From the NCBI RefSeq assembly GCF_000156175.1, contig NZ_GG692710.1, forward strand, positions 956,932 through 994,316: 37,385 nt of DNA. The letters run 5' to 3'. Position numbers and translations under genes: made by a program. Shown piece after piece: positions 1 through 37,385 of this stretch. The notes under the pieces were generated by a model, which was not told the DNA's origin, ran no database searches, and worked only from the letters and a program-made list of their open reading frames with translations. The number at the start of each line of letters is the position of its first letter. Position 1 is the first letter of the stretch. This DNA comes from Collinsella intestinalis DSM 13280 (GTDB lineage: Bacteria; Actinomycetota; Coriobacteriia; Coriobacteriales; Coriobacteriaceae).

Positions 1-199
1 CGACCTTGGTCTCGTAGTCGTACGTCCTGTGGCTCCCCATGTCCAGCAGCGCATCCCTCCCGACGGCGCGGTACGTGAGGTGCCATTGTCTCACAGCCTT
101 CAGCGGTATCCCCAGCCTCGCGGCGGCGGCCTCGTGCCCGAGCCCGCGTTCGAAGAGCCCGCAGGCCCGCTCCCTCACCGACCTGTCGTAGATCGTCAT
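1..199 (-). CDS. IS3-family transposase OrfA, N-terminal part (runs off the window)
   Basis: Reading the minus strand from an ATG at 199 gives 66 codons that leave the window at position 1. The protein begins MTIYDRSVRERACGLFERG and continues through a helix-turn-helix segment (GHEAAAARLGIPLKAVRQW) typical of OrfA of IS3/IS150-type elements, the DNA-binding half of the transposase. GGGAGG lies 7 nt upstream of the start, and the IS terminus is at 239, so this is the true 5' end. The rest of OrfA and all of OrfB lie outside. The right edge of the window carries the 3' end of an OrfB from what looks like the same IS type. Confidence 0.8.
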   Translation of the reverse strand, partial: MTIYDRSVRERACGLFERGLGHEAAAARLGIPLKAVRQWHLTYRAVGRDALLDMGSHRTYDYETKV

Positions 200-239
200 G
201 GAAAAACCTCCCATCTCGAGGACTTTATTTTCCAGTCCA
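1..239 (-). mobile_element. IS3-family insertion sequence, 5' end (partial)
   Basis: The element ends at 239 with an outward terminus that reads, on the minus strand, TGGACTGGAAAATAAAG (239-223). The element at the right edge starts TGGACGGCCTAAATAAAG (37141 on). The shared TGGAC and AAATAAAG blocks mark the two as the two ends of one IS type. Only the orfA-proximal 239 bases are present, so the target duplication cannot be checked. Confidence 0.7.
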
Positions 240-295
240 AGAAATGGGAGGCAGTTCATTTCCCTGGTCGCACCCCCATTCCCGCATCAGTCGAT

Positions 296-1945
296 CTACA
301 GCTTTCGCGTCGTGCAGTTCGTTAGGTGTTTCGTATCGCCGATGACCAACCTCTCGGTCTCCTCATCCCAATTGAAGTAAATCCGGACGAACTGCGGGTT
401 ATTCGGATCTCCCACACTCGAACAGATATGCGGCTCGATAAACAGCCTCCGTCCCTGATACTCATCCTCGCGCTCACGCATAAACTTGGAGTTCGCCCTG
501 GTCTGTGGCCCTTCGCCACGTGCGAACTTAAATCGCGACCGCCTGTTGAACTCACCGATCTTATCCGCGGCGCCATCGCGATACAGCGGGTACAAAACCG
601 TGCACATACTATGCAAGGCGCTCCAAAATGCCCTGGGTTCGTACCTGCAATCCTCCAACGATGCCCATCCGCGCTCGCTGAAATCGATTCGATCGGGAAA
701 TGCCGAAACGAACAGCCTGGCAATGGCCGGGATGGTGAGCTCGGAGGCACCTGCGATCGCCGTCGCAGCGCCATCCTCTGCCGCGCTGCCACCTTGCGAA
801 TCGAGCGCATGCTCAAACCAGGCAATGCGCGCCTCGAGATCATGGTTCGCCCGCCTGCTTTGCCTCAGTTCCTCGCGCATGGCATCGCACTCGCCCTCGG
901 CAAGGCGCGCGAGGCCATCAGCTTCATCGAGCATCTCTTTGACCTGGTCGAGCGCCATATCCTGAATCTGCTCGGCACGGCGCTTGAACGCAAGCTCCTT
1001 TCCTGCATTGCGATTGAGCCGATTGACGTCCTCGATGCGGACCGAGGTGTCTCGCGCGAGCACGTCCTCGGCGAGCGCACGGCGCAAGATGGCCATGTAG
1101 TACTCCGCCCCTTGCCCACGGATATCCGCAGCGGAAAAGAATCGATGGTTGAAGCCATCCCCCAAAATGCCAAAGTGCGGATGAGGGGCGTACACGCGAA
1201 CGGCTCCCCCGTAGCATCGTAGTGATTCGTCCTCGAACTCCGCATTGAGCGCATCTATGGCGCCGCAATCCACGGTGTAGAACACGGTCGCATTGGGGCC
1301 GAGCCGCGATGCAAGTACTTCGGGATCGATCAGGCACTCGCCAGCGCGGGTGGGGCTGATCACGATGGCGGGCACCTCGCGATACGGATTCGCGAGACGC
1401 TCGTGAATACCGGGGGCATCGGAGCATAAGAATTCAACCGGGGCGAGCCCGAACTCGCATCCGTCTATCGTGCAAACGAGCCTGTCGTTCTCCAGCATAC
1501 TGGCGATCAACTTGGGCACGTTCGGCTTTGGCACAGGTTGCAGCGGGCCGATGTAGCCCGGCATGTCGCTGAACATCGTGATGATCGAGACGGTGCCGCG
1601 GTCGACCGAATGACCTTCAAAACCGACCTCGGTTATCCAGCGGCGCGGGGCGCAACCGGGCGCCCTCTGGTCCTCCACATGCTGGCACGCCCATGTCTGG
1701 GCAAACTCGCCGTGATGGAGCGCGGCGTAGAGCCTGACGCTGCCATCTGGTGATTCGAGCATTTCACCGCTTTTGAGCTTGCTCCAAAAGCGCATTTCCT
1801 GGGGCAGGAAGTATCCGTCGCGGCGGGCCTTGCGCAATGACCAGTCGCGTACGCTCAGAACGAGAGACCACAGGACATCCTCGCCTTGAGGCGTCTCGAT
1901 TTCGAACCTCGCCTTGAAGAACATCGTGCGATCAAGATCGATCAT
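296..1945 (-). CDS. Uncharacterised 549-aa protein with central coiled coil; possible defence-type protein
   Basis: I do not recognise a named family. It appears to have three parts. Residues 1-300 are a mixed domain with a conserved-looking stretch YGGAVRVYAPHPHFG (245-259) followed by NHRFF. Residues 318-382 are Ala/Glu/Arg-rich and probably coiled coil. Residues 400-549 end in IEPHICSS...FVRIYFNWDEE..RLVIGDTKHLTN. From memory, this C-terminal pattern (PHI, RIxFxWD, IG, HL) and the YGGAxRxY block occur in large uncharacterised proteins of bacterial defence islands; that is inference. There is no signal peptide or membrane segment. Start ATG at 1945 follows GGAGGGAGC. It begins 18 bases after the trmO stop, so it is probably co-transcribed as the last gene of adh-dus-trmO. 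It sits next to an IS end, and its codon use seems less GC-biased than its neighbours, so it may be acquired. Confidence 0.75.
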   Translation of the reverse strand: MIDLDRTMFFKARFEIETPQGEDVLWSLVLSVRDWSLRKARRDGYFLPQEMRFWSKLKSGEMLESPDGSVRLYAALHHGEFAQTWACQHVEDQRAPGCAPRRWITEVGFEGHSVDRGTVSIITMFSDMPGYIGPLQPVPKPNVPKLIASMLENDRLVCTIDGCEFGLAPVEFLCSDAPGIHERLANPYREVPAIVISPTRAGECLIDPEVLASRLGPNATVFYTVDCGAIDALNAEFEDESLRCYGGAVRVYAPHPHFGILGDGFNHRFFSAADIRGQGAEYYMAILRRALAEDVLARDTSVRIEDVNRLNRNAGKELAFKRRAEQIQDMALDQVKEMLDEADGLARLAEGECDAMREELRQSRRANHDLEARIAWFEHALDSQGGSAAEDGAATAIAGASELTIPAIARLFVSAFPDRIDFSERGWASLEDCRYEPRAFWSALHSMCTVLYPLYRDGAADKIGEFNRRSRFKFARGEGPQTRANSKFMREREDEYQGRRLFIEPHICSSVGDPNNPQFVRIYFNWDEETERLVIGDTKHLTNCTTRKL

Positions 1946-1963
1946 GGTGCTCCCTCCCCGCCC

Positions 1964-2695
1964 TTACGTGATGTCAACCACGCGCAGCGACTCGCCGTCG
2001 ACGGCGAACGCCACGTCAAGCCCCGCGTAGGCCAAATGATACACGCGCTCGGGCTCGTGCTTGCTGCCGGCGCGGCGCGGGTCCTGGCGCAGCACCTCGA
2101 TAAGGCCCGCGAGCTTGGGCGAGGGGACGATCTTGCGCAGCTCGGCGGGGAAATCGACCTCGAGCTCCTGCCATGGCGCGCGGTCGATCCAACCGCCCGT
2201 GGCCTCGGGGTGGCTGTCGGCGAAGGGGATGTAGGGCTTGATGTCGAAGATCGGCGTGCCGTCGCGCAAGTCCGCGGCGAGCACGTGGATCACAGGGGCG
2301 CCGTCGACGATTTCGATGCGGTCGAGCTTCACGCAGGTCAGACCGATGGGATTGGGCCGAAAGGGGCTGCGCGTGGCAAAGACGCCACGACGCTCGGAGC
2401 CGCCCAGGCGGGGCGGGCGCACGGTGGGAGTCCACTTCGCCGTGGTGCCGGACTTACTGGCAGTCGCCGTATCCATGGCGATATCGGCCGCCGTTCCACC
2501 GGGCGTGCCGTTTTCGAACTCCCAGAGCAGCCACAGATGGCTGAACTCCTCCATGCCCGCCACGGCCTGCGGCAGTGCGAACTCAGACTCGAACACGATG
2601 CGCCCCTGCAGATGCGGGGCCAAGAAGCTGTTGCGCGGAATGCCGAATTTCTGCGGCAGGTCCGTCTCGATATGCGCGATGGGCCTCATTTCCAT
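1964..2695 (-). CDS. trmO: tRNA (N6-threonylcarbamoyladenosine(37)-N6)-methyltransferase TrmO (TsaA/YaeB family)
   Basis: A 243-aa protein with the family hallmarks FSHLWLLWEF (51-60), VRPPRLGG (92-99) and the signature FATRSPFRPNPIGLT (106-120). TrmO is the SAM-dependent enzyme that methylates t6A at position 37 of tRNA-Thr species with a GGU anticodon. The N-terminal domain is the beta-barrel SAM-binding TsaA domain and the C-terminal third is the family extension. A short Ala/Thr-rich insert (about 63-88) precedes the VRPPRLGG block. The gene lies 9 bases downstream of dus, another tRNA-modifying enzyme, which supports a shared tRNA role and co-transcription. Confidence 0.9.
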   Translation of the reverse strand: MEMRPIAHIETDLPQKFGIPRNSFLAPHLQGRIVFESEFALPQAVAGMEEFSHLWLLWEFENGTPGGTAADIAMDTATASKSGTTAKWTPTVRPPRLGGSERRGVFATRSPFRPNPIGLTCVKLDRIEIVDGAPVIHVLAADLRDGTPIFDIKPYIPFADSHPEATGGWIDRAPWQELEVDFPAELRKIVPSPKLAGLIEVLRQDPRRAGSKHEPERVYHLAYAGLDVAFAVDGESLRVVDIT

Positions 2696-2704
2696 GCCGG
2701 CCCC

Positions 2705-3658
2705 CTACCCGTGGAACCGCGCGACGGAAGCCAGGGGCTCGGTGCGGAACACGCGCTCGACCGCCGCCTCGTACTCCTCGACCTTGCGGGCCTTGCGCAC
2801 CGCGCGATGGACCGCCATAGGGTCGGTAAAAGCGCACTTGGCGTAGAACCACCACTCCTTCATGCGAAAGACCGCATTGCCGCCGATCTCGTCGAGATAA
2901 GCGGCATATAGCTTGTCGTGGAACTGTCTGAGTTCGTCCGCGCTCGCAGCCGGGCCGCCGGCGAGCATGCGCGCGAGGGCCGGATTGGCGAGCAACCCGC
3001 GGCCGAGCATCACATGACGGGTCCGCGGATGCGCCTCCATGAGCACATCCATGTCCTCCGTGCCAAAGATGTCGCCGTTGTAGGCCACCGGGAAGGGTGC
3101 ACGCGCGAGCGTCTCGCCATACGGCTCCCAGCGCGGTTTGCCCTGGTAGCGATCCTTCTGCACACGCGGATGCACGATGAGTTCCGCGAGCGGCAGGCTG
3201 CAATACAGCTCGAGGATGCGCTCGTACTCGGCATCGTCCTCCAGGCCCAGGCGCGTCTTGACCGAGACGGGCAGCGGAGAGCGGTCGCACACATCGCGCA
3301 AAAACACCTCGAGCTCGTCGAGGTTGCGCAAAAAGCCGGAGCCCTTGCCCTTGGAAACCACCGTGCCCGAAGGGCAGCCGAGGTTGAGATTGACCTCGCG
3401 ATACCCCAGCTCGGCCAGCTCACGCGCGGCCCACACAAACTCGTCCGCGTTCTTGGTGAGCAACTGCGGAATGACGTTCAGGCCCTCATTGTTGGCGGGG
3501 TCGATCTCCTTGAAGGCCTTGCCGCCAAACGAGTTGCCCACGCGCGGCGGAGCCAAAAACGGCGTGTAGTAGCGGTCGAGAGCGCCAAAACACTCAGCAT
3601 GCACGCGACGGAACGTGTGCCCCGTGATCCCCTCCATGGGGGCGAGCGAGTAGATCAT
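2705..3658 (-). CDS. dus: tRNA-dihydrouridine synthase (Dus family)
   Basis: A 317-aa TIM-barrel flavoenzyme that reduces uridine to dihydrouridine in the tRNA D-loop using FMN and NADPH. Visible hallmarks are the N-terminal LAPMEGITG (5-13), the catalytic loop NLNLGCPSG with the general-acid Cys at 95, the FMN-contacting SVKTRLG near 136-142, and HPRVQKDRYQGKPRW further on. The length fits a single-domain bacterial Dus. Its ATG directly follows the stop codon of the upstream dehydrogenase (TAGATG), so the two are translationally coupled. trmO follows after 9 bases. Confidence 0.93.
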   Translation of the reverse strand: MIYSLAPMEGITGHTFRRVHAECFGALDRYYTPFLAPPRVGNSFGGKAFKEIDPANNEGLNVIPQLLTKNADEFVWAARELAELGYREVNLNLGCPSGTVVSKGKGSGFLRNLDELEVFLRDVCDRSPLPVSVKTRLGLEDDAEYERILELYCSLPLAELIVHPRVQKDRYQGKPRWEPYGETLARAPFPVAYNGDIFGTEDMDVLMEAHPRTRHVMLGRGLLANPALARMLAGGPAASADELRQFHDKLYAAYLDEIGGNAVFRMKEWWFYAKCAFTDPMAVHRAVRKARKVEEYEAAVERVFRTEPLASVARFHG

Positions 3659-4714
3659 CTAGCGATCCTCCCACGGTGTGATGACTAGCTTGAGACAACC
3701 GCCCTCGTGCGCCTCGAACGCGCGATAGGCTTCCACGATGTCGTTGAGCGGGTAACAGGCCGAGATGAGGCAGCTCGTGTCGATGCGCCCCTCCTGCACC
3801 AGGCGCATGGTCTCTCCCATGTTGCACGCGTCCACGCCGCCCGTCTTGAAGACGAGGTTCTTGCCGTACATCTCGTGCAGCGGCAACGCTTGCGGGCCCT
3901 CGTACATGGCTGAGAGCACCACCACGCCATGTGGGCGGGCGATGCGCCAGGCCATATCAAAGGTGTTGGAACCGCCCGCCGCCTCGATCACGCTGTCGGC
4001 GCCGCGACCGCAGGAGAGCTCACGCACCGCGGCCTCCACGGCAGCGAGGTCCATGCCACTCGCGTCGATCACCTGGTCCGCAAGGCCGCGCTCACGGGCG
4101 AGGGCGAGGCGCGCGGGGTCGATGTCGATCGCGATGATATGAGCGGGCCCATGCAGGCGGGCGCACATCATGGTGGTGAGACCGACCGGGCCGGCGCCGA
4201 TCACGGCCACCGTGGAGCCGGGCTCGATCTCGGCGATGCTCGCACCCCAGTGGCCCGTGGCCACAATGTCGCCCAGGAAGAGGGCATCCTCGTCGGTCAC
4301 GTCCGCGGGGATGGGCGCGCACGTATGGTCCGCATGCGCCACGCGCACGAGCTCGGCCTGGCAACCGTCCTCGCAGCAACCGAGCTCCCAACCGCCTTCC
4401 ACGCAGTTGTTGACCCAGCCGCGCTCGCAGTAGAAGCACTCGCCGCAGAAGGTCTCGCAGCTCACGGCCACGCGGTCGCCGGGTTTGAGGGCGTGCACGC
4501 CCTCCCCCACCTGCTCGACAACGCCCACGAACTCGTGGCCGAGCACCGTATTGGGCATGGCGCGCGGCACGGCGCCGTGAATGATGTGCAGGTCGCTCGT
4601 GCAGATGGTCGAGCGCGTGACGCGGACAATTGCGTCGGTTGGGGATTGCAGCTGCGGCTCGGGGCGATCCTCGAGCGTGATTTGTCCTCTGCCGTCGTGT
4701 ACCAGGGCTTTCAT
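3659..4714 (-). CDS. Zinc-dependent alcohol dehydrogenase (MDR family)
   Basis: A 351-aa medium-chain dehydrogenase/reductase. The catalytic zinc site is Cys38 (TICTSDLHIIHG) with His60-Glu61 (LGHEFVG). The structural zinc Cys quartet is C90, C93, C96 and C104. The Rossmann motif VIGAGPVG lies near 172-179 and is followed by AIDIDP, whose Asp favours NAD over NADP. The substrate cannot be read from sequence; relatives oxidise or reduce secondary alcohols, threonine or formaldehyde adducts. I chose ATG 4714 because GAAGGAG precedes it and the MKALVHDG start is typical. A longer reading to 4969 lacks family similarity and crosses a strong hairpin. First gene of the adh-dus-trmO run. Confidence 0.88.
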   Translation of the reverse strand: MKALVHDGRGQITLEDRPEPQLQSPTDAIVRVTRSTICTSDLHIIHGAVPRAMPNTVLGHEFVGVVEQVGEGVHALKPGDRVAVSCETFCGECFYCERGWVNNCVEGGWELGCCEDGCQAELVRVAHADHTCAPIPADVTDEDALFLGDIVATGHWGASIAEIEPGSTVAVIGAGPVGLTTMMCARLHGPAHIIAIDIDPARLALARERGLADQVIDASGMDLAAVEAAVRELSCGRGADSVIEAAGGSNTFDMAWRIARPHGVVVLSAMYEGPQALPLHEMYGKNLVFKTGGVDACNMGETMRLVQEGRIDTSCLISACYPLNDIVEAYRAFEAHEGGCLKLVITPWEDR

Positions 4715-4797
4715 GAGTGGGCTCCTTCTCGCTTGTCTACCGGCAATAATAGGCGATTCGGGAGGCGCCTGGCACGATGTGACGCGGCACGCACTTC

Positions 4798-4849
4798 GGT
4801 CTTTCGTCCTTAAAAATGTTGAACTCCACATTTTTAAGGACGAAAGACC
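4798..4849. repeat. Perfect 22-bp-stem hairpin upstream of adh
   Basis: Left arm 4798-4819 (starts GGTCTTTCGTCC), loop TGAACTCC at 4820-4827, right arm 4828-4849. All 22 positions are complementary. It lies about 85 bases upstream of the adh start. It has no T-run outside the stem on either strand, so it is not a standard intrinsic terminator, though the A/T-rich inner stem could act as one in either direction. Confidence 0.85.
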
Positions 4850-5070
4850 CATCTGCCAGCTTTGGGCAAGGCTACCGCGGTCTAGAGCGCAATAGCTATT
4901 GCACAATTCGGCCTGCAACCTACAGTCTGATGACCATCCGGCCCGACTCGCCCATGCGTCTGAACCCAAAACGGCGATAGGACGTCACGGCAAGCTGGGC
5001 GGACCGGAAAACCTAGTCGTCATACCCGCGGTCTCCTCGCGAGCGAGCAGACCGCGGGTCGACTCCGGTA

Positions 5071-5251
5071 GCGGAGTGTCGAGCGTCGAACGGAACTCCT
5101 CGAACGCAACCCCCCTGCAAGCGGGGCCAGGCGCTCAGACTCTATATATGCCGCCACCGCCGAGCGGCGCTCCAGCGTTTGCCACTACGTGAAGCCCCAC
5201 ATCAAGGCCGACGACGAGACCCACAGCATTCCCCCGCTCGCCCGCATCTAG
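5071..5251 (+). pseudogene. Possible C-terminal remnant of an unidentified gene
   Basis: One frame stays open from just after a TAG near 5069 to a TAG at 5249-5251. It ends in a protein-like stretch CHYVKPHIKADDETHSIP followed by PLARI, more like real coding sequence than its surroundings. There is no start codon with a ribosome site and I do not recognise the family. It may be the tail of a decayed gene, or chance. Confidence 0.25.
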
Positions 5252-5417
5252 CGGCCGTATGGGGCAGCAATGCAGAATCCTCGCCAGCTCACGCGTATCT
5301 TCGCCATTTCCAGCACGTTTGACGAGGATAGCTGCAGCGCGGCGAACCAGCGACGCGGACTCATCCCACGATTTCACGCTCGCAAAACGGACACGTTGTC
5401 TCCCGAAGAGGCAGATT

Positions 5418-5543
5418 GAGCTTTTTCGTACTCGATTCTGATTTTGCCGAGTAGCGCCGGCTTTTCGCGGATAAAACACCAGGTCACAGAATTGGCGTTT
5501 ATCCGCGTACTCGGCGTTTTCGAAATCGAGTACGAAAAACCTC
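5418..5543. repeat. Long inverted-repeat element, copy A
   Basis: The outer arms are gagctttttcgtactcgatt (5418-5437) and 5524-5543, complementary at 19 of 20 positions. Nested inside are GCCGAGTA (5446-5453)/TACTCGGC (5508-5515) and CGCGGATAAA (5466-5475)/TTTATCCGCG (5498-5507). The central loop contains CACCAGGTCAC. A related element lies at 10462-10602 on the other side of the topoisomerase pair, in the same orientation. It could be a structured RNA or a small non-autonomous repeat. Confidence 0.8.
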
Positions 5544-5619
5544 ATCCAATCAAATCCAAAAGGGCAATTTCCTGCTCAACCGAGCACAATCCCGCACGAG
5601 ACGCACGTCAAACAGGGCT

Positions 5620-5703
5620 TTCGCGGGCGCATTCCGGATCGTCCGCCACGCAAGCGCTCCGTTCGCGGGCGCATTCCGAATCGATCGCCACGCAAGCACA
5701 CCG
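5620..5703. repeat. 42-bp tandem repeat, two good copies plus a decayed third
   Basis: Unit 1 is 5620-5661 and unit 2 is 5662-5703, both beginning TTCGCGGGCGCATTCCG and containing GCCACGCAAGC. A degenerate third unit follows to about 5748. The period is 14 codons, so on the minus strand it reads as a repeated peptide (LAWRSIRNAPAN, LAWRTIRNAPAK), but there is no credible gene start or ribosome site. Confidence 0.75.
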
Positions 5704-5894
5704 CCTGCGGGCAAATCCCGCCCCATCCGCCGCACGCCCATGCCTCCGCACACGCCCACACGACATGTGCCTGAATATACAAACACATGTTCGATGGATT
5801 TCGATTGGACGAGACCCAACACGAGCTGGGCTATGCTACGGTATTCATCTATATGGCTACAAAGACGCAAAAGGGAACCACCGAGAGAGCGAGC

Positions 5895-7892
5895 ATGGCA
5901 AAGAACACCGCAAACTATGGCAACGACAGCATCCGTCAGCTCAAGGACGAGGAGCGCGTACGCCTGCGCCCCGCCGTCATCTTCGGCTCGGACGGGCTCG
6001 ACGGCTGCGCGCACGCCGCCTTTGAGATCCTGTCCAACGCCGTCGACGAAGCGCGCCAGGGCTACGGTAAGCTCATCACCCTCACCGCCTTCCGCGACGG
6101 CTCCATCCAGGTCGAGGACAACGGCCGCGGCTGCCCGCTCGATTGGAACCCGTCCGAAAAGCGCTTTAACTGGGAGCTCGTCTTCTGCGAGCTCTACGCC
6201 GGCGGCAAGTACAACAACAACGAGGGCGGCGACTACGACTTCTCGCTGGGCACCAACGGCCTGGGCTCCTGCGCGACCCAGTACGCCTCCGAGTACATGG
6301 ACGTCACGGTCTGGCGCGACGGCAACAAGTACTCCCTCCACTTCAAGAAGGGCAAGGTCGTCGGTGCCAAAAAGAAGGCGCTCGAGATCGAGCCCACCGA
6401 TGAGCACCGCACCGGCACCACCATCAAATGGCGCCCGGACCTGGAGGTCTTCACCTCGATCAGCATCCCCCACGATTGGTACCGCGAGACCATGCGCCGC
6501 CAAGCCGTGGTCAACGCCAACGTGACCTTCCGCCTGTGCATCGAGGGCGACGACGGCGAGTTCACCGAAGAGGACTTCTGCTATCCCAAGGGCATCGAGG
6601 ACTACGTGCTCGAGAAGGTGGGCGCCGACTACCTCACCGAGCCCTTCTTCATCGAGGCTGAGCGCCGCGGGCGCGACCGTGAGGACCTGCCCGACTACAA
6701 CGTCAAGATCACGGCCTGCCTGTGCTTCTCCCGCACCTTCCAGATGCAGGAGTACTACCACAACTCTTCGTGGCTGGAGAACGGCGGCTCGCCCGAGAAG
6801 GCGGCCCGCAGCGCGCTTACCAGCGCGATTGACGCCTACATCAAGCAACAGGGCAAGTACAACAAAAACGAGAGCTCCATCAAGTGGCAGGACGTCCAGG
6901 ACTGCCTGGTGCTGGTGACCAACTGCTTCTCCACCCAGACGTCGTACGAGAACCAAACCAAGAAGGCCATCAACAACCGCTTCATCCAGCAGGCCATGAC
7001 GGCATTCTTCAAGGAGCGCCTGGCGACCTACCTGATTGAGAACAAAGACGCCGCCAACAAGATCATGGAGCAGGTGCTCATCAACAAGCGCTCGCGCGAG
7101 AACGCCGAGAAGACCCGCCAGAGCATCAAGACCAACCTGCAACAAAAGACCGACATGGCCAACCGCGTGCAGAAGTTCATCGACTGCCGCTCCAAGGACA
7201 AGACCCGCCGCGAGGTCTACATCGTAGAGGGCGACTCGGCGGCGGGCGCTATTCGCACCTCGCGCGATGCCGAGTTCCAGGGCGTCATGCCCGTCCGCGG
7301 CAAAATCCTCAACTGCCTGAAGGAGGACTACCCGCGCATCTTCAAGTCCGACATCATCATGGACCTCATGCGCGTGCTGGGTTGCGGCGTGGAGATCAAG
7401 GACAAGCGCATCAAGAACCTGGGCGCCTTTGACCTGGACAACCTCAACTGGAGCAAGGTCATCATCTGTACGGACGCCGACGTAGACGGCTACCACATCC
7501 GCACGCTCATCCTGACGATGCTCTACCGTTTGGTCCCCACGCTCATCGACGAGGGCTACGTCTACATCGCCGAGTCGCCGCTGTATGAGATCAACTGCAA
7601 GGAGAAGACCTACTTCGCCTACACCGAGCTCGAGAAGAACGCCATCCTGACCGAGATCGGCGACCAGAAGTGCTCCATCAACCGCTCCAAGGGTCTTGGT
7701 GAGAACGACCCTGACATGATGTGGCTCACCACCATGAACCCCGAGACGCGCCGCCTGATCAAGGTGGAGCCCGAGGACGTGGCCAAGATGGAGTCCATGT
7801 TCAACCTGCTGCTGGGCAACGACGAGGCCGGCCGTAAGCGCCATATCGCCGAGCACGGCAAGGAATATCTCGACCAGCTGGACCTGCAGTAA
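5895..7892 (+). CDS. Divergent type II DNA topoisomerase subunit B (GyrB/ParE-like ATPase)
   Basis: A 665-aa ATPase subunit of a type II topoisomerase. GHKL ATPase motifs: general base Glu44 and Asn48 in FEILSNAVDEA, D75NGRG79, and GTNGLGS (119-125). The transducer segment SYENQTKKAINN resembles the usual FEGQTKxKLGN. TOPRIM motifs: Glu445 in EGDSA and D527-A-D529-V-D531-G, then RSKGLGEN in place of the common RYKGLGEM. It differs from canonical GyrB and ParE throughout, so it is probably the B subunit of an additional lineage-specific type II enzyme; which reaction it favours cannot be read here. I chose ATG 5895 (MAKNTANYGNDSI) because relatives begin there; an in-frame ATG at 5853 lacks a ribosome site. 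The A subunit follows 114 bases later. Confidence 0.9.
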   Translation: MAKNTANYGNDSIRQLKDEERVRLRPAVIFGSDGLDGCAHAAFEILSNAVDEARQGYGKLITLTAFRDGSIQVEDNGRGCPLDWNPSEKRFNWELVFCELYAGGKYNNNEGGDYDFSLGTNGLGSCATQYASEYMDVTVWRDGNKYSLHFKKGKVVGAKKKALEIEPTDEHRTGTTIKWRPDLEVFTSISIPHDWYRETMRRQAVVNANVTFRLCIEGDDGEFTEEDFCYPKGIEDYVLEKVGADYLTEPFFIEAERRGRDREDLPDYNVKITACLCFSRTFQMQEYYHNSSWLENGGSPEKAARSALTSAIDAYIKQQGKYNKNESSIKWQDVQDCLVLVTNCFSTQTSYENQTKKAINNRFIQQAMTAFFKERLATYLIENKDAANKIMEQVLINKRSRENAEKTRQSIKTNLQQKTDMANRVQKFIDCRSKDKTRREVYIVEGDSAAGAIRTSRDAEFQGVMPVRGKILNCLKEDYPRIFKSDIIMDLMRVLGCGVEIKDKRIKNLGAFDLDNLNWSKVIICTDADVDGYHIRTLILTMLYRLVPTLIDEGYVYIAESPLYEINCKEKTYFAYTELEKNAILTEIGDQKCSINRSKGLGENDPDMMWLTTMNPETRRLIKVEPEDVAKMESMFNLLLGNDEAGRKRHIAEHGKEYLDQLDLQ

Positions 7893-8006
7893 AGACGGGC
7901 GGCCAGGACGAGCGGCGTCAGCCCGCGACAAGCCCCGCGCCCGCCATCCGGCGGCCCCGCACGCGCTACAGCACAACGGCCCTAAAGGAAGCATCAAGAG
8001 GAAATC

Positions 8007-10247
8007 GTGGCTAAGAAGAAAACCAACACCCCTAACAAGAAGAAGCAGGTCAACACCGACAACGTCATCGGCCTGCATTCGGAGGTCACGGCGCAGCCCA
8101 TCACGGAGACGCTCGAAACCAACTACATGCCCTACGCCATGAGCACCAACGTCTCACGCGCGTTCCCCGAGATCGACGGCTTCAAACCCTCGCACCGCAA
8201 GCTGCTCTACACCATGTACAAGATGGGCCTGCTCAAGGGCGAGCGCCAGAAGAGCGCCAACATCGTGGGTCAGACCATGAAGCTCAACCCGCACGGCGAC
8301 GCCGCCATCTACGAGACGATGGTGCGCCTCGCCACGGGCAACGAGGCGCTGCTCGCGCCGTTCGTGGAGTCCAAGGGCAACTTTGGCAAGTACTACTCGG
8401 GCGACCTGACCTACGCCGCCTCGCGTTACACCGAGGCCAAGCTCTCCCCCATCTGCGCCGAGATCTTCAAGGACATCGACAAGGACCCGGTCGACTTCGT
8501 GGACAGCTACGACGGCGCCATGAAGGAGCCGCGCCTGCTGCCCACCACGTTCCCCAACATCCTGGTGTCGGCCAACAAGGGCATCGGCGTGGCCATGGCC
8601 TCCGACATCTGCGGCTTCAACCTCAACGAGGTCTGTACCGCCACCATGCACTTCCTCGAGGACCCCAGCTGTGACCTGCTCGAGTACATGCCCATGCCCG
8701 ATTTCTCCACCGGCGGCGAGATCATCTACCGCCGCGAGGAGATGGAGCGCATCATCGAGACGGGCCTGGGCAGCTTCCAGATCCGCTCGCGCTGGCGCTG
8801 GGTCCCCGAAGAGCGCATCATCGAGGTCTACGAGATCCCCTACACCACCAAGACCGACATCATCATCGACCGCATCATCAAGCTCTCCAAGGAAGGCAAG
8901 GTGCGCGAGATCGCCGACATCCGCGACGAGACCGACCTCTCCGGCCTGCGCATCGCCATCGACCTCAAGCGCGGCGTCGATCCCGAAAAGCTCATGGCCA
9001 AGCTGTACCGCACCACCACGCTGCAGGACTCGTTCTCGTGCAACTTCAACGTCCTGGTGGACGGCTACCCCCGCGTCATGGGCGTGCGCCAGATCCTGCA
9101 TGAGTGGGTTGCGTGGCGTATCCAGTCCACGCGTCGCCGCGTGAACTTCGACCTGGGCAAGAAGTCCGAGCGCCTGCACCTGCTGCACGGTCTGGAGGCC
9201 ATCCTCCTCGACATCGACAAGGCCATCGCCATCATCCGCGGCACCAAGCTCGAGGCCGAAGTCGTCCCCAACCTGATGCGCGGATTTGACATCGACGAGA
9301 CCCAGGCGGAGTTCGTGGCCGAGCTCAAGCTGCGCAACATCAACGAGGAGTACATCCTCAACCGCACCAAGGACATCGCCAAGCTGGAGGCCGAGATCGC
9401 CGAGCTCGAGGAAATCCTCTCGAGCGAGGACAACATCAAGAAGGTCATTCGCGACGAACTGGCCGCGGTCAACAAGAAGTACGTCATGCCGCGCCGCACG
9501 GGCAGGATCGAGCCGTCCGACGTCATCGAGGTGAGCCTGGAGCCCGAGGTCGAGGAGTACCCGGTCACCATCATGCTCTCGCGCGAGGGCTACCTCAAGA
9601 AGATGACCGACCGCGTGCTGCGCAAGGCCGCGGAACTCAAGTACAAGGACGGCGACGAGCCCTTCATCGAGTTTCCGTCCGCCAACACGCACGAGCTGCT
9701 GGTGTTCACCAACAAGAGCCAGGTGTACAAGTGCAAGGTCGCGGCGTTCGAGGACACAAAGTCCGCTCAGCTTGGTTCGTACCTGGCGACGGACCTCGAG
9801 ATGGACCCGGACGAGAGTGTGATCTGGGTGATCGACCCCGAGGACTACAAGGCTGATGTGCTGTTCGTCTTTGAGAACGGGCGCGCGGTGCGCGTCGCGC
9901 TCGCAGGCTACGTCACCAAGACCAACCGCAAGCGCCTCAAGAACGCCATCTACGGCGGGTCCAAGCTGCTGTATGCGCAGGTGCTCAAGGAGGATCGCGA
10001 CATCGCGCTGGTCTCGAGCGACTACCGCCTGATGAACTTCAACACGTCGCTGCTCAAGACCAAGACGACCACCAACACGCAGGGTGTCCAGGCGTTCACC
10101 GCCAAGAAGGGCCGCGTTGTCACCACCGTGAGCACAGTCGAGGAGGTGCTGGGCGCCGGCGTCTCCGCCGAGAAGTTCACCGCCCAGAGCCTGCCGTGCG
10201 CCGGTGCGCTCATGAAGGAAGACGATATGCCGAGTCTGTTCGACTAG
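8007..10247 (+). CDS. Divergent type II DNA topoisomerase subunit A (GyrA/ParC-like)
   Basis: A 746-aa breakage-reunion subunit. It starts at GTG 8007 after AAGAGGAAA; no ATG fits. It has the winged-helix region with NPHGDAAIYE (95-103 region) and the catalytic Arg140-Tyr141 in AASRYTEAKLS. In E. coli GyrA the quinolone-contact positions are Ser83 and Asp87; here they are Ala99 and Glu103, so weak quinolone binding is likely (inference). A coiled-coil tower segment (about 440-490) and a C-terminal beta-pinwheel follow. I see no GyrA box (QRRGGKG-like), arguing against a classical supercoiling gyrase. It partners the ATPase subunit upstream; the 114-base gap suggests one operon. Confidence 0.9.
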   Translation: MAKKKTNTPNKKKQVNTDNVIGLHSEVTAQPITETLETNYMPYAMSTNVSRAFPEIDGFKPSHRKLLYTMYKMGLLKGERQKSANIVGQTMKLNPHGDAAIYETMVRLATGNEALLAPFVESKGNFGKYYSGDLTYAASRYTEAKLSPICAEIFKDIDKDPVDFVDSYDGAMKEPRLLPTTFPNILVSANKGIGVAMASDICGFNLNEVCTATMHFLEDPSCDLLEYMPMPDFSTGGEIIYRREEMERIIETGLGSFQIRSRWRWVPEERIIEVYEIPYTTKTDIIIDRIIKLSKEGKVREIADIRDETDLSGLRIAIDLKRGVDPEKLMAKLYRTTTLQDSFSCNFNVLVDGYPRVMGVRQILHEWVAWRIQSTRRRVNFDLGKKSERLHLLHGLEAILLDIDKAIAIIRGTKLEAEVVPNLMRGFDIDETQAEFVAELKLRNINEEYILNRTKDIAKLEAEIAELEEILSSEDNIKKVIRDELAAVNKKYVMPRRTGRIEPSDVIEVSLEPEVEEYPVTIMLSREGYLKKMTDRVLRKAAELKYKDGDEPFIEFPSANTHELLVFTNKSQVYKCKVAAFEDTKSAQLGSYLATDLEMDPDESVIWVIDPEDYKADVLFVFENGRAVRVALAGYVTKTNRKRLKNAIYGGSKLLYAQVLKEDRDIALVSSDYRLMNFNTSLLKTKTTTNTQGVQAFTAKKGRVVTTVSTVEEVLGAGVSAEKFTAQSLPCAGALMKEDDMPSLFD

Positions 10248-10461
10248 AAACGAACAGACTGAGCCGTTCACATCAAGCCCCCGAACGTAAGGGGAGAAAA
10301 GACGGCATGAGGTTCAAAACTCCCGGATCGGCAGGGCTCGCGTTGCATCGCAGCCCGCCGATCCGCGCATATCAGGCACCCAGACGTCCACACTTTCCAT
10401 GGTTGCCGCATCAGCCGAGCTCACGCCTGCCGGGAAGACGGTTTTCTCCACTCCCGAGCAA

Positions 10462-10602
10462 AGAAGTTGAGCTTTTTCGTACTCAATCTCGGTCTTGCTG
10501 ACTAGCTGCTATTTTTCATCAGCAAAACAGCAGGTCACGAAGTTGAAGTCGAGCCGCATACTCGGCATTGTCGGAATCTAATACGAAAAACCCCAACTTC
10601 TC
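10462..10602. repeat. Long inverted-repeat element, copy B
   Basis: The outer arms agaagttgagctttttcgta (10462-10481) and 10582-10601 are complementary at 18 of 20 positions. The left arm shares GAGCTTTTTCGTACTC with copy A at 5418. The centre AAAACAGCAGGTCAC matches copy A's AAAACACCAGGTCAC. Inner stems are more decayed than in copy A. The two copies are in the same orientation about 5 kb apart, flanking the topoisomerase pair. Confidence 0.75.
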
Positions 10603-10750
10603 TGGTCACCTTGCTTTCGAACCCCATTTCGCTGCAACGCATTGCGCCTCAGACCGCGATAATTTCTGCAGGACCCGCCCAAATGAGGCGTCCACCCCCC
10701 CGAGACATAAAGCGCCGCATTCATCGAAAGGTTGCCCAGAGGTTGCCAGA

Positions 10751-10790
10751 AAAGAAAAGCCCCCGACCTCTCCGCAGGTCAGGGGCTTGG
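10751..10790 (-). terminator. Intrinsic terminator of guaA
   Basis: As minus-strand RNA, AAGCCCCUGACCU and AGGUCGGGGGCUU pair over 13 positions (one G-U) around loop GCGGAG and are followed by UUUCUUU. It starts about 18 bases past the guaA stop. Confidence 0.9.
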
Positions 10791-10806
10791 ACGGTGCCGT
10801 TTCTCG

Positions 10807-12417
10807 CTACTCCCACTCAATGGTCGCCGGCGGTTTGCTCGTGATATCGTACGCCACGCGGTTAATGCCGGGGACTTCAGCCACGATGCGGCCGGAGATG
10901 CGCGCGAGCACCTCGTAAGGCAGGCGCGCCCAGTCAGCGGTCATGGCGTCGCTGGACTCCACGGCGCGCAGGATCACGGGGCGCGCGTAGGTACGCTCGT
11001 CGCCCATCACGCCCACGGACTTGATGTCGGGCAGCACACAGAAGTACTGCCAGCAGGAGTGCTCGGAATTGCGCTCGCCGGTCTGCTCGAACAGGCGCGC
11101 ATTGTACGCATCCAGCTCCTCACGCACGATGGCGTCGGCGTTCTTCAAGATCTCGAGCTTCTCGGGGCTCACCGCGCCGATGATACGGATGGCCAGGCCA
11201 GGACCCGGGAACGGCTGGCGGTACACGATGTGCTCAGGCAGACCCAGCGCCAGACCCAGCTCGCGGACCTCGTCCTTAAAGAAGTGATCAAGCGGCTCGA
11301 TGAGGTCGAAATGCACGCCCTCGGGGAACGGGATGAGGTTGTGGTGGCTCTTGATAGTGGCCGTCTTGCCACCGGTCTTGCGCGCGCCGCTCTCGATGAT
11401 GTCGGGGTAGATGGTGCCCTGAGCCAGGTACTTCACCGGGCGGCCATCTTGCTCGAGCTCCTTGGCCACGGCGAAGAACTCGTTCCAGAACTGCGTGCCG
11501 ATGATGCGGCGTTTCTCCTCGGGGTCGGTCACGCCGTCGAGCAGCGCGGCGTAGCGCTCCTCGGCGTGTACGTGCACGAAGTCGACGTCAAACTGCTTGG
11601 TGAAGACCTCCTCCACCTGCTCGGGTTCGCCCTTGCGGAGCAGCCCGTGGTTGATGAACACGCAGGTCATCTGGCGTCCAACCGCACGGGCGCCGAGGGC
11701 CGCCACCACGGAGGAATCCACGCCGCCGGAGAGCGCCAGGATCACGCGGTCCTCGCCCACGGCCGCACGGAACTCGTCCGTCATGGTCTCGACCAGGTTG
11801 TCCATGGTCCACGCTGCCTCGAGGCCGCAGATGTCGAACAGGAAGTTCTTGAGCAGCTGCTGGCCGTACTCGGTGTGCTTGACCTCGGGATGGAACTGCG
11901 TGGTGTAGATACGACGCTCGGCGTTCTCCATAGCGGCGACCGGGCACACGGAGGTGCTGGCCGTCACGGCAAAGCCCTCGGGCACGCGCGAGACGGCATC
12001 GCGGTGGCTCATCCACACGGTCTGCTCGAGCGGAGTGGCGTTGAACAGCGCGCTCTCGCGGTCTCGCTCGATGGTGGCGGGGCCGTACTCGCCGATCTCC
12101 GAGTGACCCACCTCGCCGCCGAGCGTGACGGCGGTCACCTGGTGGCCGTAGCAAAATCCCAGGATGGGCAGGCCGAGGTCGTAGATGGAAGGATCGACCG
12201 TCGGGGCATCCTCGGCGTACACGGACGCGGGGCCGCCGGAGAGAATCAGCGCGGAGGGCGCCATCTCACGCACCTCGTCGGCCGTGATGTCGCACGGGAC
12301 GATCTCAGAATATACATGCAGGTCGCGCACGCGACGGGCAATGAGCTGCGCATACTGCGCGCCGAAGTCGAAAACCAGCACCTTCTGCTGGGTCTGCTCG
12401 GATGCGTTCTGGGTCAT
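10807..12417 (-). CDS. guaA: GMP synthase (glutamine-hydrolysing)
   Basis: A 536-aa two-domain enzyme that converts XMP to GMP with ATP and glutamine-derived ammonia. The class I glutamine amidotransferase domain has Cys89 (GFCYGHQ) and His176/Glu178 (QFHPEV). The ATP-pyrophosphatase domain begins with the PP-loop SGGVDSS (230-236). The C-terminal dimerisation domain ends PPATIEWE, the usual GuaA terminus. Full length. ATG 12417 follows GGGAGGGTTC; a longer open frame upstream is not similar to GuaA and overlaps the divergent asparaginase gene. Confidence 0.97.
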   Translation of the reverse strand: MTQNASEQTQQKVLVFDFGAQYAQLIARRVRDLHVYSEIVPCDITADEVREMAPSALILSGGPASVYAEDAPTVDPSIYDLGLPILGFCYGHQVTAVTLGGEVGHSEIGEYGPATIERDRESALFNATPLEQTVWMSHRDAVSRVPEGFAVTASTSVCPVAAMENAERRIYTTQFHPEVKHTEYGQQLLKNFLFDICGLEAAWTMDNLVETMTDEFRAAVGEDRVILALSGGVDSSVVAALGARAVGRQMTCVFINHGLLRKGEPEQVEEVFTKQFDVDFVHVHAEERYAALLDGVTDPEEKRRIIGTQFWNEFFAVAKELEQDGRPVKYLAQGTIYPDIIESGARKTGGKTATIKSHHNLIPFPEGVHFDLIEPLDHFFKDEVRELGLALGLPEHIVYRQPFPGPGLAIRIIGAVSPEKLEILKNADAIVREELDAYNARLFEQTGERNSEHSCWQYFCVLPDIKSVGVMGDERTYARPVILRAVESSDAMTADWARLPYEVLARISGRIVAEVPGINRVAYDITSKPPATIEWE

Positions 12418-12663
12418 GAACCCTCCCAACCATGCCGCTGCGCCGCAGCGGCAACACGTGTCAGCCAATTGGTACATCATACTCGCCGAGCTGCGCATAC
12501 GCAGAAATCCTACAGGGTTTTTTGGCCTACAATATCTCGATAGCGCCTCGAAGCGCGCTGACCGCCCCCATAAGGGCGCCTCGCCGCGCACCGGCCATGC
12601 CCACATAAGGCCGCAAGCTATGAGACGAGGCAACCGCAGGGACTGCAGAGCAAAGGAGCCCGC

Positions 12664-13731
12664 ATGAAGCACATCCTCTTGATCGCCACCGGCGGCACCA
12701 TCGCCTCCGCCGAGGACGGCAACGGTCTCTCCCCCGCTCTCACCGGCGAGGAGCTCGCTCGCAACGTGCCCGAGATCGAGGGCCTGTGCGAACTCGACAT
12801 CGTGCAGCCCATGAACATCGACAGCACCAATATGCGCCCCGCCGACTGGCTGCGCATCGCCGAGGTCATCCGCGAGAACTACGACACGCACGACGGCTTC
12901 GTGGTCCTGCACGGCACCGACACCATGTCCTACACCGCGGCGGCGCTCTCCTACCTCATTCAGGACAGCCCCAAGCCCATCGTGCTCACCGGCTCCCAGC
13001 AGCCCATGGGCAACCCCTTCACCGATGCGAAGATCAACCTGTACCAAAGCCTTGTGTATGCCGTGTCCGACCGCTCGCGCGACGTGTCCATCGTGTTTGG
13101 CGGGTATGCAATCGCCGGCACGCGCGCCCGCAAGCAGCGCACCATGAGCTTCAACGCGTTCAACAGCATCAACTACCCCGTGTTGGCCTACCTACGCCAG
13201 GACAAGATCATCTGTAGCGGGTCGGCCGCCGTGTCCGCCGGTCCGGCCGAGTGCGATTGCGCCGGGGACGGTGCCGCGCGCGATGCCGACGGCGCTCTCG
13301 ACGAGCCCCGTTTCTACAACGAGCTCAACAGCCGTGTGTGCGCCCTCAAGCTCACGCCCGGTCTCACACCCGACATCTTCCGTCTGCTCAAGCCCGATTA
13401 CGACGCCGTGATCCTCGAGACCTTCGGTATGGGCGGCGTGCCCGAGCGGGGTGCCGACGGCGCTTCCTATCAGGAGGCCATCTTTGACTGGGTCGATTCC
13501 GGCCGCACTGTGGTCATGACCACACAGGTGCCCGAGGAGGGCCTGGACCTAGGCGTATATGAGGTCGGCCGCGCATATGCCGAGCACCCTGGAATCCTCA
13601 AGGGCGGCGACATGACCACCGAGGCGCTCGTGGCCAAGACCATGTGGGCTCTCGGACAGACGCGCGATGCCGACGAGCTGCAGCGCCTGTTCTACCGCCC
13701 CATCAACCACGACCGCGTGGACGAGTGGTAA
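12664..13731 (+). CDS. ansA: L-asparaginase (type I, AnsA-like)
   Basis: A 355-aa asparaginase that hydrolyses asparagine to aspartate and ammonia. It begins MKHILLIATGGTIAS, carrying the first catalytic Thr. The second catalytic pair Thr85-Asp86 is in LHGTDTMSY (82-90). There is no signal peptide, so the cytoplasmic type is expected. A Cys/Ala/Asp-rich insert near residues 184-214 (SAGPAECDCAGDGAA) interrupts the usual domain boundary and looks lineage-specific. AAAGGAG lies 7 bases upstream of ATG 12664. Divergent from guaA, sharing a 246-base regulatory interval. Confidence 0.92.
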   Translation: MKHILLIATGGTIASAEDGNGLSPALTGEELARNVPEIEGLCELDIVQPMNIDSTNMRPADWLRIAEVIRENYDTHDGFVVLHGTDTMSYTAAALSYLIQDSPKPIVLTGSQQPMGNPFTDAKINLYQSLVYAVSDRSRDVSIVFGGYAIAGTRARKQRTMSFNAFNSINYPVLAYLRQDKIICSGSAAVSAGPAECDCAGDGAARDADGALDEPRFYNELNSRVCALKLTPGLTPDIFRLLKPDYDAVILETFGMGGVPERGADGASYQEAIFDWVDSGRTVVMTTQVPEEGLDLGVYEVGRAYAEHPGILKGGDMTTEALVAKTMWALGQTRDADELQRLFYRPINHDRVDEW

Positions 13732-13774
13732 GCCGCGCGGAATAGCACGACGACGGCACGGAGCCGCGACCTAC

Positions 13775-14290
13775 CTACACGCGCATCGCCACGGCCGCGT
13801 TCAGCGCATGCACGAGGCCGCTCATGGCGCGGTCGAAAAACGTCTGCTCCGCCGCCACTGAGGCATCGATTCCCGCACCGTGAAGAGCAAGGGCCCTACC
13901 TGCGCTCATCATGGCCTCGCAATCCCTCGGCGTGACGGCGATCACCACCGCTTGCTCCAACGTCGCGCCGCGCTGCGCGCAAAAGCGCGCAAGGGCCTCG
14001 GCACGGGCCGCAGCCACCGTGAACGGGGCATCGGGTTCGCTCGCGGGACCCTCGTCGTCCGCAAGGACAGTCGCAGGGATTCCGTGCTCGGCAAGCTGCG
14101 CACGCAAGGGCTCAGCAGGCTCATGTGCGAACATCGCGATCGCATAGCCCGCATCGCGCACCCAGTGCAGAGCACCCAGCTCGCGATCAGACAGTGGGCC
14201 TTCATCCATGCCAAAGGCCAGCACCGACGGCGTGGGTAGGAACCGCCCTCCACGAACGACCTCGAACGCCCGCTCTTTTGCCTTCGACAT
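13775..14290 (-). CDS. HAD-fold-like protein with missing catalytic residues
   Basis: 171 aa. The pattern resembles a Cof-type HAD phosphatase shortened by loss of its cap: an N-terminal strand SVLAFGMDEGPLS where FDxDGTLL would be expected, then ELGALHWVRDAGYAIAMF, and a C-terminal TPRDCEAMMSAGRALAL resembling the GDSxNDxxMxxxAGxxVA motif. The nucleophile Asp is Gly27 and the GDSxND block is TPRDCE, so phosphatase activity is unlikely. The fold assignment is inference from motif order. ATG 14290 follows GGAGG at good spacing. Convergent with the asparaginase gene; 43 bases separate the stops. Confidence 0.7.
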   Translation of the reverse strand: MSKAKERAFEVVRGGRFLPTPSVLAFGMDEGPLSDRELGALHWVRDAGYAIAMFAHEPAEPLRAQLAEHGIPATVLADDEGPASEPDAPFTVAAARAEALARFCAQRGATLEQAVVIAVTPRDCEAMMSAGRALALHGAGIDASVAAEQTFFDRAMSGLVHALNAAVAMRV

Positions 14291-14393
14291 GGCTGCACCT
14301 CCGCTCAACGTAGTTTTCCCACTTATCCCCCATCACACCGATACCTCACCCTCGCGCTGAGTTTTCTTGGAATCGCTATGGGTAATGCCCCAG

Positions 14394-14432
14394 ATGTAAA
14401 GCGCGTCTTACATTTTATCGCGTCGACGCGCT
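14394..14432. promoter_or_regulatory. Candidate operator upstream of the XRE regulator
   Basis: A palindrome ATGTAA (14394-14399) - N8 - TTACAT (14408-14413) lies about 32 bases before the XRE gene. A second, interleaved dyad AGCGCGTC (14400-14407)/GACGCGCT (14425-14432) overlaps it. Their placement suits autoregulation by the small helix-turn-helix protein, but this is inference. Confidence 0.4.
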
Positions 14433-14444
14433 CATGCTCGAACC

Positions 14445-14654
14445 ATGAATGCGAACGCGCGACAGAACCTGGGCGAGAATCTCATCGCCATCCGCGAGGC
14501 CTCGGGATTGTCCAAGGTCGATTTTGCCTTGCAGCTCGGTATAAGCCGCGTGCTGCTTGACCTCATCGAAAGTGGCAACAGCAACCTCAAGCTCTCCACC
14601 CTCGAGAAGATCGCCGACCGACTTGGCACGCAACCCTGGAAGCTCATCCGGTAA
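14445..14654 (+). CDS. Small XRE/Cro-type helix-turn-helix regulator
   Basis: A 69-aa protein that is essentially one HTH_3 domain: RQNLGENLIAIREASGLSK, then the recognition region FALQLGISRVLLDLIESGN and LSTLEKIADRLG. No extra domain. No clear Shine-Dalgarno motif precedes ATG 14445, so it may be leaderless or weakly translated. No toxin-like partner adjoins it. It stands alone between two minus-strand genes, with its stop 6 bases from the htrA terminator stem. Confidence 0.85.
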   Translation: MNANARQNLGENLIAIREASGLSKVDFALQLGISRVLLDLIESGNSNLKLSTLEKIADRLGTQPWKLIR

Positions 14655-14686
14655 AGAAAAGGCGGGCGCCTCCTCGGCACCCGCCC
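14655..14686 (-). terminator. Intrinsic terminator of htrA
   Basis: On the minus strand GGCGGGUGCC (14685-14676) pairs with GGCGCCCGCC (14670-14661) around a 5-base loop and is followed by UUUUCUUU. Confidence 0.85.
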
Positions 14687-14694
14687 AAAATGTT

Positions 14695-14719
14695 GCAATT
14701 TGCACCTGTCCCCAATTGC
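14695..14719 (+). repeat. REP-like dispersed repeat, copy 1
   Basis: A 25-base motif with core TTTGCACCTGTCCCCAATTG, whose ends CAATT/AATTG are complementary. It lies between the htrA stop and its terminator. Four further copies lie at 16461, 18643, 18725 and 20753. Confidence 0.75.
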
Positions 14720-14733
14720 GTCGGGGCAGGGCG

Positions 14734-16236
14734 TTAGCGCAGCGCGCCGCCCATGTACTCCTCGAGATAGCGGAAGAACTCCTCGCGGCTCATGCCGGTT
14801 CCGGCACCGGGGCCGTCGGACGTGTCCTCCTGCTCGGCCTGCAGGGCCTCATCCGACCCAAGCGTCACCTTGACCTCGGTTTCATCCTTGCCTCGCACGA
14901 CCGTCAAGGTCACCTCGTCACCCACCTCATGCTCACGCAAGGCGATGATCAGGCCGTCCGCCGAGGCGATACCCTCGCCGTCGACGGCGGTGACGATGTC
15001 GCCCTTCTGGATACCCGCCTGGGCAGCCGGGCCGTCGGCGGTGACCTCCGCCACATAAGCGCCGCTATCGACCGCCAGCTCGTTCGTGCGGGCGTTGTAG
15101 GCATTTACGCTCATCAGGGAAACTCCCAGGTACGGATGGACCGGAGTCTCACCATCGATGATCTGGTTGGCGATGTTAATGGCGTAGTTCACCGGGATCG
15201 CAAAGCCAACGCCCGAGCTGGAGCCAGAATAGGACTCGATGACCGAGTTGATGCCGATGAGATGCCCCTCATCGTTGACAAGCGCACCGCCGGAGTTACC
15301 GGGGTTAATGGCCGCATCGGTCTGGATCATGTTCGCGTAGATGGACGTACCGCTCGCGCTCTGCAGGGCGGTGGAACGGTAGAGCGCGGAGACGATACCC
15401 GTGGACACGGACTGCTCGTTGCCGAAGGGACTGCCAATGGCCATGACCCACTCGCCCACCGCGATGTCGTCGGAATCGCCGACCTCGATGGGGGTGAGCT
15501 TGGCGCTCTTGGGATCCTTGAGGCGAATGACCGCCAGGTCGCTGGACTCGTCCGCGCCGACGAGCTCCGCCTCGTAGCTGTTGCCGTCATCGGTGTTCAC
15601 CACGAGCGCGGTCGCACCCTGGACGACGTGATGGTTCGTGAGGATATTGCCGTCTGTGTCCAAAATCACGCCACTGCCGATACCACCGGAGTTCTCATCC
15701 TCGCCCTGGGCGGTGATGGACACGACGGAGGGCAGCGCCTTTGCCGCCACGGCCTCGGACAGCGTGGTGTCCTCGGGGTTGATGTCGATCTTCTGCGGGG
15801 TGCCGGAGGTGCCGGCAGTCTCGACGTTCGAATCGGTGATACGGAACGCGCCAGACATGACGAGAGCGATAACCAGCACCGCACCGACCACCAGGCCGGC
15901 GAAGGACGCCAGGAAGATGGGAAGCTTCTTGCTCTTGGTCTTGACCACGGTGCGGGTCTCGGTATACGTGGACGCATGGGCCTGCGCGTTCTGGCCAGCG
16001 ACATGCTGACCCTGGGAATACGAGTAATCCACCGGAGGGACCTGGCGGGTGGAGCCAGCGGCGGTGGGGTTGCCGGGATCGACGGGGATGTGCGCCGTGG
16101 TATGGGCGCTTGCATTGCCAGGCGCAGCACCTGCGGGCTCGACGGGCGTGGGCTCGACCTCGAGACGCGGCTGCGAGGACGGGCGTTGCTCCGATCCAAG
16201 GCCCTCGGGGCGCTGAGGGGTCTTTTCTTCACTCAT
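14734..16236 (-). CDS. htrA: HtrA/DegP-family serine protease, membrane-anchored, one PDZ domain
   Basis: A 500-aa envelope quality-control protease. Residues 1-100 are a Pro/Ala/Gln-rich cytoplasmic tail and 105-130 one transmembrane helix (FLASFAGLVVGAVLVIALV). The trypsin-like domain carries the triad His203 (LTNHHVV), Asp233 (SSDLAVIRL) and Ser315 (NPGNSGGALV). A single PDZ domain runs from about 368 to 475 (GVSLMSV...AGIQKGDIVTAVDG). The long disordered N-terminus is typical of actinobacterial and Gram-positive HtrA proteins. Start ATG 16236 follows GAAAGGA. A possible promoter TTGAGA-N17-ACAACT lies around 16320-16350 on the minus strand, weakly supported. It ends in its own terminator. 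Confidence 0.92.
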   Translation of the reverse strand: MSEEKTPQRPEGLGSEQRPSSQPRLEVEPTPVEPAGAAPGNASAHTTAHIPVDPGNPTAAGSTRQVPPVDYSYSQGQHVAGQNAQAHASTYTETRTVVKTKSKKLPIFLASFAGLVVGAVLVIALVMSGAFRITDSNVETAGTSGTPQKIDINPEDTTLSEAVAAKALPSVVSITAQGEDENSGGIGSGVILDTDGNILTNHHVVQGATALVVNTDDGNSYEAELVGADESSDLAVIRLKDPKSAKLTPIEVGDSDDIAVGEWVMAIGSPFGNEQSVSTGIVSALYRSTALQSASGTSIYANMIQTDAAINPGNSGGALVNDEGHLIGINSVIESYSGSSSGVGFAIPVNYAINIANQIIDGETPVHPYLGVSLMSVNAYNARTNELAVDSGAYVAEVTADGPAAQAGIQKGDIVTAVDGEGIASADGLIIALREHEVGDEVTLTVVRGKDETEVKVTLGSDEALQAEQEDTSDGPGAGTGMSREEFFRYLEEYMGGALR

Positions 16237-16460
16237 GAACGGTCCTTTCAACGTCTTAATTCTCCAACGTTGTACCCCAAAAGCGCAGCTCCGCTCAGCA
16301 CGAGCGACGGAGCTTAATCAAGTTGTAAGTTGCGTTAAGGATTTCTCAAGCGTCTTGTTCTGAGGTGCAATCGCTTCGCAGCGCTGCGTGAGACGCCGCG
16401 ATTTGCGCTGGTATGATTCGCGCCCGCCCCTCCACTTGGAACGATAATCGACACCGCGGC

Positions 16461-16484
16461 GCAATTTGTACCTGGCACCAATTG
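16461..16484 (+). repeat. REP-like dispersed repeat, copy 2
   Basis: GCAATTTGTACCTGGCACCA followed by ATTG, same orientation as copy 1. It lies between the GlnR-like gene and htrA and is the most diverged of the five in the core (TGGCACC for TGTCCCC). Confidence 0.65.
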
Positions 16485-16504
16485 AGACGCAACACCGGCT
16501 GAGG

Positions 16505-17167
16505 CTACTCCTTGAAGAGGTAGCCGACGCCGCGGACGGTGGTGATATGCGCGGCGATAAGGGGACCGACTTTGCTGCGGATACGGCGGATGTGAACGTC
16601 CACGGTACGGGTGCCCCCGCAGTACTCGAAACCCCATACGCGATGCAGCAGGACCTCTCGACTGTACGCGCGATTGGGGTGCGTGGCCAAAAAGCTCAGC
16701 AGCGAATACTCCATGAGCGTGAGGTCGACAGGCTCGCCATCGAGCGACACCTGGTAGGTGGCAAGGTTGATAGTGAGGTTATCCACGGTGAGCACCTCAT
16801 CGACCGGAACGGCCTCGCACTCGCCCAAAAGCTGGCGTGCGCGGACCTCAAGCTCGGCATCTCCCGCGCCCGAGCAGATGAAATCGGAGCGGACCCGGGA
16901 GGGAAGGCGCATCTCGGCGATATCTTCCTCATCGACGACCAGCAGCATGGGCGCTCCACCGCGCGACTCGAGCCACTTGGCCATGGCATCCACACGATCG
17001 GGGCGAACGCCGTCGGCGTCGAGAACCAACAGGTCGAAGTCGTGCGCCGCTGCAGGCGAATCGGGCGTGGCAACGTGCACCTCGACGCCGAGAGACGTCG
17101 AGAGCGTCCTGATGAAGTCATGCAGCCGCGTAGTACGGGCCATGAACAGCACTGTCTTTTCCGCCAT
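16505..17167 (-). CDS. GlnR-like orphan response regulator (OmpR/PhoB winged helix)
   Basis: A 220-aa protein. Residues 1-115 form a degenerate receiver: the acidic pocket of normal receivers is absent (VLFMARTTR instead of ILVVDDD), and Asp50 lies in DLLVLDADG, the same position as the single Asp kept in actinobacterial GlnR. Residues 122-220 are an OmpR-type winged helix with VWGFEYCGGTRTVDVHIRRI and TTVRGVGYLF, very like GlnR. No histidine kinase adjoins it. It starts 61 bases after the glnA-like stop (RBS GGAGGTGAG), so it is likely co-transcribed with it. A GTAAC-N6-GAAAC site upstream of the pair supports a nitrogen-control role. The name GlnR is inference. Confidence 0.85.
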   Translation of the reverse strand: MAEKTVLFMARTTRLHDFIRTLSTSLGVEVHVATPDSPAAAHDFDLLVLDADGVRPDRVDAMAKWLESRGGAPMLLVVDEEDIAEMRLPSRVRSDFICSGAGDAELEVRARQLLGECEAVPVDEVLTVDNLTINLATYQVSLDGEPVDLTLMEYSLLSFLATHPNRAYSREVLLHRVWGFEYCGGTRTVDVHIRRIRSKVGPLIAAHITTVRGVGYLFKE

Positions 17168-17228
17168 GAGCTCACCTCCGTAGACGTCATCTTATCAAAC
17201 GACGTGCGCCTCGAATCGCACGGGACGG

Positions 17229-18566
17229 TTACGAATTGGCCAGGTAGTGCCTGAGCTCCCACTCGGTGACCGTCGAGTTGAAACGCTCCCATTCCGCGCG
17301 CTTCTTCTTGAGGAAGAACGAGTGGATATGCTCACCCAGGGCGTCCTTCATGAAGTCGGAGCTCTCGAACACATCAAGCGCCTCGTCGAGATTGCTCGGC
17401 AGGGGCTCGATGCCGCGGGCGCGCAACTCGGACTCCGGCAAGCGTAGCAGCTCGGAGGTTGCCTCCTCGGGCAACTCGAGCCCACGCTTGATACCGTCCA
17501 GGCCAGCGGCAAGCGTCACCGTATTCACCAGATACGGGTTTGCCATCGGGTCGGGGCTGCGGAGCTCAATGCGGGCCGCAGCCTGCTTACCGGGCTTGTA
17601 GATGGGCACGCGGATCATGGCAGCGCGGTTGCGCATGCCCCACGTGGCAAAGCGCGGGCCGTTGCCCGCACCGGCGGACAGGCGCTTGTAGGAGTTCACC
17701 GTGGGGTTGGTGATGGCGCTGATCTCGGACGCATGGGCGAGGATGCCGGCCATGTAGCTCTTGGCGATCGACGACAGGTGGTTTTGCGAATCGTCGCCCC
17801 AGAACACGTTGTTGCCCTCGCGGTCGAATAGCGACTGGTGCAAAAACATCGCCGAGGACGAGCCCTTGGCGATGGGCTTGGGCATGAAACTGGCATGGAT
17901 GCCGGCCTCGTAGGCGCATGTGCTGATCACGTGCTTGGCCGTCATGATCGCATCGGACATGGTGAGGGCTTCGGCATGGCGCATCGAGATACCGTGCTGC
18001 GAGTGTCCGGAGCTGTGGAAGGTGTACTCGATGGGGATACTCATCTTCTCGAGCATGAGCACCGTGGAGCGGCGCAGGTCGCGAGCGGAGTCGGACGGCG
18101 AGAGGTCGAAATAACCCACGGCGTCCAACGGCTCGGGGGTACGCTCGTCGGGGAAGTAGTAAAACTCCAGTTCGGCACCAACGTTCATGATGTAGCCGAG
18201 CTTCTCGGCGCGATAGAACATGCGGCGCAGGCACTCTCGGGAATCGCCGGCAAACCGCTGGCGATCAGGGGTGCACGCATCGCAGAAGATGCGAGCCGCG
18301 CCGTCGCGCGTAGGGCGCCAAGGCAGGATCTGGAAGGTCGAGGGATCGGGAAAAGCCAGCATGTCCGCCTCGTCGGGCGTGGTGAAGCCCTCAATGGCCG
18401 AGCCGTCGAAGCCGATGCCCTCCTCAAACGCGACCTCGAGATCCTCTGGGCTGATGGCGAAGCTCTTGAGGCGGCCGAGCACATCGGTGAACCACAGGCG
18501 GATGAAGCGGATGTCGCGCTCCTCGACGGTGCGCAGGACAAAGTCGATGTACTGCTGCTGATCCAT
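17229..18566 (-). CDS. Glutamine synthetase homologue (GSI-alpha size) with altered active site
   Basis: A 445-aa protein that aligns end to end with bacterial type I glutamine synthetase: GFDGSAIEGF (52-61), AELEFYYF with Glu132/Glu134, NPTVNSYKRL (287-296), NRAAMIRVP (313-321), RIELRSPDP with Glu334. Length and the missing adenylylation segment fit GSI-alpha. However the HHEVAPGQHE block is FHSSGHSQHG (183-192) and NGSGMH is SSSAMF (236-241). Three of the six Mn/Mg ligands (equivalents of E212, E220 and H269 in Salmonella GS) are therefore Ser, Gly and Phe, and the glutamate-binding NG is lost. Classical catalysis is doubtful. It could be a regulator, act on another substrate, or be a remodelled GS. 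ATG 18566 follows GAAAGG. Followed by the GlnR-like gene. Confidence 0.85.
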   Translation of the reverse strand: MDQQQYIDFVLRTVEERDIRFIRLWFTDVLGRLKSFAISPEDLEVAFEEGIGFDGSAIEGFTTPDEADMLAFPDPSTFQILPWRPTRDGAARIFCDACTPDRQRFAGDSRECLRRMFYRAEKLGYIMNVGAELEFYYFPDERTPEPLDAVGYFDLSPSDSARDLRRSTVLMLEKMSIPIEYTFHSSGHSQHGISMRHAEALTMSDAIMTAKHVISTCAYEAGIHASFMPKPIAKGSSSAMFLHQSLFDREGNNVFWGDDSQNHLSSIAKSYMAGILAHASEISAITNPTVNSYKRLSAGAGNGPRFATWGMRNRAAMIRVPIYKPGKQAAARIELRSPDPMANPYLVNTVTLAAGLDGIKRGLELPEEATSELLRLPESELRARGIEPLPSNLDEALDVFESSDFMKDALGEHIHSFFLKKKRAEWERFNSTVTEWELRHYLANS

Positions 18567-18621
18567 TGCCAGACCTTTCACAAAGCACGGTTGCTGCGAC
18601 TTCCCATAGTCGCACACGTAT

Positions 18622-18637
18622 GTTTCAACGCGGTTAC
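18622..18637 (-). promoter_or_regulatory. Candidate GlnR box upstream of the glnA-like gene
   Basis: Minus-strand GTAAC-CGCGTT-GAAAC matches the actinobacterial GlnR consensus pair GTnAC-N6-GAAAC exactly. It lies 56-71 bases upstream of the start, where an activator or repressor would bind. A third half-site six bases on (GTGCG) is not a match. Confidence 0.55.
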
Positions 18638-18642
18638 ACCTC

Positions 18643-18664
18643 ATTTGGGGACAGGTGCAAATTG
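18643..18664 (-). repeat. REP-like dispersed repeat, copy 3
   Basis: ATTTGGGGACAGGTGCAAAT plus TG; reverse orientation to copy 4 at 18725. The two can pair over 20 bases (18 matches), forming a doublet between fbp and the glnA-like gene. Confidence 0.75.
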
Positions 18665-18724
18665 GGACATTCACCGCGCTCAAGCACGGGTCGCGCCGCC
18701 CGCCCTCCATGGGGCGAAATGCCT

Positions 18725-18749
18725 CAATCTGTACCTGTCCCCAATTGGC
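18725..18749 (+). repeat. REP-like dispersed repeat, copy 4
   Basis: CAATCTGTACCTGTCCCCAA followed by TTGGC, facing copy 3 across 60 bases. It ends 3 bases from the fbp stop codon, so the copy 3/4 stem could serve as an RNA 3' end. Confidence 0.75.
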
Positions 18750-18752
18750 ACG

Positions 18753-20675
18753 CTAGGGGCGCTCGTCGAGGGTGCCGGTACGGTAGGCCTCGAGCAGGGC
18801 CCGAAGATCGCTGATCTGCTCGCGAATCTGCACACCCGTATCGGTGTCGCTCACCATGCGCCGGCGCTCGGCCACATCGAAGCGGTCGGTCTCGCTCACG
18901 ATATCGGCGTTGCGCGTGAGCACGGCTTCGACGCTCTCGAACGCCTGATGCGCCTTGAGACGGCACCCGCGCGAGCTCGAGATGAGGGTGTAACCAGCGA
19001 TTCCCGTCTTGGGGTGATACGCGCTGCAAAAGCCGCCGTCGATCACGAGCAGGCGCCCGTTCGCGCGAATGGGCTGCTCGCCCTCGGCGGTGTGCACGGG
19101 CGTGTGTCCGTTCACGATATGCCCCGAACCCGCGGACACGCCAAACTCCGCCATGATGGCATCGCACGTCGCCTCGTCCTTGGTCAGCTCGAAATAGGGG
19201 TCCATGGGCTCGACCCAGCAATCCGGGTCGTCAATGTAGGAGCGCTCGAAGGTCTTGACCAAACGGCCGCTCGCCGGGGACTTCATGCCGATCCAGAGGT
19301 ACCACATCCAGTCGAGCGAATCCTCGTCGCGCTCACGCCAGGCACGACGCGCGATCTCATCGCAGAAGTCGAGGTAATCGCGGCCGCTGCGCCAGGTGCC
19401 CAGGCAGTTCATGCTCGAGAACGTACCGTCCTCGTTCAGCGGGACGCAACCGTGGAACAGCAGGTTGTGATTGCGCACCAGGTACATGGAACCGTGGCTG
19501 TAGAGGAACTCGATATGGCGACGCAGGTGATCGGCGCTCGTGAACTCCGCCACGAGCTTCTCGACGATCCGCGCCTCCTCGGGCGTGAGCTCATAGGGAT
19601 GCTCCGGGTCGAGCGTAGGGAAATCGCGTGTGGCGAGCTCGTATACCGTGCCATCGTGCAGCTCGACGGTCCCCGCCTCGACGTCGATGCGCTCGAGCAG
19701 CAACCGGTCGTGCATGTCGAAGCTCCCGTGGCGCATGATGATCTGCCCCTCGAGCTTGAACAGCAAGACGTTCACGGCCTTCGCCAACGGCGTGAGCTTG
19801 GCAGCCAAACCGGTCGCGCCATCGGGAACCGGCTCGTAGGTGCGCTCGGCAAACGCCACAAGCTCGCGCAGGGAGATGCCGTAGTCGTTCTCCAAGATCT
19901 CGAAATTGCCGTAGCGCAAGTTGTTGCGCAAAACCGTGATGATGCACGCAGACTGACCGGCAGCCGCGCCCATCCACAGCAGGTCGTGATTGCCCCACTG
20001 GATATCCAGCGAGTGGTACTCCATCAGGCGGTCCATGATCTTGGACGCCCCGCCGCCGCGGTCGAAGATATCGCCCACCAAATGCAGATGGTCGATGACC
20101 AGCCGCTTGATGAGATCGGACAGCGAGCAGATAAAGTCCTCGCCCGCATCGGTCTCCAGGATCGACGCGATGATACGCTCGTGATAGCGCACGCGGTAGT
20201 TGTTCTCATCGGGGTGCGTGTGCAGCAGCTCGTCGATGATGTAGGCGTAATCGCGCGGGATGGCCTTGCGGACCTTGGAGCGCGTGTAACGGCTGGACAG
20301 GGAACGCGCCACCACCAGCAGGCGCTCGAGCATGACCTTGTACCAGCTCGGCGTCGCGATATGTTGCAGATGCGCGAGCGCGAGCTTCTCATGCGGGTAG
20401 TAGATGAGGGTGCACAGGTCGCCCTTTTCCTCCTCGGAGAGCTCGTCGCCAAAGATGTCGTCCACGTGCTCGCGCACCACGCCCGAGCAGTTGTTGAGGA
20501 TATGCAGGAACGCCTCGTATTCACCGTGCAGGTCGCTCATGAAATGCTCGGTGCCCTTGGGCAGGTTGAGGATTGCCTGCAAGTTGATGATCTCGGTGAA
20601 CACCGATTGCTGCGTGGGAAAATGCTCCGAGAGCAGGCGCAGGTACTTGAGAGATTGGTCGGCGCGGGCGATCAT
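18753..20675 (-). CDS. fbp: Fructose-1,6-bisphosphatase class III
   Basis: A 640-aa metallophosphatase that removes the 1-phosphate of fructose-1,6-bisphosphate in gluconeogenesis. Motifs are those of the calcineurin-like class III enzyme: SDLHGEYEAF (47-56), GDIFDRGGGASKIMDRL (201-217) and QWGNHDLLWMGAAAG (226-240), with HIVNGHTPVH in the C-terminal third. Length matches the Firmicutes-type enzyme (about 640-670 aa). I chose ATG 20675, preceded by AAAGGAGG; the open frame extends to 21131 without family similarity. It is likely monocistronic, with REP-like repeats on both sides. Confidence 0.95.
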   Translation of the reverse strand: MIARADQSLKYLRLLSEHFPTQQSVFTEIINLQAILNLPKGTEHFMSDLHGEYEAFLHILNNCSGVVREHVDDIFGDELSEEEKGDLCTLIYYPHEKLALAHLQHIATPSWYKVMLERLLVVARSLSSRYTRSKVRKAIPRDYAYIIDELLHTHPDENNYRVRYHERIIASILETDAGEDFICSLSDLIKRLVIDHLHLVGDIFDRGGGASKIMDRLMEYHSLDIQWGNHDLLWMGAAAGQSACIITVLRNNLRYGNFEILENDYGISLRELVAFAERTYEPVPDGATGLAAKLTPLAKAVNVLLFKLEGQIIMRHGSFDMHDRLLLERIDVEAGTVELHDGTVYELATRDFPTLDPEHPYELTPEEARIVEKLVAEFTSADHLRRHIEFLYSHGSMYLVRNHNLLFHGCVPLNEDGTFSSMNCLGTWRSGRDYLDFCDEIARRAWRERDEDSLDWMWYLWIGMKSPASGRLVKTFERSYIDDPDCWVEPMDPYFELTKDEATCDAIMAEFGVSAGSGHIVNGHTPVHTAEGEQPIRANGRLLVIDGGFCSAYHPKTGIAGYTLISSSRGCRLKAHQAFESVEAVLTRNADIVSETDRFDVAERRRMVSDTDTGVQIREQISDLRALLEAYRTGTLDERP

Positions 20676-20752
20676 GGCGCTGCGCCTCCTTTCTGCTGGA
20701 CGGCAGACACGTGTTTTCAGGTTACCACGCCCCACCAACCCGCCCCCAGGCG

Positions 20753-20778
20753 CCAATCGGGGACAGGCGCGAAATTGC
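20753..20778 (-). repeat. REP-like dispersed repeat, copy 5
   Basis: CCAATCGGGGACAGGCGCGA then AATTGC, in the orientation of copy 3. It lies between the feo operon terminator and fbp. Confidence 0.7.
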
Positions 20779-20787
20779 GCATGGACG

Positions 20788-20818
20788 CGAAAAAGCCCCG
20801 TGATGAGCGGGGGCTTTC
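20788..20818 (-). terminator. Intrinsic terminator of the feo operon
   Basis: Minus-strand AAAGCCCCCG - CTCATCA - CGGGGCTTT followed by T-rich bases (five A on the plus strand at 20790-20794). One bulged C. It is the first terminator after the Cys-rich feo gene. Confidence 0.8.
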
Positions 20819-20851
20819 GAGAGTTGTGCTTATGACACGGAGAAACGACAC

Positions 20852-20931
20852 TCCCGATGCAAGAGGGCCTGAGCGCATACGCTCCGTCGTTCATGGCGCG
20901 CTCGAACCGGTATTCCCGATGCAAGAGGGCC
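20852..20931. repeat. Pair of 18-bp direct repeats
   Basis: TCCCGATGCAAGAGGGCC occurs at 20852-20869 and again at 20914-20931, exactly identical, 62 bases apart. The interval contains GAGCG-CATA-CGCTC. It lies just downstream of the Cys-rich feo gene and before its terminator; function unknown. Confidence 0.7.
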
Positions 20932-20937
20932 CGAGGC

Positions 20938-21165
20938 TCACCGCCTCCCAACCGAGATGTTCTTGGAAAGGCGGTCGGCGATGGAATCGGCGCCCTCGCA
21001 GGCCGGGCACGACGAGCGTTTGGAAGTCGCGCAGCTCGCGCATGATCCACCGCATGACCCGGCGCTCGCGCAATCACCGCACGTGCCCTTTTTACGCACG
21101 CGAACAACCACGAGAACAAATGCAATTGCAATAATACTCAGAATTGTGAAATCTATGGGTCCCAT
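20938..21165 (-). CDS. FeoB-associated Cys-rich membrane protein
   Basis: A 75-aa protein with an N-terminal transmembrane helix (about 5-22, FTILSIIAIAFVLVVVRV), a basic stop-transfer RVRKKG, and a cytoplasmic tail rich in cysteines (C29, C32, C38, C42, C45, C53, C56). This is the FeoB-associated family, usually the last gene of Gram-positive feo operons. It is thought to help FeoB or bind iron, but its role is not settled. It lies 207 bases after feoB with a long inverted repeat in between. AAGGAAAT precedes the start. Confidence 0.85.
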   Translation of the reverse strand: MGPIDFTILSIIAIAFVLVVVRVRKKGTCGDCASAGSCGGSCASCATSKRSSCPACEGADSIADRLSKNISVGRR

Positions 21166-21208
21166 TATGCATTATTTCCTTAACGCGTTGAGTTCATGAA
21201 ATCAAATT

Positions 21209-21339
21209 GTCGACTTTTGGCAACTTCATTCTCGCCAACGCGATCATATTCCCCGGCGAGCGCGGCAAAACACGAGATGCGCCCCTCGTAAAATGCCTCG
21301 CTACCCCCGAACCTCGATTCGATGTTACCAAAAGTCGAC
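21209..21339. repeat. Long inverted-repeat element C, between feoB and the Cys-rich gene
   Basis: Arms GTCGACTTTTGGCAAC (21209-21224) and GTTACCAAAAGTCGAC (21324-21339), complementary at 15 of 16. It contains an inner hairpin ACGAG/CTCGT. It is similar in size and layout to elements A, B and D, but the sequence differs. Confidence 0.75.
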
Positions 21340-21372
21340 TGAATGACATCGGGACCTCGACGCTCGGCGCGC

Positions 21373-23640
21373 CTAGTTCCCCATCGCGGGCTGAGCGGCG
21401 GAATCTGCCGCTTCATCGTCCCACGCATAGCTCGGCATAGGGCGCAGCAGCTGGAAGACGATCGCGATCGCGAACGCCGCCGCAACGAAGGTCCACACGC
21501 TGAACACGCCCTGGGCGGCCAGGTAGAACTGGTTGATCATGAGGCCGACCACCCAAGCGAAGCCGCACTCGTAGGCCAGCGCGATGGCCGTCCACTTACC
21601 CGAGTTCATCTGGGCTCGAATGGTGCCCATGGCCGCAAAGCACGGCGCGCACAGCAGGTTGAAGGCACCGAACGCGGCGATGGCACCTGCGCTGGGGAAC
21701 AGCGCCGCGAACGCGGCCCACAGGCTCGGATCGGTCTCGGTGGCGTCCACCAGATGCAGCAGCGAGGCCGCGGTGGACATGACGTTCTCCTTGGCGACCA
21801 GACCCGTGACGGACATCGCCGTTGCCTGCCAGGAATCAAAGCCCAACGGCGCGAACATCCAGCTCACGGCACCGGCGACAGTCGCGAGCAGCGAGTAATC
21901 GGTAAACTCCGAAGGCGTGCCCTCCATGGACGGAAGGTAGCCAAAGGAGCCCTCGAACATGCCAAAGCTGGACAGGAACCACACAACGATGGTCGAGGCG
22001 AAGATAATGGTGAACGCCTTCTTGATGTAAGCGCCCACGCGCTCCCACACATGCAGCGCCCAGCTGCGCAGAGACGGCATGTGGTAAGCGGGAAGCTCCA
22101 TCACGAACGGCGTGGGACGGCCTGCGAACAGGCGGGTCTTCTTGAGCATGATGCCCGAGACGATGACCGCGAACACACCGAGGAAGTAGAACAGCGGGGC
22201 GATCCAGCTTGCCTCGGCATCGCCGATCAGCGCGCCCATGACGAGCGCAATGACCGGGAGCTTGGCGCCGCAGGGAATAAACGTGGTGGTCATGACCGTC
22301 ATGCGACGATCCTTCTCGTTCTCAATCGTCTTGGTGGCGAGTACGCCGGGAACGCCACAGCCCGTGGATACGAGCATGGGAATGAATGACTTGCCCGACA
22401 GGCCAAAGCGACGGAAGACGCGGTCCATGACGAACGCCACGCGCGCCATGTAGCCGCAGTCCTCGAGGAAGGACAGCAGCACGAACAGCACGAACATCTG
22501 CGGGATGAACCCGAGGACGGCACCCACGCCGGCGACGATGCCGTCGCACACCAGGGAGATGACCATATCGGACGCACCGGCGGCGGTGAGCCAGCCCTCA
22601 AAAAGCGCGGGGACGGACGGCATGGCGTTGCCGAAGAACTCCCAGCCCTCGCCAAAGAGGTTGTCGTTCACCCAGTCGGTCATGGCGGTGCCGAAGGTCG
22701 AAATGGCGAGGTAGTACACGGCGAACATGATGGCGGCGAAGATCGGCAGGCCGAGCCAGCGATTGGTCACGATGCGGTCGATCTTCTCGGAGGTGCTCAT
22801 GCGAGCGGGGGCCCGGTGCAGGCAGCCGTCGACGATGTGCGCGATGAGGCCGTAACGCTCACCGGCGATGATCGACTCGGCGTCGTCGTCGCAATCGCGC
22901 TCGCACGCGGAGACGAGCTCCTCCACGCGAGATGCGACTTCGCTCGAAAGGTTGAGCTCGGCGGTCGCCTCGGCATCGCGCTCGAAGAGCTTAACGGCGA
23001 AGTAGCGACGGCGAGCAGGATCGACGGAAGCCGGAATCAGGGCCTCGACCTGGGCGAGCACATCTTCGATCGAACGGTCGAACGCATGATGCGGACCCGC
23101 GGCGTCTGCGGCGGCGACGGTCTTTGCCGCGCCCCCCTTGACGCGCCCGGCGGCCTTGCGCGCCGCCGCGATGAGCACATCGACGCCCTCGTTCTTCAGC
23201 GCCGAGATCATCACGACCGGACAACCCAGGCTCTTCTCGAGCGCGGCGATATCGATCTTGTCGCCATGCTTCTCAACCAGATCGGCCATGTTGAGCGCCA
23301 CCACCACGGGCAGGCCCGTCTCGATGACCTGCAGCGCGAGATAGAGGTTGCGCTCCAGATTGGTGGCGTCGAGCACCTGGATCACGACGTCGGGCTCGCC
23401 GCCCATGAGGTAGTCGCGGCTCACGCGCTCCTCGGGGCTGTAGGGAGACAGCGAATAGATTCCGGGCAGGTCCGTGATGAGCACGCCCTTGTCGCGCGAC
23501 AGGGGCGCCTCCTTCTTCTCGACCGTGACGCCGGGCCAGTTGCCCACATAGCCGTTGGCACCGGTAATCAGGTTAAACAGCGTAGTCTTGCCGCAATTGG
23601 GGTTACCGGCAAGCGCGATGTGCAGTATTGGATTCGCCAT
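21373..23640 (-). CDS. feoB: Ferrous iron transporter FeoB
   Basis: A 755-aa membrane GTPase that imports Fe(II). The N-terminal G domain has G1 GNPNCGKTT (12-20), G3 DLPG (57-60), G4 NMAD (117-120) and G5 SAL. A guanine-dissociation-inhibitor-like helical region follows (to about 260). The membrane part holds two Gate repeats, the first with the GCGVPGVLATKTI motif, and ends in a short acidic tail. Start ATG 23640 (MANPILHIALAG) follows AAGGATCGC. It sits 132 bases after feoA1, an interval with a candidate metalloregulator dyad, so an internal promoter is possible. Confidence 0.97.
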   Translation of the reverse strand: MANPILHIALAGNPNCGKTTLFNLITGANGYVGNWPGVTVEKKEAPLSRDKGVLITDLPGIYSLSPYSPEERVSRDYLMGGEPDVVIQVLDATNLERNLYLALQVIETGLPVVVALNMADLVEKHGDKIDIAALEKSLGCPVVMISALKNEGVDVLIAAARKAAGRVKGGAAKTVAAADAAGPHHAFDRSIEDVLAQVEALIPASVDPARRRYFAVKLFERDAEATAELNLSSEVASRVEELVSACERDCDDDAESIIAGERYGLIAHIVDGCLHRAPARMSTSEKIDRIVTNRWLGLPIFAAIMFAVYYLAISTFGTAMTDWVNDNLFGEGWEFFGNAMPSVPALFEGWLTAAGASDMVISLVCDGIVAGVGAVLGFIPQMFVLFVLLSFLEDCGYMARVAFVMDRVFRRFGLSGKSFIPMLVSTGCGVPGVLATKTIENEKDRRMTVMTTTFIPCGAKLPVIALVMGALIGDAEASWIAPLFYFLGVFAVIVSGIMLKKTRLFAGRPTPFVMELPAYHMPSLRSWALHVWERVGAYIKKAFTIIFASTIVVWFLSSFGMFEGSFGYLPSMEGTPSEFTDYSLLATVAGAVSWMFAPLGFDSWQATAMSVTGLVAKENVMSTAASLLHLVDATETDPSLWAAFAALFPSAGAIAAFGAFNLLCAPCFAAMGTIRAQMNSGKWTAIALAYECGFAWVVGLMINQFYLAAQGVFSVWTFVAAAFAIAIVFQLLRPMPSYAWDDEAADSAAQPAMGN

Positions 23641-23724
23641 GCGATCCTTCTTTTCTCTCGGCTTTGAAACGTGCTCGTTGCTGAGTCGGGCCGCTATTGA
23701 AATGCCACCTGGCATCCCATATAT

Positions 23725-23740
23725 GTTAGATTCGGCTAAC
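23725..23740. promoter_or_regulatory. Candidate metalloregulator site between feoA1 and feoB
   Basis: The dyad GTTAGATTCGGCTAAC resembles the half-sites of DtxR/IdeR-type boxes (GTTAG...CTAAC). A second dyad with the same GTT-N10-AAC frame lies upstream of feoA2 (24383-24398). Speculative. Confidence 0.35.
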
Positions 23741-23772
23741 TCTACCTGTAGAAATATGCCACTTGCGGCGCC

Positions 23773-23994
23773 TTAGGCGACCTCAACGATGGCGGCCTCC
23801 TCCTTGCGGATGGACAACTCGTAGCCGCGTACGGTGATCTCGACCGGGTCACCCAGCGGAGCGACCTTCACGACCTTGAACGGCGTGCCCTTGATGAGGC
23901 CCAGATCCATGAGGTGACGACGCAGCGCACCTTCACCATGGAGCTTGACGATGGTGGCGCCCTCCCCCACCTTCACATCTGCCAGCGATTTCAT
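23773..23994 (-). CDS. feoA: FeoA family protein (first of two by position)
   Basis: A 73-aa SH3-like small cytoplasmic protein (MKSLADVKVGEGATIVKL...LRRHLMDLGLIKGTPFKV...GDPVEITVRGYELSIR). The LMDLGLxxGTxxxV and RGYxLSIR motifs are diagnostic of FeoA, which acts with FeoB in Fe(II) uptake. AAAGGGGGAAGC precedes the ATG at 23994. It is the closest FeoA to feoB. Confidence 0.93.
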   Translation of the reverse strand: MKSLADVKVGEGATIVKLHGEGALRRHLMDLGLIKGTPFKVVKVAPLGDPVEITVRGYELSIRKEEAAIVEVA

Positions 23995-24126
23995 GCTTCC
24001 CCCTTTCTGCAGATCAAAGAACATCCCATGCGTCCTCACGCCCCGACCCGCGCGCGGACCATGCCGACACAACCCAGTGTGCCGACACCGCACCTCAGTG
24101 GACGATGAGCGGGTGCACAGCTTTGC

Positions 24127-24360
24127 CTAGGCGGCCATGATGTGCTGCGCGACTTTGGAATCCAAGCCGAACCGCGCGCCCTTTACGAGCACGATGACGT
24201 TGGACGCCGAGGAGGAGACAACGTGCACCTCGGCACCGTCGACAAAGCCGATCTCCTGCAGATGCCGTTTCATGTCCTCGTTGCCGCGCACTCGGCAGAC
24301 CGTGACAGTCTCGCCCGCGCGGAACAGCGACAGCGGCATAGCCGAACCAAGTTTCTGCAT
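24127..24360 (-). CDS. feoA: FeoA family protein (second copy, first gene of the operon)
   Basis: A 77-aa protein with HLQEIGFVDGAEVHVVSS and GARFGLDSKVAQHIM. This is a FeoA domain more diverged than its neighbour, lacking the RGYxLSIR motif but keeping xxGFxxGxxVxV. Strong ribosome site AGGAGGTG precedes ATG 24360. Paired FeoA proteins of this kind are common in Firmicutes and Coriobacteria feo operons. It is first in feoA-feoA-feoB-Cys-rich protein. Confidence 0.9.
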   Translation of the reverse strand: MQKLGSAMPLSLFRAGETVTVCRVRGNEDMKRHLQEIGFVDGAEVHVVSSSASNVIVLVKGARFGLDSKVAQHIMAA

Positions 24361-24382
24361 GACAAAGCACCTCCTGTGAAAT

Positions 24383-24398
24383 GTTCACCTATGTAAAC
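24383..24398. promoter_or_regulatory. Candidate metalloregulator site upstream of feoA2
   Basis: The imperfect dyad GTTCACCTATGTAAAC (12 of 16 positions symmetric) lies 23 bases upstream of the start, in the likely promoter. It shares the GTT-N10-AAC frame with the feoA-feoB site. Speculative. Confidence 0.3.
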
Positions 24399-24460
24399 TA
24401 GCACAGTGCGGGCACATTATGTCTGAGAAGTTTGCCATGCGCTACATTTTTCACGATACA

Positions 24461-24499
24461 GAAGCGGCCTCCCACCCGGTTCAGATAGGAGGCCGCTTC
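24461..24499. terminator. Hairpin between the thiamine-precursor ABC genes and feo
   Basis: GAAGCGGCCTCC (24461-24472) and GGAGGCCGCTTC (24488-24499) form a perfect 12-bp stem with a 15-base loop. It lies downstream of the ABC ATPase gene on the minus strand. The trailing T-run is weak (CTGTATCG), so termination there is likely but not certain. Confidence 0.5.
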
Positions 24500-24602
24500 C
24501 CACGCGCTTGCCCCGAAAGCACAGATGGGAGCTTCCTCCCGCTTGCTCCGAGACCTAAATGGGGAGCCGCTTTTCCCTCGTCCGCTCCGAAAGGACAACG
24601 CC

Positions 24603-25355
24603 CTAGCCCAGAAGGGACAGAAGGCGGCGCTTGCTCTCAAGGAATCCCTCGGTCAACGCATATGTCTTGCGCTCAGCGCGCGGGCAATCGATGCGCACCG
24701 AACCAACAATGCTCGTCGGCTCGCCCGCCTGCGGGTTTCCGCGCATGACGAACACTTCGTCGGCAAGCGTGAGCGCCTCGTCGATGTCGTGGGTTACCAC
24801 GAGCGCCGTGGTGCCCATGCGCTCCGCGACATCGAGGAACCACGTGTGCATGTCTGCCTTGGTAAAGGCATCGAGTGCCGAGAACGGCTCATCGAGCAGC
24901 ATGAACTCCTGCGAAAACAGGTAGCTTCGCAGCAACGCGGCACGCTGGCGCATGCCACCCGAAAGCTCACTTGGCCAGCGGCGCTCGGTGCCCTCCAAAC
25001 CGAAGACCCCAAAGAGCTCGGCTGCACGTGAACGGGCCTCCTCAACCGGCACACCGCGCAGCACCAGAGGCATCGACACGTTGTCGATGATGCGCTTATG
25101 CTGCAAGAGCAGGTCTTTTTGCAGCATGTACGACAAGTGGCCGGGGCGACCGGTAATATCCTCGCCATCCAACAGCACGCGGCCGGCGCACGGCGATGCG
25201 AGGCCCGAGATCACATGGAACAACGTGGTCTTGCCGCACCCGGAGGGACCGAGTAGACAGGCGATCTCGCCGGACTCGACGTCGAGCGTCACGTCACGAA
25301 GTACGTCAACCTCGCCGAACCCCTGTGAAATACCCTGTATCTCAAGCCGCGCCAT
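24603..25355 (-). CDS. ABC transporter ATP-binding protein, thiamine precursor uptake (ThiZ-type)
   Basis: A 250-aa ATPase of the nitrate/sulfonate/HMP-precursor subfamily. Walker A GPSGCGKTT (36-44), signature LSGGMRQR (131-138), Walker B LLDEP (153-157), switch His189 in VTHD. It energises import by the adjacent permease and binding protein. ATG 25355 is preceded by GAAGGTG. It is the last gene of the TPP-riboswitch operon (thiamine-binding protein, permease, substrate-binding protein, ATPase), separated from the binding-protein gene by 200 bases that contain inverted-repeat element D. The substrate assignment rests on the riboswitch and partners. Confidence 0.9.
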   Translation of the reverse strand: MARLEIQGISQGFGEVDVLRDVTLDVESGEIACLLGPSGCGKTTLFHVISGLASPCAGRVLLDGEDITGRPGHLSYMLQKDLLLQHKRIIDNVSMPLVLRGVPVEEARSRAAELFGVFGLEGTERRWPSELSGGMRQRAALLRSYLFSQEFMLLDEPFSALDAFTKADMHTWFLDVAERMGTTALVVTHDIDEALTLADEVFVMRGNPQAGEPTSIVGSVRIDCPRAERKTYALTEGFLESKRRLLSLLG

Positions 25356-25378
25356 CGCGATGAGCACCTTCCCGAACA

Positions 25379-25516
25379 AAGTGTACGTTTTGGGGATAGT
25401 TTCCCCTTCTTTTTCACGGCGTGGGCCCAAACGGTCTTTCGCCAACTGGGGTTTTGCTGCGACGCAATTCCGACAACGCGCAAAACGCCGCAAAACCTTC
25501 CCCAAAACGTACACTT
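25379..25516. repeat. Long inverted-repeat element D, between the binding-protein and ATPase genes
   Basis: Arms aagtgtacgttttgggga (25379-25396) and its exact complement (25499-25516), 18 of 18. The interior has GTTTTGC/GCAAAAC pairing. It begins 23 bases upstream of the ATPase start, inside the operon, so it could modulate ATPase expression or mRNA stability. Confidence 0.8.
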
Positions 25517-25555
25517 ATATTTTCTGACACCCTAACTGGTTACTTAATGCCTCGA

Positions 25556-26620
25556 TTAGCCCTGGAACTTATCGGTCATGCCCGCGCCGGGCTCGATCGG
25601 ATCGGCAAAGCCCTGGTCGCTCACCCACTCGTAGAAGGCGTCCCAACGCTTCTGGTCGATCTCACCCCAAGTCTCGGCATCCGCCTGGTACTGCTCGGCG
25701 AGATAGGTCTGGCTCGCCACCACGAGCTCCTCCTCGAGCTCGGGCGCCGCCTTAAGCAGAATCTCGGCTGCGCCCTTCGGGTCGGCGATGCAATCCTCGT
25801 ACCCGCGACGAGTGGCGTCCATAAAGGCCTGGACCATTTCGGCGTCGTCCTCGATCACGCCGTTGTTGGCGATGATGACCGGCGTGTAGAAGTCAAAGAC
25901 GGGGTCGATGTCGGCAAAGGCGAAGTAGTTGGTATCGAGGCCCGCGAGCTTGCACTTCTCGCCCGCCCATGCCCAGTAGATCCAGATGGAGTCAACCTGA
26001 TCGGTGGAAAGCGCGGTCACCTCGTCGGTAACGGTAGAGGGAATCATCTCGACCTTGGAGAAGTCGCCGCCGTCCGCCTCGACGCAACGCTCGATCACAC
26101 CCTGCTCGATGGGCAGCTCCCACGTCGCGTAGGTGTGGCCGGCCATCTCGGCGGGGCTCGTGATGCCCTTGTCCTTCATGCTTATGATGCCGGAGGTGTT
26201 GTGCTGGATGATCGCGGCGATAGCGGTCACGGGCATCGAGTCGGAGCCGGAAACGTAGGAGGCCATGGTGTCCTGGAAGGTCACGCCAAACTCGGCGTCA
26301 CCGGCGGCGACCAGGGCGTCGGCGCCGTTCTCTGGAGCCTGGACGATTTCGACCTCGAGACCGGCCTCCTTATAGTAACCACGCTCGGCTGCGACATACA
26401 CGCCGGTGTGGTTCGTGTTGGGGGTCCAGTCCAGGGCGAAGGTGACCTTGCGCAGCTTGGTATCGCCAGATGCGGCGGATCCGGCAGGCTTTTCGGCACC
26501 GCCGCAGCCGCTGAGCGCCGCGGCACCGATCAGCCCAGCGCCTGCAGCACCAGCGCTCAACAGCGAACGGCGAGACAGCATACGACCGGTCATCATGGTG
26601 GCCATCGTGTTCTTATGCAT
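25556..26620 (-). CDS. ABC transporter substrate-binding lipoprotein, thiamine precursor (ThiY/NMT1-like)
   Basis: 354 aa. The N-terminus has a twin arginine (R17-R18), a hydrophobic stretch and lipobox LSGC with Cys39, so it is a lipoprotein probably exported by Tat. The mature protein begins a type II solute-binding fold of the NMT1/THI5 group (VTFALDWTPNTNHTGVYVA, GYYKEAGLEVEIV), which binds formylaminopyrimidine-type thiamine precursors. AAGGAG precedes ATG 26620. Its partners are the permease upstream and the ATPase downstream. Confidence 0.9.
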   Translation of the reverse strand: MHKNTMATMMTGRMLSRRSLLSAGAAGAGLIGAAALSGCGGAEKPAGSAASGDTKLRKVTFALDWTPNTNHTGVYVAAERGYYKEAGLEVEIVQAPENGADALVAAGDAEFGVTFQDTMASYVSGSDSMPVTAIAAIIQHNTSGIISMKDKGITSPAEMAGHTYATWELPIEQGVIERCVEADGGDFSKVEMIPSTVTDEVTALSTDQVDSIWIYWAWAGEKCKLAGLDTNYFAFADIDPVFDFYTPVIIANNGVIEDDAEMVQAFMDATRRGYEDCIADPKGAAEILLKAAPELEEELVVASQTYLAEQYQADAETWGEIDQKRWDAFYEWVSDQGFADPIEPGAGMTDKFQG

Positions 26621-26691
26621 GGATATCTCCTTTTTTAACTGGGGGCAACGCCCCCGAACCTTGTTTAAAATCCCCAGGCCACGGCCCGCAT

Positions 26692-26788
26692 ACAGCCTAT
26701 AGGCCGCAGCCTGTAGACAGCCCACAGGCTCAACCTGCACACAGCCCGCAGGTTCAACCTGCATGCAATCCGCAGGCCCCGCCTGCAG
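26692..26788. repeat. 24-bp tandem repeat, four units
   Basis: Units at 26692-26716 (25 bp), 26717-26740, 26741-26764 and 26765-26788. Each is built like ACAGCCCGCAGGTTCAACCT and contains a small palindrome (GCAGGT-TCA-ACCTGC in unit 3). They lie in the 189-base gap between permease and binding-protein genes, so the mRNA would carry a string of hairpins. Confidence 0.85.
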
Positions 26789-26809
26789 GTACTCGGATAT
26801 GCGACACGG

Positions 26810-27592
26810 CTATCGCTCAGAGTCGCTCCGGCGTTCCCAGGGCATGGCGATACGACGAACGGCGTCAACCGCCCACATGAGTACGAGACTCAAGCCCGAG
26901 ATCAAAAAGATCACCGCGAACATCTTGTCGAACGAATACGCCTTGCGCACGCGCGTCATGTACACACCAAGACCCGAAAACCCGCCGAGCCATTCCGCGA
27001 TCACAGCGCCCACAATCGCGTAAGCGGCAGAGATCTTGAGCCCGGAAAAGAACTGCGGCATCGCAGCGGGCAGCTTCACGTGACGCAGAATCTGCAGGCG
27101 CGTGGCGCCCATGGCGCGCATGAGGTCAATCTCGTCGGGGTCGATGGAACGCAAGCCCTCGAGCATCCCCACCGTGATGGGAAAGAACGTCGCCACCACG
27201 ATGAGCACCACCTTGGGAAGCATCCCGTAGCCGAACCACAGCACCAAAAGCGGCGCGATGGCGACGGTCGGGATGGTCTGCGTAAGCACGACGATAGGAT
27301 AGAACGCGCGGTAAAGCAGGTCAAAGCGGTCCATGGCGAGCGCCGCGATGAAGCCGAGGGCGACGCCGGCGGCAAGGCCCAGCCCGGCCTCGGCAAGCGA
27401 GGTCGCAGCATGCCCGACGAGCAGAGGCCAATCGCCTGCGAGCGCCTGCCCCACGCGAATCGGACTCGGCAGCATGAACGGGGGTACGAGACCGGCCGAA
27501 CACGCCAGCTGCCAGATCGCCAGCAGCGCAAGGATCGTCAGCGGGGCGACGAGTCGCGACATGACACGCGAAGAAGCGGAAATGTTACGCAT
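26810..27592 (-). CDS. ABC transporter permease, thiamine precursor uptake (ThiX-type)
   Basis: A 260-aa integral membrane protein with about six helices of the BPD_transp_1 fold, including IVVLTQTIPTVAIAPLLVL. The cytoplasmic coupling (EAA) loop is visible as LMRAMGATRLQILRHVKLPA. It forms the import channel with the ATPase and binding protein. ATG 27592 lies inside the end of the upstream thiamine-binding gene (8-base overlap, ATGCGTAA), indicating translational coupling. Confidence 0.9.
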   Translation of the reverse strand: MRNISASSRVMSRLVAPLTILALLAIWQLACSAGLVPPFMLPSPIRVGQALAGDWPLLVGHAATSLAEAGLGLAAGVALGFIAALAMDRFDLLYRAFYPIVVLTQTIPTVAIAPLLVLWFGYGMLPKVVLIVVATFFPITVGMLEGLRSIDPDEIDLMRAMGATRLQILRHVKLPAAMPQFFSGLKISAAYAIVGAVIAEWLGGFSGLGVYMTRVRKAYSFDKMFAVIFLISGLSLVLMWAVDAVRRIAMPWERRSDSER

Positions 27593-27893
27593 CGTTCTCG
27601 TGGTACTTGGAAATCTTCTCCTCGGTGGTGAGGACGCCCTCCTCAGGGGCGAAGAAAATCTTGACGTAGGTGGCCACCTCAGGTGCACCGGCCTCGACGC
27701 AGATGCGGTTCACGCCCGCCACGACCTCCATGCACAGGTCGTAGTCGCCCTGGACGGTGGTCTCGAACGGACCGACGTAGGCGTCGGGGAACTTGGTCTG
27801 AATGTAGGCGATCGCCTCGTCGACGATGCGGCAGACCTCGTCGTTGCCGCCGACGCGCTGGGGCAGGACCTGAATTGCGACGCTTGCTTCCAT
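27585..27893 (-). CDS. Thiamine-binding protein (YkoF/MTH1187, DUF77 family)
   Basis: A 102-aa alpha/beta protein. Family marks: SVAIQVLPQ at the N-terminus, EVCRIVDEAIAYIQ, and GPFETTVQGDYDLCMEVV. Members bind thiamine or its precursors and sit in thiamine uptake operons. It is the first gene after the TPP riboswitch and its terminator, which supports the assignment. AAAGGAAGC precedes ATG 27893. Overlaps the permease start. Confidence 0.9.
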   Translation of the reverse strand: MEASVAIQVLPQRVGGNDEVCRIVDEAIAYIQTKFPDAYVGPFETTVQGDYDLCMEVVAGVNRICVEAGAPEVATYVKIFFAPEEGVLTTEEKISKYHENDA

Positions 27894-27914
27894 GAGCTTC
27901 CTTTCCGAGGCCAC

Positions 27915-27955
27915 AAAAAAGCGGGCCCCTCGTTTTCCGTAGGGGCCCGTCCGCT
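27915..27955 (-). terminator. Riboswitch-associated intrinsic terminator
   Basis: Minus-strand CGGGCCCCT (27949-27941) pairs with AGGGGCCCG (27930-27922) around a 10-base loop and is followed by UUUUUU. It lies between the TPP aptamer and the first gene, the position expected for ligand-dependent premature termination. Confidence 0.88.
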
Positions 27956-28009
27956 CGTTCATGGCAAACGCTTCTAAGCAAGCGCCACGTCGGTTTGGAA
28001 CAAGGCTGC

Positions 28010-28178
28010 TCGATCCCTACGCCGGCATTACCCGGATCAGGTTGCGGGTCGAAGCGGTGCGGGGCGATGCGGCGCGACGGCCGGCCCGAAGCGATTGTGG
28101 CGGATAAGACCGCCGGACAAGTGCCCCGTGCTCCCCACGGGCTTCCTCTCAGCCGGCCTCCGCCAGCTCCCCGTTGGT
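28010..28178 (-). promoter_or_regulatory. TPP (THI-box) riboswitch
   Basis: Minus-strand conserved blocks are in order: GGGGAGC, GGCTGAGA, then after a long insert GACCCGCAACCTGATC and GGGTAATGCCGGCGTAGGGA. They match the thiamine pyrophosphate aptamer. The segment between CTGAGA and ACCCG is about 100 bases, longer than usual, and contains CCGGCGG/CCGCC stems, so helix P3 is extended. It controls the downstream uptake operon through the terminator at 27915. Confidence 0.95.
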
Positions 28179-28187
28179 ACGACAGTG

Positions 28188-28193
28188 AGTATA
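28188..28193 (-). promoter_or_regulatory. Putative -10 box of the thiamine operon
   Basis: TATACT on the minus strand, about 12 bases upstream of the riboswitch start. No good -35 match is seen. Confidence 0.4.
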
Positions 28194-28360
28194 GAACAAG
28201 ATGAGACCGATACGAGGGAGGCATCCGTGGTTGTACTCCGCGCTGACGCGAGGCATGCGCGACGCTGGATAATTTCAGAGATTTCCCATTGGCAACCAAA
28301 TGAACGTCTGGCCACCTTCCCTAAGGGAATGATATGCAATACCCGTCGAAAGGAGCGCAT

Positions 28361-28915
28361 ATGCCCCGCATCCTCATGATCGTCGGCTCGCTTCGCGAGC
28401 AATCGTTCAACCGCCAACTCGCCCGCGAGGTCATCCGTATCATCGGCAATCGCGCTGAGGTCGAAGAGCTCGATTGGCACGATGTGCCCCTCATGAACCA
28501 AGACATCGAATGGCCGACGCCCGAGGCGGTCCAGCGCGCACGCGACGCGGTAACGCAAGCCGACGTCCTTTGGTTCTGCTCGCCCGAATACAACTATCAA
28601 ATCCCCGGCGGACTGAAGAATCTCCTGGACTGGCTCTCTCGTCCCACCGATGAGCACGACCGGACGAGCCCCTCCGCAATCCGCGGCAAACACGCGGTGA
28701 TCTGCGGCGCCGCGGGCAAGAGCGCCGCAGCGGGCATGCGCAAGCAACTCGAGGCGCTCTTGGGCATCCTGGGCGTCGAAGTTCTCGGTGGCGACGGCCT
28801 GGGAATCTCGCTCACGCCGGAATCGTGGCAGACAGACATCCTCACCCTCGAACCCGGCACGCAGGGAATGCTCGGAGCGCTCGTCGATGACACGCTGCGC
28901 AAGCTGAACCCTTAG
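28361..28915 (+). CDS. NADPH-dependent FMN reductase (flavodoxin-like fold)
   Basis: A 184-aa protein with the family motifs GSLREQSFNRQLA (9-21) for FMN phosphate binding and SPEYNYQIPGGLKNLLDW (74-91). It reduces FMN, quinones or similar acceptors with NAD(P)H in the cytoplasm; the exact acceptor is unknown. AAAGGAG lies 5 bases upstream of ATG 28361. A short palindrome TTCCCTAAGGGAA just upstream (about 28317) could be an operator. Divergent from the thiamine operon. Confidence 0.92.
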   Translation: MPRILMIVGSLREQSFNRQLAREVIRIIGNRAEVEELDWHDVPLMNQDIEWPTPEAVQRARDAVTQADVLWFCSPEYNYQIPGGLKNLLDWLSRPTDEHDRTSPSAIRGKHAVICGAAGKSAAAGMRKQLEALLGILGVEVLGGDGLGISLTPESWQTDILTLEPGTQGMLGALVDDTLRKLNP

Positions 28916-29046
28916 CCGGCGGCCGCGCGGGGAGTCGCCACCGGCGCGGACCAATTCACCAACCTGAAGGTACCGCTCCGATGTCAGGCGGGGTAAACGC
29001 CCGGTCAACACATGTATAAGCATGTCCGACAGCGAGCATCTGCACA

Positions 29047-29080
29047 CGAAAAGCGCCGCCCGGATAGACCGAACGGCGCT
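29047..29080 (-). terminator. Intrinsic terminator of aspS
   Basis: Minus-strand AGCGCCGUUCGG (29080-29069) pairs with CCGGGCGGCGCU (29063-29052) over 12 positions (two G-U), loop of 5, then UUUUCG. 51 bases past the aspS stop. Confidence 0.88.
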
Positions 29081-29130
29081 GATCACAATGATGATGAGAG
29101 CGGGACGGGAACGAACGCCCATCAGACGAG

Positions 29131-30927
29131 CTACTCCAGGCGCAGGCCAACTTCCTTGAGCTGGGCCATACTCACCTCGGACGGCGCAGCGGACATGAGG
29201 TCGCTGCCGCTGCTCGTCTTGGGGAACGCCATGACGTCGCGGATGGAGTCGGTGCCGGCCAGCAGCATGCACACGCGGTCGAGGCCGAGCGCGAAGCCGC
29301 CCATGGGCGGAGCGCCGAACTCGAGGGCCTCCATGAGGAAGCCGAACTGGGCGCGGGCGCGCTCCTCGGAAAAGCCCATGAACTCGAGCATCTTGAGCTG
29401 CAGCTCGGCATCGTGGATGCGCATGCCGCCACCGCCGGCCTCAAAGCCGTCCATGACGAAGTCGTAGGTGCAGGAACCCATCTTGAGCGGGTCCTCGTCG
29501 AGCAGGTGCAGCTCGTCGACGTGCGGCAGGGTGAAGGGCTGGTGCTCGGCCTCGTAGCGCTGGCCCTCCTCATCCCAATGGAACAGCGGGAAGTTCACGA
29601 CCCAGAGGAACTCGTGGCCCTCGCGCGGAACGTTGAGCGCGTCGGCCATGTGCGAACGCATGCCACCGAGGATGCCGTTGGCCTCCAAGCGGGGACCGGC
29701 GGCGAACATGACGAGGTCGCCGGGCTCGACATCGCAGCGACGACGCAGCTCGGTCATCTCCTCGTCGGTGAAGAACTTCACAATCGGGCTGTTCACGGAG
29801 CCGTCCTCACGGAAGGCGATCCAGGCGAGGCCCTTGGCGCCGAAGGTCGCGGCGACCTTGGCGAGCTTGTCGATCTGAGCGCGGGGCCAAGCGCCGGCGC
29901 CCTTGGCGTTGACGGCCTTGACCACGTGGCCCTCGGTGGTCGCAGCGCTTGCGAACACCTTGAACGCGGAGTTGGCGAACACGTCGGTCAGGTCGACGAG
30001 CTCCATGCCGTAACGGGTGTCGGGCTTATCGGAGCCATAGGTGTCCATGGCGTCCCAGTAGGACAGGCGGCGCAGCGGCGTGGGCATCTCCACGCCCACA
30101 CGGGCGAAGGCGTCGGACAGCACGTCCTCGAGCTGAGCCATGACGTCGTCCTGCTCCACAAAGCTCATCTCGATGTCGACCTGGGTAAACTCGGGCTGGC
30201 GGTCGGCGCGCAGATCCTCATCACGGAAGCACTTGGCAACCTGGTAGTAGCGCTCGACGCCGCCGACCATGAGAAGCTGCTTGAGCAGCTGCGGGGACTG
30301 CGGCAGGGCGTAGAAGCTGCCGGGCTGCAGGCGGCTCGGCACCACGAAGTCGCGCGCACCTTCGGGTGTGGACTTAAACAGGGCCGGCGTCTCGACCTCG
30401 GTAAAGGCGCGGTCGTGCAGCGCGGAGCGGATGGCAAAGGTGAAATCGGAGCGCAGGCGAAGGCGAGCGGCCATCTCGGGACGGCGAAGGTCCAGGTAGC
30501 GATAGCGCAGGCGCGTATCCTCGGCGGTCTCGATGCCGTCCTCGATCTGGAACGGCGGGGTCTTGGAGCGGTTGAGCACGGTGGCGTGGTCGACGAGGAC
30601 CTCGATCTCGCCGGTTGCGAGCCTGGGGTTCACCGCGTCGTGACCGCGGTCGCGCACGACACCGTGAACGCGGATGGGCCACTCGGGACGCATGGTCTCG
30701 GCGATCTTGAAGGCATCGCCATCGGAGTGCTCGGGGTCGAAGTTGATCTGCGTGATGCCCTCACGGTCGCGCAGGTCGCAGAAGATCAGGCCGCCATGAT
30801 CGCGACGGCGACTCACCCAACCGGTGAGGGTGACCTCCTCACCGATGTTGGCGGCGCGAAGCTCGCCGCAGGTGTGGGTGTGCATGCAGTGCATGTTGGC
30901 GGGGTTGGTGGCAGGCGTTTCGGCCAT
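29131..30927 (-). CDS. aspS: Aspartyl-tRNA synthetase
   Basis: A 598-aa bacterial-type AspRS. OB-fold anticodon domain (about 15-120), class II motif 1 (FTEVETP 175-181), motif 2 (FRDEDLRADRQPEFTQ 234-249), the bacterial GAD insertion, and motif 3 (GLDRVCMLL 549-557). In the anticodon loop segment RRRDHGGLIF the residue after Asp is His, a change that in other bacteria goes with non-discriminating enzymes that also charge tRNA-Asn; GatCAB is not in the window, so this is inference. GAGGAGGG precedes ATG 30927. Single gene with its own terminator. Confidence 0.96.
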   Translation of the reverse strand: MAETPATNPANMHCMHTHTCGELRAANIGEEVTLTGWVSRRRDHGGLIFCDLRDREGITQINFDPEHSDGDAFKIAETMRPEWPIRVHGVVRDRGHDAVNPRLATGEIEVLVDHATVLNRSKTPPFQIEDGIETAEDTRLRYRYLDLRRPEMAARLRLRSDFTFAIRSALHDRAFTEVETPALFKSTPEGARDFVVPSRLQPGSFYALPQSPQLLKQLLMVGGVERYYQVAKCFRDEDLRADRQPEFTQVDIEMSFVEQDDVMAQLEDVLSDAFARVGVEMPTPLRRLSYWDAMDTYGSDKPDTRYGMELVDLTDVFANSAFKVFASAATTEGHVVKAVNAKGAGAWPRAQIDKLAKVAATFGAKGLAWIAFREDGSVNSPIVKFFTDEEMTELRRRCDVEPGDLVMFAAGPRLEANGILGGMRSHMADALNVPREGHEFLWVVNFPLFHWDEEGQRYEAEHQPFTLPHVDELHLLDEDPLKMGSCTYDFVMDGFEAGGGGMRIHDAELQLKMLEFMGFSEERARAQFGFLMEALEFGAPPMGGFALGLDRVCMLLAGTDSIRDVMAFPKTSSGSDLMSAAPSEVSMAQLKEVGLRLE

Positions 30928-31235
30928 AAGCCCTCCTCGTGATCTGTGCCGCCCCGTGCCGTAAGCGGGCGGCTGGTGTACAGACTGCCGGGGCGCGTAG
31001 ACAGCGCGGCTCGGCATATCGCGCGCACGCCGAAACTCGGCACCCGCAGCGCGATAACTCACTAGGATAGCGGAAAGCCGGGCACTTTAGCGTGGAAGAG
31101 CGTTCGGCTCACGTTGTCTTAACAGGTTCGCAACCCGAACTCGGCACGAACTCGCCCACAGCTAGAGGCCCTCGACTTTGGTCGCCATGGCTTCACCTAT
31201 ACAGCACTCGGCTTTGCCTTTGCCTCCCTGGATTT

Positions 31236-31289
31236 TGCCTATGAAAAAATGCCGCTCAGGACCCCTGAACGGCATAATTCCATAGGCAA
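31236..31289 (-). terminator. Terminator of ppc, nested inside a longer inverted repeat
   Basis: Inner stem: minus-strand AUGCCGUUCAGG (31275-31264), loop GGU, CCUGAGCGGCAU (31260-31249), followed by UUUUUU. Outer arms TTGCCTATG (31236-31244) and CATAGGCAA (31281-31289) enclose it as a second, perfectly matched inverted repeat. It lies 143 bases past the ppc stop. Confidence 0.85.
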
Positions 31290-31301
31290 TGTGAAGCACG
31301 T

Positions 31302-31424
31302 GCGCCCGCGAGGGCAACGCGCCCGCGAAGCCAACACGCACCTGAAGGGGCAACGCACCCGCGAAGCTGGCACGCATCTGCGAGGGCAACGCACCCGCGA
31401 AGCCAACGCGCACCCGCGAAGGCA
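31302..31424. repeat. 36-bp tandem repeat in the ppc 3' region
   Basis: Units 31302-31337, 31338-31373, 31374-31409 and a partial fourth to 31424. Each contains GGGCAACGCACCCGCGAAGC or close. The period equals 12 codons; the minus strand reads RVGFAGALPSQM, RASFAGALPLQV, RVGFAGALPSRA, but without a good start site. Confidence 0.85.
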
Positions 31425-31431
31425 GCAGACC

Positions 31432-34257
31432 TTACCCAGTGTTCTGCAGACCGGCGGAGACGCCGGTGACGGTCTCCAGAACCAGGCTCATGAACTCGGC
31501 CTTGGCCTCCTCGGACAACTCATCCTGGTTGGCACGGACCTCGCGCAGCGCGCGAACCTGCGCGAGCGACAGCGCGTCCACGAACGGGTTGCGCACGCGC
31601 ACGGCCTGACCGAGCACGCGACGATGCTCGAGCGGCCACGCGTCGCCAACGATGCGCAGCACCCAGGAACGCGTGAGCATCATCTCGTCAAAGACCTTGT
31701 CGGCCAGGTCGGCGCGATCGCCGAGCGCAAGATACATCTTGGCGATGCGATTGTCCGTCTTGGCGATCGACATCTCGATGTTGTCGATGAACGTGTTGAA
31801 CAGCGGCCACTCGCGGTAGGCGCGCTGCAAAAGCTCCAGGTCGCCCAGCTTCTCGCAGGCGGTGCCCAGGCCGTACCATGCGGCCAAGTTGATGCGGGCC
31901 TGGCTCCAGGAGAACACCCACGGGATCGTGCGCAGGTCGTCGAGGGACTTGGCGCCCAGGCCTCGCTTGGCCGGACGGCTGCCGATGGGCAGCAGGCCGA
32001 CCTCGGTGAGCGGTGTCACACACGAGAACCACGGCGTGAACTCCTCGGTGTTCAGCAGGTCGAGGTAGCGCTCGTGGCTGGCCTCGTTCAGCGCGGCGGC
32101 CATCTCGGCATAGCGCGCGGTCATCTCGGTGTTCGTGCGCTCCACGGAAGGCGCGGAGTTGAGCAGGGTCGCCGCGGCAACGGACTCAACATGGCGCTGC
32201 GCCAGCGCAGGATTGCCATAGCGGGCGAAGATTACCTCGCCCTGCTCCGTGACCTTGAAGAAGCAGTTCACCGAGCCGGCGGGCTGGGCGAGCACCGCGC
32301 GGTTGGCGGGACCGCCGCCGCGGCCGACGGCGCCGCCGCGGCCGTGCATGAGCACCAGGTCGATATCGTGCTTCTCGGCCCACGCGACAATGCGCTCCTC
32401 GGCGGAGTGCAGGGCGAGCGTGGCGGTAGTGGGGCCGGCGTCCTTGGAGGAGTCGGAGTAGCCGAGCATGATCTCCATGCGGCGACCGGACTCGGCAAGG
32501 CGATTTTGCACCGCGGGGATGGCGAGCATCTCCTCGAGCACGTCGACGCATCCCTCGAGGTCCTCGAGCTGCTCGAACAGAGGGATCACGTCGAGGGTCG
32601 GAACGTCCTCGGCGTGCGCGAACGCCAGGTTCGCGAGCTCATAGACATCGGCCACGTGGCTCGCGCTCTTGGTAAACGAAATGATGTAGCGACGGGCCAT
32701 CTTCTGGCCAAAGCGCTTCTGGATGGACCCGATGGCACGGAACGTGTCGAGCACCTCGCGCGTCATGGGGGCGAGCTCGCCGTGAATACCGTGCTCGCGG
32801 ATGTCGGCGAGCGCGCGGCTATGGACCACGGAGTGCTGACGGAACTCCATTTCCACCATATGGAAGCCGAAGGTCTCGACCTGCCAGATGAGGGTCTGAA
32901 CCGGGCCGTACGCGGCGCGGCGGGCACCCGCGGCGGCCAGCGAGCGCTGGACCACGCGCAGGTTCTCGAGGAACTCCTCGGCGGTACGGTACATGGTGTC
33001 GGCGTTGCGTGCCACCGTGGCGTCCAGGCGGGCGGCCATCACGAGCATCACGGCGCGATGCGGCTCGGAGTTGGAGATCTCGCGGGCGCGCTCGGTGAGC
33101 ACCTCGCTCATCTCAACCTGGTGGCTCCACAGGTTGAGCAGCTCATCCGAGGGCTGCGTATACGCGGCCTCGAGGGTGAGGTTACGGCCCACGCGACGGC
33201 ACTTGTCCGCGAGCTTGGAAATCATGTGGGTGGCGTACTTGGCAGCCACCTGACGGCTCACCTTGGCGGTGACGTTGGGGTTGCCGTCGCGGTCGGAACC
33301 GATCCAGCTGCCGGGGTGGAAGAACGCCGGGCACACGGGCGGAACCGTACCCGCGACCTCGCCCAGGACCCAGTCGTCGAAGCGACGGTAGATCACCGGA
33401 ATGGTGTCGAACAGCGTGCTGTCGAAGATGTCGATGATGGTGTCGGCTTCCTCGACGGGCGTGGGCTTCTTGAGAGCGATGGGGCTCGTGCGCACGAGGG
33501 CGTCGATTTCCTGCAGCATGTGGCGCTCGTTCTCCACCAGGTCGGAGCCGCCCATGTAGGGGCGCTCCTCAAGCAGGCGGGCAATGCGGCGGATCTTGCC
33601 CTCGACAGCCTTACGGCGTGCCTCCGTGGGATGCGCGGTAAAGACCGGATGGAACTCCAGGCGTGAGAGCAGCTCGGTGGCCTTGGCGCCGCCGACCTCC
33701 TCGTTGAGCTGGTGGAACGCCACGGTGAGGGCATTCGCGGGGTCGACCGCGTCCTCGGTGGACACATTGCGCTCGCGCTCGCGCAGCTGGGCCACGCGGT
33801 AGTTCTCCTCGGACAGGTTGGCGAGGTGGAAGAACGCGGTGAACGCGCGGACGATGACCTGCGCCTGATCCACGGGCAGGGCGTCGATGAGCGCCACGGC
33901 GTCGCGGAAGGCGCATGCGGAGGGTGTGTCACTCGCGGGCATACCCTGTTCGTCCACGGCCTCGCCATCGGCCTCGGCGCCGGGGTCGCCGGCGTTGGCG
34001 CGGATCACGTTCATCATGAGCTCGTCGAAGACGTCGAGCACCTTTGCGTCATACTCACGCAAGACGCGGCGCTCGAGACGCAGGAACAGCGCGAGGTTGT
34101 CGCGGAGCTCGGCGGGGATGTCGATATCGGACAGGACTTCGACGGCGGCCGCCAGGTCGGTCAGGTCGATGCGGCGGGTGCCGGACATCACGTCGGTGAC
34201 CATGTCACCGGTGATGAAGCCTCCGAGCCGCTGCTCTGCAGACGTATTCTCTGCCAC
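31432..34257 (-). CDS. ppc: Phosphoenolpyruvate carboxylase
   Basis: A 941-aa PEPC that carboxylates PEP to oxaloacetate, feeding the incomplete TCA cycle and aspartate synthesis. Catalytic motifs: VFTAHPTEARRKAV with His209, GSDRDGNPNVT, LGYSDSSKDAG, and the Gly-rich loop HGRGGAVGRGGGP. It ends SAGLQNTG, the invariant PEPC terminus. Start is GTG 34257 after AGGAGGTAGC. A consensus TATAAT lies 62 bases upstream (34319-34324), and the leader can form GCACGGA/TCCGTGC. Single gene with its own terminator. Confidence 0.97.
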   Translation of the reverse strand: MAENTSAEQRLGGFITGDMVTDVMSGTRRIDLTDLAAAVEVLSDIDIPAELRDNLALFLRLERRVLREYDAKVLDVFDELMMNVIRANAGDPGAEADGEAVDEQGMPASDTPSACAFRDAVALIDALPVDQAQVIVRAFTAFFHLANLSEENYRVAQLRERERNVSTEDAVDPANALTVAFHQLNEEVGGAKATELLSRLEFHPVFTAHPTEARRKAVEGKIRRIARLLEERPYMGGSDLVENERHMLQEIDALVRTSPIALKKPTPVEEADTIIDIFDSTLFDTIPVIYRRFDDWVLGEVAGTVPPVCPAFFHPGSWIGSDRDGNPNVTAKVSRQVAAKYATHMISKLADKCRRVGRNLTLEAAYTQPSDELLNLWSHQVEMSEVLTERAREISNSEPHRAVMLVMAARLDATVARNADTMYRTAEEFLENLRVVQRSLAAAGARRAAYGPVQTLIWQVETFGFHMVEMEFRQHSVVHSRALADIREHGIHGELAPMTREVLDTFRAIGSIQKRFGQKMARRYIISFTKSASHVADVYELANLAFAHAEDVPTLDVIPLFEQLEDLEGCVDVLEEMLAIPAVQNRLAESGRRMEIMLGYSDSSKDAGPTTATLALHSAEERIVAWAEKHDIDLVLMHGRGGAVGRGGGPANRAVLAQPAGSVNCFFKVTEQGEVIFARYGNPALAQRHVESVAAATLLNSAPSVERTNTEMTARYAEMAAALNEASHERYLDLLNTEEFTPWFSCVTPLTEVGLLPIGSRPAKRGLGAKSLDDLRTIPWVFSWSQARINLAAWYGLGTACEKLGDLELLQRAYREWPLFNTFIDNIEMSIAKTDNRIAKMYLALGDRADLADKVFDEMMLTRSWVLRIVGDAWPLEHRRVLGQAVRVRNPFVDALSLAQVRALREVRANQDELSEEAKAEFMSLVLETVTGVSAGLQNTG

Positions 34258-34318
34258 GCTACCTCCTTAGATGTAGGCACGGATGCTCCCACTCCCAGGG
34301 GCTCCGTGCGACCGCACT

Positions 34319-34324
34319 ATTATA
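34319..34324 (-). promoter_or_regulatory. Putative -10 box of ppc
   Basis: Perfect TATAAT on the minus strand. No convincing -35 is seen at 16-18 bases. Confidence 0.5.
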
Positions 34325-34438
34325 TGCGGGCGACGCATCACCTACCACCTACTTTAGTCTGATAGAGTTCCTCTCCCGCTTTTCAACAAATAATCGGCAG
34401 GCGGCGTGTATGTCCCGACGGATGAGCGTACTCGCACC

Positions 34439-34468
34439 AAAAAACGGCGGGGCTACTCGCCCCGCCGC
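34439..34468 (-). terminator. Intrinsic terminator of hisS
   Basis: Minus-strand GCGGCGGGGC - GAGTA - GCCCCGCCGT followed by TTTTTGG. It starts 24 bases past the hisS stop. Confidence 0.9.
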
Positions 34469-34491
34469 AACCATGCGATTCGACTTTCGCG

Positions 34492-35802
34492 CTACAGCCC
34501 CGCGATGACCTCGGCGGCGCTGGCGCGCTCGATCAGGCTCTCCTCATGCGTGGCCATGTTGCGCAGCTTGACCTTGCCGGCAGCCAGCTCGTCGCCGCCG
34601 ATAATCACGATGTGGGAGGCGTTGAGCTTATCGGCGAGCTTGAACTGCGCCTTGAGAGACTTGCCCTGGTAATCGCACTCGGTGCGGACCCCGCGGCCAC
34701 GAAGCTCGAGCGCAAGCGCGAAGACCTCGTCCCTCAGATCGGCACCGGCGTTGGCGACGAACACGCAGCGATCGGCGTCGCAATCCATCTCCTTGCCGAA
34801 CGCCTCGAGGGCGAGCACGGCGCGCTCGAAGCCGACCGCAAAGCCGACGCCCGGCGTGGGCTTGCCGCCCTCGAGCTCAACCAGACCGTCATAACGGCCA
34901 CCGCCGCCGATGGAGCCAACGCCCGCGCCCGGGGCCTCGACCTCGAAGACGGTGCGGGTGTAGTAGTCGAGGCCACGGACGAGCGTGGGGTCCTCGACGT
35001 AGGCGATACCCGACGCGTCCAGGTACTGCTTGACCTTCGCATAGTGCTCGCGGCACTCGTCGCACAGGGAATCAGGCATGAGCGGGGCGCCCTGCATGAT
35101 CTCGTGGCAATGCGGGTTCTTGCAGTCGAAGGCGCGCAGCGGGTTGAGCTCCGCGCGCTCGCGGCACTCGTCGCACATCTCATCCTCATGGTCGAGGATG
35201 AACTGGCGCACGGCCTCGCGATATGCGGGGCGGCACGCCGGGTCGCCCATGGAGTTGATCAGCAGGCGAAGCTGGGAGAGGTCGAATCCGAGACGCTCGT
35301 AGAAGCGCATGAGCATGATGATGCACTCGGCGTCGGCTGCGGGGTCGGGCGCGCCCAGCCACTCGATGCCGACCTGGTGGAACTGGCGCAAACGCCCCTT
35401 CTGGGGACGCTCGCCGCGGAACATCGCCTCGGCGTACCACGCCTTGAACGGAGCGGAGCCCTGCGGGACCAGGTTGTTCTCCACCACGGCGCGGACAACA
35501 CCCGCGGTTCCCTCGGGTCGCAGGGCGAGACGCTGCTTGGCCTTGAGCTTCGCATCGGTGCCCTCCGCGAGGACGCGCTCGAAATTAGCGCCGGAAAAGA
35601 CGCGGAACATCTCCTTGCGGACCACGTCGGTGGACTGGCCGATGCCATGCACGAACACGTCGAGCTGCTCGATCGCCGGGGTCTCGATGGGCTCGAACCC
35701 AAACGGCCCGAACACCTCGGCCGCGACCTCCTGCATCTTCTGCCAAGCGCGCATATCGCGCCCGATGAGGTCCTTGGTGCCCTCTGCTCGCTGTGCCTGC
35801 AT
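34492..35802 (-). CDS. hisS: Histidyl-tRNA synthetase
   Basis: A 436-aa class II synthetase. Motifs: GTKDLIG near the N-terminus, RPEGTAGVVR, motif 2 FRGERPQKGRLRQFHQVGIE, the HisRS-specific RGLDYYTRTVFEV, and GGGGRYDGL. The insertion domain has several Cys (CDECRERAELNPLRAFDCK and CDECREHY), usual for this subtype. The C-terminal anticodon-binding domain is complete. GAAGGAG precedes ATG 35802. Unlike many bacteria, hisS is not directly followed by aspS; ppc lies between. A TATAAT at 35862-35867 suits its promoter. Confidence 0.97.
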   Translation of the reverse strand: MQAQRAEGTKDLIGRDMRAWQKMQEVAAEVFGPFGFEPIETPAIEQLDVFVHGIGQSTDVVRKEMFRVFSGANFERVLAEGTDAKLKAKQRLALRPEGTAGVVRAVVENNLVPQGSAPFKAWYAEAMFRGERPQKGRLRQFHQVGIEWLGAPDPAADAECIIMLMRFYERLGFDLSQLRLLINSMGDPACRPAYREAVRQFILDHEDEMCDECRERAELNPLRAFDCKNPHCHEIMQGAPLMPDSLCDECREHYAKVKQYLDASGIAYVEDPTLVRGLDYYTRTVFEVEAPGAGVGSIGGGGRYDGLVELEGGKPTPGVGFAVGFERAVLALEAFGKEMDCDADRCVFVANAGADLRDEVFALALELRGRGVRTECDYQGKSLKAQFKLADKLNASHIVIIGGDELAAGKVKLRNMATHEESLIERASAAEVIAGL

Positions 35803-35861
35803 GTGGCGTCTCCTTCGCATATCCCCCGGCATCCGCCGGGCGGTACATCGTCAATCTCTCC

Positions 35862-35867
35862 ATTATA
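35862..35867 (-). promoter_or_regulatory. Putative -10 box of hisS
   Basis: TATAAT on the minus strand, 60 bases upstream of the start, no good -35 match. Confidence 0.45.
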
Positions 35868-35997
35868 GGGGCAGATAAGGATGTGCCCCGACATTTTCCA
35901 CGCGTTATACTTCGTTTTGGCAAAGTGCGTCGCCGAACCTCGCCGCGACCCGCGCGCCGTCTTACACTCACCTCACGCACATATGAAGGAGCAGGAC

Positions 35998-37065
35998 ATG
36001 CACCAGTTCCGTAACGATTACTCCGAGGGCGCTGCACCAGAAATGCTCGAGGCGCTCATCCGCACCAACAACGAACAGGCACCCGGGTACGGCACCGATT
36101 CGCACTGCGAACACGCCGCGGACCTGATTCGCGCGGCATGCGGCCAGCCCGATGCCTTCGTGCAGTTCATTCCCGGTGGCACCGCCGCCAACGCCGTGTG
36201 CATCTCTGCCTTCACCGAGGACTTCGAGGGCCCGATCCTCGCCGCCGATGCGCACCCCACCGCGCATGAGACCGGCGCGATCGAGGCCTGCGGCCGGCGC
36301 ATCCTCGCCACGAACGACACCCTGGGCGTGCTGACCCCCGCCGAGGTTGAGCGCGTGTACCATGCCTCGATTGCCGGCGGCTGCCACTGCACGCGCCCGG
36401 CCATGCTCTACTTCTCCAACACCTCCGAGCTCGGTCACGTGTACACACGCGCCGAGTTCGATGCGCTGTGCGATGTGGCCGAAAAACTCGATCTCGCCGT
36501 GTACGTCGACGGCGCCCGCATGGCCAGCGCACTCGCCGCGCCCGGCGGCGACCTCACCCTCGAGCACTTGGCCGCGCGCGCCGACGCGTTCACGCTGGGC
36601 GGTACCAAAGCCGGCATGCTCTTTGGCGAGGCACTCGTGGTGAGCCCGCGCTCCAAGCGCGGACGGCGCGCCATCGACCGCATCCCCTATCTCACAAAGC
36701 GCGGCGGACACATGACCGCCAAGGGGCGCCTCATGGGCGTGCAGTACACCACGGCATTCACGCGCGGCAAGGACGGGTCACTCCCCTATTTCGCCCACGC
36801 TGCGAGTGCGAACAAATGCGCTTGCATGCTCGCCCACGGCCTTGAGGACGCAGGGTTCGAGCCGCACGTGCGCACCAACGGCAACCAGCAGTTCTTCTGG
36901 TTTGACTCCGACGACGCCGTCCGCATCGTCGAGGCATGCGGTGCCGAGGTCACACCCGCTGTGGATCCCGCGGGTCGCGACCGCATCCTGCTGCGCTTCG
37001 TGACGAGCTGGGCATGCCGCCCCGAGCACGTCGATGAGCTGCTGGGGTTTGTCCGAGGACTGTAA
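35998..37065 (+). CDS. Threonine aldolase family PLP enzyme (beta-eliminating lyase fold)
   Basis: A 355-aa fold-type I PLP enzyme resembling low-specificity L-threonine aldolase, which splits threonine or allo-threonine to glycine and acetaldehyde. Family marks: FRNDYSEGAAPEMLEAL at the N-terminus, YGTDSHCEHA, PGGTAANAV, the Asp-containing VDGARMASAL, and Lys204 in LGGTKAGMLFGEA, the expected Schiff-base lysine. Related aminotransferase-like lyases are possible. ATG 35998 is preceded by GAAGGAG at 6 bases; longer readings add unrelated residues. Last gene before the right IS, which begins 75 bases past its stop; no terminator is evident in between. Confidence 0.9.
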   Translation: MHQFRNDYSEGAAPEMLEALIRTNNEQAPGYGTDSHCEHAADLIRAACGQPDAFVQFIPGGTAANAVCISAFTEDFEGPILAADAHPTAHETGAIEACGRRILATNDTLGVLTPAEVERVYHASIAGGCHCTRPAMLYFSNTSELGHVYTRAEFDALCDVAEKLDLAVYVDGARMASALAAPGGDLTLEHLAARADAFTLGGTKAGMLFGEALVVSPRSKRGRRAIDRIPYLTKRGGHMTAKGRLMGVQYTTAFTRGKDGSLPYFAHAASANKCACMLAHGLEDAGFEPHVRTNGNQQFFWFDSDDAVRIVEACGAEVTPAVDPAGRDRILLRFVTSWACRPEHVDELLGFVRGL

Positions 37066-37140
37066 AAAACTGAGCGCGACCGCTTCGACTCTCGCAACAC
37101 AAAAGAAAGGCGCCCGGGGACTGAACTGCAACCCAAAACT

Positions 37141-37385
37141 TGGACGGCCTAAATAAAGAGCGGCTAGGCCGCTAAGGACTGATTCCGGAACTCCTCCGGG
37201 GTCAGTCCTTTCAGTTTAACCTGCCTCCGCCTCGTGTTCCAATGAATCACGTACGCGTCGAGGTCTCGCTTGAATTCCTCGAAACTCGGCCACCTCCGGC
37301 CTCGGAAGAACTCGTCCTTGATATGGCCGAAGACCTGCTCGGTGGCGCCGTTGTCGATGCAGTTCGCCCTTGCGCGACATGCTTT
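37141..37385 (-). mobile_element. IS3-family insertion sequence, 3' end (partial)
   Basis: The IS begins at 37141 with TGGACGGCCTAAATAAAG, matching the terminus of the left-edge IS. It contains the last part of an OrfB on the minus strand and runs off the window. Confidence 0.75.
37164..37385 (-). CDS. IS3-family transposase OrfB, C-terminal fragment with apparent frameshift
   Basis: The minus strand reads NCIDNGATEQVFGHIKDEFF, then YVIHWNTRRRQVKLKGLTP and a stop at 37164. This is the rve-type DDE integrase core end, with the catalytic Glu in DNGATE. The bases at the window edge read SMSRK in a different frame. One extra C in the run at 37367-37369 would explain the shift, so this copy is either dead or the edge contains a sequencing error. 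The rest lies outside the window. Confidence 0.8.
   Translation of the reverse strand, partial: KACRARANCIDNGATEQVFGHIKDEFFRGRRWPSFEEFKRDLDAYVIHWNTRRRQVKLKGLTPEEFRNQSLAA

Follow-up and report, generated by a model that had tools for sequence, protein, structure and literature searches.

What keeps a glutamine synthetase (GS) in a bacterial genome once the residues needed for its reaction have gone? The question is raised by a gene in the window, the whole stretch of 37,385 nucleotides analysed here from Collinsella intestinalis DSM 13280, which encodes a type I GS (GSI)-like protein of 445 amino acids with a degenerate catalytic site (17229..18566 on the minus strand, stop included, with the ATG at 18566) and was delimited from its open reading frame and from matches to GS structures, Pfam and the GlnA model. 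The answer that we favour, with a probability of roughly 0.6, is that this protein is a GSI pseudoenzyme, retained because it serves the adjacent regulator GlnR as a sensor or as a partner in regulation.

The protein has retained the GSI fold, as the first-pass annotation held: GS structures align with residues 9-443 (E 8e-117) and Pfam finds both Gln-synt_N and Gln-synt_C, which places it in GSI by sequence and domain content. Ligands and contacts are numbered here as in the Salmonella enzyme. Among the six metal ligands of type I GS (E129, E131, E212, E220, H269 and E357), three are missing (E212S, E220G and H269F in the Collinsella protein), so that the set is incomplete. In the alignment, FHSSGHSQHG at residues 183-192 (17991..18020, minus strand) replaces HHEVAPSQHE, and SSSAMF at residues 236-241 (17844..17861, minus strand) replaces NGSGMH with the loss of N264, G265 and H269; both motifs, and the change of the glutamate-contacting Asn-Gly to Ser-Ser, are exactly as first annotated, and E132, E134 and E334, in the numbering of the Collinsella protein itself, do remain. 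In addition, the former flap now reads SAGAGNGPR (17652..17678, minus strand), in which AGAGNGP lacks Glu327, the feedback residue Arg62 has become Thr, and Ser53 has become Ala. A description of the protein as altered in one half of the bifunnel proves only roughly right. The losses take in two n1 ligands (E212 and E220), one n2 ligand (H269), the flap and the contact to glutamate, but spare the arginines for phosphate and glutamate handling. An AlphaFold2 model built on a Collinsella alignment was poor (mean pLDDT 51) and supports no structural argument or fold search.

GS proteins were compared across the genus, two sister families, f2 (probably Atopobiaceae) and f3 (presumably of the Eggerthellaceae type), the rest of the class, and named genomes, among which the nearest relatives of the gene belong to Collinsella sp., C. 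stercoris and C. tanakaei. E212, E220, H269 and N264 are absent from all 38 distinct Coriobacteriaceae proteins and all 30 sampled f2 proteins; in the 14 canonical outgroup orthologues every tabulated catalytic residue is present. The changes are thus shared, and sequencing error, by which the canonical motifs would have been restored on resequencing, is rejected as their cause, since the same losses recur in 38 distinct proteins. Within Coriobacteriaceae, E212 is replaced by Ser or Ala, E220 by Gly, and H269 by Phe, Leu or Met, and the flap Glu is gone, while 23 of the 30 f2 proteins still have it. D50, R321, R339, R355 and R359 are retained in all 68 proteins of the two families. Scores against the NCBI model for GlnA (TIGR00653, curated cut-off 429.15 bits) were 406 bits for the window protein, 405 for f2 and 541 for a canonical outgroup protein, and the model rejects the first two and accepts the f3 and outgroup proteins.

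Only nine of the 184 sites that are invariant in 30 outgroup GSI proteins have changed throughout Coriobacteriaceae and f2, yet metal ligands account for three of the nine (hypergeometric P 0.0015), so the pattern of loss is not one of chance. A quick tree separates the Coriobacteriales proteins from the outgroup (98) and groups Coriobacteriaceae with f2 (100). Because family f3 has kept its metal ligands but no longer has N264 (27 of its 30 proteins carry Pro there), this topology suggests that N264 was likely lost first and the metal ligands later, and the f3 protein may well still be an enzyme. Two f3 proteins of genus g18 (L148 and L149) lack E129 and the flap Glu, with E212, E220 and H269 present; their genomes (G239 and G212) gave no GSIII match and may possibly be without any active GS. 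Elsewhere in Coriobacteriia, a second GSI paralogue carries AGSGMH (N264A) with its metal ligands kept (L043-L062), and a GlnR box is found at 9 of the 16 loci of this paralogue in outgroup genomes.

Selection has continued to act on the altered protein. As estimated by the Nei-Gojobori method, dN/dS is ~0.02-0.06 for close Collinsella pairs, with medians of 0.23 in Coriobacteriaceae and a higher 0.38 in f2, the values for distant pairs being indicative only. All 42 good genomes of the genus contain the gene, with intact, full-length frames at nearly all loci, and on these grounds a pseudogene reading is rejected. It is likewise highly improbable that the gene is functionless and decaying, retained merely by its place in the glnR transcript; the loss of catalytic residues after the acquisition of type III GS and the higher dN/dS of f2 would fit such decay, but strong purifying selection between close species, the full-length frames, a conserved promoter box, and the fact that 79 of the 184 anciently invariant sites remain unchanged in both families speak against it.

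Moreover, the replacement residues are themselves conserved, as position 220 is Gly in 38 of 38 Coriobacteriaceae proteins and S185, S186, G187, S189 and Q190 are invariant across 20 aligned Collinsella proteins. The E327 flap, by contrast, which is nearly invariant in canonical orthologues (0.11 bits), ranks with the most variable stretches of the Coriobacteriaceae protein; it shows indels between species and an entropy of 1.81 bits, where the mean over the protein is 0.53. A conserved pocket beside a free flap fits a protein that would have lost catalysis and retained the pocket for another purpose. With homology kept, catalytic residues lost and purifying selection in force, the identification as a GSI pseudoenzyme is well supported on comparative sequence grounds, and we infer that the protein no longer carries out the ligation.

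The first-pass annotation proposed either a new substrate or a regulatory role. On the former view, the main rival, the protein would be a gamma-glutamyl ligase whose substrate has changed. It would still bind ATP, by way of one metal and the arginines that remain, and would couple glutamate, or some other carboxylate, to an amine of an unusual kind that the importer might deliver. R321, R339, R355, R359, E131 and E357 are retained in nearly all members, the replaced pocket positions are conserved, and an amino-acid importer lies in the same operon in most f2 genomes. The ligases GlnA2, GlnA3, GlnA4, PuuA and PauA7 are also of GSI fold with altered substrate-site residues, and the N264P of f3 occurs as well in GlnA2, an active Streptomyces ligase (PMC8998196). 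However, GlnA4 and PauA7, whose ligands are listed in PMC6529630, keep all six metal ligands together with those for ATP and glutamate and are changed at the ammonium site, whereas here three metal ligands and the glutamate contact N264 are gone in every member and the flap is unconstrained in Coriobacteriaceae. Because GlnA4 and PauA7 keep all six, a ligase of changed substrate is rated lower and appears unlikely. The regulatory half of the proposal is the one supported, by linkage to GlnR throughout the class, by the GlnR boxes and by the strictness with which the two genes occur together.

If the pseudoenzyme no longer makes glutamine, the supply would come from elsewhere. A canonical GS is indeed present in the window genome (1.81 Mb, 99.96% complete), as had been raised as a possibility, but it is a type III enzyme, GlnN (HNEVAPCQHE, NGSGKH; L002/L161), and no other GS accompanies it; glutamine is thus predicted to be supplied by GlnN. 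GSIII_N is found in 213 of 215 Coriobacteriales genomes versus 2 of 83 other members of the class, a distribution by which catalytic loss accompanies GSIII acquisition. The glnN promoter of the window genome contains no GlnR box. A DUF711 gene lies directly upstream of glnN in this genome (L161:5295-6683, minus strand).

The suggested coupling to a GlnR-type regulator is borne out by the neighbouring gene, 61 bp downstream of the GS-like gene (16505..17167, minus strand), which encodes an OmpR-type GlnR-like regulator of 220 amino acids with an atypical receiver. Its best solved relatives in the OmpR family are 8hig and 8hih (E 1e-30, versus 5e-22 for RegX3), which we take to be actinobacterial GlnR structures, their PDB entry names being generic. 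By Pfam the regulator is of the Trans_reg_C/OmpR type, and its GlnR_1st score of 24.7 bits falls just below the cut-off of 27. The acidic pair typical of receivers is missing, and f3 does not conserve the Asp; with so atypical a receiver, a histidine kinase is not expected. The protein terminates straight after the winged helix and has no C-terminal tail.

GlnR lies immediately 3' of GS at 30 of 30 loci in the genus, 30 of 30 in f3 and 13 of 14 canonical outgroup loci. Family f2 has GlnR directly downstream in a minority of loci; in most of the others GlnR follows on the same strand after a gap of 3-6 kb. In the four loci examined, the gap is occupied by genes for a family-3 substrate-binding protein, a permease and a GlnQ-like ATPase, which together make up an amino-acid ABC importer, and a substrate-binding gene of this importer type follows GS at ~21 of 30 f2 loci. 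In most Collinsella loci (L123-L146), as in the window (14734-16251), glnR is followed by a gene for an HtrA-type serine protease.

Co-occurrence was assessed in 298 genomes of the class, 215 of which are Coriobacteriales. Within the order, 205 genomes have both the GS gene and GlnR, ten have neither, and none has only one. Eight of the ten contain GSIII alone (G132, G257, G265, G266, G272, G276, G279 and G303) and yielded no GlnR orthologue, their best OmpR matches having E values of 3e-27 or worse versus 3e-47 or better elsewhere; the other two, G163 and G296, have a different type of GS (34-39% identity) and neither partner. One apparent exception, G267, was rejected as a GS-like gene without GlnR, since the contig ends inside its GlnR gene. 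Contrasts within genera (g21, g25 and g69), together with f6 and further cases, suggest that the two genes were lost jointly about five times, each time independently. Part of this co-occurrence reflects linkage, as adjacent genes can be lost in one deletion. Outside Coriobacteriales, canonical GS is found without GlnR (for example in G052, G113 and G129), as expected for an enzyme with a task of its own. The strict linkage may not be confined to catalytically dead versions either, given that the f3 protein keeps its metal ligands and is perhaps catalytic.

The promoter ties the two genes together as well. The actinobacterial GlnR a-b box has the form GTnAC-n6-GnAAC (PMC10704036), and a match to it, GTAACCGCGTTGAAACA, is located 54 bp upstream of the GS-like ATG (18621..18637, minus strand), where 0.03 matches are expected by chance within the window. 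A box precedes GS at 28 of 38 Coriobacteriaceae loci, 22 of 29 in f2, 11 of 30 in f3 and 14 of 14 in the canonical outgroup, versus one match to the reversed motif across all loci sets. Immediately upstream of the box lies an inverted repeat (18642-18747) with 30-nt arms of 83% complementarity that contains GGGGACAGG; a further CCTGTCCCCAA occurs at 14705, a similar stretch is found at the same place in L123, and the repeat resembles a mobile element of small size or a REP-like one.

A genome-wide search, conducted with consensus patterns only, returned four matches in the 1.81-Mb window genome, one before the GS-like gene and one in front of an amino-acid importer, ~100 bp from its substrate-binding gene. 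This importer is homologous to the importer of the f2 GS-glnR loci (66% identity for the permease, 51% for the binding protein and 86% for the ATPase) and sits elsewhere in the genome, away from the GS-like gene. The match at L155/L159 was set aside as looking like chance, and that near LivJ (L158), on the opposite strand, as doubtful. A box combined with an extended -10 element occurs essentially only before the GS-like gene, a pattern too strict to define the regulon, and amtB is unusable as a GlnR-target control because the window genome has no ammonium transporter. Predicted boxes thus stand upstream of nitrogen genes, as is characteristic of GlnR, and the GS-like-glnR operon and the importer likely share a GlnR regulon. 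The importer permease (L160:3214-4623, minus strand) has ~200 residues ahead of its membrane domain that give no Pfam match and are present in f2 homologues too.

A box of this kind would indicate that GlnR controls the GS-like gene and says nothing of the reverse direction. The pseudoenzyme might regulate some other target, such as the ABC importer or GlnN, with GlnR just controlling its expression. Boxes do precede both the GS-like gene and the importer, and importer genes follow the GS-like gene at most f2 loci. It is GlnR, however, that always accompanies the GS-like gene, while the importer lies elsewhere in the Collinsella genome examined and GlnN persists in genomes without the GS-GlnR pair, and a target other than GlnR seems quite unlikely.

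The reading of the pseudoenzyme as a partner of GlnR can be cast as a sequence of events. The GS-like protein would descend from the enzyme of an ancestral glnA-glnR operon, and the formation of gamma-glutamyl phosphate would have been lost in the ancestor of Coriobacteriaceae and f2 after GlnN took over glutamine synthesis, the protein being retained through its work with the adjacent OmpR-type GlnR. Most likely, the altered, conserved pocket of the GS-like oligomer would bind a metabolite of nitrogen, be it glutamine, glutamate or a nucleotide, and its ligand state would decide whether GlnR is bound or released; GlnR would then set a small regulon of its own GS-like-glnR operon and the amino-acid ABC importer. 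The sequences show that catalytic residues were lost while purifying selection went on, that the gene is linked to and co-occurs with GlnR, that GlnR boxes are present and that the importer is linked as well; the physical contact with GlnR, the ligand and the direction of regulation are what we infer.

Among the closest known relatives of this arrangement is the canonical glnA-glnR operon of other Coriobacteriia, whose GlnA also precedes GlnR behind the same promoter box and is 53-57% identical to the window copy, of the same length and without the GSI-beta insert; unlike the window copy, which scores below the GlnA cut-off, it has the full set of metal ligands together with N264, R62 and the flap Glu. 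Another GSI-derived protein, lengsin of the vertebrate lens (PDB 2j9i), has reportedly been re-engineered by evolution for another role, according to a title cited in PMC3829961. It differs from the Collinsella protein in being eukaryotic, in its lens role and in having no regulator partner, and it matches the window protein weakly in sequence (E 2.7e-8).

In Bacillus, GlnR is a MerR-type repressor. There, feedback-inhibited GS binds GlnR and activates repression, and the GS-GlnR/TnrA system resembles the present one in that GS shares an operon with a nitrogen regulator called GlnR and has been proposed as a sensor (PMC9249791). The two regulators are unrelated, however, and that of Bacillus has a C-terminal tail that enters an active GS, whereas the Collinsella regulator is OmpR-type and tailless and its GS-like neighbour has lost R62 and the catalytic residues, so that none of the marks of a Bacillus-type pair (MerR-type regulator, GS-binding tail, R62) is found. 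Without tail and R62 the Bacillus mechanism cannot apply unchanged, and any contact must differ, perhaps being made through the receiver.

The OmpR-type GlnR of Streptomyces, Mycobacterium and Amycolatopsis is similar in sequence, in its atypical receiver and in its a-b box, but no co-localised sensory gene is known in these genera, and how it receives the nitrogen signal was stated to be unknown in a 2023 review (PMC10704036). Here, unlike in those model genera, a GS-derived candidate sensor gene is fixed beside glnR. A tentative extension, to which we give clearly less than even odds, is that GS-derived proteins are the missing nitrogen sensor of OmpR-type GlnR, in which case the GS-GlnR contact would be ancestral in Coriobacteriia and the Coriobacteriaceae and f2 version, stripped of catalysis, would only sense. 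If the sensor reading is true, GS may signal to GlnR in other Actinobacteria too; and as evolution has already split catalysis from any regulatory role, sensing could be tested here free of enzyme activity. The locus is also a clear example of how a central metabolic enzyme has turned into a pseudoenzyme in entire families of bacteria common in the gut, and many of the copies are probably annotated simply as glutamine synthetase. Each component has a precedent, lengsin as a non-enzyme derived from GS and the Bacillus enzyme as a GS that partners a regulator. No description of a bacterial GSI pseudoenzyme fixed beside an OmpR-type GlnR across two families, or of a GS pseudoenzyme in Coriobacteriia, was found in the open-licence papers searched.
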